Under the pieces are notes generated by a model. The model was not told where the DNA came from. It saw only the letters and a program-made list of their open reading frames with translations, and did no database searches. Positions 1 through 64,000 of a stretch of 64,000 bases of DNA are shown here, piece by piece (within the stretch, counting starts at the first letter, position 1; every line of letters starts with the position of its first letter). Origin of the DNA: Lysobacter silvisoli (GTDB lineage Bacteria; Pseudomonadota; Gammaproteobacteria; Xanthomonadales; Xanthomonadaceae). The position numbers were made by a program, and so were the translations under genes. The stretch spans positions 496,001 to 560,000 of the forward strand of contig NZ_QTSU01000002.1 in assembly GCF_003382365.1 (NCBI RefSeq). The letters are read 5' to 3'.

Positions 1-40
1 GCCTATTGTGGCGGCGGGCGCGGCACCGGCGCCATGCGGA

Positions 41-655
41 CTAGTCGGCGGCGAAGCGGGCCTCGCCCTCCTGCAGCGCGTGCAAGGCCGCCCGGGTCAG
101 GGCGATGGTGCGGTTGAAGCTGTTGGTGCCGCTGTGACACACGCGGCCGTCGCGGCGCGCGGTCCACGGCGCGCTGACCTCCACGGTCATGGTGCCGCTG
201 CCGCCGCTCACGCGCGCGCCGCGGAAGCGCGCCATCGCGCGCGAACCCGGCGCGGTCAGCACGATCGCCGTGCCCGGCTGCAGCGCCACTTCCGAAGCCA
301 GCACCACCGTGCTCGTGCCCGGGTAGTTGCCCAGCGCGTCCCAGGTGTCGACGGTGATCTGCAGGTGGCCGTAGCGCGCGTTCTTGACCGTGAGGCGGAA
401 CGCCATGCGCGCCTGCGGCGACACCGCGCTGCAGCTGCCGTTGAGGTTGCCGGGCAGGTAGCGCGAGGTGCTCCAGGTGGCCAGGTACAGCTGATCGGCG
501 GCCACTGCATCGGCATCGGCATCCGCATCGGCGACCAGGCTCACCGCCTCGTTCGTGGACTCGCACGCAGCCGATTCGGTGTCGAGTTCGGCGATGGCCA
601 GCTCCCATTCAAGGCCGTCGCCGGCCACTACGCGAGTGTGGGTCTGTGCGCTCAT
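41..655 (-). CDS. Hypothetical protein, beta-rich, 204 aa
   Basis: I do not recognise this protein. The start MSAQTHTRV is chosen because a strong GGGAGGGGG ribosome-binding sequence lies just upstream; the frame stays open further but without a better start. There is no signal peptide or membrane segment. Around residues 43-52 there is a run of Ala-Asp pairs encoded by a short hexanucleotide-like repeat. The remainder is rich in alternating hydrophobic and polar residues, suggesting a beta-sandwich, with three cysteines. It is transcribed divergently from the AraC regulator to its right. Confidence 0.7.
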   Translation of the reverse strand: MSAQTHTRVVAGDGLEWELAIAELDTESAACESTNEAVSLVADADADADAVAADQLYLATWSTSRYLPGNLNGSCSAVSPQARMAFRLTVKNARYGHLQITVDTWDALGNYPGTSTVVLASEVALQPGTAIVLTAPGSRAMARFRGARVSGGSGTMTVEVSAPWTARRDGRVCHSGTNSFNRTIALTRAALHALQEGEARFAAD

Positions 656-919
656 TCGCCCCCTCCCTCGCGCACGGTCGTCTCGCCTGCGCGGCGCGCG
701 CGCCGCCCCCTGCCCTGCGTGGCCTGCTGCATGCTTCCCCCTGTGCGGGCGCCGACCGGGCACGCTGCCGCGGTCTCCCTGCCCGGCGGCCACGCTAGCG
801 GCTGCGGCGCGGCGACTCAATAGCAGCCGTGGCGCACGGCATTCATGACCCGCGAGGTCAAGGCCTGTGTGCGCGGCGCGCGCTAGACTCGCCCCTATCG
901 CTGCCGAACCCGCGCTTGC

Positions 920-1756
920 ATGTCCGAATTCGAGGTCACCCGCCTGCTCGACACCGGCTCGGTCGCGGTGCGGCATGTGCTGTGCCACGGGCGCTGCCGT
1001 CACCGCAGCGCCGAGGAATGCGCGTCCTCGACCCACCTGGTGTTTCCCTACCGCGGCCTGTACCTGCGCCACGTCGGCCAGGACCAGTCGGTGGCCGATG
1101 CCAACCACGCGCTGCTGTTCAATGCCGGCGAGGGCTATCAGGTCAGCCACCCCGTCACCGGTGGCGACGCCAGTCTGGTGCTGTCGGTGCCGCAGCCGCT
1201 GCTGCGCGAACTCGCGCCGGCCGAACTGCTGCAGCCGCGCGACGAAGTCGGCTTCCGCCGCCAGTCGCTGCGCATCGACCCGCGCGCGCAGGCGCTGGTG
1301 GCGCTGCTGCGCCACGGCCTGCAGCACGGCGGCATCGAACCGCTGGAAGCCGAAAGCCTGGCCCTGACCCTGCTCTGCCGCAGCCTGGGCCCGCGCACCA
1401 CGCACGCCACCGCGGCCACCCAGTCGCGGCGGCGCCTGGTCAACCGGGTCAAGGTGCTGCTGGCCGGCGATCCCACCCGGCGCTGGAGCCTGGAGGACAT
1501 CGCGGCGGAGATCGGCGGCTCGGCGGTCTACCTCACGCAAGCGTTCCAGCAGGTCGAAGGCCTGCCGCTGTACCGCTACCACCTGCGTCTGCGCCTGGCG
1601 CGCGCGCTGGATCTGATACCGCGCAGCGCGGACATGTCGGCGCTGGCGCTGGACCTGGGCTTTTCCAGCCACAGCCACTTCAGCGCCGCCTTCAAGCAGG
1701 CCTACGGCCGCACGCCCTCGGCGTTCCGGCGCTCGGCGCTGGCCAAGAGCGCCTGA
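920..1756 (+). CDS. AraC family transcriptional regulator
   Basis: This 278-aa protein has an N-terminal cupin-like sensing half and a C-terminal AraC/XylS DNA-binding domain over roughly residues 175-278. Two helix-turn-helix units are visible: WSLEDIAAEIGGSAVYLTQAF and MSALALDLGFSSHSHFSAAFKQAYGRTPSAFR, here given only as family landmarks. The second contains the signature GFSSHSHFSAAF...G.TPS.FR. It sits 83 bp upstream of a coupled three-gene operon on the same strand, so it is the obvious candidate regulator of that operon. The effector is unknown. The start has only a weak ribosome-binding sequence, but no earlier in-frame ATG precedes the conserved region. Confidence 0.93.
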   Translation: MSEFEVTRLLDTGSVAVRHVLCHGRCRHRSAEECASSTHLVFPYRGLYLRHVGQDQSVADANHALLFNAGEGYQVSHPVTGGDASLVLSVPQPLLRELAPAELLQPRDEVGFRRQSLRIDPRAQALVALLRHGLQHGGIEPLEAESLALTLLCRSLGPRTTHATAATQSRRRLVNRVKVLLAGDPTRRWSLEDIAAEIGGSAVYLTQAFQQVEGLPLYRYHLRLRLARALDLIPRSADMSALALDLGFSSHSHFSAAFKQAYGRTPSAFRRSALAKSA

Positions 1757-1809
1757 CGGTCGCTAAAGAATTCGACAGCGGCGCCGGCGCCGCGATGGTC
1801 TCCTGAACC

Positions 1810-1826
1810 GGCCCGATTCGCGGGCC
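1810..1826 (+). other. Hairpin in leader of small cysteine-rich gene
   Basis: GGCCCG and CGGGCC flank a five-base loop and end immediately before the AGGAG ribosome-binding site of the next gene. There is no T-run, so it is not a classical terminator. It might modulate translation of the downstream small gene or attenuate read-through from the AraC gene. This is structure seen in the sequence; function is a guess. Confidence 0.4.
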
Positions 1827-1839
1827 ACAGGAGACCGCC

Positions 1840-1977
1840 ATGAACGAGAAGACCTGCGCCGCTTGCGACTGCGAGCTGGACGAGAACGCCATCCAAGTCC
1901 GCGTCGGTGGCCGCACCGTCGAGGTGTGCTGCGACGAATGCGCGCAGAAGCTGCGCGAAGCCCAGGTGCAGCCGTGA
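1840..1977 (+). CDS. Small cysteine-rich (TRASH/YHS-like) metal-binding protein
   Basis: This 45-aa ORF begins with ATG after an excellent AGGAG site and ends in a GTGA overlap with the next gene. It has CAAC near the N terminus plus a lone Cys two residues on, and VCCDEC near the C terminus. The C-terminal pattern, a Cys pair followed by DEC and an amphipathic helix, resembles the second half of TRASH/YHS zinc-binding domains. A bound zinc or another soft metal is likely. It is the first gene of a translationally coupled trio with an alpha/beta hydrolase and a Rossmann-fold reductase, which suggests a partner or metal-sensing role. The specific function is unknown. Confidence 0.75.
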   Translation: MNEKTCAACDCELDENAIQVRVGGRTVEVCCDECAQKLREAQVQP

Positions 1978-2864
1978 GCGCCGCTGCCTACTTCGCCGAC
2001 CGCCGTTGGGCCGACACGCCCTCGGGCCGGATCGCCTACGTCGAACGCGGCCAGGGCCCGGCCGCACTGTTCGTGCACGGGGTGCTGCTCAATGGCTACC
2101 TGTGGCGCCAGCAGCTGGCCGAACTCGGCGACGCGCGCCGTTGCATCGCCCTGGATCTGCTCGGCCACGGCCATACCGAGGCCGCGCCCGACCAGGACGC
2201 GTCGGTCACCGCCAACGCGCACATGCTGGCGCAGTTCCTGGACGCGCTGGGCATCGACCGCGTCGACCTGGTCGGCAACGACAGCGGCGGCGGCATCTGC
2301 CAGATCTTCGCCGCACTGTATCCGCAGCGCCTGCGCAGCCTGACGCTGAGCAACTGTGACGCCCACGACAACTGGCCGCCGGAAGCCTTCAAGCCTTTCG
2401 TGGCCATGGTCGCCGCCGGCGGCCTGGGCGATACGCTGACGGCGATGCGCGCCGACAAGAACGTGTTCCGCGAGGCGCTGGCGCCGGCCTACGAGCGGCC
2501 GCAACAGGTCAGCGATGCGACCATCGACGCCTACCTGGGCCCGTTCCTGGACCCGCAACGGCTGCGCGAGCTGGAGCGCTTCGTCAACGCCTTCGACTGC
2601 CGCCACACCTTGGCGATCGAGGACGGCCTGCGCCGCCTGCAAACGCCGACCCTGATCGCCTGGGGCACCGACGACGCCTACTTCCCGCTGCAGTGGGCGC
2701 ACTGGCTGCAACAGACCATTCCCGGCGCCGGCCAGCCGGTGGAGTTCGACGGCGCGCGCATCTTCTTCCCCGAGGAACGCTGGCAGGACTTCAACCGCGC
2801 CCTGCGCGCGCATTGGAGCGCGCATGCGCCTGTGTCCGAGACCACGCAGGGAGCGCCCGCATGA
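1974..2864 (+). CDS. Alpha/beta hydrolase with aspartate nucleophile
   Basis: The GTG start overlaps the stop of the small upstream gene (GTGA), giving 296 aa. The fold is shown by the oxyanion loop FVHGVLLNG, followed by the nucleophile elbow GNDSGG. In that elbow Asp stands where hydrolases usually have Ser, as in haloalkane dehalogenases and epoxide hydrolases. Near the C terminus the usual catalytic-His segment reads GARIFFPEER, so the canonical His is absent at that site. Activity may therefore be atypical, or another His may serve. There is no signal peptide, so it is cytoplasmic. It is coupled on both sides (GTGA upstream, ATGA downstream), implying balanced expression with the reductase. 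Confidence 0.88.
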   Translation: MSAAAYFADRRWADTPSGRIAYVERGQGPAALFVHGVLLNGYLWRQQLAELGDARRCIALDLLGHGHTEAAPDQDASVTANAHMLAQFLDALGIDRVDLVGNDSGGGICQIFAALYPQRLRSLTLSNCDAHDNWPPEAFKPFVAMVAAGGLGDTLTAMRADKNVFREALAPAYERPQQVSDATIDAYLGPFLDPQRLRELERFVNAFDCRHTLAIEDGLRRLQTPTLIAWGTDDAYFPLQWAHWLQQTIPGAGQPVEFDGARIFFPEERWQDFNRALRAHWSAHAPVSETTQGAPA

Positions 2865-3892
2865 AGCTCGACGCCTGCGCGCCCGGCCGCATCGCGGTGT
2901 ACGGCGCCTATGGCCACACCGGCCGTTTCGTGGTCGCCGAACTGCTGCGGCGCGGCTGGACGCCGGTGCTGTGCGGGCGCGATGCGGACCAGCTGCAGGC
3001 GATGGCCGCCGACCTGCCCGAGCTGGATTGGAAGGCGGCCGCCATCGACGACGCCGCGGCGCTGGACCGCGCACTGCAGGGCACGGTCGGCGTGATCCAT
3101 TGCGCCGGCCCGTTCCTGGACACCGGCGCGCCGCTGCTGCAAGCGGCGCTGCGCGCCGGCGTGCCCTATCTGGACTGCTGCGCCGAGCAGCGCGCGGTGC
3201 TCGACCTGGCGCGAGACTACGATGCGCCGGCACGCGCCGCCGGTGTGGTCGCGGTACCGGCCATGGCCTTCTTCGGCGGCCTGGCCGACCTGCTCGCCAC
3301 CGCGGCCTTGCAGGGCGCCAGCGACGCTGAACGCATCGACGTGGCGGTGGGCCTGGATAGCTGGCACGCCACCACCGGCACTCGCCTCACCGGCCAGCGC
3401 AACCAGTGGCCGCGCGTGGTGGTGTCGGGCGGGCAGCTCACGCCCCTGGCCAGTCCGCCGCCGCAACGCCTGTGGTCGTTTCCGCCGCCGTTCGGCGAGC
3501 AGGAAGCGCTGGCCCTGCCGCTGTCGGAAACCGTGACCTTGTCGCGGCACCTGCACTGCGATGAAGTGCATTCCTACATGAACCTGGCGCCGGTGCGCGA
3601 CGTACGCGATCCGGACACGCCGCTGCCGCAGGCCGCCGACGCCAGCGGGCGCTCGGCGCAACGTTTCGTCGTCGACGTGCGCGTGCAGCGACAGGGCCGC
3701 GTGCGCCGCGCCTTGGCTCAGGGCCGCGACATCTACGCCGTCAGCGCGCCGCTGCTGGTGGAGGCGATGGAGCGCGTCCTCGACGGACGCGTGCGCGGGC
3801 GGGGGGTGCTGTCGCCGGGGGCGGCGTTCGATGCGCGCGACTTTCTGGCCTGTTTGTCGCCGAACGCGTTCTCGGTGAGTTACCCGACCTGA
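2861..3892 (+). CDS. Saccharopine dehydrogenase-like NAD(P)-binding reductase
   Basis: The ATG overlaps the stop of the hydrolase gene (ATGA). The 343-aa product opens with a Rossmann motif, YGAYGHTGRFVVAELL, typical of the saccharopine dehydrogenase NADP-binding superfamily, which includes trans-acting enoyl reductases. A second segment, VIHCAGPFLDTG, is also characteristic of this group. The substrate is not evident. The context (AraC regulator, metal-binding peptide, Asp-nucleophile hydrolase) suggests processing of a small hydrophobic or acyl substrate rather than lysine metabolism. No transmembrane segment is apparent. Confidence 0.85.
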   Translation: MKLDACAPGRIAVYGAYGHTGRFVVAELLRRGWTPVLCGRDADQLQAMAADLPELDWKAAAIDDAAALDRALQGTVGVIHCAGPFLDTGAPLLQAALRAGVPYLDCCAEQRAVLDLARDYDAPARAAGVVAVPAMAFFGGLADLLATAALQGASDAERIDVAVGLDSWHATTGTRLTGQRNQWPRVVVSGGQLTPLASPPPQRLWSFPPPFGEQEALALPLSETVTLSRHLHCDEVHSYMNLAPVRDVRDPDTPLPQAADASGRSAQRFVVDVRVQRQGRVRRALAQGRDIYAVSAPLLVEAMERVLDGRVRGRGVLSPGAAFDARDFLACLSPNAFSVSYPT

Positions 3893-3895
3893 GCG

Positions 3896-4441
3896 CTAAC
3901 GCCGGAACAGGTAGAGCACGTCTTCGCGCAACTCGCCCAGCCGCTGCGGCGTGGCTTGGTCCAGCGTGAGGGTTTCGCGGCCCTGCAGCGCGAACTCGGC
4001 GTCTATCGCGCCGTGGTAGTGGTGCACCAGCAGGCCGAACGAGGAGACGTTGCGCATCGACAGCGCCTCGGCGATGAAGGCACGCCATGTCTCCAGTTCC
4101 TGGCCCGCAACGCTTCCCTGCGCAGCATCGTCGTTTTCGCGTTGCTGCCGACGCTGGGCGAGCGCACGCTCGATCTTGCCCTCGCTCCAGCCTTTACGGC
4201 GCAGACGCCTGGCTTCCTCGGCCTCGTCGCGCGGGGCCGCACGCCGCACCCGCGCACCCAGGGCGGTGCCGCAGTCGCAATGCCCGGGCGTGGTCAGGTA
4301 ATAGCGCAGGTCCGCGCCCAGCTGCGCCTGAACGCCCGGGCTGTGCAGCGGCTGCAGCTGGCGGCCATGGCGGCGCGCGATCGCATCCAGGGCGGCCGCG
4401 TCGGCGCTGGCGGGCAAGGTGGCGGTGATGAAGTGGCACAT
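3896..4441 (-). CDS. Conserved hypothetical cytoplasmic protein, 181 aa
   Basis: I do not recognise the family by name. The protein starts MCHFITATLP and carries a CDCGTALGAR segment around residue 55 that could bind a metal. A highly charged, probably helical or coiled region (EEARRLRRKGWSEGKIERAL) follows, and the C-terminal part is rich in leucine and His (LLVHHYHG). There is no signal peptide. It converges on the reductase gene with only a 3-bp gap and is upstream-divergent from the sterol desaturase gene. The start follows the first Met; the length is unambiguous within the frame. Confidence 0.75.
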   Translation of the reverse strand: MCHFITATLPASADAAALDAIARRHGRQLQPLHSPGVQAQLGADLRYYLTTPGHCDCGTALGARVRRAAPRDEAEEARRLRRKGWSEGKIERALAQRRQQRENDDAAQGSVAGQELETWRAFIAEALSMRNVSSFGLLVHHYHGAIDAEFALQGRETLTLDQATPQRLGELREDVLYLFRR

Positions 4442-4547
4442 GCGCGCAGGTTAGCAGCGCACCTGCCTTCCGGCAGGGGACGGCGCCCGCGGCAGGACCT
4501 ATAACGCCGGTAGGCCAGCCTGGCTGGGCCGCGACAGGAGGTCGCGT

Positions 4548-5459
4548 ATGGACCGTGTGGTACTGCAATCGCGCAGCGCTCGCGCCGTCGAGCGCTGGGC
4601 GCATCCCCTGCTGCTGGCCGCACTGTTCGCGCTGTGGTGGGCGCTGGGCCATAACGATCCGGCCACGCTGATGATCTTTCCGGCCACCCTGATCGTTGCC
4701 GCGGCGCTGGAGGCCTGGGTGCCGGCGCAACCGCAATGGCATCTGGGCGTCATGGCGCAACTGCGGCTGTGGGGCGTGTACGCACTGGCCTTGCTGGCCT
4801 CGGCCCTGATGTTGAACGCTTATGAGTCGCTGCTGGTGCCCGCGCTGTCCGGCCTGCGCGACGCGGGCGGCGGCAATCTGTGGCCCGACCGCTGGCCGCT
4901 GCCGCTGCAGGTCGCGCTGCTGTTCTTCGCCGCCGACCTGCTCTATTACTGGGCGCATCGTGCGATCCACCGCTGGGCCTGGCTGTGGCGCGCCACCGGG
5001 CACGGTTTCCATCACGGCTTCCACAACCTGCACGCGATCAACGCCGGCAGCAACCATCCTTTCGAAGTGGTGCTGCTGATCCTGCCGCTGTTGCTGCTGG
5101 CCAGCGTCACCGACGCGCCGCCGCTGGCGGTGGACGCGGCCGGCATGCTGCTGGTGGCCAACGCCGTGCTCGCCCACGCCAACGTGAGCATGCGCACGCC
5201 GGGGTTCTCCTGGCTGGTCACCAGCAGCAATCACCATCGCCGCCACCATTCGGCGGTGTTCGAGGACAGCAACACCAACTACGCCTGCAACGCCATCGTC
5301 TGGGACCGGTTATTCGGCACCTACAGCGAAGGGCCGGTGGCGCAGACCGGTATCGGGCCCAGTCAGCCGGGGCTGTGGCGGATGTACCTGCTGCCGTTTC
5401 GTGAGCCGGGGGATGCGGATACGGTGGCGTCGCGGGCGCAGGAGCGCGGCGAGCGCTGA
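4548..5459 (+). CDS. Sterol desaturase / fatty acid hydroxylase family membrane protein
   Basis: A 303-aa di-iron integral membrane oxygenase. The start has a perfect AGGAGGT ribosome-binding site. Three histidine clusters of the fatty-acid-hydroxylase superfamily are present: YYWAHRAIH near residue 135, HGFHHGFHNLH near 153 and SNHHRRHH near 228. Several hydrophobic segments precede and separate them, including an N-terminal stretch at residues 18-35. The family hydroxylates or desaturates lipids at the cytoplasmic membrane, using O2 and reducing equivalents. The substrate cannot be deduced here. It appears monocistronic and is followed by a palindromic repeat. Confidence 0.9.
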   Translation: MDRVVLQSRSARAVERWAHPLLLAALFALWWALGHNDPATLMIFPATLIVAAALEAWVPAQPQWHLGVMAQLRLWGVYALALLASALMLNAYESLLVPALSGLRDAGGGNLWPDRWPLPLQVALLFFAADLLYYWAHRAIHRWAWLWRATGHGFHHGFHNLHAINAGSNHPFEVVLLILPLLLLASVTDAPPLAVDAAGMLLVANAVLAHANVSMRTPGFSWLVTSSNHHRRHHSAVFEDSNTNYACNAIVWDRLFGTYSEGPVAQTGIGPSQPGLWRMYLLPFREPGDADTVASRAQERGER

Positions 5460-5465
5460 AGGCGG

Positions 5466-5593
5466 CCCTCACCCCAACCCCTCTCCCGTAAACGGGAGAG
5501 GGGCTCTAAAGCGACGGCGGCGTAATTGGCCCCTCTCCCGCTTGCGGGAGAGGGGTTGGGGCGAGGGGTGAGCGCAAAGCGCGAATGCTCTTG
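5466..5593. repeat. Paired REP-like palindromes, family A
   Basis: Two hairpins with a CCCCTCTCCCG / CGGGAGAGGGG core lie at 5478-5503 and 5530-5555, and the outer flanks (CCCTCACCCCAA / TTGGGGCGAGGG) also pair. A 29-bp tail at 5565-5593 recurs with one mismatch and in inverse orientation at 23172-23200. The element lies between the convergent sterol-desaturase and DUF5916 genes. It probably acts as a transcriptional or mRNA-stabilising boundary and belongs to a dispersed chromosomal repeat family. Confidence 0.9.
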
Positions 5594-5601
5594 CGGCGAC
5601 T

Positions 5602-7881
5602 TCAGAATCGATAACGCAACTTGGCCAACAGCTGATCCGAATCGCGCAAGGCCAACGCATCGTCCAGCAAATCGAAGGTATCCCCGCGCTCGCGCTGGCT
5701 GCGGCGGAAGCCGCCGCGCGAATAGGCCAGGAACAGTTCCGACTGCGGCCCGAATTCGTAGCGATAACGCAGCTGCAGGCCGAAGCTGTTGACGTCGAAG
5801 TCCGGGCGCGTCTCCCCCGTGGCGACCAGTCCGCCGCCCGGCGTCAGGCGATAACGCCGACCCGCGTCGGCGCGGATCGCCACCCATTCGCTCTTCAGCC
5901 GCAACTCGTGCTTGCGCGCCGGGAACCAGTTCATGCCCAGCGCCACCGATTCGCCGCGACGGCCATAGCGGCCGAACAGCTCGCCGCTCTCCCACACCAG
6001 CCAATCGCCGCTGGCGCTGGGCGCGAACTCCAGGCTGGCGTTGAAGGTGTCGGCCGGGTACCAGTTCGCCAGCCATCGCGTGGTCCAATCCTGGCGCGAG
6101 CCCAGGCCCACGGGCACGCCCAGCAACGCCGCCTCGAACGCCCAGGCGCCGTAACGCCGGCTGGTGAACGTGGCCTCGAAGTCGTAGCGGTCGCGGCGCC
6201 GTAGCGGGCCATGTCCGCGCGAGATCAGGTCGTCCCAGCCGGCGCCGATCAGGTTGGTTTCCAGGTACAGGCGGTTGCCGCTGCGGAAGTCCAGGCGGTG
6301 GCCCAGGCGCAGCCACACCGGCAATCGCAGGCCGCTGTCGTTGCTGCGCAGCATCAGCTCGCCGACCCAGCCGGTGCCGGCCAGGCGCGACTCGGGCGCG
6401 GCGATCGGGTGCTCATAGGCCGCGGTGAGCTCCAACTCGTTGAGGTTGCCGCGGCGCTGGAAGCCCAGGTCATTGAAGTCGAAATCGCGGCCGAAATGGG
6501 TGGCTTCCAACTCGTAGTCCCAACGCTCCGACGGCACCCAGTTGATGCGCAGCCACGCGCCCTGGCCGCTGCGGCGCGAACCGGCCTGCGCGATCGCGCT
6601 GGTCAGTACCTGGGCGTCGAGGATCAGTTCGTCGCCGCGCCGCCAGTTCATGTCCAGCGCCTGCACCTGCGCCTCGCGGTCCAGATACGGCCGGTGCGCA
6701 TAAGTGCCCAACCAGCCCAGATTCAAGCCCGGCCGCAGCGGGTACTGCAGACGCGCGGCGTAGAAGTCGCGGCCGGCGTGGCCGCGCTCGGACGCGGCCA
6801 GCACGCCGTAGCCCATGCGGCCCAGCGAGCCGTTGAGCTTCACCGCCGCGTCGATCTCGGCCGCTCCGGAACCGTCGTCCGCGGCCGCGCCGATGCGCCG
6901 GGTGTGGATCAGCCGGCCGGCGTCCGGCGTGGTCAGATTGAAGGCGCTCTGGTTTTCGGTGAAGAACGGGCGCTTGTCGCTGTAGAAAGTTTCCACCGCG
7001 TCGAAGCTGATGACCAGATCGTCGGACTCGACCTGGCCGAAATCGGGATTCAAGGCCGCGCTGAGCTGGAAGCTCGGCGAGGGCTTCCAGAACAGATCCA
7101 GGCCGGCCTGATACTGGCTGCGTTGCCCGACGAAGTCGCGGCGCGCGGTCAGGTAGGGCCACACCCGCAGCAGCGAGGCGCGGTACTGCGCAATTTCCAG
7201 TTCCTCGAAGCCGGACACGAAGCGTCCGCGCTCCGGCGATACCGCCGGATACGCCAGCACCTCGCCGCTGGCGCCCAAGGTGCGGCTGAAGTACACGCGC
7301 ACCTTGCGCCGCTCGCTGTCGCTGCCGCGCATGGGCGCGACCGACCAAGGAATCAGCAGCTCCGCCCGCCAGCCCTGCTCGTCCTCGTCCACTGCCCAGG
7401 TCCAGTCGGTGTCCCAATCCAGGCTCAGCAGGCGCTCGCTGTCGACCACGCCGTCCTGGATCGAGCCCGACAGATCGACAGAGAAGCTATACGCGTTGCG
7501 GGCATCGCCGTCGAAATCGATGCTGACGTTGACCCGATCCGCGGCGCGCGGCTGATCGCGCTGCAACCGCGGCTTGACCCGCGGCAGCGCGCTGGGCTGC
7601 GCGGCCTCGAACGCCACCGCGATACCTTGCGGCGTCGACACCAGCTTGGCCACGGTGGTCGCGCCGTGCGGCGGCGGGTCCAGGCGGAAGGGCTCGGTGA
7701 CCAGGAAGCGGTCGTAGCGCTGCGCCTGCGCCCATTCGGCTTCGTCCAGGCGTCCGTCGACCACGATCGCCGCCATCGCCGGAGCGGACACGCTCAAGGC
7801 CAGCACGAGCCAGGCGCTACGGACGACCACAGCGAACGAAGGACGGCGCGGCCCGCGGTGAGCGATCCGTTGCAGATTCAT
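5602..7881 (-). CDS. DUF5916 outer-membrane beta-barrel protein with CBM9-like domain
   Basis: 759 aa starting MNLQRIAHRG. A signal peptide (hydrophobic core LVLALSVSAPAMAA, cleavage near residue 36) precedes a carbohydrate-binding family 9-like domain over roughly residues 37-220 (VDGRLDEAEWAQA...FDGDARNAYSFSVD). The remaining two-thirds fit the DUF5916 family: a long run of amphipathic beta-strands ending in the aromatic YRF typical of outer-membrane barrels. The segment FSAFDAVETFYSDKRPFFTEN-like, near residue 330, is a family hallmark. The function is unknown, and a surface or export role is inferred. An earlier in-frame start exists but would bury the signal peptide. Confidence 0.88.
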   Translation of the reverse strand: MNLQRIAHRGPRRPSFAVVVRSAWLVLALSVSAPAMAAIVVDGRLDEAEWAQAQRYDRFLVTEPFRLDPPPHGATTVAKLVSTPQGIAVAFEAAQPSALPRVKPRLQRDQPRAADRVNVSIDFDGDARNAYSFSVDLSGSIQDGVVDSERLLSLDWDTDWTWAVDEDEQGWRAELLIPWSVAPMRGSDSERRKVRVYFSRTLGASGEVLAYPAVSPERGRFVSGFEELEIAQYRASLLRVWPYLTARRDFVGQRSQYQAGLDLFWKPSPSFQLSAALNPDFGQVESDDLVISFDAVETFYSDKRPFFTENQSAFNLTTPDAGRLIHTRRIGAAADDGSGAAEIDAAVKLNGSLGRMGYGVLAASERGHAGRDFYAARLQYPLRPGLNLGWLGTYAHRPYLDREAQVQALDMNWRRGDELILDAQVLTSAIAQAGSRRSGQGAWLRINWVPSERWDYELEATHFGRDFDFNDLGFQRRGNLNELELTAAYEHPIAAPESRLAGTGWVGELMLRSNDSGLRLPVWLRLGHRLDFRSGNRLYLETNLIGAGWDDLISRGHGPLRRRDRYDFEATFTSRRYGAWAFEAALLGVPVGLGSRQDWTTRWLANWYPADTFNASLEFAPSASGDWLVWESGELFGRYGRRGESVALGMNWFPARKHELRLKSEWVAIRADAGRRYRLTPGGGLVATGETRPDFDVNSFGLQLRYRYEFGPQSELFLAYSRGGFRRSQRERGDTFDLLDDALALRDSDQLLAKLRYRF

Positions 7882-8066
7882 GCGGTTTCCCGGGAGCGGC
7901 CGCGGTCGCGCCGCAGGCAGCAGCGCGACCGCAAGGGTTGGGTTGCGGGTATCCGGCGACGGCGGCGCGCGGCGGCGCGGCCACGGCACCGGCGCCGCAG
8001 CGCCGCCGCCATCGGAACCCAGTGGGGGACAGCGCCGCTAGCCGGATCGAAGCCGCGGCCGTGGGC

Positions 8067-8354
8067 TCACTTCTTGTTGCAGACCGGCGGGTTGGTCATG
8101 CCGAAGGACAGCAAGTTGCCGCCGTTGATGATGCAGGCGTAGGAGGCGCCCGCCGTGGTGCGGACCGTGGCGTAGGTGTTGGTGCCTTCGGTGCGGCGGT
8201 CGACCAGGCGCAGCTCGCCGGGGCTGGTCCCGATCACGCCCGCGGTTTGCGACAGGATGCGTTCGTCGCTGAGGTTGTTGGTCTTGGCGGCGATGGACGA
8301 GCAGCCGGCGAGCAGGCAGACGGCGGCTGCCGCGGCGACGATGCGGAAGTTCAT
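8067..8354 (-). CDS. Small lipoprotein, paralogue of the one at 62221-62517
   Basis: A 95-aa lipoprotein: hydrophobic signal followed by the lipobox LLAGC (Cys18). The mature part contains SDERILSQTAGVIGTSP, RRTEGTNTYATV, YACIINGGNLLSFGMTNPPVC. The same string of motifs occurs in the lipoprotein near the right end of the window, so the two are clear paralogues. The two mature-region cysteines (YAC, PVC) are conserved in both and probably form a disulfide. The C-terminal half looks like a compact beta domain. Function unknown. It lies downstream of a LytTR two-component system and a serine hydrolase on the same strand. Confidence 0.85.
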   Translation of the reverse strand: MNFRIVAAAAAVCLLAGCSSIAAKTNNLSDERILSQTAGVIGTSPGELRLVDRRTEGTNTYATVRTTAGASYACIINGGNLLSFGMTNPPVCNKK

Positions 8355-8400
8355 GGTGTGGTCCTGTGGTGTGTAGGAATGAAGGCGGCGCGTGGCCGGG

Positions 8401-9846
8401 TCAGAACTGCAGCTCCAGCGTGAGTTGCTCGCTGAACTTGGCCTGGAAGCGGCCGTCGCCCTGCGCGCGCAGGTCGTAGAGACCGTGCGGGGTGACCAGG
8501 GCGGCGCGCCCGAAATCGCCGCGCGGGTCCAGGCCGATCAGGCTCAGGCTCCGGTTAGGCCACGCGGTCGCGGAGGCGAAGTGCTGGGTCAGCGCGGCGG
8601 CGGCATCGAGCTCGCCTATGCAGCGGCGATGTTCCTGACGGAAGCGCACGGCGCCCTGCAGTTCGCGATCGCCCAGGCGACCGCGATAGACGGTGACGCC
8701 GACGGGACAGGCGTTGGCGTGCAGTCCTGCCGGCACCGGCAGGAACGGCGCGGCCAGCATCATCGCGGTCTTGTCGATCGATGCCACCCACAAGGCGTTG
8801 GACAGCACGCCCGACGCCAGCTGCCGATCCGGCCACAGCACCAGCGAGCTGCGGGCGCCGGCGGTGACGCCGGCATGGTGGGCCATGCGCAGTCCGTCGG
8901 CGTCGTCGGACACGCGCCAGCCCAGCGCCAGTCGGTAGTCGTTTTCCACGACCGGGCCGCCATCGGCCAGCCGCGCCGGGCGCAGCATCGCAGCGAAGGT
9001 CGACGGCGAGACGATCTGCCCTTGCAGCAAACGGCCGCCGAAGCGCACCAGCGATTCGGGCGTGGCCGCCAGGCCGCCGCCGGGCCAGGTGTAGCTGAAG
9101 TCGCGCACCTCGGCCAGGCGGCGGGTGCGGCCGTCGATTTCGTACATGCGCGACACCCGCTCGCCACGGCCATCGGTGTCGGCGGCGATACTCAGTCCCG
9201 GCGTGATCTGCTGCGCGACGTAATCGAGGAAATGCTGGCCCGACGCGGCCTCGATGGTCGCGCCGATCAGGGTGTAGCCCCAGGAGGAATAGCGGTACTC
9301 CGTGCCCGGCGCCGAGCGCAGCTTGCGCGAGGAGAACAGCGCCACCGCCTCGCGCCCGTTGGCGTAGTGGCGTTCGCCGGCGCGCATGTCGTCGCCTTCG
9401 TAATGCGGCAGGCCCGAGGTATGCGCCGCGAGCTGGCGCACGCTGATCGGCGCCCAGCCGTTGCGCAGCCAGGGCAACAGCTGCGCCACCGGCGCATCCA
9501 GATCGAGCTTGCCCTGCTCGTTGAGCTTGGCCGCGGCGGTGGCGGCGATCACCTTGGACACGCTGGCCAGGCGGAACACGGTATCGGCCTGCACCGGCTG
9601 GCGCGCTTCCAGATCGCGCCAGCCCGCGCAGCCGGTCCACACCACCTGGCCGTCGCGCCAGACCGCCGCGCCCATGCCGGGCACACCGTTGGTGCGGACC
9701 AGCGCGTCGAGCATCGCCTGCGAAGCCTGCGCCGCTTGCGCATCGTCGGTCGCGGCGCCGCAGGCGGCGCCGGCCGTGGCGACCGGAATGAGGGCCGCGA
9801 AAGCCAGGCACCAGCGCAGGCGGTCTAGTGACGAAACTGAAGACAT
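8401..9846 (-). CDS. Beta-lactamase-family serine hydrolase, secreted
   Basis: A 481-aa class C beta-lactamase/penicillin-binding-protein fold enzyme. A signal peptide ends near AGAACGAA. The catalytic SxxK is SVSK in VFRLASVSKVIAATA, at about residue 98; the second motif is YSSWGYTLIG (Tyr of YxN, with Ser in the third position). A C-terminal extension beyond the catalytic domain is beta-rich. Such proteins are esterases, D-aminopeptidases or peptidases more often than true lactamases, so I do not call it a resistance gene. It lies 126 bp downstream of the LytTR regulator gene and may share its transcript. Confidence 0.9.
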   Translation of the reverse strand: MSSVSSLDRLRWCLAFAALIPVATAGAACGAATDDAQAAQASQAMLDALVRTNGVPGMGAAVWRDGQVVWTGCAGWRDLEARQPVQADTVFRLASVSKVIAATAAAKLNEQGKLDLDAPVAQLLPWLRNGWAPISVRQLAAHTSGLPHYEGDDMRAGERHYANGREAVALFSSRKLRSAPGTEYRYSSWGYTLIGATIEAASGQHFLDYVAQQITPGLSIAADTDGRGERVSRMYEIDGRTRRLAEVRDFSYTWPGGGLAATPESLVRFGGRLLQGQIVSPSTFAAMLRPARLADGGPVVENDYRLALGWRVSDDADGLRMAHHAGVTAGARSSLVLWPDRQLASGVLSNALWVASIDKTAMMLAAPFLPVPAGLHANACPVGVTVYRGRLGDRELQGAVRFRQEHRRCIGELDAAAALTQHFASATAWPNRSLSLIGLDPRGDFGRAALVTPHGLYDLRAQGDGRFQAKFSEQLTLELQF

Positions 9847-9972
9847 GCACGGCGGCTCCTGGGGAAGGAGCCCGACTATAGGACCGCATCGCGGCCCGTA
9901 GCGCCACGACGGCGGCCAGTCGAATAGCTGCAGCGCCGAGCCGTGAATTGGCGGGCGCGATCGCCTGCCGGC

Positions 9973-10734
9973 CTAGACGCTACCGCCGCATTCGCGCAGC
10001 ACCGCGGTCAGCCGATCGATGTAGGTGCGGCTGACCCGCAAGGGCGTGCCGTCGCGCAGCCGCAGCACCGCGTCGCGATTGATCAGCTGGCGCAGCTCCA
10101 CCACCTGGTCGGCGCGCACGATCGAGGAGCGGTGCACGCGCACGAAGCGCTCCGGATTCAGACGCGCGCTCAGACGGTGCAGGGACTCGCGCAGCAGGTA
10201 GGTGCGGCCATCCACGTGCAGCGAGGCGTAGTCGCCGTCGGCCTGGATCCATTCGATATCGTCCACGTCGACATAGACCTCGCGCCGGCCGATGCGCACC
10301 GCCAGACGCGAGGCCGGCCGCGGCGCGGCCGCGACCGTGTCGTCGGCGCAGGCATGCGCATCCCGGCGGCGCCAGGCCAGCATCTGCCTGGCGCGTTCCA
10401 ACGCCTCGGCGAAGCGCTCCTCGTCCACCGGTTTGAGCAGGTAGTCCACCGCGTTCAGGGCGAAGGCGCGTATCGCGAACGCGTCGTAGGCGGTGAGCAG
10501 GATCGCCAGCGGCCGTTGTGCGGGCGGCAAGGCCGCGAGCACGTCCAGGCCGTTGAGCTCGGGCATCTGCACGTCCACGAACGCCAGATCGAGCGAGATC
10601 TCGCGCAGGCCGGCCAGCGCCGCAGGGCCGTCGCCGTACTGCGCGACCACCTCGATGTCGGAGTGCTCGGCCAGGCGCGCGATCACGCCGTCGCGCGCCA
10701 GCGGCTCGTCGTCGATCACCGCTACCCGGATCAT
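9973..10734 (-). CDS. LytTR family response regulator
   Basis: A 253-aa LytR/AlgR-type regulator. The N-terminal receiver domain has the acidic pair in VIDDEPLARDG, the phospho-acceptor Asp in LAFVDVQMPELNGLD (near residue 53) and Lys in YLLKPV. A linker precedes the LytTR DNA-binding domain, with family motifs WIQADGDYASLHV, FVRVHRSSIV and LRDGTPLRVSRTY. The ATG overlaps the stop of the kinase gene (ATGA), so the pair is translationally coupled. LytTR regulators bind direct repeats upstream of their targets; the targets here are unknown. Confidence 0.95.
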   Translation of the reverse strand: MIRVAVIDDEPLARDGVIARLAEHSDIEVVAQYGDGPAALAGLREISLDLAFVDVQMPELNGLDVLAALPPAQRPLAILLTAYDAFAIRAFALNAVDYLLKPVDEERFAEALERARQMLAWRRRDAHACADDTVAAAPRPASRLAVRIGRREVYVDVDDIEWIQADGDYASLHVDGRTYLLRESLHRLSARLNPERFVRVHRSSIVRADQVVELRQLINRDAVLRLRDGTPLRVSRTYIDRLTAVLRECGGSV

Positions 10735-11846
10735 GCCGGCGCCCCGTCCGCGCCCAGGCGCAGCGGCAGGCGCAGGCGCACGCGGTAGCGCCCGTCGTCG
10801 TCGCGAGCGGCCTGCAAGGTGTATGCCCCTGGGTAAAGCTTGTCCAGGCGTTCGCGGACGTTGCGTAGCCCCAGGCCCGTGCCGGCATCGGTCCCGGACG
10901 GCAGGGACGTCTTCGGCAAATCGTTGACCACCTCCACCTGCAATTGTCCCTCCAACGCCTGCACCCGCAGATCGAGCCGACCGGGCTCGCTGCGCGGCGC
11001 GATGCCGTGGCGGATCGCGTTCTCGACCAAGGGCTGGAACAACAGATACGGAAACCGCGCGTCCAGCACATCGGGGCCGAACTGCCATTGCAACTGCAGG
11101 CGCTCGCCCAGGCGCGCCTTCTCGATGTCCAGGTAGGCCTCGGTCAGGCTGAGTTCGTCGGCCAGGCAGACCTCGTGCCCGCGCGCGCCGTCCAGGGTGG
11201 CGCGCAGGAACTCGCCCAGGCGCGCGAGCATCTGCTGCGCCTGGCGCCCGCGCCCGTCGGCCATCAGGCTGGAAATGGCGTTAAGGGTGTTGAACAGGAA
11301 ATGCGGATGCAACTGATAGCGCAGCGCCATCAGTTCGGCCTCGCGCGCCAGCGCCTGCGCCTGTACGCGGCGCAGCTGCTCGTCGCGGAACTGGGTGTAA
11401 TAGATCACCATCGCGTGCAGGGCGCAGTACGCGATCAGCGCCAGCCAGGGCCCCTCCAGGCCGCGCAGCAGCAGGCTCTCGTCGAACGTCGGTGCGGGCG
11501 TGCGGCCCGCCGCCAGCGCCGCGACGACCATCGCCGCCAGGCGCACCGACAACGCCATCGCATAAGTGGCCACGAGCAGCAGGCCCGCCATCGCCCATGG
11601 CGCCAGTTCGCGCCGCCACAACGCGCGCTGCAGCCAGGTCAGCGGCAGCAGCCACAACACCAGCGCGGAAAGATGCGCGGTGCGCGTGGCCATGGCCGCG
11701 CCGTACTCCAGATTGGGCAGCGCGATCAGCAGCAGGCACGCGGCCAACGGCAAGCCCGCCAGCACCGGCAGCCAGAACGGGGGCAGCGAACGCGTCGCCT
11801 CCTCGTGCACGGCGACGGACTGCGGCGGGGGCGTGGGAATGGCCAA
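10731..11846 (-). CDS. LytS-type sensor histidine kinase
   Basis: A membrane kinase of the His_kinase/LytS group. Several hydrophobic segments over about residues 25-165 form a multi-span sensor. The phospho-acceptor region LRYQLHPHFLFNTLNAISSL is followed by an ATPase domain with FQPLVENAIRHGI and the glycine-rich GTGLGLRNVRERL. The start is uncertain: I use the TTG at 11846, 15 bp after the esterase stop; a GTG at 11810 also keeps the first membrane helix. Neither has a convincing ribosome-binding site. It overlaps the response regulator by four bases. Confidence 0.88.
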   Translation of the reverse strand: MAIPTPPPQSVAVHEEATRSLPPFWLPVLAGLPLAACLLLIALPNLEYGAAMATRTAHLSALVLWLLPLTWLQRALWRRELAPWAMAGLLLVATYAMALSVRLAAMVVAALAAGRTPAPTFDESLLLRGLEGPWLALIAYCALHAMVIYYTQFRDEQLRRVQAQALAREAELMALRYQLHPHFLFNTLNAISSLMADGRGRQAQQMLARLGEFLRATLDGARGHEVCLADELSLTEAYLDIEKARLGERLQLQWQFGPDVLDARFPYLLFQPLVENAIRHGIAPRSEPGRLDLRVQALEGQLQVEVVNDLPKTSLPSGTDAGTGLGLRNVRERLDKLYPGAYTLQAARDDDGRYRVRLRLPLRLGADGAPA

Positions 11847-11860
11847 GGGACGATGCCGGC

Positions 11861-13408
11861 TTACTTGCGGTCCAGGTAGCGGCCTATGTTTTTGAGCGCC
11901 ACGATCATGGTCCCCAAGCGCGCGCCCATGAAACGCGGGCGCAGCACCGGCGCGGCGGCGAACTCCAGCACCTGCGGCGAGGCGGCGGTATCGCGCGGCC
12001 ACGCCGGCACACCCGCGACCGCCGGAACGCCGTTGCGCGCGAAGGCCAGCCAATAGCCGCTCATCGCCGTGGACACCGCGCGATCGGCCGCGGACATCGG
12101 TACCGGCAGGCAGCCGCAAACCTCGCCGGTGCCCAGGGCGTAGACGATCTCGCCGCCGTGGGCCACACCCGGCGGCTGCGGCTGCAGATCGGTCTGCACA
12201 TGGCTGAAGTAGTAGCGCCAGGTCGGCGCCACCGGCGCATGCAGCATGGCGATGCGGCGCGCGAAGGCGGTGAACACCAGATCTCGCACGGCCTCGCGGC
12301 CCTGCTGCGCCGGATCGGACACGCCGGGGTAGAGCGCCTTGACGAAGATGCGCGCGGCGCCCAATCGCTGCACCACCTTGGCCGGGTCCACGCCGAACGA
12401 CGCGGCCACTGTGGCCTCATCGCTGTTGTTGCCCAGGATCAGGGGCACCCGGGCCTGCCGGCGCTGCTCGAACGCGGACAGGATGGTCTGCGGCAAGGCC
12501 GCGTCGCCGATCACGAAGCCGGGCGCCAGGCTCAGGCCCTGCCCCTGCAATCCGAACAGGCGTTGCGCCGGCAGCGCGCGCAACTGTGCGGCGGTGGCGC
12601 GCGCGCCGTCCAGCCCCACCGCCGTGGCGATGTTTGCCGACACTTCGCGCGCACGCTCGCGGGTGGCGCTGGGAACGCCGGGCGCGCTCTGGGCGATGCC
12701 CTGATGGAACAGGCCGCGCGCCTGCGGCGAAGCGAACAAGGCCAGCACGCTCATGCCGCCGGCCGACTCGCCCAGCACGGTCACGTTGCCGGGATCGCCG
12801 CCGAACGCGGCGACGTTGTCGCGCACCCAGCGCAGCGCCGCGATCTGGTCGAGCAGGCCGAAGTTGACCGGCCCGCGGGTCTGGCCCGCGTCGAAAGCGG
12901 GATGGTCGAAGAAGCCCAGCGCGCCCAGGCGGTAGTTGAGCGTGACCACCACCACGCCGCGACGCGCCAGGGGCGCGCCGTCGTAAGCGCTCTGGCTGCC
13001 CGCGCCCAGCACCAGCCCGCCGCCGTGGATCCACACCAGCACCGGCCGCTTGCCCGCGTCCGCCGCCGGCGTCCACAGATTGAGGCTAAGACAGTCCTCG
13101 CTCAGCGGCCCGACATCGCCGGCGCCTTCGCGCGCCGCCGCGCCCGGCGTCTGCATGCAGGCCGGCCCGTAGGCATCGGCGCGGCGCACCCCGGTCCAGG
13201 GCTCCGGCGCGCGCGGCGCGCGCCAGCGCAACTCGCCCACGGGCGGCGCGGCATAGGGCAACCCCTTGTAGGCCAGCACGCCGTCCGCGCTCGCGCCTTG
13301 CACGCGGCCGGACTGCGTGGCCACCACCGTCGCCATGGCCGGCGCCGCCATCAGCGCGACCCAGATCAACACCATCGACGCCAATCCATGAGCTGCCTTC
13401 ATCGCCAT
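11861..13408 (-). CDS. Type B carboxylesterase, secreted
   Basis: 515 aa with an N-terminal signal peptide ending near APAMA. Family landmarks in order: YKGLPYAAPPVGELRW, EDCLSLNLW, VWIHGGGLVLGAGS (oxyanion hole), and the nucleophile elbow TVLGESAGGMSVLAL with the catalytic Ser near residue 200. The catalytic Glu probably lies in NNSDEATVAA, and the catalytic His in the AHGGEIVY segment. It hydrolyses carboxylic esters in the periplasm or outside the cell. The gene sits immediately upstream of the LytS/LytTR pair in the same orientation, so the kinase may control it or be co-transcribed with it. Met1 and Met3 are both possible starts. Confidence 0.93.
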   Translation of the reverse strand: MAMKAAHGLASMVLIWVALMAAPAMATVVATQSGRVQGASADGVLAYKGLPYAAPPVGELRWRAPRAPEPWTGVRRADAYGPACMQTPGAAAREGAGDVGPLSEDCLSLNLWTPAADAGKRPVLVWIHGGGLVLGAGSQSAYDGAPLARRGVVVVTLNYRLGALGFFDHPAFDAGQTRGPVNFGLLDQIAALRWVRDNVAAFGGDPGNVTVLGESAGGMSVLALFASPQARGLFHQGIAQSAPGVPSATRERAREVSANIATAVGLDGARATAAQLRALPAQRLFGLQGQGLSLAPGFVIGDAALPQTILSAFEQRRQARVPLILGNNSDEATVAASFGVDPAKVVQRLGAARIFVKALYPGVSDPAQQGREAVRDLVFTAFARRIAMLHAPVAPTWRYYFSHVQTDLQPQPPGVAHGGEIVYALGTGEVCGCLPVPMSAADRAVSTAMSGYWLAFARNGVPAVAGVPAWPRDTAASPQVLEFAAAPVLRPRFMGARLGTMIVALKNIGRYLDRK

Positions 13409-13445
13409 GGCCTCGTACCGGGGAATGGATTCGCTCGGCGCAGGC

Positions 13446-14627
13446 TCAGCGCCGCATGCACTGCTGCATGGCGGCGCGCGCCTTGGCGCCGCCTTCGATC
13501 TGCATCTTCACCACCGGCTTGCCGTCCAGCTCGATGCCCAGCGGCGAGCTGTCGGAGATCGACGCGATGGTGGCCACCAGGTCGGTCGGCATGATCAGCA
13601 GCGATTCGTTCGCCACGCCGGTGGGCATGTGGAACACGCGTACTTTCACGCTGCCGCGGTCGCCGGTCATGGTCGCCGAGGTTTCGCGCGGCTCGGCCGT
13701 GTCCGGCAGCGCCTTGCTGGAAATCATCAACGCGCCGCGCGGTTCGGTCTTGGTCGGACCCACGAACAGCACGCGCTGGTCGTCGCGCACGTAGGTCAGC
13801 GAGCAGCCCAGCCCTTTGCGGTCGCCGGAGCGCAGCAGCCAGGCGCCCTTGTCGGAATAGTGCACGTTGCGGATGCCCGGCAGCTCCGGCAGCTTGCTGG
13901 TGAGCACACCGCCCACGCCGTAGCCCGCGTCCGGCACGCCGCGCCTGGGCAGCGGCACCGTCGAACGCGGCGGGAAGTAGTACTCCTTGAACACGCCCTC
14001 GCGGTCGAAGTCATCGCGCAAGACTGCCGTGGCCATCACCGCCTCTTCGCGCTGCGTGGCGTGGAAGGCCTTGTCGAAGCTGCACGAGGTGCCCTGGCTC
14101 TTGCACACCGCCTTGAGGTCCTTCAGTACCTGCTTCGGGTCCTGGCCGGCGGCCACGCGCATCTTGCCCTGCTTGTCGCGCGTCACCACCACCGACACGT
14201 TGCGGCCCGAGTACAGCACCGTGCAGCCGCCGCCCATGGTCTTGTTGCAGGCATCCATCACCACCGCCTCGGCGGCGTCCAACCGGTACTGGCCCAGCGT
14301 GGCCCACACGTCGGAGATGCCCGGGTGGCCGGCGACGGCGACGAAGTTGTCGACCGCGATGCCCGGCGCGTAGCGGGGCGCGCCGCCCGACGGGCCCGAG
14401 TCGTAGCCGCCGCCACCGCCCGCTGGCGCGCACACCGGAATCACGGCGATGCCGTGCGAGCCGCCCGTGGTGCCGATCTGCACTTCGCCCGGCCCGGGGC
14501 CACCGCCGCAGGGATAGCCTTGGGCGAGCGCGGGCGCGGGCAACACGGCAGCGCCGGCCAGTGCGAGCAGCAGCGCGGCCAGCGCCGACGGGCGGCGCAG
14601 GCAGGTGGGTTCGTCCGAGATCGTCAT
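13446..14627 (-). CDS. Secreted DUF4189-domain protein
   Basis: 393 aa starting MTISDEPTC after a GGAG ribosome-binding site. The signal peptide ends near PAPALAQG, followed by a glycine-rich region (APAGGGGGYDSGP). Residues about 85-190 match DUF4189 in pattern: DAAEAVVMDACNK, GGGCTVLYSGRNVSVVVT, LKDLKAVCKSQGTSC, with paired cysteines. The C-terminal half (residues 200-393) is predicted beta-rich and unrecognised. The protein is periplasmic or secreted, function unknown. It is divergent from the secreted-protein/lipoprotein pair to its right. Confidence 0.8.
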   Translation of the reverse strand: MTISDEPTCLRRPSALAALLLALAGAAVLPAPALAQGYPCGGGPGPGEVQIGTTGGSHGIAVIPVCAPAGGGGGYDSGPSGGAPRYAPGIAVDNFVAVAGHPGISDVWATLGQYRLDAAEAVVMDACNKTMGGGCTVLYSGRNVSVVVTRDKQGKMRVAAGQDPKQVLKDLKAVCKSQGTSCSFDKAFHATQREEAVMATAVLRDDFDREGVFKEYYFPPRSTVPLPRRGVPDAGYGVGGVLTSKLPELPGIRNVHYSDKGAWLLRSGDRKGLGCSLTYVRDDQRVLFVGPTKTEPRGALMISSKALPDTAEPRETSATMTGDRGSVKVRVFHMPTGVANESLLIMPTDLVATIASISDSSPLGIELDGKPVVKMQIEGGAKARAAMQQCMRR

Positions 14628-14940
14628 GTGCAGCTCCAGGGTGGCCAGTCGGCGGCGGCGCACAGGCGCGCGGCCGCAACGCAGGCATCATCCACGACCG
14701 CTCCGGCCCGCACCAGCGCCCATTCAGGCCGCCCCGGCCGCCCTGCCCGGACTGCCGCGCCGGCGGACTTGGGCGTGGCTCGGGCCGCTGCTCACTGCCC
14801 GCCGCAGCGGATATTCGGCTCGTCGCCCGTCCTGGCGCACGGCCATTTACGGCCCTGCCCGGTCGTGAAAAACTCCAGCGGCCGCCGTCTTGGCGGCCGC
14901 CGCCGGGGGGCGGCGTGACCGATGCTTACAGGGGACACTC
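14628..14940. promoter_or_regulatory. Divergent intergenic region with leader hairpin
   Basis: These 313 bp separate two divergent secreted-protein genes and must hold both promoters. I see no convincing small gene. A perfect hairpin at 14878-14900 (GCGGCCGCC, loop GTCTT, GGCGGCCGC) lies about 40 bp before the ATG at 14941. It has no T-run, so it is probably a leader structure rather than a terminator. An AGGGGA ribosome-binding sequence follows it. Confidence 0.5.
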
Positions 14941-15978
14941 ATGTTCGTTCGTACGATGGCGGCGCTGGCCGCCGTTTGCATTTCGTTCAGCGCCGCGGCG
15001 GCCAAGCCCGTTGCGCTGCCCAATCCGATCGCCCAGAACCTGCCGGTCGAGCTGGTGATGAGCCAGCAGGAAGTGGCCATCGACGTGCCCAACACCGCCT
15101 CGGCGATGGGTTCGCAGTTCGGCCTGATCGGCGCGCTGATCGGCAGTGCGGTGCAGAACTCGCAGACCAAGAACGCCGAGAAGCGCGTGGCCGACCTGCG
15201 CAACCTGCTGCTCGACTACCGCTTCAACGAACGCATGGAGCAGGCGCTGCGCGCGACCCTGGCGCGCGAAGGCTTCTCGCCCAATCCGCAGATCGCCGTG
15301 ATGGCCACGCCCTGGGACGCGGCCAAGGCCAAGGACGACGGCACCCTGCCGCGCGACGTGCTGGTGATCACCCCGCGCTATTCGTTCTCCTACAACCTCG
15401 ACGGCCTGGCCGTGCGCATGGACGTGCGCTACGTGCACCGCGAGCGCAAGAGCAACGGCAAGCTCAAGGAAACCATCCGCTATAGCCGCCCGTACGCGTA
15501 CCAGTACACCGTCACCGACGTGCCCGGCGAAGAAGGCGCGATCGACCGCCGCTGGCTGAGCATGGGCCCGGCCGGCGTGGAAAGCCTGGTGAACCGCGGC
15601 ATCGCCGAAGTCACCGACATGCTGGCCTACGACTTCTCCGCCGCCGGCCGCACCGAGGCGGCGGCCAAGGTCAAGAACGACAAGATCCCGTTCTCCGGCC
15701 GCATCTACCGCGGCCGCGCGCTGCGCAACACCCAGGAACACGTGTGGGTGCGCAGCGGCAACAGCTGGATGCAGAGCCTCAACGGCTACGAGCTGCTCAA
15801 CGCCGGCAAGATGACCGCGATGGCGGCCGCCGCCACGCCGGTCGCGCCGCCGGTGGCCGAAGCCGCGGTGCCGGCAGCGGACGCCGCAACGGCGCCGGCC
15901 GCCGCGCCGGCCGTGCAGGCCGCGCCCGCCGCCGACGCCACGCCGGCGCCGGCCGACACCGGCGCGGGCGGCCTGTGA
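14941..15978 (+). CDS. Secreted protein with glycine-zipper-like helix and Ala/Pro tail
   Basis: 345 aa. The start is fixed by an AGGGGAC ribosome-binding site. The signal peptide ends around SAAAAKP. A short glycine-containing hydrophobic helix, QFGLIGALIGSAVQN, lies near residues 58-72. The central region (residues 80-270) is a mixed alpha/beta domain that I do not recognise. The last 60 residues are almost only Ala, Pro, Val and Thr, probably a disordered linker. The stop overlaps the GTG of the lipoprotein gene, so both products probably act together in the periplasm. Confidence 0.78.
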   Translation: MFVRTMAALAAVCISFSAAAAKPVALPNPIAQNLPVELVMSQQEVAIDVPNTASAMGSQFGLIGALIGSAVQNSQTKNAEKRVADLRNLLLDYRFNERMEQALRATLAREGFSPNPQIAVMATPWDAAKAKDDGTLPRDVLVITPRYSFSYNLDGLAVRMDVRYVHRERKSNGKLKETIRYSRPYAYQYTVTDVPGEEGAIDRRWLSMGPAGVESLVNRGIAEVTDMLAYDFSAAGRTEAAAKVKNDKIPFSGRIYRGRALRNTQEHVWVRSGNSWMQSLNGYELLNAGKMTAMAAAATPVAPPVAEAAVPAADAATAPAAAPAVQAAPAADATPAPADTGAGGL

Positions 15979-16529
15979 GCCGCGCGCTGGTCCTGGCCGT
16001 GGCGGCCGCGCTGGCGCTGAGCGCCTGCGCCCGCCCCGTCAATCAGGTCATGGTCCGCTCCGAGCGTCTGGCCGCGGCCGCGCCGGTCGCGGCCAGGAAG
16101 CTGCCGCGCCTGAGCTGCGCCTATCGCCTGACCGAAGTGGCCGACCTGCGCGCCGACCGCAATCACGCCGGCGGCCTGGGCCGTCACCAGCTGATGCTGG
16201 ACGACGCGCCCACGCTGGTGCGCGAGCAACTGCGCAAGACCGGCATGGCCGTGGCCGACGATCCGGCAGCCGACGCGGCCACGCGCCAGGTTAGCGTGCA
16301 GATCAAGCAGCTGTACCTGACCCAGAACCAGGTCACCAAGATCCCGGTGGCCGTGTACAGCGTGCAGGTCGACGATCAGGCGCCGTTCGTGATCCGCGCC
16401 CAGTCCGCGACCATGAACTGGAACGGTTCCGAAGACGAGGCTTTCGAAGCCCTGTCGGCGGCGCTGACCGACGCCAATGCCCAGCTGGTCGCCACGCTCA
16501 ACAAGGGATGCGCGCAGCCCAAGGGCTGA
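15975..16529 (+). CDS. Lipoprotein of unknown function
   Basis: The GTG start overlaps the preceding stop (GTGA), giving 184 aa. The hydrophobic signal ends in the lipobox LALSAC (Cys16). The mature region includes KLPRLSCAYRLTEVADLRAD, then alternating strands (QVSVQIKQLYLTQN, IPVAVYSVQVD), and a Cys near the C terminus. The composition resembles small periplasmic lipoproteins that accompany envelope assembly factors, but I cannot name a family. It is the last gene of the pair and is followed by a strong intrinsic terminator. Confidence 0.8.
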   Translation: MSRALVLAVAAALALSACARPVNQVMVRSERLAAAAPVAARKLPRLSCAYRLTEVADLRADRNHAGGLGRHQLMLDDAPTLVREQLRKTGMAVADDPAADAATRQVSVQIKQLYLTQNQVTKIPVAVYSVQVDDQAPFVIRAQSATMNWNGSEDEAFEALSAALTDANAQLVATLNKGCAQPKG

Positions 16530-16551
16530 TGCCATAGCGTTGCATGCGTTG

Positions 16552-16583
16552 GCCAGGGCGGAGCCTTCCGCCCTGGCTTTTTT
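16552..16583 (+). terminator. Intrinsic terminator
   Basis: A perfect 11-bp stem (GCCAGGGCGGA / TCCGCCCTGGC) with loop GCCT is followed directly by six Ts. It lies 23 bp after the lipoprotein stop and ends the two-gene unit. Confidence 0.95.
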
Positions 16584-16655
16584 ATGTCCGCCGCGGCAAC
16601 GCCACCGCGTTACGCTCCTTCAGAGCCGCCGCATCGGCCGCACAAGGAGCGTGAC

Positions 16656-17549
16656 ATGACCCTGCAACTTCTTCCCCTGCAAGCTCGGGCCCTGCGCCCC
16701 CTGACCCTGGCCGCCCTGCTCTGCGCCGGCGCCGCGCTGGCCGCGCCGCCGCCGGTGGCCAAGGTGGAGGAATGCAAACCGGCCACCGACGACAGCCATC
16801 CGCATCTGCCCTGGTGCGCCGACCGCGCCAACGTGCCCTGCCATAAAGACGCCGAGAGCTGCCGCAAGCTCGCCGACACGGTCAACAACGTGTGCAACGT
16901 CACCTACGCCAACTGCTACGTACGCTTCGCCAAGGTCTCGGACAAGGGCGCCTGCGCCAAGAGCATGCAGGAGTTCCGCGATCAACTCGACGGATTGGCC
17001 TGCAACTGGCCGCGCGATCCCGAGCCGGTGGTCGGCAGCTGCAAGGGCCAGGACTACGTGCGCTACCGCGATGTGGTCAAGGTGGGCGGCCGCCCGACCT
17101 GGCGCAACAACAACCCCGGCGCGCTCACCTGCCTGAAGAACCGCGCCGACTACGGCGCCTATCAGACCTGCCAGAGCTTCGCGATCTTCCCCGACCTGCC
17201 CACCGGCATCCACGCGCTGTACCAGTGGCTGCAGGCCAACAAGGGCCGCAGCCTCTACCAGTTCGCCGCCACCCATGCGCCGCCCGACAACGGCGCGGTG
17301 CTCAACAAGGGCAACGATCCCGAGGCCTACACCGCCGCCCTGCTCAAGGAGCTGCGCAAGGACAATCCGGGCAAGACCTACAGCCGCGATACCTTGCTGG
17401 GCTCGCTGAGCGAGGACGAGCTGGGCAGCGTGGTGCGCGGGGTGACCTTGCAGGAAGGCTCCACCGCCGCGGTGAATCAGGGCAAGACCTACGAACTGGA
17501 CGATCCGGCGTCGATGCCGGCTGATCTGAAGGCTTGCCTGGGTTTGTAG
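16656..17549 (+). CDS. Secreted Cys-rich protein with muramidase-like NNPG domain
   Basis: 297 aa starting after an AAGGAG site. The signal peptide ends near AALAAPP. Residues about 40-130 contain nine or more cysteines (CKPATDD, WCADRANVPC, ESCRKL, NNVCNVTYANC), probably disulfide-bonded. The C-terminal half has RPTWRNNNPGAL, QSFAIFPDLPTGIHALYQWL and YQFAATHAPPDN. That order is characteristic of the NNPGN-type virion or muralytic structural proteins, which carry a peptidoglycan-active or lysozyme-like fold. A role in cell-wall turnover or attack on other bacteria is therefore plausible but unproven. Confidence 0.78.
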   Translation: MTLQLLPLQARALRPLTLAALLCAGAALAAPPPVAKVEECKPATDDSHPHLPWCADRANVPCHKDAESCRKLADTVNNVCNVTYANCYVRFAKVSDKGACAKSMQEFRDQLDGLACNWPRDPEPVVGSCKGQDYVRYRDVVKVGGRPTWRNNNPGALTCLKNRADYGAYQTCQSFAIFPDLPTGIHALYQWLQANKGRSLYQFAATHAPPDNGAVLNKGNDPEAYTAALLKELRKDNPGKTYSRDTLLGSLSEDELGSVVRGVTLQEGSTAAVNQGKTYELDDPASMPADLKACLGL

Positions 17550-17575
17550 CGGCGCGACGGCGCTGCGGCTCGCAG

Positions 17576-18202
17576 TTAAAGCCCAAGCAGCAACCACAGC
17601 CCCACACCGCCCATCGCCGCCGTCCACGCGCGCCGCGCCTGCGTCGCGCCGAACCACGCGGGGCGATGCGCAAGACCGCGGCAAACACCGCCGGCGATAG
17701 CGCCGGTCACCAGCAGCATCGCCGCCAGGTGCAGCGTCATCGCCGCCACAGCCAGCGGCACGGAACCGCGCGCAGCGATCTCGCGCGCGGGCGTGCCGGC
17801 CATGCACAGCGGCACCAGCGCCGGTACCAGCATCAAGCCGGCGCCCTGCGCGGTGGCCATCAGACAGGACCACAGCGCAATGCCGGCGTGATCGCTGTGG
17901 ACGCGGTTCGCAGCCGGCGCCGACGGACGCAAACCGCGCCAGACCGCCGCCGCGATCAGCAGCGCACCGGCGGCGCGCTGCACCAGTACGCGATCCATCA
18001 ACACGCCCTGCATCACCGCCATCACCACCACGCCCACCGACACCGTGTGCCCCAACGCGATGGGCAGCAACACGCGCCTGGCCTGCGCGCCATCGCCGGC
18101 GCGCAGGCCGCAGGCCGCGGCGAACATCCAGCCGTTGGCGGGGCTCAGGCCGTGCAAGGCGCCCAAGCCCGCCACCGCCAGCCATGGCCACCAAGCGTCC
18201 AC
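17576..18202 (-). CDS. Small polytopic membrane protein (UreH/NiCoT-like pattern)
   Basis: 208 aa with about six hydrophobic segments. The N terminus LGALHGLSPANGWMFAAACGLR contains an HGL motif in the first membrane helix. A LPIALGHTVSVGVVV segment follows, with a second His in a membrane helix. The paired His-containing helices recall the UreH/HupE/nickel-cobalt transporter superfamily, but I would not assign a substrate. It lies 22 bp downstream of the DUF899 gene and probably belongs to the same operon (regulator, propeller, DUF899, membrane protein). Confidence 0.75.
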   Translation of the reverse strand: MDAWWPWLAVAGLGALHGLSPANGWMFAAACGLRAGDGAQARRVLLPIALGHTVSVGVVVMAVMQGVLMDRVLVQRAAGALLIAAAVWRGLRPSAPAANRVHSDHAGIALWSCLMATAQGAGLMLVPALVPLCMAGTPAREIAARGSVPLAVAAMTLHLAAMLLVTGAIAGGVCRGLAHRPAWFGATQARRAWTAAMGGVGLWLLLGL

Positions 18203-18224
18203 GACACGGCTCCTTCGCCCGCGC

Positions 18225-18998
18225 TCAGGATTGCGTCGAGCAGCAGGACGCGGCCGGCTTGGCCGCGTTCTCGTAACGGTCGTGGTGGCGCACCCAGGCC
18301 ATGGTGTACTCCAGCTCGTCCTCGTCGCGGCCCTTGGGCGTGAGTTCCAGCAGCGGGTAGGTGTGCATCATCACTTCCACGCCGCGGCCGTAGGTCGAAT
18401 AGGTGTGGAACACCTGCCCGGCCTCGTCGCGGTAAAACACGCTGATGCCGGGCGCCTCTTCGTGCGGGAACGGCTGGCGCACGTAGTTGTAATCGACCTT
18501 GCCGGTCGACATGGCGTCCGGATCGAAGTTCACGCCGAAATCCCGATTGAAATCGGTGCCGTAGGACGACACCCAATTGAACTTCCAGCCCATGCGCTGG
18601 CGGAAGCGCTCCAGCTCGGCCAGCGGCGCGCGCGACACCGCCACCAGGGTCACGTCGCGCTGCGGCAGGTGCAGGTTGGCGCCGTCGTTGTGGTCGGCCA
18701 TGTAGGAGCAGCTCTTGCAACCCTGCTCCCAGCCCGGCGCAAACATGAAGTGCTGCACCATCAGCTGGCTGCGGCCGTCGAACAGCTCGGCCAACCGGCG
18801 CGGCCCGTCCAGGGTGTCGAACACATAGTCCTTCTCCACCTTGACCCAGGGCAGCGCGCGGCGATCCCGCGCCATCTGGTCCTGCAGGCGGGTCAGTTCC
18901 TTCTCGCGCTGCAGCAGCGCCTTGCGCGCGGCCAGCCATTGCGCGCGGGACACGACGGGGTGGTCGGTAATGCCGGTATCGGCGATCGCGGTGTTCAT
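18225..18998 (-). CDS. DUF899 family thioredoxin-like protein
   Basis: 257 aa. Family landmarks: VVSRAQWLAARKALLQREKELTRLQDQ near the N terminus; LPWVKVEKDYVFD; then the thioredoxin-like strand with FMFAPGWEQGCKSCSYMADH, in which the C-K-S-C pair corresponds to the redox site; and SSYGTDFNRDFGV. A CCSTQS tail at the C terminus adds two cysteines. Length is typical of the family. The biochemical role of DUF899 proteins is unsettled; a peroxiredoxin- or thiol-type activity is inferred. It lies between the beta-propeller gene and the small membrane protein. Confidence 0.9.
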   Translation of the reverse strand: MNTAIADTGITDHPVVSRAQWLAARKALLQREKELTRLQDQMARDRRALPWVKVEKDYVFDTLDGPRRLAELFDGRSQLMVQHFMFAPGWEQGCKSCSYMADHNDGANLHLPQRDVTLVAVSRAPLAELERFRQRMGWKFNWVSSYGTDFNRDFGVNFDPDAMSTGKVDYNYVRQPFPHEEAPGISVFYRDEAGQVFHTYSTYGRGVEVMMHTYPLLELTPKGRDEDELEYTMAWVRHHDRYENAAKPAASCCSTQS

Positions 18999-19117
18999 GT
19001 GCGTTCCTCGTGGGGTGTAGGCCGGCGCCTGTGCGTCGGCAAGGCGTTGCCGTCTGCGGCGTCGAAGCCGCAGGTCGGCGGGAAAGAGATTCGGGTCGGC
19101 GCAGCGCGCCGCAGGGC

Positions 19118-19795
19118 TCAGCCGGCGGCGCGCCTGGGCGCACGCACGGCGCGGATCTTGCCGGTGGGGCCGCCGCCGCAATAGAACAAATCCGCGCCGT
19201 CGTACTCCAGGCCGCTCACGTTGGTGCCGGCCGGCATGGCCAGGCGTTCGCGCACCTCGCCGGTGTGGGCGTCGATGCGGCGCAGCTCGCTTTCGTCGCC
19301 TTCCCAGGTGCCGTGCCACAGCTCGCCGTCCATCCAGGTCACGCCGGTCACGTAGCGGTTGGACTCGATCGTGCGCAGCACCGCGCCGTTGTTCGGATCG
19401 ATCTGGTAGATCTTGCGCTCGCGGTAATGGCCCACCCATAGGCTGCCTTCGGCCCAGGTCAAGCCGGAATCGCCGCCCTGCCCGGGCGCCGGGATCGACG
19501 CCAGCACGTCGCCGGTGGCCGGATCGATCTTGTCGATGCGCGCTTCGACGATCTGGTACAGATGCTTGCCGTCGAACGCGGTGCCCGCGTGCGCGGCGCA
19601 GTCCAGACTGCGCACGATCTCGCCGCTGGCCGGGTCCAGCGCGATCACCCGGGAACCGGCGGCGGCCCAGACATCGCGGCCGTCGTAAGTCACGCCGCCG
19701 ATGTCGCCGCCGCTGCCCAGGGGCGCATATTCGCGCACGATCTCGGCGGTGCTCACGGGCATTGCGGTGGCTTGCTGCTCGGACTTGCGGTTCAT
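19118..19795 (-). CDS. Beta-propeller (glutamine-cyclotransferase/PQQ-like) protein
   Basis: 225 aa starting after AGGAGACC. Repeated blades are visible: GGVTYDGRDVWAAAGSRVIALDPASGEIV, GTAFDGKHLYQIVEARIDKIDPATGDV, GLTWAEGSLWVGHYRERKIYQIDPNNGAV. Each is a W/Y-containing strand followed by IDPxxGxV. There is no signal peptide, so the protein is cytoplasmic. It probably serves as a binding scaffold or a small-molecule sensor; catalytic residues are not evident. It is positioned between a winged-helix regulator gene upstream and the DUF899 gene downstream. Confidence 0.85.
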   Translation of the reverse strand: MNRKSEQQATAMPVSTAEIVREYAPLGSGGDIGGVTYDGRDVWAAAGSRVIALDPASGEIVRSLDCAAHAGTAFDGKHLYQIVEARIDKIDPATGDVLASIPAPGQGGDSGLTWAEGSLWVGHYRERKIYQIDPNNGAVLRTIESNRYVTGVTWMDGELWHGTWEGDESELRRIDAHTGEVRERLAMPAGTNVSGLEYDGADLFYCGGGPTGKIRAVRAPRRAAG

Positions 19796-19838
19796 GGCGG
19801 TCTCCTGAAGGCGCACGTCATGGCGCCATGGGGCCAAT

Positions 19839-21059
19839 CTACTCAGCCGGCAGCGCGGCGGGGAGTAACAAGATCGTCGCGAATCCGGCCAGCGACGGCG
19901 CCAGCCAGCGCTGGGCACGGGCCCGGCCGATGGAACGCACCCTTCCTGCCGCCTCCAGCTCCGCCAGCGCGCGCTGCACCGTGCGCTGGCTGTCGCCCAG
20001 CGCCTGGGCCAAGGCCGAGGTCGACCAGGCCGCGCCGTCGGCCAACAGCGCCTGCAGCGAAGCCTGCTCGCCGTCGATGGGCGGTGCCAGTACCGCCACC
20101 TTGCCGCCGCCGCGTGGCTTCAAGGCATAGCCCTCCGGCGTGGCTTCGATCTCCGCCATCGCCGCGATGGTCTTGCGCAAGCGCCCCATCTCCACGCGCA
20201 GACGCGCGCGATGCGTGTCGTCGGGCTTGCGCGTGCGGAATACCCGCGCGATCAGCGCGTTGCGCTCCACATCGCCCGGATAGCCTTCGGCCAAGGCGCG
20301 CAGCAGGGCGAACAGCACCGGCCGCCGCGCCAACGGCTGCCGAGCCGCGCCGTTGCGCAGTCCGCGCCGGCACGCATCCACCACCAACGCATCCGAGGCC
20401 AATAGCGCCTCCACTTCGTCCAGGCGCAGGGGTTGCTCGTGCCCGCCGTGGATCAGGCGCGCGGCCGGTCGACTCAAGGAGACGCGCGCCTCCTCCACTT
20501 CCGCCTGCAGGGCGCGCACCTGTGCGTGGGCCGCGGCCGCGGCCGCGCGCTGCAGCGCGGCCCGCGCTGTTGCGGTCCGCAAAGACCGCAGCGCCAGTTC
20601 GGCCGTCGCCAGTTCCGCCACCGCGGCCAAAGCCGGCGGCAAGGCCGACGCATCCAGCGCCGCCAGCGCCGCACCCGCTTCGTCCAGACGCCCCAACAGC
20701 AGCAGCCGCCGTACCGCGATCAGCTGCGCCTGCCAGGCGTTGGCCAGGTCCCCGCGCGCGGCCAACGCCGCCCCGGCCTCGGTCAGGGTTCGCGGCGCAC
20801 CGCCCAACTCGCGCATCGCCAAGGCCACTTCGGCCTCCGCCACCACGCAGCGCGCCCGCGCGCGCTCCTCTCGCGGCCCGAAGCCGCGCGCCGCCTGCCG
20901 CAACAAATCCCGCGCCCGCGGGTAGTCGCCCAGCTGCGCCATCGCGATGCCGCGCAGGGCCAAGGCCGGCGGATCTTCGCGCAGGGCCACAAGCTTGAGC
21001 GCGCCTAGCGCGTCGCCCACGGCCAGGGCGCGCCCGGCGGCGGCGATCAGGGAGTCCAT
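19839..21059 (-). CDS. Transcriptional regulator with two winged-helix segments
   Basis: 406 aa. The N-terminal 200 residues are Ala/Leu-rich helices resembling TPR-like repeats. Residues about 255-325 form an OmpR/SARP-like winged helix: PVLFALLRALAEGYPGDVERNALIARVF...RLRVEMGRLRKTI...ATPEGYALK. Residues about 345-395 form a second, MarR/FaeA-like DNA-binding segment (WSTSALAQALGDSQRTVQRALAELEAAGRV). It lies 43 bp upstream of the propeller gene on the same strand, so it most likely regulates its own operon. The ligand is unknown. Confidence 0.83.
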   Translation of the reverse strand: MDSLIAAAGRALAVGDALGALKLVALREDPPALALRGIAMAQLGDYPRARDLLRQAARGFGPREERARARCVVAEAEVALAMRELGGAPRTLTEAGAALAARGDLANAWQAQLIAVRRLLLLGRLDEAGAALAALDASALPPALAAVAELATAELALRSLRTATARAALQRAAAAAAHAQVRALQAEVEEARVSLSRPAARLIHGGHEQPLRLDEVEALLASDALVVDACRRGLRNGAARQPLARRPVLFALLRALAEGYPGDVERNALIARVFRTRKPDDTHRARLRVEMGRLRKTIAAMAEIEATPEGYALKPRGGGKVAVLAPPIDGEQASLQALLADGAAWSTSALAQALGDSQRTVQRALAELEAAGRVRSIGRARAQRWLAPSLAGFATILLLPAALPAE

Positions 21060-21123
21060 TGGGGGATGCTACTGCGCAAAACGGCAAATGCCGAACGGCC
21101 GCCCATCCCGATGGCCGCAATCG

Positions 21124-21462
21124 CTAGCGCTTGCAGGCCTCGCGACCTACGTAATCGGCCACCGACTCGGCCGCGATGGGCGTCATGTCGGCTTCGGACT
21201 TGGACAGCGCCATCCGCGCCAACGTATCGCCCGTGCCCAGGAACTTCACGCTGTGGTTGAGGCAGTCGTAGAAGCGCTTGGCGTAGGTGGTGCCCCTGGC
21301 ATCGGTGCGTTTGGTGATGGCGGTGCGGCCCGGCCATTTGCCGCCGATCTCCAGGATGTAGTGCTGCGCCTTGGAATCGCTGGGCACGCCCAGCGGCCAT
21401 TCGTAAGCCTGCGTGGTCGCCGAGAACATGAGCAATGCCGCCGCTAGGGTGAGACGTTGCAT
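21124..21462 (-). CDS. Small secreted protein of unknown function
   Basis: 112 aa with a signal peptide (MQRLTLAAALLMFSATTQA) giving a mature protein of about 93 residues that begins YEWPLG. Two cysteines (DCLNH and the C-terminal EACKR) could form a disulfide. An aggcctcc complement upstream provides a ribosome-binding site. The family is not recognised. It neighbours the paralogous-pair gene on the same strand, 59 bp downstream of it. Confidence 0.75.
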   Translation of the reverse strand: MQRLTLAAALLMFSATTQAYEWPLGVPSDSKAQHYILEIGGKWPGRTAITKRTDARGTTYAKRFYDCLNHSVKFLGTGDTLARMALSKSEADMTPIAAESVADYVGREACKR

Positions 21463-21521
21463 GAGGCCTCCTGAAACGCTGACGGTGGTGCCGAACCGGG
21501 CCGGGCGGGTGGGTGCGCTCG

Positions 21522-22433
21522 CTACTTAATCTGCGGATGGCCGGACGACTGGGCTCTCTGTTGCTCGCCGCTGTCCACGCCGCGACCGACCATGGTGTGC
21601 TCCACGCCCATGACGGTGCCGAAGGTCTGTGCGGTCTGGACGAAGTCGCGGGCGGCGCTGTTGCGCAGTTCATGGCGGAACGGCTCGGCTTCGCGTCGTT
21701 CCAGCTTGGACAGGTCCACATTCGCCTGCACGTTGGGCATGTCGAAACCTAGCTTCGCTGCGTTGACGAAGGCGTACTGGTAACGCATGGTTTCGTTCAG
21801 CGGCACCTGATTGCTGAAGCCGATGGTGCCGTACATGTGCAGCATCTTCTTACTGAAAAACTGCTCGCCCAGTGCCTCGGCGGTCTGCTCGTCGCGCGGC
21901 CCGCCATTCCACTTGTCCGCGTTCTTGGCAGCGAAGTCGTTGCTCTGCTTGACCAGGTTGGGGCGTTCCTTGTCGGGCACCAGCATGAGCTCGCGCACGT
22001 CCATGCGCGCCAGGCTGATGAAGCTGTGCGGATTATCCAGCGACCTCACGATCTCGGCCCGGTCGTCGGGCTTGAGCGCGCCGAACTGCTTGCTGGCCCA
22101 CAGCATCTCCGGCAGCTCACGGTCGTTCATGTCCATCAGACTCTGCAGCGTGACGCCGCGAGCGGAAATGTAATCGTCCGACGGCTTGAACGCGGCCACC
22201 ACGTCCTGGCGCACGCCCGGGTCCAAGGCCTGCAAGCGTTCGCGGCCTGGCGCATCCAGCGCGAACCGGGGGTCGGCGTGGTCGAAGGCGGGCTGGACGG
22301 ATTGCACCGGCGGCACGGCGGCCTGGTGAGGCTGCTGCGCCTGCTGCGGAGCGCCGGGGCCTTGCGGCTGCTGCGGCGGCGGTTGCGGCGGCGGCGGCTC
22401 GTCGCGAAAGATGGACATGAGTCGCTTGAGCAT
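21522..22433 (-). CDS. Unrecognised protein, family shared with 47675-48346
   Basis: 303 aa starting MLKRLMSIF after GGGAGGA. Residues 10-45 are a Pro/Gln-rich disordered segment. The core (residues 85-285) contains PHSFISLARMDVREL, LGEQFFSKKMLHMYGTIGFSNQVPLN, YQYAFVNAAKLGFDMP and RDFVQTAQTFGTVMG. Each of these has a counterpart in the same order in the protein at 47675-48346, so the two are homologous despite low overall identity. There is no signal peptide or transmembrane segment. I found no known family to assign it to. Confidence 0.8.
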   Translation of the reverse strand: MLKRLMSIFRDEPPPPQPPPQQPQGPGAPQQAQQPHQAAVPPVQSVQPAFDHADPRFALDAPGRERLQALDPGVRQDVVAAFKPSDDYISARGVTLQSLMDMNDRELPEMLWASKQFGALKPDDRAEIVRSLDNPHSFISLARMDVRELMLVPDKERPNLVKQSNDFAAKNADKWNGGPRDEQTAEALGEQFFSKKMLHMYGTIGFSNQVPLNETMRYQYAFVNAAKLGFDMPNVQANVDLSKLERREAEPFRHELRNSAARDFVQTAQTFGTVMGVEHTMVGRGVDSGEQQRAQSSGHPQIK

Positions 22434-22597
22434 TCCACTTCCTCCCTGAAGGGGTGGGTAGGCGTCGGGCGTGTCCTGCGAACTGCGCCTGCCGGCGGAG
22501 GCCGTGTTTGCCGTCGGGTTCCTTCGCGGCGGGCGGAGCCATCATACGCCTGGCTTCGGGGGGCGGGTCCAGGGCCGCCGGCGGGCACCGGCCGGCG

Positions 22598-23098
22598 TTA
22601 GTTTCCGCGCCGCGCCGGCTCGCTCTGGTGCAGGAACTTCGTATACAGATCGCGCGGTGCGGCCATGCCGATGGAACCGAGCAGCTCGCCGACGTTGCCG
22701 CGGTGATAGCCGCCGTGGGTGATGACGTGCAGCAACATTTCCTCCCGGGACATGCGGCCGCGGTCGCCGTCGGTAAAGCGGAAATCCAGCACCTCGCCCA
22801 GCACCGGCTCGGTCAGGCCGGCGGCGTAGTCCAGGTACCAGGCGTCCGTGGCTTGAACGTCGGCCTGCAGTTGCGCCAGGGTCGGAGTGTCTTCGGTGTT
22901 GGTGGCGTCGAACGGCCGCGGCGCGCCGCTGAGGTGGGCGCGGAAAATTCGGTCGGTGACGTAGACATGGTTGAGGGTGCGGATGCAGGCATGCAACTGG
23001 ACAATGTGCTCCGACGGCACCTTGGCCAGAAGCGCGAACAGTTCGGCGTTGGCCCAGGCTTTGTAGCCGAAAAGGGATTGCAGGGTGGCGACGGACAT
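22598..23098 (-). CDS. DinB family protein
   Basis: 166 aa, the typical length for the DinB/YfiT four-helix-bundle family. Residues LFGYKAWANAELFALL at the N terminus, LNHVYVTDRIF in the middle and LLHVITHGGYHRGNVGELL near residue 130 supply the three metal-binding histidines. Such proteins are metal-dependent thiol S-transferases or have lost activity; the substrate is not evident. It appears monocistronic. Confidence 0.93.
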   Translation of the reverse strand: MSVATLQSLFGYKAWANAELFALLAKVPSEHIVQLHACIRTLNHVYVTDRIFRAHLSGAPRPFDATNTEDTPTLAQLQADVQATDAWYLDYAAGLTEPVLGEVLDFRFTDGDRGRMSREEMLLHVITHGGYHRGNVGELLGSIGMAAPRDLYTKFLHQSEPARRGN

Positions 23099-23171
23099 GG
23101 GCTGGGGCTCGGCTTGAGGCGCGCTGGTGGGCGTGTGGGAGGCCTACTCCGATTGGTGGCGGTGTTTGAAT

Positions 23172-23404
23172 CAAGAGCATTCGCGCTTCGCGCTCACCCC
23201 CTCACCCTAACCCTCTCCCGCAAGCGGGAGAGGGGATGCGTCCGGCGCCGCTGCTTTAGCCCCTCTCCCGCAAGCGGGGGAGGGGATGCGTCCGGCGCCG
23301 CTGCTTTAGCCCCTCTCCCGCAAGCGGGAGAGGGGATGCGTCCGGCGCCGTTGCTTTAGCCCCTCTCCCGCTTGCGGGAGAGGGGTTGGGGTGAGGGCAG
23401 AGCG
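23172..23404. repeat. Family A palindrome amplified as 50-bp tandem repeat
   Basis: The 352-bp gap between the DinB gene and the ThuA fusion gene holds 3.5 direct copies of a 50-bp unit starting at 23211, 23261, 23311 and 23361. Each carries the CCCTCTCCCG / CGGGAGAGGG hairpin followed by ATGCGTCCGGCGCCGCTGCT. Units differ by single bases. Outer arms (CTCACCCCCTCACCC left, GGGGTGAGGGCAGAGCG right) close the whole cluster as one large palindrome. The left flank 23172-23200 matches 5565-5593 inverted. Nothing else is seen in this gap. Confidence 0.93.
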
Positions 23405-23450
23405 CAGGCAAAGCTAAAAGTGCGGATCAGCAGCAAGGGAATCCATGCGT

Positions 23451-26303
23451 TCATTGGCGGAGGTAATCCGCTAACGCCCGAACCTGCCGCTCGTCCAGGC
23501 CAGCCGCCTGTGGCCGCATGACGCCACGGCTGAGCGCTTCGACGATGCGGTCCTTGGGCCGGGTGGCCAGCACGGCGCGCGGCGGGATGTTGCCCTGGGG
23601 ATGGTCGTGGCAGGCGGCGCAGCGCTGGGCGTAGAGGGCGGCGGGGCTGAGCGACGGTGAGAGCGGCGAGGCGGCGACAGGCGAGGCGTCGACCGGAGCG
23701 GGCGCGGCCACCGGTCGCGCCGCCGTGCGCCGTCCGCCCAAACCGAACGCCTGGATGCGATCGGTGCCGACGTAAACCTGGCCACCGCCGAAAGCCGGCT
23801 CGTTGTACTTGCCGCTGGTGTGAAGCTCACCGGGCGCGCTGCGCCACAGCTCCTTCAGCGTAGCCGCGTCGAAGGCGTACAGCACCGGCTGTGGCGCGCC
23901 GGTGCCGCTGAGCTGGGCCGAGCGCGGTGCGTTTTCGTCCAGCACCCAAACGATGGCGCGATCGGCCCCCCTGCTGGTGACCACGGGCGAACCCGGATTC
24001 TTCATGACCCGGTCGGCGCGACGGTCGATGCGCAGGTACGGCGCACCGCCGGCGGGGCGCTCCACCTGCAAGCGCACCAGCGACGGCGCCACGCTGTCGG
24101 CGGAGCCCGGCGCGCGCTTGGTGCTGCCGCTGAGGTAGAGGTAATCGTGGCCCTGGGCGTCGCGGAAAGTCGCCGGCACCGAGCGCGAGCGCGCGAGGTC
24201 CAGCGCGGCGTCCTGCTCCGAATAGGGACCGAATACGTTCAGCGGGCCGCGCGTGCCGAATTGCGGCTGCGCGGTTGGCGGCAGCAACGAGCCGTCGCTG
24301 GCGGCGTCCTGGCTGCACGGGGGCCGCCGATCGAGGCGGCCCGGCAAACGGTCGCGATCCAGCAGATAGGCATTGCCCTGCTTGCCGCCCAAGGCCAGCA
24401 GCCGCGGCGCGCCGGCCTGCGCGGGCGCGCGCAACAGCGCGATGCCGCCGGAGCCCAGGTCGATGTCCATCTTGGCGCTGCTGCAATGGTTGAACGGCGT
24501 GTAGGTGCCGCGCAGCACGAAGCCGCCCGCGGCCGGCGGCGCCAGCTTGAGCACCGATTGGGTCCAGTCGTGGGGCGCGTCGCGGTAGCCTTCGAATCCG
24601 CTGCCGGTGACCACGTACACCTGCCCTTCCCGATCCACCGCGGGACCGCCCGCACCCCAGATACCGCCGCTGCCGCGGTGTGGCATGGCCACGGCGGCGA
24701 AGGCGCTGCGCACGCGTGCGCGATCGGTGTCCACCGATACCAGCCAGCCGGTCTCGGTTTCGCCGAACACCACGTACAGCTGGCGGCCGTCGGGGCTGAG
24801 GTTGAGCGCGCCGCGCTGCACGCGGAAGTCGTAGCGGCGCGTGGGCGGCACGCGGCTGGGGCCCTGGTTGGCATTGAGCGTGTTGAACGTGTCCTCGTCC
24901 AGGCGCACCGGCCAACCCGGCTGCACCGCGCCGCTGCTCAGGTCCAGCGCGTAGGCCTGCCAACGCTGTTGGGCGTCGCAGTGGGTCACGTACAAACGCC
25001 CGCGCGCGACGTCGGCGATGGGCGTGCTGAGCACACCGGTGGGCACGCCGTCCAAGGGCGCGGGCTGCAAGCGGCAGGGCTCGCTCAGGCGCCTGCGCCA
25101 GAGGATGCGGCCGGGCGCCAGATCGCCCTGGCGCGCGGCGTTGATGGCGTAGACGTAGCCGTTGCTGCTGGCGGCGATGACCACGGCGAAGGTCTGCCCG
25201 CGCTGCGGCCCGTCGCCGAGGGTCAGGCGGTCGATATACAGCGGCGAGGCATACAGCCGCGGCGGTTGGCCATCCACCGCGTCCAGCGGCGGCGATTCCC
25301 AGACCAGGCCGAAGCCGCGCTCATCGACGTTGTCGGGCGCGAGCACGCGCTCGTCGGAACGCCAGCCGCTGCGCTCGCTGTCCACGTGGAAGGTCGCGCG
25401 TGCCACGGTCGCGCGTGCCACGGTCGCCGTGGGCGCGGGCGGCATGGCGGCCGGCGCCGGCAAGGCCGGCAGCGCAGCGCCCGCTTCCGGCACCGGCGCA
25501 TCGGCGGTCCACAGCGCGGCATTGAGCAGCAGGCGCGCGACACCGGCCTGGTGCAATGATTCCAAGTAGTGCGCACCACTGAAGACCACGCTGCGCCCGC
25601 CGCCCTCGCGCTCGTAGGCCCAGGCTAGGTCCGTGCGCTCGGCACGGTCTTCCAACAGCGCGCGGCCGTCGCGGAATTGCGGATGCAGGTCCGCGCTCAG
25701 CAACGCGGTGCGGGTGCCACCGGTGGCGTAGCGGAAGCTGGGATAGAACTCGTCGCGATAGCCGAAGGGGCTCAGGCCCTGCGTGGCCGGATGCGCCGCG
25801 CGCGGTTGCAGCTGCGCCCACTGCGTGCTGCGGTCGTACATGCCCACGCGCACGCCGCCCAGCCATGGGGTCAAACCCAGATCGTCGCTGGGCGGCACGG
25901 TCGAGGCCTGGTGCAGGGCGATGAGTCCGGTGCCGCGGCGCATCGCGGCGGCGAACGCGGCGCGGCGCGCGGGATCGCATAGCGGGTGGCGGTCCAGGCC
26001 GTCGAAGTACCAGATCACCACGGCGGCATCGTCGAAGGCGGCCGGGTTCTGCGGCCAGCCGTCGGGATAGGCGACCACGGCGAACGCGTCGCGGGTATCG
26101 GGGGAGGTCTCGATCAGGCGCTGCAACGCGCGTACGCCGGCCGGATAGTCGTGGCGGCCCGCGCCTTCGCGATGCGGGCCGCCGACGATCACCAGCTTGC
26201 GCGGCGGCGCGCGCTCGCAGGCGGCCAGCGCCAGCAGCAGGGCGAGCATGCACAAGACGCGCAGTGCGTGCTGCGGCGATAGCGAGGTCCGGCCGTCGAT
26301 CAT
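23451..26303 (-). CDS. ThuA–PQQ-like quinoprotein–cytochrome c fusion lipoprotein
   Basis: 950 aa starting MIDGRTSLS after GGAGG. The lipoprotein signal ends LLALAAC. Residues about 25-275 form a ThuA-like (glutamine-amidotransferase-fold) domain: VVIWYFDGLDRHPL, GLIALHQAS, GRSVVFSGAHYLES. Residues about 320-850 form a beta-propeller of the PQQ-dehydrogenase/pyrrolo-quinoline type, with repeated Gly-Trp-containing blades (GYVYAINAARQGDL, GNAYLLDRDRLPG). The C terminus is a small cytochrome c with the haem motif CAACH at residues 895-899 and a likely axial Met in GVMRPQ. It is anchored in the periplasm, presumably oxidising a sugar-like substrate and passing electrons to the respiratory chain. 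Confidence 0.87.
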   Translation of the reverse strand: MIDGRTSLSPQHALRVLCMLALLLALAACERAPPRKLVIVGGPHREGAGRHDYPAGVRALQRLIETSPDTRDAFAVVAYPDGWPQNPAAFDDAAVVIWYFDGLDRHPLCDPARRAAFAAAMRRGTGLIALHQASTVPPSDDLGLTPWLGGVRVGMYDRSTQWAQLQPRAAHPATQGLSPFGYRDEFYPSFRYATGGTRTALLSADLHPQFRDGRALLEDRAERTDLAWAYEREGGGRSVVFSGAHYLESLHQAGVARLLLNAALWTADAPVPEAGAALPALPAPAAMPPAPTATVARATVARATFHVDSERSGWRSDERVLAPDNVDERGFGLVWESPPLDAVDGQPPRLYASPLYIDRLTLGDGPQRGQTFAVVIAASSNGYVYAINAARQGDLAPGRILWRRRLSEPCRLQPAPLDGVPTGVLSTPIADVARGRLYVTHCDAQQRWQAYALDLSSGAVQPGWPVRLDEDTFNTLNANQGPSRVPPTRRYDFRVQRGALNLSPDGRQLYVVFGETETGWLVSVDTDRARVRSAFAAVAMPHRGSGGIWGAGGPAVDREGQVYVVTGSGFEGYRDAPHDWTQSVLKLAPPAAGGFVLRGTYTPFNHCSSAKMDIDLGSGGIALLRAPAQAGAPRLLALGGKQGNAYLLDRDRLPGRLDRRPPCSQDAASDGSLLPPTAQPQFGTRGPLNVFGPYSEQDAALDLARSRSVPATFRDAQGHDYLYLSGSTKRAPGSADSVAPSLVRLQVERPAGGAPYLRIDRRADRVMKNPGSPVVTSRGADRAIVWVLDENAPRSAQLSGTGAPQPVLYAFDAATLKELWRSAPGELHTSGKYNEPAFGGGQVYVGTDRIQAFGLGGRRTAARPVAAPAPVDASPVAASPLSPSLSPAALYAQRCAACHDHPQGNIPPRAVLATRPKDRIVEALSRGVMRPQAAGLDERQVRALADYLRQ

Positions 26304-26536
26304 GCGTTGCGCCTCCGGACGGCGCTGGCGCACCGTCCACGCCTGCCGAGGCTACGCCGCTGCCGCCGGAGTAACAGGCGTGCGGCCTATGTTCTGCCGA
26401 TAGCAATTGTCGCGGCCCGGCCCTGGCGCCGCAGTCGCACGGCCGGAAGCCAGTCGCGTGCGGCGCTACCCGCCCGAACGCCGGATCGGGTCGAACCCGA
26501 TCTTGCGAGGGCGCGGCGCGCGGCCGCGCCCACGCT

Positions 26537-27724
26537 TCAGAACGAGTCGCCGGGCACGCGCACCCAGCCGTCCATGAGCACGCGCGCGCTGCGGCTCATC
26601 ACCGCCTTGGTCACGGTCCATTGGCCGTCGACCTGGCGCGCCTGCGCGCCGACGCGCAGGGTGCCGGAGGGATGGCCGAAGCGCACGGCCTCGCGCTCGC
26701 CGCCGCCGGCGGCGCGGTTGACCAGGGTGCCCGGCACCGAGGCGGCGGTGGCGATGGCGACCGCGGCCGTGCCCATCATGGCGTGGTGCAGCTTGCCCAT
26801 GGACAGCGCGCGCGCATGCAGGTCGAGCTCGGTGGCGGCGATGCGCTTGCCGGCCGAGGACACGTAGTCCTGCGCCGGCGCGACGAAGGCGACCTTGGGC
26901 GAATGCTGGCGCGTGGCGGCCTGCTCGGGGCTGTCGATCAGGCCCATGCGCAGCGCGCCCTGCACGCGGATCGCTTCGAACCGCGCCAGCGCGTCCTTGT
27001 CGCCGTTGATCGCGTCCTGCAACTCGGTGCCGGTGTAACCCAGCGCGGCCGCATCGATGAAGATGGTGGGGATGCCGGCGTTGATCATGGTGACCTGGAA
27101 CGTGCCCACGCCCGGCACTTCGAGTTCGTCGACCAGATTTCCGGTGGGGAACATGGCCCCACCGCCCTCGCCTTCGTCGGCCGGGTCCAGGAATTCGAGC
27201 TGGATTTCCGCGGCCGGAAAGGTCACGCCGTCAAGTTCGAAGTCGCCGGTTTCCTGCACCTCGCCCGCGGTCATGGGCACGTGGGCGACGATGGTCTTGC
27301 CGATGTTGGCCTGCCAGATGCGCACCACGGCCACGCCGTCGCGCGGCACGCGCGCCGGGTCGATCAGGCCGGCGGCGATCGCGAACGGGCCCACCGCCGA
27401 GGACAGGTTGCCGCAGTTGCCGCTCCAGTCGATGAAGCCGCTTTCGATGTTGACCTGGCCGTAGAGGTAATCCACGTCGTGATCGGGCACCTCCGAGCGC
27501 GCGATGATCACGCACTTGCTGGTGCTGGACGTCGCGCCGCCCATGCCGTCGGTGTGCTTGGCGTAGGGATCGGGCGAACCGATCACGCGGCGCAGCAGCG
27601 CGTCGCGCACCGTGCCCGGCGTCTGCGCCGCGACCGGCAGGTCCTGCAGGCGGAAGAACACGCCCTTGCTGGTGCCGCCGCGCATGTAGGTGGCGGGGAT
27701 GCGGATTTGCGGGGGATGGGCCAT
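26537..27724 (-). CDS. prpF: 2-methylaconitate cis-trans isomerase PrpF
   Basis: 395 aa, the standard PrpF length. The N terminus PATYMRGGTSKGVFFRLQDLP is a family signature, followed by the DAP-epimerase-like fold with SNCGNLSSAVGPFAI-type motif (here WSGNCGNLSSAVG). In the AcnD-dependent 2-methylcitrate cycle PrpF isomerises the trans-2-methylaconitate made by AcnD to the cis form that AcnB can hydrate, allowing propionate catabolism. It lies 185 bp downstream of acnD on the same strand, with a hairpin repeat between them. Confidence 0.96.
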   Translation of the reverse strand: MAHPPQIRIPATYMRGGTSKGVFFRLQDLPVAAQTPGTVRDALLRRVIGSPDPYAKHTDGMGGATSSTSKCVIIARSEVPDHDVDYLYGQVNIESGFIDWSGNCGNLSSAVGPFAIAAGLIDPARVPRDGVAVVRIWQANIGKTIVAHVPMTAGEVQETGDFELDGVTFPAAEIQLEFLDPADEGEGGGAMFPTGNLVDELEVPGVGTFQVTMINAGIPTIFIDAAALGYTGTELQDAINGDKDALARFEAIRVQGALRMGLIDSPEQAATRQHSPKVAFVAPAQDYVSSAGKRIAATELDLHARALSMGKLHHAMMGTAAVAIATAASVPGTLVNRAAGGGEREAVRFGHPSGTLRVGAQARQVDGQWTVTKAVMSRSARVLMDGWVRVPGDSF

Positions 27725-27782
27725 GGGGGTCGGGCTCGGCGTTGGTGATTGGGAAAGCTGGAGTTGCGATGTCGCTCTTGCT

Positions 27783-27867
27783 CGTCATTCCCGCGAAAGC
27801 GGGAATCCAAAGACTTCAGCGTCATGCCTGGATGAAGCCCTGGATCCCCGCCTACGCGGGGATGACG
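27783..27867. repeat. Dispersed hairpin repeat, family B (between acnD and prpF)
   Basis: Two hairpins, ATTCCCGCGAAAGCGGGAAT (27787-27806) and TCCCCGCCTACGCGGGGA (27845-27862), are arranged as one long inverted repeat. The outer ends CGTCATTCCCGCG and CGCGGGGATGACG pair. Such CGTCATTCCCGCGAAAGCGGGAATC elements are abundant in many proteobacterial genomes. Here it sits inside what would otherwise be an acnD-prpF transcript. Confidence 0.92.
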
Positions 27868-27909
27868 ATCCGGGGCAGCGCCGGCTTGCGCGGGCGCCGC
27901 GCCCTGTTT

Positions 27910-30522
27910 TCAAGCCGCCTGCGCCGACTCCAGGAAATCGTTGGCGAAGCGCTGCAGCACGCCGCCGGCTTCGTAGATCGACACTTCTTCGGCGGTGTCC
28001 AGGCGGCAGGTCACCGGCACTTCCACTCGCTCGCCGTTGCGGCGGTGGATGACCACGGTCAGGGTCGCGCGCGGGGTGCGCTCGCCGATGACGTCGTAGG
28101 TCTCGGTGCCGTCCAGGCCCAGGCTGATGCGGTTGGTGCCGGCCTGGAATTCCAGCGGCAGCACGCCCATGCCGATCAGGTTGGTGCGGTGGATGCGCTC
28201 GAAGCCTTCGGCGACGATGGCCTCCACGCCCGCCAGGCGCACGCCCTTGGCCGCCCAGTCGCGCGAGGAACCCTGGCCGTAGTCGGCGCCGGCGACGATG
28301 ATCAGCGGCTGACGGCGCTCCATGTAGGTCTCGATCGCCTCCCACATGCGCGTGACCTGGCCTTCCGGCTCGATCCGCGCCAGCGAACCCTGGCGCACGT
28401 TACCGGCCTCGTCGCGCACCATTTCGTTGAGCAGCTTGGGATTGGCGAAGGTAGCGCGCTGCGCGGTGAGGTGATCGCCGCGGTGGGTGGCGTAGGAATT
28501 GAAGTCCTCTTCCGGCAGGCCCATCTTGGCCAGGTACTCGCCGGCGGCGCTGTCGAGCATGATCGCGTTCGACGGCGAGAGGTGGTCGGTGGTGATGTTG
28601 TCGCCCAGCACCGCCAGCGCGCGCATGCCGCGCAGCGTGCGCTCGCCGGCCAGCGCGCCTTCCCAGTACGGCGGACGGCGGATGTAGGTGCTCTGCGGGC
28701 GCCAGTCGTACAGCGGGCTCACCGACTGGCCGTGCTGCGCGCCGAACTTGAACATCGGATCGTAGACGCGGCGGAAATGCTCGGGCTTGACGCTGCTGGC
28801 GACGATGGCGTCGATCTCGGCGTCGCTGGGCCACAGGTCCTTCAGGTATACCGGCTGGCCATCGGCATCGGTGCCCAGCGCGTCCTTCTCGATGTCGAAG
28901 CGCACGGTGCCGGCGATGGCGTAGGCCACCACCAGCGGCGGCGAAGCCAGGAAGGCCTGCTTGGCGTAGGGATGGATGCGGCCGTCGAAGTTGCGGTTGC
29001 CCGAAAGCACAGCGGTGGCGTAGAGGTCGCGCGCTATCACTTCCTGCTGGATCTTCGGGTCCAGCGCGCCGCTCATGCCGTTGCAGGTGGTGCAGGCGAA
29101 GGCGACGATGCCGAAGCCCAGCTGTTCCAGCTCGGGCAGCAGCTTGGCCTCTTCCAGATACAGCTGCACCGCCTTGGAGCCCGGCGCCAGCGAAGTCTTG
29201 ACCCAGGGCTTGCGGGTCAGGCCGCGCGCGTTGGCGTTGCGCGCGAGCAGGCCGGCGGCGATCACGTTGCGCGGGTTGCTGGTGTTGGTGCAGCTGGTGA
29301 TGGCGGCGATGATGACCGCGCCGTCGGGCATCAGGCCCTGCGCTTCCTGCTCGCGCGCTTGCGCCAGATCGCCGGCGATGCCGCGCTCGGCCAGGGCCGA
29401 AGTGGGCAGGCGCTTGTGCGGATTGGACGGGCCGGCCATGTTGCGCACCACCGTCGACAGGTCGAAGCGCAGCGTGCGCTCGTACTCGGCCGTGTCCAGC
29501 GCATCGGCCCACAGGCCGGTGTGCTTGGCGTAGGTTTCCACCAGACGCACCTGTTCGTCCTCGCGACCGGTCAGGCGCAGGTAGTCGATGGTCTTGTCGT
29601 CGATGAAGAACATGGCCGCGGTGGCGCCGTACTCGGGCGCCATGTTGGAGATGGTGGCGCGGTCGCCCAGGGTCAGGGCGGCGGCGCCTTCGCCGCGGAA
29701 TTCCAGGTAGGCGCCGACCACCTTTTCCTTGCGCAGGAACTCGGTCAGGGCCAGCACGATGTCGGTGGCGGTGATGCCCGGCGCGGGCTTGCCGGCGAGC
29801 TCTACGCCGACGATATCGGGCAAGCGCATCCACGAGGCGCGGCCCAGCATCACGCTCTCGGCCTCCAGGCCGCCCACGCCGATGGCGATCACGCCCAGGG
29901 CGTCTACGTGCGGGGTATGGCTGTCGGTGCCCACGCAGGTGTCGGGGTAGGCCACGCCGTTATCGGCGTGGATCACCGGCGACATCTTCTCCAGATTGAT
30001 CTGGTGCATGATGCCGTTGCCCGGCGGGATCACATCGACGTTCTTGAACGCCAGCTTGGTCCAGTTGATGAAGTGGAAGCGGTCTTCGTTGCGGCGGTCC
30101 TCGATCGCGCGGTTCTTGGCGAAGGCCTGCGGGTCGAAGCCCGGCGCCTCCACCGCCAGCGAGTGGTCGACGATCAGCTGGGTCGGCACCACCGGATTGA
30201 TCTGCGCCGGGTCGCCGCCGCGCTCGGCGATGGCGTCGCGCAGGCCGGCCAGGTCGACCAGGGCGGTCTGGCCGAGGATGTCGTGGCAGACCACGCGCGC
30301 CGGGAACCAGGGGAAGTCCAGGTCGCGGCGGCGTTCGATCAGCTGGCCCAGGTAGGCGGCCAGCTTGGCCGGCTCGGCCCGGCGCACCAGGTTTTCCGCA
30401 TGCACGCGCGCGGTGTAGGGCAGGCGCGCATAGGCGCCGGGCGCGATGGCGTCGATCGCGGCGCGGGCGTCGTAGTAGTCGAGCGCGGTCCCGGGGAGCG
30501 GCTTGCGGTAGTCGGTATTCAT
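27910..30522 (-). CDS. acnD: Fe/S-dependent 2-methylisocitrate dehydratase AcnD
   Basis: 870 aa, matching AcnD, starting MNTDYRKPLPGTALDYYDAR. This N terminus (YRKPLPGT.LDY.D.RAAV/I) is characteristic of AcnD and separates it from AcnA. The [4Fe-4S] ligands lie in ACTTCNGMSG and ITSCTNTSNP. Swivelling-domain motifs YGQGSSRDWAAKG and RIHRTNLIGMGVLPL are present. The enzyme dehydrates 2-methylcitrate to 2-methylaconitate in propionate breakdown. prpB and prpC, usually adjacent, are not in this window. Confidence 0.97.
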   Translation of the reverse strand: MNTDYRKPLPGTALDYYDARAAIDAIAPGAYARLPYTARVHAENLVRRAEPAKLAAYLGQLIERRRDLDFPWFPARVVCHDILGQTALVDLAGLRDAIAERGGDPAQINPVVPTQLIVDHSLAVEAPGFDPQAFAKNRAIEDRRNEDRFHFINWTKLAFKNVDVIPPGNGIMHQINLEKMSPVIHADNGVAYPDTCVGTDSHTPHVDALGVIAIGVGGLEAESVMLGRASWMRLPDIVGVELAGKPAPGITATDIVLALTEFLRKEKVVGAYLEFRGEGAAALTLGDRATISNMAPEYGATAAMFFIDDKTIDYLRLTGREDEQVRLVETYAKHTGLWADALDTAEYERTLRFDLSTVVRNMAGPSNPHKRLPTSALAERGIAGDLAQAREQEAQGLMPDGAVIIAAITSCTNTSNPRNVIAAGLLARNANARGLTRKPWVKTSLAPGSKAVQLYLEEAKLLPELEQLGFGIVAFACTTCNGMSGALDPKIQQEVIARDLYATAVLSGNRNFDGRIHPYAKQAFLASPPLVVAYAIAGTVRFDIEKDALGTDADGQPVYLKDLWPSDAEIDAIVASSVKPEHFRRVYDPMFKFGAQHGQSVSPLYDWRPQSTYIRRPPYWEGALAGERTLRGMRALAVLGDNITTDHLSPSNAIMLDSAAGEYLAKMGLPEEDFNSYATHRGDHLTAQRATFANPKLLNEMVRDEAGNVRQGSLARIEPEGQVTRMWEAIETYMERRQPLIIVAGADYGQGSSRDWAAKGVRLAGVEAIVAEGFERIHRTNLIGMGVLPLEFQAGTNRISLGLDGTETYDVIGERTPRATLTVVIHRRNGERVEVPVTCRLDTAEEVSIYEAGGVLQRFANDFLESAQAA

Positions 30523-30795
30523 GGCTGGCGGCTGGATTGGGTAGCGGAGGAAGGCGTCGCGGCGCGCGCCCGGGCCCGCGACCGGCGGCCTGGCGATGGC
30601 GAAGTGGCGGCGACGCCGCGGCCGGGGGCGCCGGCCGGGGGGAATTATCCCGCAATTGGTCCGAAGACGGGGGGCGATGGCCCAGGGCCGTGTGGACAGG
30701 AGCGGCAAAGTGGGTCGCTGGGGCCGTCGCCCGGAAGCACTTTGACGGCGCTAAGACGGGCTAGGCTTTGAGCCGCGAGGGCTCACCATAGCAAA

Positions 30796-30920
30796 AGCAA
30801 ATCCCCCTCAATCCCCCTTTTCCAAAGGGGGAAGCAAAGCTGGCTACGGGGCGTGTGGCCCGGAACTGCTGAACCGCTTTGCTCCCTCCTTTGGAAAAGG
30901 AGGGTTGAGGAGGATTTGCT
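30796..30920. repeat. 45-bp imperfect inverted repeat, family C (MITE-like)
   Basis: The 424-bp gap between acnD and the GH109 gene contains two 45-bp arms at 30796-30840 and 30876-30920 that are near-perfect reverse complements. Each arm is itself a small hairpin (CCCCCTTTTCCAAAGGGGG; CCTCCTTTGGAAAAGGAGG). Arms begin AGCAAATCC and end GGATTTGCT. The layout resembles a non-autonomous mobile repeat or a bidirectional terminator. The rest of the gap (30523-30795) holds no recognisable gene and would contain the acnD promoter. Confidence 0.88.
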
Positions 30921-30946
30921 CTTCGATCAACTACGTGCGAGCCGGG

Positions 30947-32302
30947 TCAATAAGTCGCGTCGAACGCGAAGATCGGCTTGCGCGACTTCCAGGCGCCGTG
31001 GGTGAAGTCCGGGAACTCCAGGGTCTTGAAGCCTTCGGCGATCGACTGTTCCGACAGCGGCGTGATCGCGCTCCAGGCCAGGGCGTCGTAGATGTCGATG
31101 GGCATGGGCGCTTCGGCCTTCAGCGCTTCGACGAAGGCGTGGATCACGAAGTAGTCCATGCCGCCGTGGCCGGCGCCGGCCGCCTCGGCGGCGTACTTGC
31201 GCCACAGCGGATGATCGTACTGGTCCTGGTAGCCCTGGAACGGTTCCCATTTGTGCGCGGGGCTGCGGCCCTCGATGTGCACGGACTGGTTGAGGTCCAT
31301 CCACAGGCCATGGGTGCCCTGCACGCGGAAGCCCAGCGAGTACGGCCGCGGCAGCGAGGTGTCGTGCTGCAGCAGGATGGTCTCGCCGTTCTCGCAGGCC
31401 AGGGTGGTCGTGACGATGTCGCCGAGCTTGAACTTGACCCGGGTGCTGGGGTGGCTGCTGCCGCCGCTCTTGTCCACCGTGTACTCGTGCAGGCCGCGCG
31501 CCTTGCTGGCGAAGCTGTTGATGTGGGTGAAGCGGTTGCCGCGGTTGATGCCGGTGTACATGGCGCAGGGGCCGATGCCGTGGCTGGGGTAGAGCTCGCC
31601 GTTGCGGCGCACGGAATGCTCGGTGCGCCAGCGCGCCTCGGACCAGCCCTTGGCGCCGAACTCCACGCCGCTGCCGTAGGGCTGGTCGGGGTCGCCGGAG
31701 TTGAACTTCACCGCGCGCAGGTCGTGCTGGTAGCCGCCCTGCAGATGCACCAGCTCGCCGAACAGGCCTGCACGCACCATCTGCAGCACCGCCATCACGT
31801 CGCGGCGGTAGCACACGTTCTCCAGCAGCATGTAGGGCGTGCCGGTGCGCTGTTGCGCGGCGAGCACGTCCCAATGGTCCTGCAGGCTGACGCCGGCGAC
31901 CACTTCGCAGCCGACCGGGATCTTGGCCTGCATGGCCTCGATCGCCATCGGCGCGTGCCACTCCCAGGGCGTGGCGATGATCACGCCGTCCAGATCGCGC
32001 TGCGCGAGCAGGCGGCGGTAGGCGTGCACGTCGCCGTCGCGGCCGTAGCTCTTGGGCACGGGCTTGCCGGCCTTGTCGACCATGGCCAGGGCGCGGTCGA
32101 GCATGATCGGCTCGATGTCGCACAGCGCCACCAGCTCCACGTCGTCGCGCCGCACCAGCTCGCGCATCAGCACCTGGCCGCGCATGCCGGTGCCGATCAG
32201 GCCCAGGCGCACGCGGCGCTTGGCTGCCCAGGCCGGCGTTTCCGGCAGCAGGGCGGTGGCGCCGATCGCGGCGCCGGCCAGGATGAAATCTCTACGGTTC
32301 AT
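30947..32302 (-). CDS. GH109-type alpha-N-acetylgalactosaminidase (Gfo/Idh/MocA fold)
   Basis: 451 aa. A twin-arginine signal (MNRRDFILAGAAIGA) targets the folded enzyme to the periplasm. The NAD-binding Rossmann motif is LGLIGTGMRGQVLMREL. Diagnostic GH109 strings follow: PWEWHAPMAIEAM, LLENVCYRRDVMAIL-like (here LLENVCYRRDVMAVL), GGYQHDLRAVKFNSG, HDTSLPRPYSLGF, GAGHGGMDYF. They correspond closely to the characterised Elizabethkingia enzyme as I recall it. GH109 enzymes cleave terminal alpha-GalNAc by an NAD+-dependent elimination mechanism. Activity fits the adjacent GalNAc catabolic genes. It is the distal gene of the minus-strand arm of the locus. Confidence 0.92.
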   Translation of the reverse strand: MNRRDFILAGAAIGATALLPETPAWAAKRRVRLGLIGTGMRGQVLMRELVRRDDVELVALCDIEPIMLDRALAMVDKAGKPVPKSYGRDGDVHAYRRLLAQRDLDGVIIATPWEWHAPMAIEAMQAKIPVGCEVVAGVSLQDHWDVLAAQQRTGTPYMLLENVCYRRDVMAVLQMVRAGLFGELVHLQGGYQHDLRAVKFNSGDPDQPYGSGVEFGAKGWSEARWRTEHSVRRNGELYPSHGIGPCAMYTGINRGNRFTHINSFASKARGLHEYTVDKSGGSSHPSTRVKFKLGDIVTTTLACENGETILLQHDTSLPRPYSLGFRVQGTHGLWMDLNQSVHIEGRSPAHKWEPFQGYQDQYDHPLWRKYAAEAAGAGHGGMDYFVIHAFVEALKAEAPMPIDIYDALAWSAITPLSEQSIAEGFKTLEFPDFTHGAWKSRKPIFAFDATY

Positions 32303-32407
32303 GGTGTGCTCCTTTGCATCCGCGGCCGGTTACGCCTTCAGCTTGCCACGCGCGGTTGGGGTGTAGGGGCCGGCCGGCTCGTGCGGGGCACGATATGCAA
32401 CGGCCGG

Positions 32408-33517
32408 TCAAGGTTTCAGGCGCCAACGCTGGTAGCCGTTGGCCAGGCAGGCGTGGGTTTGCAGCCAGGCGCCGCGCACCGCGCCGCTCATCGGGTCCAG
32501 GCACTTGCGCGCGCCGACGTTGTACAGCTCGTTGGAACCGGGGATGGGCATCCAGCGCTGGCGCGCGCCGTTGCCGCAATCGGCCAGCTGCACCCTGCCG
32601 TCGGTATCGGCTTGCAGGCACTTGCTGCGCGAGCGCATGAGCAGACGGAAGCCGTCGTCGCGCTCGATCTGCTGGTTGGCATTGGCCGAGCAATCCCACA
32701 GACCGGCGCGGGCGCCGCCGGACAAGGTGTCCAGGCAATAGCTGCTTTGTTCGTTGAGCAGGCGCTGCGGGCTGCCCAGGGTGCCGTAGACGTTGGCCGC
32801 GGCGATGCAGTCCTGCTCGGCCGTGCATGCGGCGCGGGCGATCGTGGCGCAGATGCCGTAGGTCGTGGCGGTGCTGGAAGTCGGGCTCACGCTGCCCTGT
32901 TCGGCGCGCGGCGCATGCAGCACCGCGCTGCTGGCCGGCACGGCCGCGCAACTGGCGCGTTCCTGGCTGCCTTGGGCGTAGTCCTCCAGGAAGGTGTTGG
33001 TGCGGTTGGTCAGGCCGCCCCAGGCCGCGGGCACCTGGATGGTGGCGACCTTGCGCTGGGTGCCGGCGGCGGTGTCGTCGATGTAGGCCGCCCAGCGCCC
33101 GGGCGCCTCGGCGACGATGCGGATGTCGTAGGTGACGCGCTGGCGCCAGGCGTAATCGACCCAGCACTGCACGCCGCTGCCTTCGTGATCGAAGTAGGCG
33201 CATTGGGTGCCCGGTTCGGCGGTCCAGCCGGTGGCCTTCCAGATCGAGAAGTTCAGCGCCTTGTTGTGGCCGTCGCGCTGCTGCAGACCGACGTAGCCGC
33301 CGTCGCCGCCCTTGAACCAGAACTGGTGCGCCCAGTAGGTGTAGCCGTCCTTGCCCGGCTCGTCGGTGATGGTGGTGGGGAAGCTCAGGTCCAGATAGCC
33401 CAGTTCGGTGGCCGGCCACTGCCGGTCGATGGCGACCATGCCGCCGGCGACCAGGGCATGGGCGTTGGACGACAGCAACAGGCACAGCGACAGCACGGCG
33501 TAGCGGATGGTGCGCAT
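32408..33517 (-). CDS. Secreted DUF3472-like protein with ricin B-type lectin domain
   Basis: 369 aa starting MRTIRYAV after AGGAGGG. The signal peptide ends near SSNAHA. Residues about 30-195 resemble DUF3472: YTYWAHQFWFKGGDGGYVGLQQRDGHNKALNFSIWKAT. Residues about 255-369 form a ricin-type beta-trefoil lectin: three CLD/CLQ repeats each ending in a Q-x-W-like site (NQQIE degenerate, RQRWMPI, YQRWRL). Ricin-type domains commonly bind galactose or GalNAc, which fits this locus. The protein is probably exported to the surface or medium to bind GalNAc-containing glycans. Catalytic activity of the N-terminal domain is unknown. Confidence 0.8.
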   Translation of the reverse strand: MRTIRYAVLSLCLLLSSNAHALVAGGMVAIDRQWPATELGYLDLSFPTTITDEPGKDGYTYWAHQFWFKGGDGGYVGLQQRDGHNKALNFSIWKATGWTAEPGTQCAYFDHEGSGVQCWVDYAWRQRVTYDIRIVAEAPGRWAAYIDDTAAGTQRKVATIQVPAAWGGLTNRTNTFLEDYAQGSQERASCAAVPASSAVLHAPRAEQGSVSPTSSTATTYGICATIARAACTAEQDCIAAANVYGTLGSPQRLLNEQSSYCLDTLSGGARAGLWDCSANANQQIERDDGFRLLMRSRSKCLQADTDGRVQLADCGNGARQRWMPIPGSNELYNVGARKCLDPMSGAVRGAWLQTHACLANGYQRWRLKP

Positions 33518-33554
33518 GGGAACCCTCCTGCGAAAGACGTGGCGTGCATGCACG

Positions 33555-33581
33555 GCGGCCGCTTCGCTGGGAAGCGGCCGC
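33555..33581 (-). other. Intercistronic stem-loop
   Basis: A perfect 11-bp stem (GCGGCCGCTTC / GAAGCGGCCGC) with a five-base loop lies 12 bp beyond the stop of the TonB receptor gene and upstream of the lectin gene. There is no T-run. It may stabilise the receptor mRNA or lower downstream expression rather than terminate fully. Confidence 0.7.
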
Positions 33582-33592
33582 GCGCGCGGCGG

Positions 33593-36574
33593 TCAGAACT
33601 TGTAGCCCAGCGACACGCTGAAGATGCGGCCGAAGTTGTTGGTGTAGCCGGGGAAGGTCATCCAGTCGTTGGGGTCGTAGAACGGATGGCGGTCGAACAG
33701 GTTCTTCACCGTCGCCCCGACCGTGAGCTTCTCGGTCGGACGCCAAGTCACGCCCAGGTTGGCGGTCCACCAGGCCGGCGCGCCGTCGCACTTGCTGGGC
33801 TGCACCGACACGTAGCTGCCGGTGCAGGTTTCGGCGTTGTTGTCCTGCTCGTCGATGCGATCGTAGGCCCACTTGGTCTTGCCCACGTAGTTGACGTAGA
33901 AGCTGGTGTTCCAGTCGCCGTAGTTCCAGTCCACGTTGAAGGTCGCACGCAGACGCGGGTTGTTGTAGTAGCCCACGGTATTGCCGTACAGCCAGCCCGA
34001 CTCGTCGCCGGTGTTGTACATGTTGCGGCGGGCGATGGTCGCGGCCACGCCCACGTTCAAGCGGCCCCAGTCGCCCAGGTCGAAGCGGCTGCGCGCGTCG
34101 ATGTCGAAGCCGTCGACCAGGGTGCGGCCGCGGTTCTTGTACTGGCCGATCACGCTGGAGATGTTGCCGATGCTGTAGCCGGGCAGCGTGCCCGGGCAGG
34201 TCACGCCGCTGGCCGGGTCGGCGCACATCGCCGCCAGCGCGGCCAAGTTGGCGCGGTCGGCATCGGTGATGCCGAAGCGGGTCATGGCGATGATGTCGTC
34301 GGGCTTGCTGTAGTCCGGAGCGACGATTTCATTGCGGCGGTAGATGAACCAGTAGTCGGCCGAGACCGACAGCCAGTTCGTCGGCTCGTAGACGAAGCCC
34401 AGGGTGGCGATCTTGGCCTTTTCTGGCTCCAGGTCGCGGTTGGGCTGGGTCAGGCGCGCGACGTTGCGGCTGCAGTCGGAATTGCGCAGCGTACGGCCCA
34501 GGTCCACGTCGCCGGGGCGCGCGGACTGCAGCAGCAGGTTGGCGATGGCGTTGGTCTCGTTGCAGCGCACTTCGTCGCGGTAGCCGCCGATCTGCGCGAA
34601 CACGCCGCCTTCGCCGGACTCGGCCAGGCTGGGCGCGCGGAAGCCTTCGGAATAGGTGCCGCGCAGCAGCAGTTGCTCGAAGGCCTGGTACTTCAGGCCG
34701 ATCTTGGGCGCCAGGTTGGCGTTGAAGTTCGGGTACTTGTCCAGGCGCGCGGCCAGTTCCAGCTCCAGCTTGTCGGTGATCGGCGCCACCGACTCGGCGA
34801 ACAGCGCATAGGTGGTGCGCTTACCGTCGAACCAGGAACCGCCCTGCTGGGTGATCAGGCCGTTGGCCGCGTCCTCGTTGCCGGGGGTGAAGAAGGTTTC
34901 GCGGCTAAGGTTGAAGCCGAACGCCGCGCGCACCTCGCCGGCGGGCAGCGAGAACAGCGGGCCTTCGATCTTGCCGTCCAGGGTGTGCAGGCGCGTCCAG
35001 GACTCGATGTCGAAGGTCGGGTAAGCCTCGCGCAGCAGCTTGGCGTTGGCCTCGCTGATCTCGCCGAACTTGTAGGCCGGGTTGTCGGAGATGATCACGC
35101 GGCCCGTGCCCGGGTCGATGGTGAACGGGCCGAACGCGCGCTCGAAGCCTTCCAGGTTGACGTTGACCGTCTGGTAGGTGACCGAGTGCGAACCGGCGGT
35201 GGTGAACGCGCTTTCCCAGTTCCAGTCGCCCAGCGCGCCGCGCAGGCCGAACATGCCGCGGTAGCTCTTGTCGGTATTGCGCTGGCCGAAGTAGTCGCCG
35301 CCCACGTCCTGCAGCAGGTACTGCAGGCCGACCACGCCGCCGTTGATCGCGCGCAGCGCCGGGCTGGCCTTGTTGTAGACGTTGTTGGGGCCCAGGTAAG
35401 GGTAGAGGAACTGGTTGACGGTGTTGCCGGTGTTGCGCGAGAACCAGCTGGTCGGGTTGCCGGTGGTGGTGCCGAAGCTGCGCGGCGTGCCGCCGTTGGC
35501 GCGCAGGTCGATGTCGGTGTACGTGGCCTCGGCGAACGCCTCCGTGGTCTCGCCCAGCAGGAAGCGCGCGCTGACGTAGGCGGTGGCGCGCTCGGACTCG
35601 GCGCCGCCGTCGATCTCGTTGTTGAGCCAGGTCTGCCAGATGCAGCGCGGGCCGGCGGCTTCCATCACCACGTTCTGGCAGCCCGGCGCGGCTTCCTGGG
35701 TGCGCCGGCCGGTGACCGGATCGATCGCGAAGTAGCTGCCGGGATTGAACACGCCCGGCGCGCTGCCGGTGCCCAGGCGCAGGTTGTTGATGTAGTTCGG
35801 GTTGTTGACGTAGAACTGCTCGGGCTTCTTGTCGTACCACTCCGACAGCGGAATCGGGTCGCGCCGGTACAGGTTGACCGAGGCATAGACGTTGTAGCGG
35901 TCCTCGTCCAGGTCGCCGAAGCCGCCGGTCAGGCTGAGCTGGTGCTCGCCGTAGGAATCGAAGCGCGGGGCGAAGTCGGTGGTGAGGTTGATCTCGGCGC
36001 CGCGGTACTCGCGCTTGGTGATCACGTTGATCACGCCGGCGACCGCGTCGGTGCCGTACACGGCCGAGGCGCCGTCGGTCAGCACTTCCATGCGTTCGAT
36101 CGCCGCGGCCGGAATCGCGTCGATGTTGACGAACTGGGTCTGGAAGCCCGCGGGCGCGCCGTAGTAGGACAGGCGGCGGCCGTTCAACAGCACCAGGGTG
36201 CCCTGCGCGCCCAGGCCGCGCAGGTTGGCCTGCGAGGCGCCGTCGGAACCGGTGAACAGCGACTTGGAGTCCACCTGCGCCGGCCGCGCCGCCGGCAGGT
36301 TGTCGAGCACCTGCAACAGGGTGCGCGCGCCCATGTTCTCGATGTCCTGCTTGCTGATGACCTGCACCGGCGAGGCGGTCTCGACGTCGGTGCGCTTGAT
36401 GTTGGTACCGGTGACCTCGAGCCGCTCGATCTCGGTGGCGTCGTCCTTGGATGCGGCGTCCGGCGCGGCGGTCTGCGCGTGCAGCGGGCCGGCGACCAGG
36501 GCGGCGGCCAAGGCGAAGGACAGCGCATTGACGGGGATGCGGCGATGGCGACAGCGTTGGCTTGAATGCAACAT
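33593..36574 (-). CDS. TonB-dependent outer-membrane receptor, likely GalNAc-glycan uptake
   Basis: 993 aa, starting MLHSSQRCRHRR after GGAG. The signal peptide ends PLHAQ. The N-terminal plug domain is clear: IERLEVTGTNIKRTDVETASPVQVISKQDIENMG, LRGLGAQGTLVLLNGRRLS and IERMEVLTDGASAVYGTDAVAGVINVITK. The remainder is a 22-strand barrel ending in the aromatic FSVSLGYKF. It belongs to the oar/BtuB-like group common in xanthomonads for oligosaccharide uptake. No ligand can be read from sequence. Its position between GH31 and GH109 enzymes and opposite the aga genes points to GalNAc or GalNAc-containing oligosaccharides. Confidence 0.95.
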   Translation of the reverse strand: MLHSSQRCRHRRIPVNALSFALAAALVAGPLHAQTAAPDAASKDDATEIERLEVTGTNIKRTDVETASPVQVISKQDIENMGARTLLQVLDNLPAARPAQVDSKSLFTGSDGASQANLRGLGAQGTLVLLNGRRLSYYGAPAGFQTQFVNIDAIPAAAIERMEVLTDGASAVYGTDAVAGVINVITKREYRGAEINLTTDFAPRFDSYGEHQLSLTGGFGDLDEDRYNVYASVNLYRRDPIPLSEWYDKKPEQFYVNNPNYINNLRLGTGSAPGVFNPGSYFAIDPVTGRRTQEAAPGCQNVVMEAAGPRCIWQTWLNNEIDGGAESERATAYVSARFLLGETTEAFAEATYTDIDLRANGGTPRSFGTTTGNPTSWFSRNTGNTVNQFLYPYLGPNNVYNKASPALRAINGGVVGLQYLLQDVGGDYFGQRNTDKSYRGMFGLRGALGDWNWESAFTTAGSHSVTYQTVNVNLEGFERAFGPFTIDPGTGRVIISDNPAYKFGEISEANAKLLREAYPTFDIESWTRLHTLDGKIEGPLFSLPAGEVRAAFGFNLSRETFFTPGNEDAANGLITQQGGSWFDGKRTTYALFAESVAPITDKLELELAARLDKYPNFNANLAPKIGLKYQAFEQLLLRGTYSEGFRAPSLAESGEGGVFAQIGGYRDEVRCNETNAIANLLLQSARPGDVDLGRTLRNSDCSRNVARLTQPNRDLEPEKAKIATLGFVYEPTNWLSVSADYWFIYRRNEIVAPDYSKPDDIIAMTRFGITDADRANLAALAAMCADPASGVTCPGTLPGYSIGNISSVIGQYKNRGRTLVDGFDIDARSRFDLGDWGRLNVGVAATIARRNMYNTGDESGWLYGNTVGYYNNPRLRATFNVDWNYGDWNTSFYVNYVGKTKWAYDRIDEQDNNAETCTGSYVSVQPSKCDGAPAWWTANLGVTWRPTEKLTVGATVKNLFDRHPFYDPNDWMTFPGYTNNFGRIFSVSLGYKF

Positions 36575-36712
36575 CTTCGGCTCCAGTTCTAGGACCACGA
36601 TTCGGGCGACGCGGGTCGCGGCGCGGGCGGGTTGGCTTGCGTTGGGCAACAAAACTCCGATGCCGCGGCGCGGGGCCGCAGTCGGACGTGCAATGCTGGT
36701 GGTGACGCTGGC

Positions 36713-39700
36713 TTAAGGCGTGGCGATGACGGCGGTGTCGCCCTCCTGTCCGATCAGGACCGCATTGGCCCAATTGCCGCAGACCTGCGCCGGGCGCGCG
36801 CCTTGCGCGCCCAGGGTGCGCAGGCTCAGCCGCTGCAGGCCGCGGATGTCGAGTTCGGGTTTGACCACGCCGGGCGCGCGCACCAGGCCGCTGTCGTAGA
36901 GCAGGCGGTCGTCGCCCCATACCTGGAACTGCAAACCGCCCGCGTCGCGGCAGCGGTCGTCCACGCCCAGGTCGGCGCGCAGCAGGCGCCAGCCGCCCTG
37001 CAGCTGCAGGTCGATGCGGCTGTCGGCGCCCACGCCCAGGCCGCGGCGGAACAGCAGGCCGTTCATGCGCATCTCGCCCTGCCCGCCCGGCGCGCGATCC
37101 AGCGCCACACGCCCGGCCAGCGCCGGCGGCAGCGGCAGTTCGGACAGATAGCGCTGCTGCGCGGGGCGTTCGTCGCCGCGGTGCTCGAGCACGCGGAAAG
37201 TCGACAAGGCGATCGGGCCGACATCGCGCGGCTGCAACGCGTCGAACGCGCGCGCGGTGCCGCCTTGGGCGGCGCTGACCATGGGATCGGTGCTGCCGGC
37301 GGCGTCGCCGTCGGGGTTCTGCGTGCTGAGCACGCGGAAGCGCAGCAGGCGACCGGCGCGTGCGGGGAAGCTGATGGTCTGCGCGGCCTGCTGCAGCTTG
37401 AGCTTGCCGCTGGCGATCGGCGCGCCCCACTCGCCGTTGCTGTCGGCCAGGTAGACCTCGTAGTCGCGCACCTGGCCGTGCTTCCAATGCTGGTCGTTGC
37501 GCGGCGCCAGTTCGATGCCGTCGATCAGGCGGCGCTCGCCGAAGCCCAGGGTCCACTCGTGCGCGCCGGTGCGCACGGCCTGGTTGCGCACGCTGCGGAA
37601 CCAGGTGGCCGCATCGTCGTCGAAGGCGTTTTCCAGCGGATGGCCGGGCTCTTCGGCGGGACGGTTGACCACCAGCAGGCTGTCCGGCGGCAGCGCGCGG
37701 CCCAGTTCGGGCGCGGCCGGGAACGCGTCGTCGGCCGACGCGGCGGCGACCGCGAAGGCCAGGCGGAACTCCAGCGCGCGGCGGATGTCGGTGCTGGCGC
37801 TGCGCACGTGCAGGGTGCCGCGGCGCTCGGCCGCATCAAAGTACCAGCCTTCATCGGCCGCCTGCAGCGCGGCGCGGTCGGCCAGCGCCGGCAGCGCGCG
37901 GCCGTCGAGCTCCACCGCGTCGGGACGCGCGCGGCTGAGCACGCGCAGCGCGTAGCGGCGCTGCGGCAGCTGGCCCGCGTATTGGCCGCGCACCGGCGCG
38001 ATGCGCACGCGCACCTCGCCGCTGCCCTGCTCCGGCGCCTGCACCGCGATGTCCTGCTCGCTGTATTCGCCCTTGGCGTAGCGGCGGGTGTTGCCGTCGT
38101 CCTCGTACAGCGTGTACTGCGAGGCGCCCTGCGGATACAGGTCCAGGGTCAGCTCGTCCAATGGGCGTTCGCCGTCGTAGAGCATGGCCGGGTACATCGG
38201 CAGGATCGCGCCGGCGCGCACGAACACCGGCAGCGTGGCCAGGTCGACCTGACGGTCCAGGTCGCGGCCCTGCGCGCCGGCCAGCAGCTGGCGCCCGTCC
38301 CAGTAGTCGATCCAACGGCCCGCCGGCAGGTGGATGCCGCGGCGCCAGCCGCGGCTGGCGGCCTGGCTGCGGTACACCGGCGCCACCAGCAGCTCGCGGC
38401 CGAGCAGGAACTGGTACTTGTGCGCTTCGGTATACGCCTGCGGGTCTTGCGGGTAATCCCACATCAGCGCGCGCACCGGCGGTGCGCCGCTGCGTTCGGC
38501 TTCGCGCGCCAGGCCGTACATGTACGGGGTCAGGCGCATCTTCAGCTTGAGGTAGTCGCGGTTGATGCTGCGGTAGGGTTCGTCGTACCACCACGGGTGC
38601 TTGCGCGCATTGGCGGCCCAGCCCGACATGCCCATCAGCACCGGAGTGAAGGCCTTCCACTGCAGATCGCGGGTGTAGGTCTCGGCGCTGCCGCCGAAGA
38701 TCGCGTCCACGTCGCCCGTGGCGTAGGCCATGCCCGACAGGCCCGAGCCGATCAGGGTCGGCACGTGCCAGCGGATGTAATCCCAGCTGCTGCTCTGATC
38801 GCCGGTCCAGGCCACGGCGTAGCGCTGGATGCCGGCCCAGCCCATCACCGTCCACAGGAACGGGCGCGAATCGGAGTTGTTCAAGATGCCGTCGTAAGCC
38901 GAGCGGTTCGCGTCCATCGCGAACTGGTAGCCCTTGCCGGTCCAGGCCACGTCCAGCTTCTGCACGCGGCTGCCGGCCTTGCCCACTTCCCAGGCGATCT
39001 TGTCGACGCCGTTCTCGGTCCATAGACCGGTGCGGAAGCCGTAGCGCGACAGCGCCTGCACCACGTCGGGCAGTTGCTTGTAGCCGCAGCCGTAGCCGTC
39101 GTTGGGCAGGATCCAGCCGCCGGGCATATCGTGTTCGCGGTACTGCTTGGCCACGCTCTCGACCACGTCCGGCGTGGTGCCGGTGGGGCCGTCGCGCCAG
39201 CCTTCGGGCACGGTGCCGGGCTTCTTGGCGTTGTCGCCGTCGTTGTAGCAATCGGCGTCGCCGTAGGACAGCGCCCAGCGCGGCAGCAGGCCGGCGCGGC
39301 CGGTCAGCGCGGTGTAGCGCTCCAGCAGCGGGTGCAGGCTGGCGCCGACGAAGTAGTAGGCGTCGAAGCGATCCTCGCGATGCAGCAAGGTCGCCTGATC
39401 GGGCTGGCGCAGGTCGTAATTGCCGTCGCTCCAGGTGTTGCGCAGCATGCCCCAGCCGCGCGAGCTCAGCAGCATGGGCGCGGGGCTGGGACGGTCGCCC
39501 TCTTCCCAGCCGCCGGAGTAGGAAATCTCCAGCTCGCGACCCTTGAACTCGTAGCGGCCGTTCTGCTGGCCGCCGCCGTAGTAATGCTCGTCGGCGGCGC
39601 TGGACAGCACCTGCACGCTTTGTTGCGGCGACAGGTCCAGCGGCTGCAGTTCGCGCCACAGCGGCAGCGCGCGGCCGCCGTCGATGCGGTCCAGCGCCAG

Positions 39701-40090
39701 GCGCAGCGGCTGGCGCTGGATGTGCAGCACCAGTGCATCGGTGCGGATGCGCAGCTCCTGCGCGTCTTCTTCGAAACTGTATTGCGGGGCGGCGTCGGCC
39801 TGCGGCAGCACGATGGGCGCGGCCTTGTCGCCGGGCGGCGTCAGCTTGCCCTGGCGGCCGGCCTGCACGCGCAGGGTGTCGGCGCGCAGCAGTTCGATGC
39901 GCAGGCGCGCACCGGTGTCGGTATCGATCTGCCAGGCCGCGCGGCCGTCGCGCGCGGTGGCCACATCGACGCTGCGCAGGTTGCCCACACCGTCGGCCAG
40001 CGCCGGCAGGGTACAGACCAGCAAGGCCGGCCACAGGGCCAGCGCCAGCAATCGTCGACAGCGCACGCGGGTTTCCAACCTTGCCCCCAA
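36713..40090 (-). CDS. Secreted GH31 glycosidase with discoidin and NPCBM modules
   Basis: About 1125 aa. The signal peptide ends TLPALADG. Residues 40-220 are a DUF4968-like N-terminal sandwich. The GH31 barrel follows: candidate nucleophile Asp380 in KLDVAW, candidate acid/base Asp431 in WTGDQSSSW, then LSGMAYATGDVDAIFGG. The nucleophile motif differs from the WxDMNE of alpha-glucosidases. Residues about 805-925 are a discoidin (F5/8 C) module (HPLENAFDDDAATWF) and 965-1125 an NPCBM-like module. The start is TTG at 40090 with AAAGG upstream; a GTG at 40066 would also preserve the signal peptide. Given the locus, alpha-N-acetylgalactosaminidase (as described for GH31 subfamily 18) is the best guess. 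Confidence 0.9.
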   Translation of the reverse strand: MGARLETRVRCRRLLALALWPALLVCTLPALADGVGNLRSVDVATARDGRAAWQIDTDTGARLRIELLRADTLRVQAGRQGKLTPPGDKAAPIVLPQADAAPQYSFEEDAQELRIRTDALVLHIQRQPLRLALDRIDGGRALPLWRELQPLDLSPQQSVQVLSSAADEHYYGGGQQNGRYEFKGRELEISYSGGWEEGDRPSPAPMLLSSRGWGMLRNTWSDGNYDLRQPDQATLLHREDRFDAYYFVGASLHPLLERYTALTGRAGLLPRWALSYGDADCYNDGDNAKKPGTVPEGWRDGPTGTTPDVVESVAKQYREHDMPGGWILPNDGYGCGYKQLPDVVQALSRYGFRTGLWTENGVDKIAWEVGKAGSRVQKLDVAWTGKGYQFAMDANRSAYDGILNNSDSRPFLWTVMGWAGIQRYAVAWTGDQSSSWDYIRWHVPTLIGSGLSGMAYATGDVDAIFGGSAETYTRDLQWKAFTPVLMGMSGWAANARKHPWWYDEPYRSINRDYLKLKMRLTPYMYGLAREAERSGAPPVRALMWDYPQDPQAYTEAHKYQFLLGRELLVAPVYRSQAASRGWRRGIHLPAGRWIDYWDGRQLLAGAQGRDLDRQVDLATLPVFVRAGAILPMYPAMLYDGERPLDELTLDLYPQGASQYTLYEDDGNTRRYAKGEYSEQDIAVQAPEQGSGEVRVRIAPVRGQYAGQLPQRRYALRVLSRARPDAVELDGRALPALADRAALQAADEGWYFDAAERRGTLHVRSASTDIRRALEFRLAFAVAAASADDAFPAAPELGRALPPDSLLVVNRPAEEPGHPLENAFDDDAATWFRSVRNQAVRTGAHEWTLGFGERRLIDGIELAPRNDQHWKHGQVRDYEVYLADSNGEWGAPIASGKLKLQQAAQTISFPARAGRLLRFRVLSTQNPDGDAAGSTDPMVSAAQGGTARAFDALQPRDVGPIALSTFRVLEHRGDERPAQQRYLSELPLPPALAGRVALDRAPGGQGEMRMNGLLFRRGLGVGADSRIDLQLQGGWRLLRADLGVDDRCRDAGGLQFQVWGDDRLLYDSGLVRAPGVVKPELDIRGLQRLSLRTLGAQGARPAQVCGNWANAVLIGQEGDTAVIATP

Positions 40091-40195
40091 GCTCGCCTTT
40101 CGGCGCGAACGAAACCAGTGCGGCCGACTCTAGGGCAGGGTCTCGAAATATGTCAACAAATTGCAAAGATAAATGAAGGATTTTACGGGTAAAAC

Positions 40196-40221
40196 GAAAG
40201 TTGTTGCGGAGCAACACTTTC
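40196..40221. promoter_or_regulatory. Candidate AgaR operator O1
   Basis: An inverted repeat of GAAAGTTGTTGC and GCAACACTTTC with a 3-bp centre, differing by a single missing base. The outer boxes are GAAAG and CTTTC separated by 16 bp. It lies 106 bp upstream of the GH31 start and 190 bp upstream of agaS. Confidence 0.65.
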
Positions 40222-40348
40222 CTAAACGGCTATTCATCTACTAAAACAGGTAAGAATGGCGTGCACTTACAGCGCCTACCGTTCGTCGGCTGGCGAAAGA
40301 ACGCTCGCGGCGCTTGCGAAACCCCATCACTAGAAAAGCTTCCAAAAT

Positions 40349-40373
40349 CTTTCGATATTTGACATTTCGAAAG
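40349..40373. promoter_or_regulatory. Candidate AgaR operator O2 overlapping a -35 box
   Basis: A perfect 7-bp dyad CTTTCGA-N11-TCGAAAG. TTGACA at 40359-40364 lies in its spacer, 43 bp before the agaS ATG. Repressor binding here would block RNA polymerase. No strong -10 is visible (GATCGT at the right distance). Confidence 0.65.
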
Positions 40374-40411
40374 AAAACGCAGATCGTGCCCCTGCCCAAC
40401 AGGACCGATGA

Positions 40412-41569
40412 ATGGACGCTCCTTCGCTCACCGACTTGCCCGCCTGGCAGCGCCTGGGCGGCGGCCACACCGCCGAAGAAATCGCCCAGCAGCCCGCGCT
40501 GTGGGAGGCCCTGGCCGAGTCGCTGCAGGCGCAGTCGGCGCAGCTGCAGGACTTCCTCGCCGATTGGCTGCAGCAGCCGCAGCACCGGGTGATCTTCACC
40601 GGCGCCGGCAGCTCCGGCTTCATCGCCGAAATGGTCGCCGACCAGATCGATGCGCAGTGGCCTGCCGAAGTGCGCGTGGTCCACACCACCAGCCTGCTCA
40701 CCCACCCCGCGCTGTACCTGCAGCGCGAGCGGCCGACGCTGCTGGTGTCGTTCGCGCGCAGCGGCTCCAGCCCGGAAAGCACGGCCGCGGTCGACCTGGT
40801 GCGCGAGCGCGTGGCCCAGGCGCGCTTCCTCGACATCACCTGCAACCGCGACGGCGAACTCGCGCGCCGCGGCCAGGGCCGCGCCGACACCTGCACCCTG
40901 CTCATGCCCGAGGCCAGCTGCGATCGCGCCTTCGCCATGACCAGCAGCCTGAGCTGCATGCTGCTGGCCGCGCTGAGCGTGTTCGCCGATACGCCGTGGC
41001 CGCAACGCGTGCGGGCGCTGCGCGCGCTGGCCGCGCAGGCCCGCCTCGCCTTGGCGCAGTGGGACGCGCCGGTGGTCGCGCTGGCGCAGGCGCCGTACTC
41101 GCGCGTGATCTACCTGGGCAGCGGCCCGCTGGAAGCGCTGGCGCGCGAAGCCGCGCTCAAGCTGCTGGAACTCACCGCCGGGCGCGTGCTGGCGCTGGCG
41201 AACACGCCGCTGGGTTTCCGCCACGGCCCCAAGTCCACCATCGACGGCGACACGCTGGTGGTGGTGCTGCGCAGCGCGCAGCCGCTGGCGCGCCGCTACG
41301 AACAGGACCTGCTGGACGAACTGCGCCGCGACGGCATCGCCGGACGCGTGCTGTCGGTGGGTCCGCACAGCGACGTGGGCGCGCAAGACGATTACGCCCT
41401 GGCCGCGCCGGACCTGCCCGATCCGTGGCTGGCGCCGCTGTGGCTGTGCTTCGCCCAACGCTATGCGCTGCAGCGCTCCTCGGCGCTGGGCCTGACGCCC
41501 GACAACCCCTTCCCCGACGGCACCGTGAACCGGGTCGTGCAGGGCGTGACCATCCACCGGCTGGACTGA
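40412..41569 (+). CDS. agaS: Galactosamine-6-phosphate deaminase/isomerase AgaS
   Basis: 385 aa, starting MDAPSLTDLP after AGGA. Two SIS (sugar isomerase) domains: the first holds VIFTGAGSSGFIAEMVADQI and SFARSGSSPESTAAV, the second VIYLGSGPLEALAREAALKLLELTAGRV and FRHGPKSTIDGDTLVVV. The N-terminal extension and HGPKS motif match AgaS rather than GlmS or other SIS proteins. AgaS converts galactosamine-6-phosphate to tagatose-6-phosphate and ammonia in the cytoplasm. It heads a six-gene plus-strand unit, with a 10-bp gap to the kinase gene. Confidence 0.95.
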   Translation: MDAPSLTDLPAWQRLGGGHTAEEIAQQPALWEALAESLQAQSAQLQDFLADWLQQPQHRVIFTGAGSSGFIAEMVADQIDAQWPAEVRVVHTTSLLTHPALYLQRERPTLLVSFARSGSSPESTAAVDLVRERVAQARFLDITCNRDGELARRGQGRADTCTLLMPEASCDRAFAMTSSLSCMLLAALSVFADTPWPQRVRALRALAAQARLALAQWDAPVVALAQAPYSRVIYLGSGPLEALAREAALKLLELTAGRVLALANTPLGFRHGPKSTIDGDTLVVVLRSAQPLARRYEQDLLDELRRDGIAGRVLSVGPHSDVGAQDDYALAAPDLPDPWLAPLWLCFAQRYALQRSSALGLTPDNPFPDGTVNRVVQGVTIHRLD

Positions 41570-41579
41570 GCGCGACGCC

Positions 41580-42506
41580 ATGCAGCTGCATTACGGCATC
41601 GACATCGGCGGCACCAAGATCGAGCTGGCCGCTTGCGACGACGCGTTGCAGGTGCGCTACCGCCGCCGCATCGACACGCCGACCCAGGACTACGCCGGCT
41701 TCCTGCGCGCGGTGGCGGAACTGGTGGACGCGGCCGACCGCGAACTGCAGCAGGCCGGCCACGCGGTCGGCATCGCCCTGCCCGGCGTGGTCGACCGCAG
41801 CAACGGCCGCCAGCTCAGCGCCAACGTGCCGGCGCTGACCGGGCAGCGCGTGGGTCACGACCTGCAAGAATTGCTGCGGCGCCCGCTGCAGCTGGGCAAC
41901 GACCTGCAATGCTTCGCCTTGTCCGAAGCCCATGGCGGCGCCGCCGAGGGCTACCCCAGCATGTTCGGGGCGATCCTCGGCACCGGCGCGGGCGGCGGCT
42001 ATTGCCTGGGCGGCCGCCTGATCGCCGGCTACAACGGCATCGCCGGCGAATGGGGCCACTGGAGCGTGCCGGCGCATCTGCTGGCCAGGCACGGCCTGCC
42101 GATGCTGGATTGCGCCTGCGGCCTGCGCGGCTGCGTGGAGCGCTACGTGTCCGGCGGCGGCCTGGCTGCGATCCATCGCGGCCTGGGCGGCGATGCGCCG
42201 CATGCCGAAGCCATCATCGCCCTGGCCGAACAAGGCGACGCGCCGGCGCTGCGCGCGCTCGACATCCATCTGGACCTGCTCGGCCACAGCCTGGCCAGCC
42301 TGATCATGGCCGTGGACCCGCACGTGATCGTGCTCGGCGGCGGCCTGTCCAAATCGCAGCGCCTGTACCGCGAACTGCCCGGCGCGGTGGCCGCGCATCT
42401 GTTCCGCGGCGTGCGCGTGCCGCCGATCCTGCCGCCGGCCTTCGGCGATGCCGGCGGCGCGCGCGGCGCGGCGCTGCTCGCGCGCCAGCACGCACCCGCC
42501 CCCTGA
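41580..42506 (+). CDS. agaK: ROK family kinase, predicted GalNAc kinase AgaK
   Basis: 308 aa of the ROK family. ATP-binding phosphate loops are YGIDIGGTKIELA at the N terminus and AILGTGAGGGYCLGG near residue 138. NDLQCFALSEA and GEWGHW form the sugar site. The zinc-binding signature is CACGLRGCVERYVSG near residue 180. ROK kinases phosphorylate glucose, ManNAc, GlcNAc or GalNAc; specificity here is inferred from neighbours, as for the AgaK of Shewanella. GalNAc enters unphosphorylated through the MFS porter, so a kinase is needed, consistent with the absence of a PTS. Confidence 0.9.
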   Translation: MQLHYGIDIGGTKIELAACDDALQVRYRRRIDTPTQDYAGFLRAVAELVDAADRELQQAGHAVGIALPGVVDRSNGRQLSANVPALTGQRVGHDLQELLRRPLQLGNDLQCFALSEAHGGAAEGYPSMFGAILGTGAGGGYCLGGRLIAGYNGIAGEWGHWSVPAHLLARHGLPMLDCACGLRGCVERYVSGGGLAAIHRGLGGDAPHAEAIIALAEQGDAPALRALDIHLDLLGHSLASLIMAVDPHVIVLGGGLSKSQRLYRELPGAVAAHLFRGVRVPPILPPAFGDAGGARGAALLARQHAPAP

Positions 42507-42522
42507 GCCTGGAGTCCGCACC

Positions 42523-43863
42523 GTGTCCGCTGTGTCCGCCTTGATCGCCGCCCACCGCTCCGGCCAGAACGTGGGCCTGTACAGCGTGTGCTGCAGCAAC
42601 GAACAGGTGCTGGTGGCGGCGATGCAGGTCGCGCAGCGCTACGGCACGCCGCTGCTGATCGAGGCCACGTCCAACCAGGTCGACCAGTTCGGCGGCTACA
42701 CCGGCATGACCCCGGCGCAGTACCGCGATTACGTGCTGGCGCTGGCGCGCGAACACGGCTTCCCCGAGCAGCGCCTGATCCTGGGCGGCGACCACCTGGG
42801 CCCGAACGCCTGGCAGCGCCTGCCCGCCGAGCAGGCGATGGCGCACGCGCGCGAACTCATCGCCGCCTACGCCGCCGCCGGCTTCCACAAGATTCACCTG
42901 GACTGCAGCATGGCCTGCGCCGACGACCCCACGCCGCTGCCGGACGACACGGTGGCGGCGCGTTCGGCGGAACTGGCGCGCATCGCCGAACGCAGCGCGC
43001 GCGAGGCCGGCCGGCCGCCGCCGGTGTACGTGATCGGCACCGAGGTGCCGGTGCCCGGCGGCGAAGCCTCGCTCCACGGCGGCGTGGCGGTGACCCGGCC
43101 CGAGGCCGCCGCGGCCACACTGGAGATCCACCGCCGCGCGTTCGCCGCGCCGGACCTGGCCCCGGCCTGGGAACGGGTGATCGCGATGGTGGTGCAGCCG
43201 GGCGTGGATTTCGACCACAGCCAGGTGCAGCACTACGACGCGCCGGCGGCCGCGGCGCTGTCGGACTTCATCGAGACCCAGCCGCGGCTGGTGTTCGAGG
43301 CGCATTCCACCGACTACCAGAACGAGGCCGGGCTGCACGCGCTGGTGCGCGACCACTACGCCATCCTCAAGGTCGGGCCGGCGGCGACCTATGCCTACCG
43401 CGAGGCGCTGTTCGCGCTGGCCGCGATCGAGCAGTCGCTGGTCCCGGCCGAACGGCGCTCGGACCTGGTGGACACCCTGGACCGCGTCATGCGCGAGCGC
43501 CCGCAGCATTGGGTCAAGCACTACAGCGGCGACGCGCAGCAGCTGCGCCTGCTGCGCGCCTACGCCCTCAGCGACCGCTGCCGTTATTACTGGGGCGAGC
43601 CGGAACTGCAGACGGCGGTGCACACCCTGATCGACAACCTCAGCGCGCAGCCGCTGCCGGAGATCCTGTTGCGCCAGTTCCTGCCCGAGCAGCAGCGCGA
43701 GGTCGAAGCCGGGCGCCTAGCCGCCGAGCCGCTGGCGCTGATCCGGCACAAGGTGGCGCAACGGCTGGCCGAGTACGCGCGCGCCTGCGCACGCAACGGC
43801 GCCGGCACGCGCACCGCGGTCGACAACGAAAGCGACGGCGCCAAAGCGCTTTCGCAACGCTAA
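42523..43863 (+). CDS. agaZ: AgaZ/KbaZ family (tagatose-bisphosphate aldolase subunit)
   Basis: 446 aa with a GTG start, preceded by GGAG. The first residues SALIAAHRSGQNVGLYSVCCSNEQVL and IEATSNQVDQFGGYTGM are typical of KbaZ/GatZ, as are LILGGDHLGPNAW, FHKIHLDCSMACADDP and LKVGPAATYAYREALFAL. These proteins are the non-catalytic, stabilising subunits of class II tagatose-1,6-bisphosphate aldolase; an older proposal, also used in comparative studies, makes AgaZ a tagatose-6-phosphate kinase. Its usual catalytic partner KbaY/AgaY is not encoded here. A GAAAG-N16-CTTTC dyad lies within its 3' end. Confidence 0.9.
   Translation: MSAVSALIAAHRSGQNVGLYSVCCSNEQVLVAAMQVAQRYGTPLLIEATSNQVDQFGGYTGMTPAQYRDYVLALAREHGFPEQRLILGGDHLGPNAWQRLPAEQAMAHARELIAAYAAAGFHKIHLDCSMACADDPTPLPDDTVAARSAELARIAERSAREAGRPPPVYVIGTEVPVPGGEASLHGGVAVTRPEAAAATLEIHRRAFAAPDLAPAWERVIAMVVQPGVDFDHSQVQHYDAPAAAALSDFIETQPRLVFEAHSTDYQNEAGLHALVRDHYAILKVGPAATYAYREALFALAAIEQSLVPAERRSDLVDTLDRVMRERPQHWVKHYSGDAQQLRLLRAYALSDRCRYYWGEPELQTAVHTLIDNLSAQPLPEILLRQFLPEQQREVEAGRLAAEPLALIRHKVAQRLAEYARACARNGAGTRTAVDNESDGAKALSQR
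43828..43853. promoter_or_regulatory. Candidate AgaR operator O3 upstream of agaR
   Basis: GAAAGCG-N12-CGCTTTC, a perfect 7-bp dyad whose GAAAG and CTTTC cores are 16 bp apart, exactly as in O1. It lies in the last codons of agaZ, 50 bp before the agaR ATG, suggesting autoregulation or an internal promoter. Confidence 0.5.
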
Positions 43864-43902
43864 GCTGCGGTCACCCGCTCCGAGTCCGCAAAGAAGGCCC
43901 CC

Positions 43903-44679
43903 ATGCGCAATACCCGCCAACGCCGGCAACAGATCCTGCAGCTGCTGGTCCAGCACGGCAACGTGCAGGTCTCGGATCTGGTCGAGCGTTTCGGCGTGTC
44001 GTCGGTGACCATCCGCGCCGACCTCAGCCACATCGAATCGCAGGGCCTGGCCACCCGCAACCACGGCGGCGCCGCGCTGGTGCGCACGCCTCCGCCGGAA
44101 CAGGACATCCACGAGAAGGACGCACTGAACCTGCCGCTGAAGGAGTCCATCGGCGCGCGCGCGGCGCAGCTGGTCAAGCCCGGCGACAACATCATCATCG
44201 ACTCCGGCTCGACCACGATGACCCTGGCCCGCCACCTGCGCGGCCATCGCGAGGTCACCGTGATGACCAACGGCCTGAACATCGCCTGGGAACTGGCCAA
44301 CGCGCCGGGCGTGGAGCTGCTGCTCACCGGCGGCCTGCTGCGCAAGCAGTCGCTGTCGCTGCAAGGCAGCCAGGCCGAGGCCAGCCTCAATCCCTACAGC
44401 TTCGACACCGTGTTCCTGGGCGTGGACGGACTGGACCTGCAGTTCGGCCTGACCACCCACCACGAGGCCGAAGCCAGCCTCAACCATCGCATGGTCGAAC
44501 ACGCGCGCCGCATCGTGGTGCTGACCGACGCGTCCAAGTTCGGACGCGTCAGCCTGCACCGCATCGCCCGCCTCGACCAGGTCCAGACCATCATCACCGA
44601 CCCTGGCATCAGCCCCGAGTACCGCGACGGGCTGCAGCAGCTGGGCATCGAAGTGATCATCGCCGAGCCACCGCCTTGA
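43903..44679 (+). CDS. agaR: DeoR-family repressor AgaR
   Basis: 258 aa. The N-terminal DeoR helix-turn-helix is NVQVSDLVERFGVSSVTIRADLSHIE followed by the hinge GGAAL. The C-terminal sugar-phosphate-sensing domain has IIDSGSTTMTLARHL, VMTNGLNIAWELA, LLTGGLLRKQSLSL, DTVFLGVDGLD and LTDASKFGR. This is the AgaR/GlpR/DeoR arrangement. It should repress the aga genes until an amino-sugar phosphate such as GalN6P or GalNAc6P binds. The gene lies inside its presumed operon, and its stop overlaps the TTG of the deacetylase (TTGA). Confidence 0.92.
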   Translation: MRNTRQRRQQILQLLVQHGNVQVSDLVERFGVSSVTIRADLSHIESQGLATRNHGGAALVRTPPPEQDIHEKDALNLPLKESIGARAAQLVKPGDNIIIDSGSTTMTLARHLRGHREVTVMTNGLNIAWELANAPGVELLLTGGLLRKQSLSLQGSQAEASLNPYSFDTVFLGVDGLDLQFGLTTHHEAEASLNHRMVEHARRIVVLTDASKFGRVSLHRIARLDQVQTIITDPGISPEYRDGLQQLGIEVIIAEPPP

Positions 44680-45791
44680 CCGCAGCGCCGCGCACCTTGC
44701 AGGGCCGCATCCTGACCGAACGCGGTTGGGTGCGCGGCGAGATCGAATTCGACCGGCGCGTGCGCGCGATCCGCGCCGACGCGCACGGCGGCGACGGCGA
44801 CGAACTGCCGTGGATCCTGCCCGGCTTCATCGACCTGCACGTGCACGGCGGCGCCGGCGTGGACCTGATGGAAGGCGGCGACGCGGCCGACACCATCGCC
44901 CGCACCCACGCCCGCCACGGCACCACCGCCCTGCTGGGCACCACCATGACCGCGCACGAGGACGAGATCGTCCACGCCTTGCGCGGCCTGGCCGCGGCCA
45001 TCGCCGAACGCAGGCCCGGCGCCGCGCGGGTGCTGGGCGTGCATCTGGAAGGCCCCTACATCAGCCCGCAGCGCCTGGGCGCGCAGCCGCCGTTGACGGT
45101 GGAGGCCACGCTGGAACAGGTGCAGCGGCTGCACGCGCTGGCGCCGATCAGGGTGCTGACCCTGGCGCCGGAGATCGGCCGCCACCAGGCGCTGATCGCG
45201 CCGCTGAGCGCCATGGGCATCCGCGTGCAGCTGGGCCACAGCGCCGGCAGCTACGACGACGGCGTGGCCGCGCTGCAGGCCGGCGCGGCCGGCTTCACCC
45301 ATCTGTTCAACGGCATGACCGGCGTGGACCACTACCGCCCCGGCATCGCCACCGCCGCGCTCGCGCATGCGCAGTACGCCGAGCTGATTCCGGACCTGCA
45401 GCACGTGCACCCGGGCGCGATCCGCGCCGCGTTGCGCGCGATCCCGCGGCTGTACTGCGTGACCGACGCCACCGCCGCCACCGACATGCCCGACGGCGAG
45501 TACGCGCTGGGCTCGCAGCGCGTGCACAAGCACCAGTGCTGCGTGCGCCTGGCCACCGGCTCGCTGGCCGGCAGCGCGCTGACCATGGACCAGGCGCTGC
45601 GCAATCTGGTCGCGCTGGGCCTGGACCTGGCCGACGCCTCGCAGCGCCTGTCGCGCTATCCCGCCGACTACCTGGGCCTGCACGACCGCGGCCGCCTGCA
45701 GCCCGAAGCCTGTGCCGATCTGGTGGTGTTGGACGCGCAACTGCAGCCGCGCCAGGTCTACGTCGAAGGCGAAGCGATCGCGCTCGACTGA
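44676..45791 (+). CDS. agaA: Amino-sugar-6-phosphate deacetylase (AgaA/NagA family)
   Basis: 371 aa with a TTG start overlapping the repressor stop. Amidohydrolase motifs: LPGFIDLHVHGGAGVDLMEG (HxH metal site), VHLEGPYISPQRLGA, QLGHSAGSYDDG, FTHLFNGMTG, and VTDATAATDMPDG with the catalytic Asp. It removes acetate from N-acetylgalactosamine-6-phosphate in the cytoplasm. NagA acting on GlcNAc-6-P cannot be separated by motif; the GalNAc role comes from the neighbours. A GTG a few codons later is an alternative start but would trim a conserved strand. Confidence 0.92.
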   Translation: MTAAPRTLQGRILTERGWVRGEIEFDRRVRAIRADAHGGDGDELPWILPGFIDLHVHGGAGVDLMEGGDAADTIARTHARHGTTALLGTTMTAHEDEIVHALRGLAAAIAERRPGAARVLGVHLEGPYISPQRLGAQPPLTVEATLEQVQRLHALAPIRVLTLAPEIGRHQALIAPLSAMGIRVQLGHSAGSYDDGVAALQAGAAGFTHLFNGMTGVDHYRPGIATAALAHAQYAELIPDLQHVHPGAIRAALRAIPRLYCVTDATAATDMPDGEYALGSQRVHKHQCCVRLATGSLAGSALTMDQALRNLVALGLDLADASQRLSRYPADYLGLHDRGRLQPEACADLVVLDAQLQPRQVYVEGEAIALD

Positions 45792-45849
45792 AGCCCCGCG
45801 CATTCCCGCCGCAGGCCTTGCGGCACCATTCCACGACAGGACCGGCCCC

Positions 45850-47655
45850 ATGAACGACGCCATCGCCATGCCCGCGCCCGCCGACCGCGCCTCGCCGCGC
45901 TGGCAGCTGCGCTATCTGTTGTTCATCGCCGGCATGGGCGGCCTGCTCTACGGCATCGACATCGGCATCATCGCCGGCGCCCTGCCCTATCTGGAGGCCA
46001 CCGCCAGCGCGAGCTGGCATCTGAGCAGCCAGCAACTGAGCTTCGTGGTCGCCGCGGTGCTGCTGGGCAGCGTGCTGTCCTCGCTGTTCGCCGGCCTGGT
46101 GGCGGACTGGATCGGACGCCGCGGCGCCATGCTGCTGGCCGGCGTGCTGTTCGCCGCCAGCATTCCGATCATGGCCCTGGCCTCGGGCTATGTGCCGCTG
46201 CTGCTGGGCCGGTTGCTGCAAGGCGTGAGCGGCGGCCTGATCGGCGTGGTGGTGCCGCTGTACCTGGCCGAAGTGCTGAGCCCGGAGCGGCGCGGCCGCG
46301 GCGCGGCCATGTTCCAGCTGCTGCTCACCACCGGCCTGCTGCTGGCGGCGCTGATCGGCCTGTACCACGCGCAGGCGGTGGACGCGGCCGCCGCGTCGGC
46401 GCAGTCGCTGTCGGCCCAGGAACAAAGCCGGGTGCTGTTCGCTGCCAAGGACCACGCCTGGCGCACGATCTTCTGGAGCTGCCTGTTGCCGGGCCTGGTG
46501 TTCAGCGTGGGCGTGCTGCTGCTGAGCGAATCGCCGCGCTGGCTGGTGCGGCGCGGGCGCATCGAACAGGCGCGCGCGGCGCTGCGGCGCACGGTGCCGG
46601 CCGACCAGGTCGAGGCCACGCTGCAGAGCATGCTCGCGCCCGACGCGGCCGACGACCGGGCGGGCGCGACCGCGCGCGACCGCCTGCTCAGCCGCCGCTA
46701 CGTCTGGCCGTTCCTGCTGGCCTGCGTGATCCTGGCCTGCACTCAAGCCACCGGCATCAATTCGGTGCTGGCCTACGCGGTCAACATCTTCAATCAGGCC
46801 GGCCTGCCCGGCGCGGTGGCCAACGGCGCCGACGTGGCGATCAAGCTGCTCAACGTGGTCATGACCGTGGTCGCGCTGGTGCTGGTGGACCGCAAGGGCC
46901 GCAAGTTCCTGCTGATGCTGGGCAGCGGCGGCATCGCCCTGGCGCTGATCGCGGCGGGCCTGCTGTTCCTCAGCGCCGAGCGCGGTCGCGCCGACGTGCG
47001 CGAGACCTTGCAACAGCAGGTCAGCGCCGATGCGCTGCAGCTGCGCATGGACGCCGCGCAATGGCAGCGTCTGGGCGCGAGCGACGGCACACGACCGCAG
47101 CAGCTGACCGTGTCCTATTCCTACGGCGGCTTCAGCAACGTGCGCTCGCTGCGCAGCGACGCGCTGGGCGAACCGGAACTGCTGCTGCGCCGCGAGGACA
47201 GCGTACAGCCCGACAGCGTGATCGGCGCGACCTTCCGCCGCCTGCACCTCAACCCGTTCCCCGACCCGGCGCAGGCCGCGCAGGCGCCGCTGCGGATCGA
47301 GCGCGCCAGCCTGGGCCCGGTGCCCACCGCCGCGCACGGCTGGGCGGTGGCGGCCTGCATCCTGGTGTTCGTGGCCTTCTTCGCGGTAGGCCCGGGCGTG
47401 TGCGTGTGGCTGGCGCTGTCGGAGCTGATGCCCACGCGCATCCGCTCCAACGGCATGAGCATCGCCCTGCTCATCAACCAGTTCGTGTCGACCTCGATCG
47501 CCGCGATCTTCCTGCCCACGGTCGGCCACTACGGCTACGCCAGCATGTTCTTCTTCTGGGCCGGTTGCACCGTGGTCTACTTCCTGGTCGCCGCGTTCGC
47601 GCTGCCGGAAACCAAGGGCAAGTCGCTGGAGCAGATCGAGGCGAACTTCCGCTGA
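45850..47655 (+). CDS. agaP: MFS sugar porter with large periplasmic insertion
   Basis: 601 aa, about 120 residues longer than typical sugar porters. Family signatures: GLLYGIDIGIIAGAL, GLVADWIGRRGA, LGRLLQGVSGGLIGVVVPLYLAE, SESPRWL, QATGINSVLAYAVNIF, VDRKGRK and PETKGKSLEQIE. Twelve membrane helices are expected. Helix 9 ends near residue 375 and helix 10 starts near 498; the intervening stretch (ERGRADVRETLQQ ... IERASLGPVPT) is on the periplasmic side and is predicted to be a soluble domain. A shorter extra loop of 35 residues follows helix 5. By context it imports GalNAc across the inner membrane by proton symport. Confidence 0.9.
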   Translation: MNDAIAMPAPADRASPRWQLRYLLFIAGMGGLLYGIDIGIIAGALPYLEATASASWHLSSQQLSFVVAAVLLGSVLSSLFAGLVADWIGRRGAMLLAGVLFAASIPIMALASGYVPLLLGRLLQGVSGGLIGVVVPLYLAEVLSPERRGRGAAMFQLLLTTGLLLAALIGLYHAQAVDAAAASAQSLSAQEQSRVLFAAKDHAWRTIFWSCLLPGLVFSVGVLLLSESPRWLVRRGRIEQARAALRRTVPADQVEATLQSMLAPDAADDRAGATARDRLLSRRYVWPFLLACVILACTQATGINSVLAYAVNIFNQAGLPGAVANGADVAIKLLNVVMTVVALVLVDRKGRKFLLMLGSGGIALALIAAGLLFLSAERGRADVRETLQQQVSADALQLRMDAAQWQRLGASDGTRPQQLTVSYSYGGFSNVRSLRSDALGEPELLLRREDSVQPDSVIGATFRRLHLNPFPDPAQAAQAPLRIERASLGPVPTAAHGWAVAACILVFVAFFAVGPGVCVWLALSELMPTRIRSNGMSIALLINQFVSTSIAAIFLPTVGHYGYASMFFFWAGCTVVYFLVAAFALPETKGKSLEQIEANFR

Positions 47656-47674
47656 GCCGCTGCGCCCGGGCGCG

Positions 47675-48346
47675 TCAGCCGCGTCCGGCCAGCGTGGCCT
47701 CGCCGGTCAGCGAAGTGCCGAAGCTGGTCGCCGCTTTGACGTAGTCCGCTACCACGCAGTTCTTCAGCACTTCCCGATCGGCCTTGGTCAGCTGGGGCCC
47801 GGAACTCGAGGTGGCGCTGGCCGGCAGATCGGGCACCGCCAGCCCCAGCATCAACGCATTGACGAAGCCGTTCTTGTAGCTGGCGGTGGCGTTGATCGGC
47901 ACCTGGTTGCTGGCGCCCACCGAACCGTAGCAGGGAATCAGCGAGCGCTGGAAGAACTGTTCGGCCAGCGTGGTGGCCTGCGAGGCGCTGCGCGTGGACG
48001 CGACCCAGAAGTTCTGCGCCGCGCGGGTGAAGGCATTGCTGACGCCCACCAGCGGCATGCGCAAATCGGCCGGGAAGTTCATCACATCCTGCAGCGTCAG
48101 CGCGTTCAGGCCGATGAAGCTGTGCGGGTCGGTGACGGCCGCGCTCATGCTCTGCTGGTCGTCCGCGCTGAGCGCGTTGAATTCGGCTTGCGAGGCAGAG
48201 CTGAGGTCCAGCAGCGGGTTGCTGGGCGGCGCTGCCGGTGGAGCAGCAGGCGGCGCGGCACTGCCGGCGCTGCTCCTGGCGCCCTCATCGGGAACCGTGA
48301 TGCTGGACTTGGGCGGCGCAGGCGGCCGGCTTTGGCTGCTTCCCAT
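47675..48346 (-). CDS. Unrecognised protein, paralogue of 21522-22433
   Basis: 223 aa starting MGSSQSRPPA after AGGAGA. The first 65 residues are Pro/Ala/Ser-rich and probably disordered. The core repeats motifs of the protein at 21522-22433: LSADDQQSMSAAVTDPHSFIGLNALTLQD, LAEQFFQRSLIPCYGSVGASNQVPIN, YKNGFVNALMLGLAVPDLPA and DYVKAATSFGTSL. It has no signal peptide. It is convergent with the MFS porter gene (19-bp gap) and is the last gene of a minus-strand series. Function unknown. Confidence 0.8.
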   Translation of the reverse strand: MGSSQSRPPAPPKSSITVPDEGARSSAGSAAPPAAPPAAPPSNPLLDLSSASQAEFNALSADDQQSMSAAVTDPHSFIGLNALTLQDVMNFPADLRMPLVGVSNAFTRAAQNFWVASTRSASQATTLAEQFFQRSLIPCYGSVGASNQVPINATASYKNGFVNALMLGLAVPDLPASATSSSGPQLTKADREVLKNCVVADYVKAATSFGTSLTGEATLAGRG

Positions 48347-48458
48347 CGCGATTCTCCTGATGCGGACGACATAGCCGCGGGGCCGCAGCCCCACGGGTTC
48401 GCTAATCAGGAACGGAAGCCGGCAAGGCCCGTGAATATCGCCGGCGCTTGCCGCCGCC

Positions 48459-49526
48459 TTACTTCAGCGCCTGCTCCGCGTCGACGAGCTCCACGCCCTG
48501 CATCTGCCCCAGCCAGGCATCGAACCAGGGCTTGTGCGAGCTGCCGACGATGGACAGCACGCGCGCACCGGGGCGCTCGCGGAACGCGCTGCGGATGTTG
48601 GCGACCATGCGCAGGTTGCGCGCCTCCCAACCGGCCACGTAGAGACGTCCGTAGCGTTCGGGCGAGCGATCGCGCAGTGCCGCGCCGAAGTCGCTCTCGA
48701 TCGCCAGCTGCAGGACGTCCGGGCGGTTGATGTAGCGGTACAAGGCGAGCATGTCGCCGCTCTTGGACAGGGCGGCCTGGCGGTCGCGCATCGGCTTGGC
48801 GGCCGCTTCCGCGGCGCTCCAGGCCCGCTGCACCGCGCGGCCATAGGCGGCGCCGTCGGCCACGTCGATGTTGTCGCCGGTGTGGTCGTCGACCAGATGC
48901 AGGCGTTGCAGCCCCAGGCGCGCGGCCAGCACGGCGCCGATGGCGTAGTTCTCGTTGTTGTACTGCACGGATTTCTGCAAGGCGGCCACCAGCGCCTCTT
49001 CCAGGCCGTCGCCGGCGCGTCGCTCGGCCTCGGGCAGCTGCAGCCACTGGACCACGGCGGACGGTTTCTCGTTGGCGGCCATGAACACCGCGGCCAGCCG
49101 CCGGCGCTGCTCCGGCGTGGGCGAATCGGGCCATTGACTGAGCAGCCGCCGCGCCTCGGCGATCGCGGCCGGCACATCCAGACCGGTCGCGGCGCGCGCC
49201 GCGTCGGCATTGCCGCAGTATTGAGCGATGTCTTCGGGCTTGTAGATCGTCGGATGACGCGCGACCAGATCGCACTGTTCGCCGGAAATCGCTTCGATGG
49301 TGATCACGTCCGGCTTGAACGCGGCCAGTTTGTCCAGCAGGGGCTGCAGCGAGTCGCGCTCGAAGCCCTTGGGCAGTGCGTTCAAGTGCACGCTACCCAG
49401 GACCAGCAGTCGCGTGGGTTCCCCCGGCATGTCGCGGTCCAGCGTCGACAGATCCACCTGCGCGCCGGCCGGCGAAGACGCGAGGAAGGACGACAGCAAC
49501 ACGCAGATCGTCAGTGCCTTATGCAC
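48459..49526 (-). CDS. Secreted DUF5694-domain protein
   Basis: 355 aa. The signal peptide ends SSPAGAQ. RLLVLGSVHLNALP near residue 40 and VLSIVGSSHKPWFDAWLG near the C terminus frame the domain, in a way that recalls the TraB/Tiki-like fold (G-S-x-H motifs). Central motifs FKPDVITIEAISGEQCD and QRLHLVDDHTGDN contain the acidic residues usually conserved in that fold. A metal-dependent proteolytic activity is conceivable but not shown. It lies 86 bp downstream of the sensor-kinase gene, possibly co-transcribed. Confidence 0.82.
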   Translation of the reverse strand: MHKALTICVLLSSFLASSPAGAQVDLSTLDRDMPGEPTRLLVLGSVHLNALPKGFERDSLQPLLDKLAAFKPDVITIEAISGEQCDLVARHPTIYKPEDIAQYCGNADAARAATGLDVPAAIAEARRLLSQWPDSPTPEQRRRLAAVFMAANEKPSAVVQWLQLPEAERRAGDGLEEALVAALQKSVQYNNENYAIGAVLAARLGLQRLHLVDDHTGDNIDVADGAAYGRAVQRAWSAAEAAAKPMRDRQAALSKSGDMLALYRYINRPDVLQLAIESDFGAALRDRSPERYGRLYVAGWEARNLRMVANIRSAFRERPGARVLSIVGSSHKPWFDAWLGQMQGVELVDAEQALK

Positions 49527-49612
49527 GGTGCAACTCCTGGGCGCGAGGGTAGCGGCACCTTAGCCGGGGGCTCCGGTGGCAGACAGTGTCGAAAGTTCGT
49601 TGTGCTGCGCTC

Positions 49613-50932
49613 TCAGGCCAGTTCGATGCTGGCCCGCAGGCCACCGCCCTCGCGGTTGCTCAAGCGCAACCGACCGCCCAGCGACTGGGTCAGCTGCACG
49701 GCGATGGCCAGGCCCAGGCCGGTGCCGCCGCTGGCGCGGCCGCGCGACGGTTCCAGGCGGTGGAAGGGCTGCAGCACCGCGTCGAGCTGGTCTTCGGGAA
49801 TGCCGGGACCGCGATCCAGCACATCGATGCAGAGGCCGCCGCCGTCACCCGCGCGCAGCCGTACTTCCGCGCCGCCCGCGTAGGCCAGCGCGTTGTCGAT
49901 CAGGTTCTGCACGATCCGCCGCAGCACCTGCGGGTGGGTTTGCACTGCGCCTGCCTCGCCCCGCCCGCGCGTCACCGGCTTGCCCATGTCTTCGTAATCG
50001 GCGACCACGCTGTCCAGGAACGATGGCAGATCCAGCCGCACCGGCGCGCCGGTCACCGCGTTGGCGCTGCGCGCGTAGTTCACGCCTTCGCGCACCAGCT
50101 GGCTGATCTGGCCCACGTCCTCGATCAGGCGCGCCTGCGCGGGGCTGTCGTCCAACGACTCCAGGCGCAGACGCATGCGCGTGATCGGGGTCTGCAGGTC
50201 GTGCGAGATCGCGGCCAGGATCTGCATGCGCTCGGACACGTGCGCGGCCACGCGCGCCTGCAACGCATTGAGCGCGCGCGCCGCCTGCGCGACTTCGCGG
50301 GGCCCTTCCTGCGACAGGGCCGGTCCGGCCTGGGCCGGATCCAGGCGCTCGGCCGCGGCGGCCAACCGCACCAGCGGCCGCGTGGCCAGGCGCACCGCGA
50401 GCCAGGCGCAGATCAGCAGGAGCACCACCTGCGCGCCCAGCATCCACGGCAGCCAGCGCGCGATCGGCATCGGCGCGGGCGTGAACTCCACGGTCAGCGG
50501 TTGTCCGTCGGCCAAGGTCAGTTCCAGTTCGTAGCGCTCCGGCGACGCCGACACCGCGCGCGGCCGCAATGAGTAGCGGTGCTGCAAGGCGTCGTCGACC
50601 AGCCCGGCGACTTGGCGTGCGCGGTCGCCGTCCAGCGGCGTGCCGGCCTGCGCGGGGCGCAGCAGGTAGCGGTAGGTGCGTCGCTCCAGGCGCGGCAGCC
50701 ACTGCGCGCGCTCGGCCGCGGGCAGGTGTTCGAGCAGGGCCACGCTGACCTGGATGTCCTGCTCCAGCCCGGACAGCATCATCGATCGCGTGGCCATGGC
50801 GCGTTCGTAGAACAGCAGCGCGAACGACAGCGCATGCGCCAGCAGCAGACCCGTGGCCAGGATCAGCAGCAGGCGCGCGCCCAGGGTGCGCGGCAGCAGG
50901 CGCAGGCGGCGTGGCGGCGCCGTGGCGTTCAT
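49613..50932 (-). CDS. EnvZ-type sensor histidine kinase
   Basis: 439 aa. Transmembrane helix 1 spans about residues 15-40 (ARLLLILATGLLLAHALSF), a periplasmic sensor follows, then helix 2 near residue 165 (LGAQVVLLLICAWLAVRL). The HAMP linker follows, with the H-box AAISHDLQTPITRMRLRLE containing the phospho-acceptor His. The ATP-binding domain has QNLIDNALAYAG (N-box), VLDRGPGIPED (G1) and GGTGLGLAIAVQL (G2). The ATG overlaps the regulator stop (ATGA), so the two proteins form a two-component pair. Signal unknown; redox or envelope stress is suggested by the divergent operon. Confidence 0.95.
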   Translation of the reverse strand: MNATAPPRRLRLLPRTLGARLLLILATGLLLAHALSFALLFYERAMATRSMMLSGLEQDIQVSVALLEHLPAAERAQWLPRLERRTYRYLLRPAQAGTPLDGDRARQVAGLVDDALQHRYSLRPRAVSASPERYELELTLADGQPLTVEFTPAPMPIARWLPWMLGAQVVLLLICAWLAVRLATRPLVRLAAAAERLDPAQAGPALSQEGPREVAQAARALNALQARVAAHVSERMQILAAISHDLQTPITRMRLRLESLDDSPAQARLIEDVGQISQLVREGVNYARSANAVTGAPVRLDLPSFLDSVVADYEDMGKPVTRGRGEAGAVQTHPQVLRRIVQNLIDNALAYAGGAEVRLRAGDGGGLCIDVLDRGPGIPEDQLDAVLQPFHRLEPSRGRASGGTGLGLAIAVQLTQSLGGRLRLSNREGGGLRASIELA

Positions 50933-51669
50933 GCCTGGTCGCCGATCAGCACGACCGGCTGCGAGAACACATAGCCCTCGCTGCGCACGGTCTTGATGTA
51001 GGTCTGCTCGCGCGCGTCATCGCCCAGGCGCTGGCGCAAACGGCTCACCAGCAGGTCGATGGAGCGGTCGAACACCTCGGCGTCGCGGCCCTGGGTGAGG
51101 TTGAGCAGCTGGTCGCGGCTGAGCACGCGTTGCGGATGGTCCACGAACACCCGCAGCAGGCGGAACTCCGCGCCGCTGAGCGCGTAGGCGGTGCCGCTTT
51201 CGTCCAGCAGGTGGCGCGAGGCGGTGTCCAGGCGCCATTGACCGAAGCCGATCAGGCGCGCCGCCTCGGACACCTGCAGGTTCGGCGGCAGCATGCGCGC
51301 GCGCCGGATCACCGCGCTGATGCGCGCCAACAGCTCGCGCGGCGAAAACGGCTTGGTCACGTAGTCGTCCGCGCCCATTTCCAGGCCGACGATGCGGTCG
51401 GTCTCGTCGTCGCGGGCGGTCAGCAGGATCACCGGCACCGCACGGTGCTTGCCCGCGCGCAGGTTGCGGCACAGCGACAGGCCGTCCTCGCCGGGCATCA
51501 TCACGTCCAGCACCACCAGGTCCACGTCGCTGGTGTCCAGGGCCGCGCGCATCTCGCGGCCGTCGGCGGCCAGGCTCACTCGCAAACCGTTGCGGCGCAG
51601 GTACTCGCCCACCATCTGGCGGATCTCGCGGTCGTCGTCGACGACCAGGATGTGATCGATGTGGCTCAT
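50929..51669 (-). CDS. OmpR-family response regulator
   Basis: 246 aa. The receiver domain has VVDDDREIRQ, phospho-acceptor Asp in LVVLDVMMPGEDGL, Thr in LLTARD and Lys in YVTKPFSPRELLARI. The winged-helix output domain includes LSGAEFRLLRVFVDHPQRVLSRDQLL and VSRLRQRLGDDAREQTYIKTVRSEGYVF, which fits OmpR/PhoB regulators. It lies 44 bp downstream of a secreted hydrolase gene and is coupled to the kinase gene. Likely targets include the divergent redox operon at 52763-56117. Confidence 0.96.
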   Translation of the reverse strand: MSHIDHILVVDDDREIRQMVGEYLRRNGLRVSLAADGREMRAALDTSDVDLVVLDVMMPGEDGLSLCRNLRAGKHRAVPVILLTARDDETDRIVGLEMGADDYVTKPFSPRELLARISAVIRRARMLPPNLQVSEAARLIGFGQWRLDTASRHLLDESGTAYALSGAEFRLLRVFVDHPQRVLSRDQLLNLTQGRDAEVFDRSIDLLVSRLRQRLGDDAREQTYIKTVRSEGYVFSQPVVLIGDQA

Positions 51670-51713
51670 GCTGCTCTCCGCCGGCGGCGGGCGCGATGCC
51701 CGCAGCGCGAATG

Positions 51714-52481
51714 TTAACGCGCGGGCGCGGCCGCGCTGGCGTCCACGATGGCCTGGCTGACCTCGTCGGGCGCTGCCAGCGGAGAAACGTGTCCGGCGTC
51801 GACCTCGCGCAGTTCGGCGCCGATGCGGCGGGCGGTGTCCCGCTGCAGCGCTGGCGACAGCGTGCGGTCCTGGCGCGAGACCACGTACCAGCTGGGCCGC
51901 GACTTCCACGCCGCGCGATCGACACGCTCGGCCAGCGCGGAGGCCTTCAGCGGCAATTGATGCGCGTAGACCTGCGCCTGCGCCTCTGGCGCCAGGTCCT
52001 GGGCGAAGTCGGTCGCGACCGCTTCCTGCGACAGCGACAGAAAGCCGCCCTGGTTCTGCAGCTTCTGCGCGCCGGGCGTCATCTGGTAGCGCTGCAGCTG
52101 CTGGCTCGAACTCTCGCCCGCGTCCGGCGCGAACGCGGCCACGTAGACCAGCGCGCTGACCTTGGGATCGTCGCCGGCCTGGGTGATCACCGTGCCGCCC
52201 CAGGAATGGCCGACCAGCACCACCTGGCCCGGCGCCTGCGCGATCGCGCGCCGGGTGGCGGCGGCGGCGGCGTCCAGCGAGGTCAGCGGGTTGTCCACCG
52301 CCACCACCGGCAGTCCGCGCTGACGCAGGCGTTCGGCCACCAAGTCCCAACTGGAGGCGTCGGCGAACGCGCCGTGCACGAGCACCACGGTGGGCTTGGC
52401 TTCGGCGCGTCGTTCGCCGGCGTGCGCCACGGGCAGGACGGCGGCGGCGAGGCATAAGGTGAGAACGGTGGAACGCAACAT
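51714..52481 (-). CDS. Secreted alpha/beta hydrolase
   Basis: 255 aa, starting MLRSTVLTL after AAGGAG. The signal peptide ends PVAHAG. The oxyanion loop is VLVHGAFADASSW, the nucleophile elbow VLVGHSWGGTVIT with Ser, and the catalytic His lies in VDAGHVSPLAAPDEV. This set is typical of the small esterase/peroxidase-like alpha/beta hydrolases similar to salicylate esterases. It is the first gene of the minus-strand series that continues with the OmpR regulator and kinase, and its product would act in the periplasm. Confidence 0.9.
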   Translation of the reverse strand: MLRSTVLTLCLAAAVLPVAHAGERRAEAKPTVVLVHGAFADASSWDLVAERLRQRGLPVVAVDNPLTSLDAAAAATRRAIAQAPGQVVLVGHSWGGTVITQAGDDPKVSALVYVAAFAPDAGESSSQQLQRYQMTPGAQKLQNQGGFLSLSQEAVATDFAQDLAPEAQAQVYAHQLPLKASALAERVDRAAWKSRPSWYVVSRQDRTLSPALQRDTARRIGAELREVDAGHVSPLAAPDEVSQAIVDASAAAPAR

Positions 52482-52762
52482 GGCAGTGCTCCTTGCGGTT
52501 GGGAGCCGCCATTGCAGCGCCGCCGCGTAAGCCGGGTTTGTCGCCATTGCCGCCGCTTGGTATCGCAATGCGTCGCCCGGCCGGCTGCCTACATTCGGAT
52601 ACAAATCCGCCGGCTTTGTAAGCCTGTGTATCCAGGCGCGCTTTCGCGCCAATACCCGACAAAACCCCGCTCCCGGGAACACGGAGGCGACAAGCCTGCG
52701 GCGTGCAATGGCCCCCATCGCCAACGGGGCCTGCCGCCCCCTCCACCCTCGGGAGTACGACC
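52482..52762. promoter_or_regulatory. Divergent promoter region with nested dyad
   Basis: The 281 bp between two divergent hydrolase genes contain a nested inverted repeat: GGATACA (52597-52603) with TGTATCC (52627-52633), and ACAAA (52601-52605) with TTTGT (52615-52619) inside. Just downstream is a short hairpin GGCGCG-CTTT-CGCGCC. The position suggests an operator for the neighbouring OmpR-type regulator, although those proteins more often bind direct repeats. No gene is seen here. Confidence 0.45.
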
Positions 52763-53782
52763 ATGCCTACGAATGCCCTCCGCGCCGCGGCCCGCCTGAC
52801 GCCCTGGCTGCTGGCCGCGCAATGGTTTCTGGCCGGCGCCGCGCAGGCCGCCGCTCCGGCCCCCGCTGCGGCGACGCCGGTCGCGCCGCTGGTCGCCGAC
52901 CGGCACATCGATGCGGGCGATCTGAACGTCGGCTACGCCGACCTGGGCCCGGCCGATGGCGAAGTGGTGATCCTGCTGCACGGCTGGCCTTACGACATCA
53001 ACAGCTATGCCCAGGTCGCGCCGCAACTGGCCGCGCGCGGCTACCGGGTGATCGTGCCGCACCTGCGCGGCTACGGCAGCACCCGCTTCCGTTCCGCCGA
53101 CACGCCGCGCAACGGCGAACCCGCGGCGCTGGCCACCGACGTGATCGCGCTGATGGACGCGCTGAAGATCGAACGCGCCACCCTGGCCGGCTACGACTGG
53201 GGCGCGCGCTCGGCCGCGATCGTCGCCGCGCAGTGGCCGCAGCGGGTCAAGGCGCTGGTGTCGGTGAGCGGCTACCTGATCGGCAGCCAGCAGGCCAGCC
53301 GCAAGCCGCTGGCGCCGGCGGCCGAGCTGCAGTGGTGGTACCAGTTCTATTTCGCCACCGACCGCGGCCGCGACGGCTACGCCCAGTACACCCACGACTT
53401 CGCCAAGCAGATCTGGCGCCTGGCCTCGCCGCAGTGGAAGTTCGACGACGCCACCTTCGCCCGCAGCGCCGCCGCGCTGGACAACCCCGACCACGTCGCC
53501 ATCACCATCCACAACTACCGCTGGCGCCTGGGCCTGGCCGAGGGCGAGGCCAAGTACGCGGCGCTGGAGCAGCGACTGGCGCAGGCACCGAGCATCGGCG
53601 TGCCCACGATCACCCTGGAAGGCGACGCCAACGGCGCTCCGCATCCGCTGCCGGAGACGTACGCGGCCAAGTTCACCGGCAAGTACGAACACCGCCTGCT
53701 GCGCGGCGGCATCGGCCACAACCCGCCGCAGGAAGCGCCGCAAGCCTTCGTGCAGGCGGTCGTCGATGCCACCCGTCTGTAA
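52763..53782 (+). CDS. Exported epoxide-hydrolase-like alpha/beta hydrolase
   Basis: 339 aa, starting MPTNALRAAA after GGGAG. A signal peptide ends AAQAAAP. The oxyanion HGWP motif (LLHGWPYDINSYAQ), nucleophile elbow AGYDWGARSAAI with Asp, and the catalytic His in GGIGHNPPQEAPQAF fit epoxide hydrolases and haloalkane dehalogenases. The substrate is unknown; dehalogenation or epoxide detoxification is compatible with the stress-related neighbours. It heads a five-gene plus-strand operon whose members are 4-75 bp apart. Confidence 0.9.
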   Translation: MPTNALRAAARLTPWLLAAQWFLAGAAQAAAPAPAAATPVAPLVADRHIDAGDLNVGYADLGPADGEVVILLHGWPYDINSYAQVAPQLAARGYRVIVPHLRGYGSTRFRSADTPRNGEPAALATDVIALMDALKIERATLAGYDWGARSAAIVAAQWPQRVKALVSVSGYLIGSQQASRKPLAPAAELQWWYQFYFATDRGRDGYAQYTHDFAKQIWRLASPQWKFDDATFARSAAALDNPDHVAITIHNYRWRLGLAEGEAKYAALEQRLAQAPSIGVPTITLEGDANGAPHPLPETYAAKFTGKYEHRLLRGGIGHNPPQEAPQAFVQAVVDATRL

Positions 53783-53797
53783 GGCAGGAGCCTCGTC

Positions 53798-54316
53798 ATG
53801 AACCGTCTCCATTATCTCTTGCCGGCCGCCGCCGCGGCCGCTCTCGTACTGGCAGTGCTGGCCTGCCGATACGACGGACGCAGCGACGAACGCCCCGGTC
53901 CCGTCGCGCCGATCTACGGAGTAGGCCTGCCCGAGGGCTATCCCGAGTGGCCGCTGGTCGCGCCCGCGCAGGAGGCCGCGCCGCTGGACGAACTGCGCGC
54001 GGTCGTCGCCAACGAAGTGGCCATCCGCGCCTATCGCCAGGGCGTGCGCCCCTTCCCCGATGGCAGCGTGCTGGTCAAACGCGCCTGGAAGCACCTGCCT
54101 TCGCCGGACTTCGCACCGGCGTCGATTCCGGGCCAGGCCACCACCGTGCAAGTGATGGTCAAGGACGCGCGGCGCTACGCCGCCACCGGCGGCTGGGGCT
54201 ATGCGCGCTTCATCGACGGACGTCCCGCGGATGCCGTCCAGCACCGCACTTGCCATGCCTGCCACGCCTCTCGCGTGCGCGACCGCGACTACGTGTTCAC
54301 CCGCTTGGCGCCCTGA
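53798..54316 (+). CDS. Cytochrome P460-family haem protein
   Basis: 172 aa. The N-terminal hydrophobic segment (LLPAAAAAALVLAVLAC) is a lipoprotein-like signal with a Cys at its end. The domain shows LPEGYPEWPLVAP, FPDGSVLVKRAWKHLP and, at the C terminus, the haem-attachment sequence CHACHAS. P460-type haems carry an additional Lys cross-link, and a candidate Lys lies in LVKRAWK or VKDARRY. The family includes hydroxylamine- and NO-oxidising proteins, though many members act simply in redox or stress. It lies 15 bp downstream of the hydrolase gene. Confidence 0.86.
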   Translation: MNRLHYLLPAAAAAALVLAVLACRYDGRSDERPGPVAPIYGVGLPEGYPEWPLVAPAQEAAPLDELRAVVANEVAIRAYRQGVRPFPDGSVLVKRAWKHLPSPDFAPASIPGQATTVQVMVKDARRYAATGGWGYARFIDGRPADAVQHRTCHACHASRVRDRDYVFTRLAP

Positions 54317-54353
54317 GCGCACGGCTTCACCCACCCACCGCAAGGAACTCCCC

Positions 54354-54770
54354 ATGAACGCGCTCGACACCGTGCTCTACACCGGCAAGACCCACACCTC
54401 CGGCGGCCGCGAGGGCCGCTCGCGCAGCGACGACGGCCAGTTGGACATCGCCCTGTCGCCGCCCGGCAGCGGCCGCCCGGGCACCAATCCCGAACAACTG
54501 TTCGCCGCCGGCTGGTCGGCGTGCTTCGAAGGCGCGATCAAGATCGCCGCGCGCCAGCTGCGGATCGCCGTGCCCAAGGAACTGGCGATCGATGCCGAAA
54601 TCGACCTGGGCACGATCGGCGACGGCTACCAGCTGCAGGCCCGCCTCGATGTGTCGCTACCCGGCCTGGCGCCGGAGCAGGCACAGGCCCTGGTCGATCA
54701 GGCTCACCGCACCTGCCCTTACTCCAAGGCCACGCGCGGCAACATCGACGTGCAGATCCGTCTGGTCTGA
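54354..54770 (+). CDS. OsmC/Ohr-family peroxiredoxin
   Basis: 138 aa, the usual Ohr/OsmC length. The peroxidatic Cys lies in AAGWSACFEGAIKIAA near residue 60 and the resolving Cys in HRTCPYSKATRGN near residue 124. LYTGKTHTSGGREGRSRSDDG is the Ohr N-terminal signature. Ohr-type proteins reduce organic hydroperoxides in the cytoplasm, with lipoylated partners supplying electrons. Its place between a cytochrome P460 and a CcdA/thioredoxin pair supports an oxidative-stress role. Confidence 0.95.
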   Translation: MNALDTVLYTGKTHTSGGREGRSRSDDGQLDIALSPPGSGRPGTNPEQLFAAGWSACFEGAIKIAARQLRIAVPKELAIDAEIDLGTIGDGYQLQARLDVSLPGLAPEQAQALVDQAHRTCPYSKATRGNIDVQIRLV

Positions 54771-54846
54771 ACGCCGTCGCGCGCACCAAGCACGCGGCAG
54801 CGCCCTGCGCGCTGCCGCGCGGTGCCAACGCCCAGCAGGCATCCCC

Positions 54847-55551
54847 ATGATCGAATTCGCTCTGGCCCTGGCCGCCGGCATGGCCACCATCCTCTCGCCC
54901 TGCATCCTGCCGGTGCTGCCGATCGTGCTGGCCACCAGTGCCGGACGCGGGCGGGTGCAGCCGCTGCTGGTGGTGACGGGCTTCACCGCCAGCTTCGCCG
55001 CTAGCGGGCTGTTGATCGGCGCGTTGGCGGCCTCGTCCGGCCAGCTGCAGGGCAACGTGCGCACCGCGTCCATCGTCGTCCTGCTGCTCGCCGGCCTGGC
55101 CTGCCTGTGGCCCGCGCCGTTCGAATGGGCGCTCGCGCGGATGCGGGCGCTGCTGCCCCTGCGTTCGCCTGTCGCACCGCCGCGTCCGCCTATCGCCGGC
55201 AAGCTCGGCGCATTGCTGGTCGGCGCCTCGCTGGGCCTGGCCTGGACACCCTGCGCCGGCCCCGTGCTGGCCTCGGTGCTGTCGCTGGCGGCCAGCGCGC
55301 AAGCGCCGGGCCAGGCCAGCGCCTTGCTCGGCGTCTACGCGCTGGGCGCGGGCCTGCCCATGTTGCTGATCGCCTATGGCGGGCACTGGGTGAGCGCGCG
55401 TCTTGCGTTCCTGCAACGCCACGCCACCGCCTTCCGCCGCCTGTTCGGCGCCATCGCCATCGGCGTGGCCGTGCTGCAACTGCTGCAGTACGACGCGCTG
55501 GTCTCGGCCTGGGCCACCCAATGGCTTCCTCCCCTCTCGCAAGGACTCTGA
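54847..55551 (+). CDS. CcdA/DsbD-type membrane thiol transporter
   Basis: 234 aa with six predicted membrane helices. The first helix carries MATILSPCILPVLPIVLA and the fourth SLGLAWTPCAGPVLASVL. These Cys-Pro-containing segments (SPC, TPC) are the redox pair of the CcdA/DsbD family, which moves reducing equivalents from cytoplasmic thioredoxin to periplasmic thiol proteins. It is followed after 2 bp by a DipZ-type periplasmic thioredoxin, its presumed electron acceptor. In mycobacterial DipZ the two domains are fused; here they are separate genes. Confidence 0.93.
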   Translation: MIEFALALAAGMATILSPCILPVLPIVLATSAGRGRVQPLLVVTGFTASFAASGLLIGALAASSGQLQGNVRTASIVVLLLAGLACLWPAPFEWALARMRALLPLRSPVAPPRPPIAGKLGALLVGASLGLAWTPCAGPVLASVLSLAASAQAPGQASALLGVYALGAGLPMLLIAYGGHWVSARLAFLQRHATAFRRLFGAIAIGVAVLQLLQYDALVSAWATQWLPPLSQGL

Positions 55552-55553
55552 CC

Positions 55554-56117
55554 ATGAAACTGCCTTCCGCCCTGACCCTGCTCACCGCTTGCCTGTTCGC
55601 CTCGGCCTGTTCGCCCGAAGTGATCGCCGATCCAGTCGAACCTACTCACAGCTCTCCGGCGCCGGTAGCGCCCGAATTCACCGGCATCGACCGCTGGTTC
55701 AACAGCCCGCCGCAGACCCTGCGCCAGCTGCGCGGCAAGGTGGTGCTGGTGGAGTTCTGGACCTACTCCTGCATCAACTGCATCCGGGTGCTGCCTTACG
55801 TCAAACAGTGGCATGCCAAGTACCGCGATCAGGGCCTGGTCGTGGTCGGCGTGCATACGCCCGAATACGGTTACGAAAAGAATCCGGACAATGTGCAGGC
55901 CGCGGTGCGGCGCTTCGGCATCACCTACCCGGTGGCCCAGGACAACGGCTATCGAACCTGGAACGCCTACCACAATCGCTACTGGCCGGCGCTGTACCTG
56001 ATCGATCAGGACGGCCGCATCGTCTACCAGCATTTCGGAGAAGGCGACTACGCGACCACCGAGGCGACGATCCAGCGGCTGCTGGCCCGGCCGCACGGCG
56101 GCCAGGCGGCGCGCTGA
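55554..56117 (+). CDS. DipZ-type thioredoxin lipoprotein
   Basis: 187 aa. The lipobox is LFASAC, so the protein is anchored in the periplasm. The thioredoxin fold carries VEFWTYSCINCIRVLPYVKQW (active site CINC), then VVGVHTPEYGYEK, RYWPALYLIDQDG and HFGEGDYATTE. That order is specific to the thioredoxin domain of DipZ-like proteins. The C-terminal carbohydrate-binding extension found in full DipZ is missing. It should receive electrons from the adjacent CcdA protein and reduce periplasmic disulfides or peroxides. It is the last gene of the operon and is convergent with the topoisomerase gene, 3 bp away. Confidence 0.92.
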   Translation: MKLPSALTLLTACLFASACSPEVIADPVEPTHSSPAPVAPEFTGIDRWFNSPPQTLRQLRGKVVLVEFWTYSCINCIRVLPYVKQWHAKYRDQGLVVVGVHTPEYGYEKNPDNVQAAVRRFGITYPVAQDNGYRTWNAYHNRYWPALYLIDQDGRIVYQHFGEGDYATTEATIQRLLARPHGGQAAR

Positions 56118-56120
56118 CGC

Positions 56121-57182
56121 TCATCGCGCAGCGGAGCGGCGGCTCGCGCGCAGGAACTTCAGCGCCGCCCGCTCCCACTGCGCCTCGCTGCGCGCGCCGT
56201 CCGCGCAGCGCGCCAGGCGGCCGTCGCGCCAACCGGCGAACACCTGCGGATCGATGTAGGCCTTGCGGCAGACGGTCACGGTGTTGCGCAGGAACTGCGC
56301 GACCTCGCCCACCACCTCGGTCTCCGCGCTCGCCCAGGCGCGTTCGCTGATCGCGCCGTTACGGCCCGGCACCGGCAGCGGCGTCGCCGCCAGGCGCTTG
56401 AACGCGGCCAGGGTCGCGCCCCAGGTGCGGAAGTCCTTGGCGGTGAACTCCGCGCCCATGGCCTCGCGCAGGTAGGCGTTGACCGCGCCCGAGTCCACCG
56501 GCTGCACCTTGCCTTCGTCGTCGCGGTACTGGAACAAGGCCTGCCCCGGCAGCTGCTGCACGCCGCGCATCATTCGCACCAGGCGCGCGTCGTTGAGCTC
56601 GGCTTGCTGCGCCTGTCCGCCCTTGCCGCGGAAACTCAGGAGCGCGCGGCCACCGCGCAAGAACGCCACATGACGGTTGCGCAACGTGGTCAGGCCGAAG
56701 GAGCGGTTGCTGCGCGCGTACTCGCCGTTGCCGATGCGCAGCAGGGTCTCGGCCATCACCGCCACCACCATCGCCAACACCTTGTCGCGCGGATAGCCGG
56801 GCAGGCGCAGGTCGCGGCGCACACGCCGGCGCAGCGCCGGCAGCGCGCGGCCAAAGGCGAGCACGCGATCGAACTTGCCCTCGTCGCGCTGCTGGCGCCA
56901 TTGCGCGTGGTAGCGGTACTGCTTGCGCCCGCGCGCATCGCGGCCGGTGGCCTGGATATGGCCGCGCGCGTCGGCGCAGATCCACACGTCGGTATAGGCC
57001 GGCGGTATCGCCAACGCGCGGATGCGCTGCAGCGTAGCCGTAGCGCGTACCGCGCGGCCGCGTGCGTCTCGGTAGGCGAAACCTCGGCCGGCGCGGCGGC
57101 GATGGATGCCGGGTTCGCCGTCGTTTACATAGCGCAGCCCTTTGGGACGCGCGCGGGTCTTGGAGGAGCGTCTGACGGCCAT
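56121..57182 (-). CDS. DNA topoisomerase IB
   Basis: About 353 aa starting MAVRRSSKTRARPKG. The catalytic tyrosine is in VTVCRKAYIDPQVF near the C terminus. Active-site Arg and Lys residues lie in YHAQWRQQRDEGKFDR, LLRIGNGEYARSNRSFGLTTLRNRHV (an Arg and the TTL motif) and FRTWGATLAAF. This matches bacterial type IB topoisomerases of the poxvirus-like family, which relax supercoils without ATP. A GTG eight codons upstream is an alternative start; neither has a clear ribosome-binding site. Confidence 0.93.
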   Translation of the reverse strand: MAVRRSSKTRARPKGLRYVNDGEPGIHRRRAGRGFAYRDARGRAVRATATLQRIRALAIPPAYTDVWICADARGHIQATGRDARGRKQYRYHAQWRQQRDEGKFDRVLAFGRALPALRRRVRRDLRLPGYPRDKVLAMVVAVMAETLLRIGNGEYARSNRSFGLTTLRNRHVAFLRGGRALLSFRGKGGQAQQAELNDARLVRMMRGVQQLPGQALFQYRDDEGKVQPVDSGAVNAYLREAMGAEFTAKDFRTWGATLAAFKRLAATPLPVPGRNGAISERAWASAETEVVGEVAQFLRNTVTVCRKAYIDPQVFAGWRDGRLARCADGARSEAQWERAALKFLRASRRSAAR

Positions 57183-57320
57183 GGCGACAGGACTAAGCGT
57201 GGCCACGTGGATGGCGCGTCAAGACGCCGCCGCGGGTTCGTCACCTGCGCCTCACTCGCCTCGCACGGCGCGATCACCGCAGCGGGCCTAAGCTCGAACT
57301 CCCCCTGCTGGAGACGCGAC

Positions 57321-57674
57321 ATGCTCCAGACCGCCGCCATCGTGCTGGCCATCACCGCCTTGGGCGGCCTGACCATGGCCGCCATCCGTTTCGCGAGCCG
57401 GCACAACCCACCGGCCTGGCTGGCCATGCTGCACGGGCTGCTGGCCGCATCGGGCCTGACCTTGCTGGCCTACGCGATCTGTACCACGCCTGTCCCACCC
57501 ACCGCCACCTTGGCGCTGGCACTGTTCCTGCTGGCCGCGGCCGGCGGCGCGGTGATGAGCCTGGGTTACAAGTGGCGTCAACGCCTGCTGCCGAAGTGGC
57601 TGGTGATCGCGCATGCGCTCGCGGCAGTGGCCGCATTCGCGCTGCTGCTGTTGGCGGCGTACGGCACGAGCTGA
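57321..57674 (+). CDS. Small four-helix membrane protein
   Basis: 117 aa, starting after GCTGGAGACGCG. Hydrophobic helices lie at about residues 4-22, 31-50, 58-78 and 92-112. A RFASRHNPPAWLAMLHGLLAA segment with two His between helices 1 and 2 is notable, as is a basic loop KWRQRLLPKW before the last helix. The family is not recognised. The gene stands alone between topoisomerase IB and the ZntB-like transporter. Confidence 0.8.
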   Translation: MLQTAAIVLAITALGGLTMAAIRFASRHNPPAWLAMLHGLLAASGLTLLAYAICTTPVPPTATLALALFLLAAAGGAVMSLGYKWRQRLLPKWLVIAHALAAVAAFALLLLAAYGTS

Positions 57675-57815
57675 CCGCACTGAAGCGATCCAAACCTGCC
57701 GCATCCGGCTCGGTGCATGACAACGGCGTGACAAGCCGGTCCGTGTATCGCTAGCGCAAACCGGCGGACAGCGCGATCGGCTACTCTTGCGCGCGTACAG
57801 ACACCGGATTCCCGC

Positions 57816-58832
57816 ATGCGGAGCATCGATACCTCCTACGGCTCGGACAAGGACGGGCTGATCTGGGGCTACCGGTTCTCGCCCGAGCGCGCGGCCGAAC
57901 CCATCGGCGCCGACGACGTAGCGGCGTTCCTGGCTGACGACGAAGCGTCGGCCTCGCATGATTTCCTGTGGCTGCATTTCTCGCTGTCCAACCAAGGCGC
58001 CGAGCGCTTCCTGCGCCGCTCGCTCGGCCTGCCCGACGCCTTCCTGGAATCGCTGCGCAGCGAAGTCGGATCCACTCGCCTCGAACTCGACGACGGCCGC
58101 CTGGTCGCGGTGATCCACGACGTGCTGTTCGACACCACCTTCGACGCGTCCGAAGTCGGCACCACCAGCTTGTGCATCGCGCCGCGGCTGGTGGTGAGCG
58201 CGCGGCTGCGGCCGTTGCGTTCGATGGAGCAGCTGCGCACCGCGGTGCGCGGCGGCCAGGCCTTCCGCTCGCCGGTGGAACTGCTGGCCGATCTGCTGCG
58301 CGGCCAGGCCAACGTGCTGGCCGACATCCTGCGCAAATCCACCGCGCGCGTGGACGAGATCGAGGACCGGCTGCTGGCCAACCGCATCAGCACCGACCGC
58401 AAGGAACTGGGCGCGCTGCGCCGCAGCCTGGTGCGCCTGCAGCGCCTGCTCGCGCCCGAGCCCACCGCGCTGTTCCGCCTGCTCAACCGCCCGCCAGCCT
58501 GGATCGACCGCGAAGACGTGGCCGACCTGCGCCAGGCCGCCGAGGAGTTCGCCACCTCCATCGGCGATTCCGCAGCCCTGGTCGAGCGGGTCAAGCTGAT
58601 CCAGGAAGAACTGGCCGCCCTGGTCAACGAACAGACCGGCCGCACCCTGTTCGTGCTGACCGTGGTGACGGTGCTGGCGCTGCCGGTGAACCTGGTCGCC
58701 GGCCTGTTCGGCATGAATGTGGGCGGCGTGCCGTTCTCCGGCCACGCCCACGGCTTCGCGATCCTGGTGAGCCTGCTGGTGACGCTGACGGTGGTGCTGG
58801 CCTACCTGGCGTTCTGGCGCAAGCGGGACTGA
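57816..58832 (+). CDS. zntB: ZntB/CorA-type divalent cation transporter
   Basis: 338 aa. The soluble N-terminal domain (residues 1-270) contains FLWLHFSLSNQGAERFLRR, DGRLVAVIHDVLFD and a long stalk helix region (FAEEFATSIGDSAALVERVKLIQEELAALVNEQTGRTLF). Two C-terminal membrane helices flank the GMN motif in LVAGLFGMNVGGVPFSG. GMN followed by VGGVPF is characteristic of ZntB, which transports zinc, rather than of CorA. It forms a pentamer in the inner membrane. It is monocistronic and convergent with the following gene. Confidence 0.92.
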   Translation: MRSIDTSYGSDKDGLIWGYRFSPERAAEPIGADDVAAFLADDEASASHDFLWLHFSLSNQGAERFLRRSLGLPDAFLESLRSEVGSTRLELDDGRLVAVIHDVLFDTTFDASEVGTTSLCIAPRLVVSARLRPLRSMEQLRTAVRGGQAFRSPVELLADLLRGQANVLADILRKSTARVDEIEDRLLANRISTDRKELGALRRSLVRLQRLLAPEPTALFRLLNRPPAWIDREDVADLRQAAEEFATSIGDSAALVERVKLIQEELAALVNEQTGRTLFVLTVVTVLALPVNLVAGLFGMNVGGVPFSGHAHGFAILVSLLVTLTVVLAYLAFWRKRD

Positions 58833-58839
58833 GCCCGCG

Positions 58840-59925
58840 CTACAGGCAGACGAAAAAGCAAATCAACTGGGATTTGTCCAGGCTGACCGTCACCGTGTCG
58901 CCATCGCGCCGGACGAACACCGTCTTGTGATACGAAGTGCCCTGCATCACATCGTACGACCAGGATGCGATATGGTCGTTCGAGCCGATGTAGCGGTTGC
59001 CCGCATACACGTCGGTGCGCCCGATCACCTCTTGCCGGCTCACGTTTTCCTTATAGGAATAGTTGGCGATCAGCATGTATTCGCCGGGCGGCAGGCGGGT
59101 GAAGCGGAAGCCGCCCTGGTCGTCGACGATCGTGGTCGACATGAAGTGCTTGAGGATGCTTTCCGGAATGGTGGGCGGAAGCTTCTTGTCGCGCTTGACC
59201 TGCTCGTACCAGGCCTTGAACTCGTCGGTCATCCAGATCAGCCCCACCGCCTGGCTGCCCTTCGGCGGGTACTGCTTCTTCGCCAGCAGGGCACCCTTGT
59301 AGTAGGCGCTGCCGGCGATGGTCGAGGCGCCCAGCGGCCGGATCTCCGCCGTGGCTTCCCTGACGGTCTTGCCCGCGTATCGCTTGCCGTCCAGGCAGGC
59401 CGACATCGCCTCGCGCGCTTCGTTCAAACCGTCGTAGTTCAGGGTCAGCACCTCGGCGCCGTCCATCCGGACCCTCATGTCGCTCTCGCTGGCGCGCATG
59501 GACGCCATGGTCTGGCGCAAATCGCCGACTTGAACGGCGAGCATGCCGCTGGAGTGCGGGCCGGGCATCTGGTTGGCGCGCATGCTCGTAGTCGCCAATC
59601 CTCTTTGGTCGACATCGATACGCACTTCTTTCGGCGCCGGCGGCGCGGGAATGTCCGGCCCGTCCAGCAGGATCATCGAACTCTTCGAGCGGGACGTGGG
59701 CCCGATCAAGGCCATGCCGGCGGCGTTCTTGCGCGCGGAGAAGAACCGCACGGCGCAGTTGCGTCCGGGCTGCGCGGGATCGTCCTTGAGCAACCATGCG
59801 CCCTGAATGGATCGGGTCACGACGATTCCTCCCTCTTCCGCCGAAGAAGGAGCCGCTCCGCTTGGCGTCGGCGCGAGCGCGAGCAGGTATGCGAGGGCGG
59901 CGAATGCCCACCTCGGCTTGGACAT
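58840..59925 (-). CDS. Secreted protein of unknown function with carboxypeptidase-regulatory-like segment
   Basis: 361 aa, starting MSKPRWAFAA after AGGAG. A signal peptide ends SGAAPSS. Around residues 275-310 TTIVDDQGGFRFTRLPPGEYMLIANYSY is a carboxypeptidase regulatory-like (transthyretin-fold) motif, which is a binding module in many secreted proteins. The rest, including a Cys pair at the C terminus (ICFFVCL) and DQRGLATTSMRANQ, is unrecognised. It may be an envelope or surface protein. It is convergent with zntB, with a 7-bp gap. Confidence 0.8.
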   Translation of the reverse strand: MSKPRWAFAALAYLLALAPTPSGAAPSSAEEGGIVVTRSIQGAWLLKDDPAQPGRNCAVRFFSARKNAAGMALIGPTSRSKSSMILLDGPDIPAPPAPKEVRIDVDQRGLATTSMRANQMPGPHSSGMLAVQVGDLRQTMASMRASESDMRVRMDGAEVLTLNYDGLNEAREAMSACLDGKRYAGKTVREATAEIRPLGASTIAGSAYYKGALLAKKQYPPKGSQAVGLIWMTDEFKAWYEQVKRDKKLPPTIPESILKHFMSTTIVDDQGGFRFTRLPPGEYMLIANYSYKENVSRQEVIGRTDVYAGNRYIGSNDHIASWSYDVMQGTSYHKTVFVRRDGDTVTVSLDKSQLICFFVCL

Positions 59926-60134
59926 GGCGGGAACTCCTGCGCAGTCGCGCAGCTGATTCGAAAGGCGCCGATCGCCGCATCCCGGACGCACAGGCCCGGA
60001 GGGAGGATGCGGAGGCAGGCGTTGATGCGAGCATGTCCGCGCACCGTGGCCTTGCGAATGTCGTTCGTCACCGCGGCGGTGCGGTCCGCACCACTTCACC
60101 GGCGGCTACCGATCCGGCGCCCGCCACCCAGCCG

Positions 60135-60893
60135 TCACTTGCGTGGCGCGGCGGCGCCCGGCTCGGCCATCCAGGCGATGAAGTGCCGTTGGACCGCCTC
60201 GCGGTACTGCCGGCCGCTCACGATCGCGCGCCCGCAATCCAGGGTGATCTGGTATCGCCCCGAGCCCAAGGCCAGTACCTCGACCGTGGCGGCGATGCGG
60301 ATGACGGAGGAACGGTGCACGCGGATGAAGGCGCTGCCGTCGAGCTCCTGGACGAAGTCGCCCAGAGGACGGCGCAGGGTGAAGGTCCCGCGCTTGGTCT
60401 CGATGTCCAAGTAGTTGCCTTGCGCGCGGATCACCTGGATATCGGTTTCGTCCACCATCGCGACGCGACGTCCGACCGGCAGCGGAAGCTTGCGCACATC
60501 CGCGGTCGGGCCGCCAGAGGCAGCGGAAGGCAGGCGTGCCTCCAGACGCGACACCGTTTCGCGCAGCCGCTGCGGCGACACCGGCTTGAGCAGGTAGTCC
60601 ACCGCCCGGTCGTCGAACGCCCGTACGCCATGCTGCTCGTAAGCGGTAACGAACACCACCTGCGGCGGCGGTCCGTTCCAGCGCCGCAGCGCTGTGAAGC
60701 CATCTCCTCCCGGCAACTCGATATCCAAGAACAGCACGTCTATCCGCGTGCGCCGCGCCAGCCGTATCAGCTCGTCGACATCGGTGCATTCGGCGACGAC
60801 GTTGATCAGCGAACCCGCGACCTTGCCCAGCAGGCGGCGCAAGCGCTGCCGCGCGAGCGGCTCGTCGTCCACGATGACCGCGCTGAGCGTCAT
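60135..60893 (-). CDS. LytTR family response regulator (second system)
   Basis: 252 aa. Receiver: VIVDDEPLARQRLRRLLG, phospho-acceptor Asp in VLFLDIELPGGDGF, and YLLKPVSPQRLRE. The LytTR DNA-binding domain has VIRAQGNYLDIETKRGTFTLRR and SAFIRVHRSSVIRI. It resembles the regulator at 9973-10734 in architecture but is not closely similar in sequence. The ATG overlaps the kinase stop (ATGA). Targets are unknown; a LytTR direct-repeat site should be sought upstream of nearby secreted-protein genes. Confidence 0.95.
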   Translation of the reverse strand: MTLSAVIVDDEPLARQRLRRLLGKVAGSLINVVAECTDVDELIRLARRTRIDVLFLDIELPGGDGFTALRRWNGPPPQVVFVTAYEQHGVRAFDDRAVDYLLKPVSPQRLRETVSRLEARLPSAASGGPTADVRKLPLPVGRRVAMVDETDIQVIRAQGNYLDIETKRGTFTLRRPLGDFVQELDGSAFIRVHRSSVIRIAATVEVLALGSGRYQITLDCGRAIVSGRQYREAVQRHFIAWMAEPGAAAPRK

Positions 60894-62041
60894 AGCGGCG
60901 CGCCCTGCGCCGACCGGCCCGACGGATCGCCGCGCTCCGGCAGCGGTACCTGGATCTGGACGCGGTAGACGTCGGTCTCCTGCTCGTGCTTGTGCATCCG
61001 CCCGCGATCCCCGTACAGCAGGCGCAAGCGCTCCTCGACCACGCGCTGCCCCATGCCGTTGCCGCCTTTGCGTGCGCCTTCCAAGGCGCGCGAGTTCTCC
61101 ACGGACACATGCAGATCGGCGCCGTCGATCCAGCCCGTGACGCTGACCCACCCGGGCGTGCGCGAACGGGCGATCGCGTGGACGACGGCATTTTCCACCA
61201 AAGGCTGCAACGACAGGGACGGCACCGGAACGTCCAGGCACGCTTCGTCGACGCGAATATGCGAGGTCATGCGCTCGCCCAGGCGGATTTCCTCGATCAT
61301 GAGGTAGTTCGTCACGTGCTTGAGCTCGTCGCGTAGCGGCCGCTCCTGCTTCTGGTCCGCGCGCAGGCCGTCGCGCAGCATTTCGCAGATGGCCACCAGC
61401 ATCCGATCCGCCTGCTCGATGTCCACCTGCATCAGCTCGGCCACGGAGTTGAGCGAATTGAACAGGAAATGCGGGTTGATCTGCGCCTTGACCGCCTCCA
61501 GCCGGGCCAGGGCCAAGTTGGTTTCCAGCGCGGCCAGCCGATGCTCGCGCTCTTCCATACGCTCGAAATAGACCACGCCGTGTATGGTCGCCACCACCAT
61601 GACCCCCAGGATCACGTTGTTCCTCAAGCTGGTGACCAGAATCTCGGTAACCGGCGGCAACGCCGGATACCAGTCGAAGATCGGGTTGGTCACCACGGCA
61701 TAGATCGCCTTGAAGACGATAAAACCGGCGATAAGCCCCACGTTGATCGCCAGGCCGGCGAGAAAGCGCTTGCGGCCCAGGGGGAAGCGCGAAACCGACA
61801 GGTAGGCCGCCAGCGTCATCGGCACCCAGGCCCAGCTGCTGCCGAAGGCGGAGACCAAGGCTTGCGGCCAGCCGTAGGCCTGGCCCGACGCCGACCGCAG
61901 GTCGACCATTTGGCCGGCCAGCATCAGAGCGTAAAGCGTCCACCACGCCACGACGCCCGCGACCAGGATCGAGGCGCGCCGGCGATCCGACAGCAGTCTG
62001 CGGCCGAAGGAAGGGGGCGGCATCGTGAGTCGGTCGGACAT
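60890..62041 (-). CDS. LytS-type sensor histidine kinase (second system)
   Basis: 383 aa. Four hydrophobic segments between residues 25 and 160 form the membrane sensor, followed by a coiled stretch MEEREHRLAALETNLALARLEAVKAQ. The phospho-acceptor region is INPHFLFNSLNSVAELM, and the ATPase domain has QPLVENAVVHAI and GNGMGQRVVEERLRLLYG. Overlap with the response regulator is four bases. The gene for the small lipoprotein lies 179 bp upstream on the same strand. Confidence 0.94.
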   Translation of the reverse strand: MSDRLTMPPPSFGRRLLSDRRRASILVAGVVAWWTLYALMLAGQMVDLRSASGQAYGWPQALVSAFGSSWAWVPMTLAAYLSVSRFPLGRKRFLAGLAINVGLIAGFIVFKAIYAVVTNPIFDWYPALPPVTEILVTSLRNNVILGVMVVATIHGVVYFERMEEREHRLAALETNLALARLEAVKAQINPHFLFNSLNSVAELMQVDIEQADRMLVAICEMLRDGLRADQKQERPLRDELKHVTNYLMIEEIRLGERMTSHIRVDEACLDVPVPSLSLQPLVENAVVHAIARSRTPGWVSVTGWIDGADLHVSVENSRALEGARKGGNGMGQRVVEERLRLLYGDRGRMHKHEQETDVYRVQIQVPLPERGDPSGRSAQGAPL

Positions 62042-62166
62042 CGCGCGCTTCGGTCCTGGCCCCGGGGCGGATTCGTATTGTGCAGGAGCCAGGCGGATGA
62101 AGGGCGGCGGGAGAGCGGGATCGACGCGGGCGAAGTCGGTCCGGCACCGTTACCGCCCTTCCCGCC

Positions 62167-62208
62167 CGCGACCCGAGCGGCGCCACGGGCCAGCCCGCTC
62201 GGGTCGCG
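62167..62208 (-). terminator. Strong stem-loop after lipoprotein gene
   Basis: A perfect 14-bp inverted repeat (CGCGACCCGAGCGG / CCGCTCGGGTCGCG) with a 14-bp loop lies 12 bp beyond the stop of the lipoprotein gene. It lacks a T-run, so termination would be Rho-assisted or the stem could protect the mRNA. Confidence 0.55.
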
Positions 62209-62220
62209 TATCGCGCGCGC

Positions 62221-62517
62221 TCAGCGCGCGCTGCAGACGGGCGGGTTGGTCATGCCGAAGGAAAACAGATTGCCGCCGTTGACGGTGCAAGCGTAGGTCT
62301 TGCCGTTCTTGGCCTTCAGCGTCACGTAGGTGTTGACGCCTTCGGTGCGGCGCTCGACCAGCGTCAGCTCCGACGGCGACAGGCCCAGCACGCCGCCGGT
62401 TTCCGAAAGGATGCGTTCGTCGGTCAGCGTGTTGGTCTTGGACGCCACGGCGGCGCAGCCGGTGACGGACAGACTGGCGATCAGCATGGCGCCGAGGAGC
62501 GAAGGCTTGGAATGCAT
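62221..62517 (-). CDS. Small lipoprotein, paralogue of 8067-8354
   Basis: 98 aa starting MHSKPSLLGAML; chosen over an ATG nine codons upstream because AGGA is correctly spaced before it. The lipobox is LSVTGC. The mature protein shows TDERILSETGGVLGLSP, RRTEGVNTYVTL and YACTVNGGNLFSFGMTNPPVC, the same order as in the left-hand paralogue, with both mature cysteines conserved. The C-terminal 18-residue block is nearly identical between the two. Function unknown; it is presumably anchored in the outer membrane. Confidence 0.85.
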   Translation of the reverse strand: MHSKPSLLGAMLIASLSVTGCAAVASKTNTLTDERILSETGGVLGLSPSELTLVERRTEGVNTYVTLKAKNGKTYACTVNGGNLFSFGMTNPPVCSAR

Positions 62518-62840
62518 GTGCGAATCCTGAGAGGGTGAGTTCATGGGCGTCCATGCCTGCCGCGCATACGGCGGAGCCGCACTAGACGGGCCGCATCATC
62601 CAATCGGACTTTCGTGCCGCTCAAGCCGGAGGTGACGAACAGCACCGGCGAGGTGTCGAACGCCTCGGTCCGCACCGAACCCTGCGGCCAAAATCCAGCA
62701 CGGCAGCCGGTGCACCGCTCGTTGCGCACGCCGGGCCCGACGATGGCCGATGCCGGCGGCCGCCCGATCCACGCAGATCGCGCTTTCCCCCGCGCGGGTC
62801 TGGGCGCAGACTGCCTGCTCGAGAAGGCGGAGCGCACTGC
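62518..62840. other. Intergenic region without recognisable gene
   Basis: These 323 bp separate the divergent lipoprotein and arginase-family genes. I see no conserved small ORF, hairpin or repeat. It should contain both promoters; a GGAG ribosome-binding sequence lies before the ATG at 62841. Confidence 0.6.
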
Positions 62841-63653
62841 ATGGCCCTGCAACGAACCCTGTTCGATCTGGCCTTGGCTTACCCGCAATGGCAGGGTTCG
62901 GGCCGTCACGAACACCTGCCGCGCGGCGCCGAGGCCGCCGCGGCGGTGTGCGGCCGCTACGCGCCGCTGGTACGCGTGCCGGCGCATGAGGGCCCGGCGC
63001 AGGACGCGCACGGCGTCAACCGCTGGGACGCGGTGTTCGCGCAGTTCCGCAGCGCGCACGACATCCTGTCGCGCTCCGGCGCGCGCCGCGTGCTCACCGC
63101 CGGCGGCGACTGCGCGGTGGACGTGGCGGTGATCGGCTATCTCAACGGCCTGCATCCTGGCCTGCGGGTGATCTGGATCGATGCCCACGCCGACGGCAAC
63201 ACGCCCGCCACCTCGCCCAGCGGCAATTTCCACGGCATGCCGGTGAGCGCGATCCTGGGACGTGCGCCCGAACCCATGCGTCCCTATCTGGGCGCGCCCC
63301 TGGAGCCCTCGCGCTTCCGCTACTTCGGCGTCCGCGACGAACTGGGCGACGCGGGCGATCACGCGCTGCGCAGCGAACTCGACCTGCGCCGGCTGGACCC
63401 GCAGGCGCCCATCGACGGGCCGGTGCACGTGCATTTCGACCTCGACGCGCTCGATCCGCGCGAGTTCCCGTACGTCGCCTATCCCGAAGGCGCTCTGGCC
63501 GTCGACGAGGCCGTGGCCCTGCTGCGCCGCATCTCCCGCGAAGCCGATCTGGTCGGCCTCACCGTGACCGAATTCGCCCCGGCCGACCAGCAACAGGCCC
63601 GCGCAGGCAGCCGGGTGATCGAAAGGCTTTGCGAGGCGGCCGTCGGCCGCTAG
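62841..63653 (+). CDS. Arginase/agmatinase-family ureohydrolase
   Basis: 270 aa. The two-manganese site is built from GGDCAVD near residue 92, WIDAHADGN near 112 with the following FHGMP, and HVHFDLDALDP near 198. The final TEFAPADQQQ motif has the Glu typical of family members. The family includes arginase, agmatinase, formiminoglutamase and guanidinobutyrase; no specificity-determining loop is obvious, so I leave the substrate open. It is cytoplasmic. The stop overlaps the stop of the DUF11 gene on the other strand (shared CTAG at 63650-63653). Confidence 0.9.
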   Translation: MALQRTLFDLALAYPQWQGSGRHEHLPRGAEAAAAVCGRYAPLVRVPAHEGPAQDAHGVNRWDAVFAQFRSAHDILSRSGARRVLTAGGDCAVDVAVIGYLNGLHPGLRVIWIDAHADGNTPATSPSGNFHGMPVSAILGRAPEPMRPYLGAPLEPSRFRYFGVRDELGDAGDHALRSELDLRRLDPQAPIDGPVHVHFDLDALDPREFPYVAYPEGALAVDEAVALLRRISREADLVGLTVTEFAPADQQQARAGSRVIERLCEAAVGR

Positions 63654-64000
63654 GCCGCGACGGTCGCCGAGACGCGACCCGCGCACGTCGCCGCGCCACG
63701 GCCGCGGCAGTTCACCGTGCACCGGAACGCGAGCGTGGCGCTCTGCCCGCTAGCCAGCGCGCCCAACGCGATCCCGGCGCCGGTCCGGCTGGCGACGGTG
63801 AACGCACCCGCCGGCACGCCGTTGCCGGTGACGGTCACGGCATTGGCCGCCGGGCAGGCGATCCCGGCGCCCGGCGCGTCGCGCACCACCGCGCCGGTCA
63901 CCGCGCCGGGGCCGTGGGTGTTGACGGTCAGCGTGCAAGTGCGGGGCGGGCCGCGAACGGCGGTGTCGCCCGGCGAACGGAGGTCGCGTTTAGGCCATGG
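63650..64000 (-). CDS. DUF11-repeat surface protein, C-terminal fragment
   Basis: The frame is open to the window edge, so the N terminus lies outside. The visible 116 residues contain TCTLTVNTHGPGAVTGAVVRDA, VTGNGVPAGAFTV and ALASGQSATLAFRCTVN, which are DUF11-type Ig-like repeat motifs. Two Cys pairs occur (TCT, GIACP, RCTVNC, TCAGR). DUF11 proteins are large secreted or surface adhesin-like proteins. The C terminus here has no anchor segment. Confidence 0.8.
   Translation of the reverse strand, partial: PWPKRDLRSPGDTAVRGPPRTCTLTVNTHGPGAVTGAVVRDAPGAGIACPAANAVTVTGNGVPAGAFTVASRTGAGIALGALASGQSATLAFRCTVNCRGRGAATCAGRVSATVAA

Follow-up and report, generated by a model that had tools for sequence, protein, structure and literature searches.

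Candidate AgaR operators on both promoters of a divergent N-acetylgalactosamine locus in Lysobacter silvisoli

In Lysobacter silvisoli, two arms of genes diverge from a 321-bp gap between a GH31 gene and agaS, and this arrangement raises the question of whether a single regulator could control both of them. The gap holds six CTTTC/GAAAG boxes; CTTTC is reportedly the core common to the AgaR sites of proteobacteria, said to be found upstream of aga genes in several copies that are variously arranged. The window, by which we mean the whole stretch of 64,000 nucleotides that was analysed, encodes the following genes in the two arms.

30947-32302, minus strand: GH109 alpha-N-acetylgalactosaminidase, left arm (Pfam PF21252)
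32408-33553: ricin-lectin protein with DUF3472, left arm
33593-36652: TonB-dependent receptor, left arm
36713-40090, minus strand: GH31, first gene of the left arm (Pfam GH31, F5/8C, NPCBM)
40412-41569, plus strand: agaS, first gene of the right arm (TIGR02815 agaS_fam, 417 bits, under the cut-off of 529)
41580-42506: ROK kinase, right arm
ending at 43863: agaZ, right arm
43903-44679, plus strand: agaR, DeoR-family repressor and proposed binder (NCBIfam NF040755, 335 bits, cut-off 260)
about 44664-45791: NagA-family deacetylase, right arm
45844-47655: sugar-porter permease, right arm

By sequence, the left arm would free and import alpha-linked N-acetylgalactosamine, which the right arm would degrade. 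The closest solved structures to the GH31 protein are GH31 alpha-N-acetylgalactosaminidases (7f7r/6m76), and it is probably an enzyme of this kind; the GH109 protein matches the solved alpha-N-acetylgalactosaminidase 2ixa with E=6e-148. The left arm, a probable operon, combines the GH109 enzyme with a probable second alpha-N-acetylgalactosaminidase, from the unrelated family GH31, a TonB receptor and a lectin, a set of genes suggestive of a system devoted to alpha-GalNAc glycans.

The boxes and the sites that they form

The original prediction placed CTTTC at 40097, 40217 and 40349 and GAAAG at 40196, 40295 and 40369, and paired four of these into a GAAAG-N16-CTTTC dyad (40196-40221) and a CTTTC/GAAAG dyad (40349-40373) that brackets TTGACA (40359-40364). 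We found all six boxes and both dyads exactly there. The claim that this is ten times the number expected by chance is roughly right against base composition, from which 0.67 boxes are expected; against local dinucleotide shuffles of the gap itself (20,000 shuffles; mean 1.22 boxes, P(>=6)=0.00065) the excess is about 5-fold. Over all 64 kb of the window CTTTC shows no enrichment (46 observed, 52 expected), and outside the gap no 321-bp stretch of the window contains four boxes. The first reading had missed two sites, a further GAAAG-N16-CTTTC at 43828-43853 with the same geometry as the 40196 dyad, and a degenerate GH31-side site around a minus-strand TTGACA (40151-40156). The boxes, proposed promoters and candidate operators are listed here.

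40097-40101, plus strand: CTTTC box, exact in 1 of 32 aligned regions, that of the window only
40127-40156, minus strand: proposed left-arm (GH31 operon) promoter, -35 TTGACA 40156-40151, 18-bp spacer, -10 TAGAGT 40132-40127
40144-40168, unstranded: candidate left-arm operator, degenerate here (TCGAAA..TGTCAA..GCAAAG), recognized from alignments
40196-40221, unstranded: middle dyad GAAAG-N16-CTTTC, recognized from rarity and conservation
40295-40299, unstranded: GAAAG box in an unconserved linker where the alignment is unreliable; the box is in no relative
40338-40373 (core 40349-40373), unstranded: candidate agaS-side operator, CTTTC-N15-GAAAG around TTGACA, recognized from rarity and conservation
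40359-40387, plus strand: proposed agaS promoter, -35 TTGACA 40359-40364, 17-bp spacer, weak -10 GATCGT 40382-40387
43828-43853, unstranded: second GAAAG-N16-CTTTC, lying within agaZ at its 3' end, with agaR 50 bp downstream

Both dyad geometries are rare in this genome of 4.54 Mb. It has a single CTTTC-N15-GAAAG, at agaS (backwards control 5), and five copies of GAAAG-N16-CTTTC (backwards control 11), two of them at 40196-40221 and 43828-43853; together the two patterns mark six places in the genome, three of which are at the aga locus. The left-arm promoter was the sole sigma-70-like promoter returned by a consensus scan of 40000-40450 (10/12; 0.1 expected). The scan did not reach the agaS promoter, which is proposed from sequence and conservation, with GATCGT at 40382-40387 as a candidate -10. 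Transcription is predicted to start near 40120 for the left arm and near 40393 for agaS.

To 19 relatives, aligned first, we added another 20 members of the family, most of them of other genera, giving 40 orthologous regions including the window. Per-box retention and identity were calculated over 32 aligned regions, window included. The linkers are unconserved in these regions (mean pairwise identity about 0.30), and amid them stand three conserved islands: the left promoter (identity 0.94 in the -10 region and 0.76 in the -35 region), the middle dyad (0.97 in the left box, 0.86 in the right box and 0.64 in the centre) and the agaS core (0.91). Exact boxes are retained at 40196 in 30/32 regions, at 40217 in 20/32, at 40349 in 28/32 and at 40369 in 32/32. 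The original prediction had set conservation in orthologous loci as its test, and both dyads are kept across many genera; its six sites are reduced to these four, as the boxes at 40097 and 40295, unconserved across the 32 aligned regions, were dropped as operators and are probably chance occurrences.

Over all 40 regions, the agaS-side core is present with at least 9 of its 10 box letters in every one, and in 21 of them an extra CTTTC lies exactly 11 bp before it; the window has a decayed, degenerate copy of this upstream direct repeat. The left-arm operator reads TTTCGAAAG..TGTCAA..GAAAG in relatives. The middle dyad is exact, as GAAA[GC]-N16-CTTTC, in 26 of the 40 regions. Because its distance to the left -35 is fixed (42-43 bp in 39/40 regions) and its distance to the agaS core is variable (62-162 bp), it seems to be an element of the left promoter, probably an upstream AgaR operator. 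We rejected a hairpin reading of this dyad: the terminator-like match at 40216-40202 lies upstream of both promoters and should therefore be transcribed from neither.

AgaR and its occurrence with the sites

That AgaR is the putative binder, as originally suggested, agrees with what we found: it is encoded in the adjacent operon, no second protein with HTH_DeoR was detected in the genome (in AgaR, HTH_DeoR, PF08220, and DeoRC, PF00455, are both above the Pfam cut-off), and the agaS-side site tracks AgaR among 297 family genomes. The agaS-side 25-mer is found within 3 mismatches in 50 of these genomes, once in each (backwards control 0), and an AgaR ortholog (E<=1e-80) in 52; the two overlap in 49, a co-occurrence that partly reflects common descent of one locus and does not represent independent events. 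In the single genome where the core comes without an AgaR match (G674), the aga operon is cut off by the end of a contig, leaving agaS and part of the kinase; three genomes (G477, G518 and G622) show the reverse, AgaR but no core. Within the genus, the middle dyad is present once in each of 18 genomes with a close AgaR ortholog and in 0/2 genomes without one, counts that are likewise not independent events.

More telling than these counts, in our view, is the survival of the elements through changes of neighbour. They persist where the TonB-dependent receptor (TBDT) gene comes first (L128), where GH31 faces agaR (L134) and where GH109 is first in the left arm (G674; TTGACATCTTTCG..CCCTACAGTCG), and the architecture of the left-arm promoter also precedes TBDT or GH109 when either is the first gene. 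In G477 (L129) the region upstream of agaS is rearranged, with the usual core missing and CTTTC boxes abundant, and the regulator there may work through another arrangement of sites. In G622 (L134), where agaR faces GH31 directly, the left-arm promoter element and GAAAG boxes are kept; no agaS, kinase or agaZ gene was found next to agaR, and the AgaR match carries an internal TGA.

The site at the end of agaZ is a probable autoregulatory operator of agaR. The Leu-Ser tail of AgaZ is written CTT TCG in 14/14 genomes that have this tail, although CTT is a rare codon, making up 2.6% of leucine codons in the compared agaZ genes (45/1,709, tail sites included). In L129 agaZ stops earlier, and GAAAG-N16-CTTTC is kept there in noncoding DNA. 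The site is absent from the large-genome clade, so autoregulation through it would not be universal.

A second AgaR-like gene, 76-77% identical, adjoins a lectin/DUF3472 homolog in two genomes, G005 and G017 (L113, 12001-12765, and L114, 9765-9001). Checked as an independent test, these paralogs were found to have no CTTTC clusters upstream. Distant genomes with weaker AgaR matches (L103-L112) have mostly non-aga loci at which comparable clusters are absent, and they therefore do not extend the motif.

A proposed switch and its alternatives

We propose, with a probability of roughly 0.88, that the conserved boxes are AgaR operators, that AgaR represses both arms and its own gene, and that an amino-sugar phosphate triggers its release. 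The presence of conserved boxes on both promoters supports the idea, put forward in the original prediction, of a single regulator for the two arms. In the absence of sugar, AgaR on 40338-40373 would cover the -35 of the agaS promoter, AgaR on about 40144-40168 together with the dyad at 40196-40221 would silence the divergent left-arm promoter, and AgaR on the fourth site, 43828-43853, would damp its own gene within the operon. At the sites that bracket a -35 (40359-40364 and 40151-40156), a bound repressor would exclude RNA polymerase. When galactosamine-6-phosphate or N-acetylgalactosamine-6-phosphate builds up, AgaR would let go, a step modelled on the E. coli pattern, and both arms would be expressed: the alpha-N-acetylgalactosaminidases and TonB receptor of the left arm would capture the sugar, and the agaS-kinase-agaZ-deacetylase-permease series of the right arm would consume it. 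Position, rarity, conservation and co-occurrence with AgaR are direct observations on the DNA; from them we infer binding, repression rather than activation, the inducer and the start sites. Against this model stand the degeneracy of the left-arm site in the window, the lack of the agaR-proximal site in the large-genome clade, the paralogous AgaR genes without upstream box clusters, the poor fit of the E. coli-type AgaR consensus and the part that shared ancestry plays in the co-occurrence.

The middle dyad may boost left-arm repression or may be the site of another protein. AgaR could act at the two promoter-overlapping sites only, with the middle dyad (consensus GAAAGWTTGTGCNNNGCAHHACTTTC) belonging to a different protein such as a left-arm activator. 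This mixed arrangement, which we consider unlikely, gains from the conserved centre that the dyad has besides its boxes (TTGTGC-NNN-GCA), from its placement some 88 bp ahead of the predicted left start and a fixed 42-43 bp from the -35, which would suit an activator site or auxiliary operator, and from the 62 to 162 bp that separate it from the agaS site. Yet the dyad starts and finishes with the same GAAAG/CTTTC boxes, its geometry is seen again ahead of agaR around an unrelated centre, L120 keeps the boxes while the centre differs, and its restriction within the genus to one copy per genome, only with AgaR, speaks against a global activator. The recurrence of the box-bearing geometry at agaR favours AgaR as its binder. 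Somewhat less probable still is that AgaR bridges the middle dyad to the agaZ-end site 3.6 kb away, or that such a bridge joins the middle dyad to the left promoter; were this true, a coding-embedded operator and DNA looping would set both arms and AgaR's own level.

Readings without any operator fare far worse. It is very improbable that the conservation reflects only the -35 and -10 elements of two promoters. The strongest columns do include TTGACA and the left -10, but the middle dyad lies outside both core promoters, the agaR-proximal site lies in coding sequence, and the GAAAG half of the agaS site falls between the -35 and the -10, in a spacer whose sequence sigma-70 does not normally recognize. 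A chance cluster with no regulatory role in an A+T-richer intergenic stretch would account for the two unconserved boxes, and P=0.00065 is not extreme if many intergenic regions are scanned, but conservation over 40 genomes and the genome-wide rarity of the dyads contradict this explanation, to which we give almost no weight.

Likeness to known AgaR systems

The locus combines a multi-copy CTTTC core upstream of aga genes with a linked AgaR ortholog and conservation among orthologs. It shares with proteobacterial AgaR regulons the regulator family, the box, its presence in several copies and its position upstream of agaS and uptake genes, and differs from them in the spacings (CTTTC-N15-GAAAG around the -35, and GAAAG-N16-CTTTC) and in the GH31 and GH109 hydrolases of the controlled left arm. 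The sites are very probably CTTTC-type AgaR operators with lineage-specific spacing, and would add a new example of a known switch.

In E. coli, the agaR-kbaZ and agaS promoters are known AgaR targets, and deletion of agaR makes agaA and agaS constitutive (PMC3668189). We examined the DNA of these targets and found clustered boxes in both, 6 in 248 bp (agaR-kbaZ) and 7 in 350 bp (agaS). Clustered CTTTC boxes, AgaR and autoregulation (a candidate here) are common to both systems; the E. coli sites are direct CTTTC-N5-[AG]TTTC repeats, whereas the relatives studied here space direct repeats by 11 bp (N6) and combine them with inverted boxes. The 24-letter consensus of E. coli-type operators, WRMMTTTCRTTTYRTTTYNYTTKK, matches at best 17/24 in the GH31/agaS region versus 24/24 in both E. 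coli regions, and we rejected it as a description of the present sites on account of this poor fit. The streptococcal AgaR1/AgaR2 have the name and pathway in common with the regulator discussed here but come from a different DNA-binding family, the HutC subfamily of GntR regulators, and recognize other palindromes (PMC4694137). A search of the open literature found no published work on an AgaR switch in this bacterial group.

As proposed, the regulon is compact and testable and is expected to be confined to a single locus, with one repressor coupling the extracellular liberation of alpha-linked N-acetylgalactosamine to the intracellular catabolism of this sugar. Its deeply conserved spacing would also make it a good system for studying how DeoR-type repressors read copies of a single five-letter box in different arrangements. 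In a number of relatives (L036-L048, L102 and L125) an extra GAAAG/CTTTC dyad, which the window lacks, lies between the middle dyad and the agaS core, so that the number of candidate operators differs between lineages.
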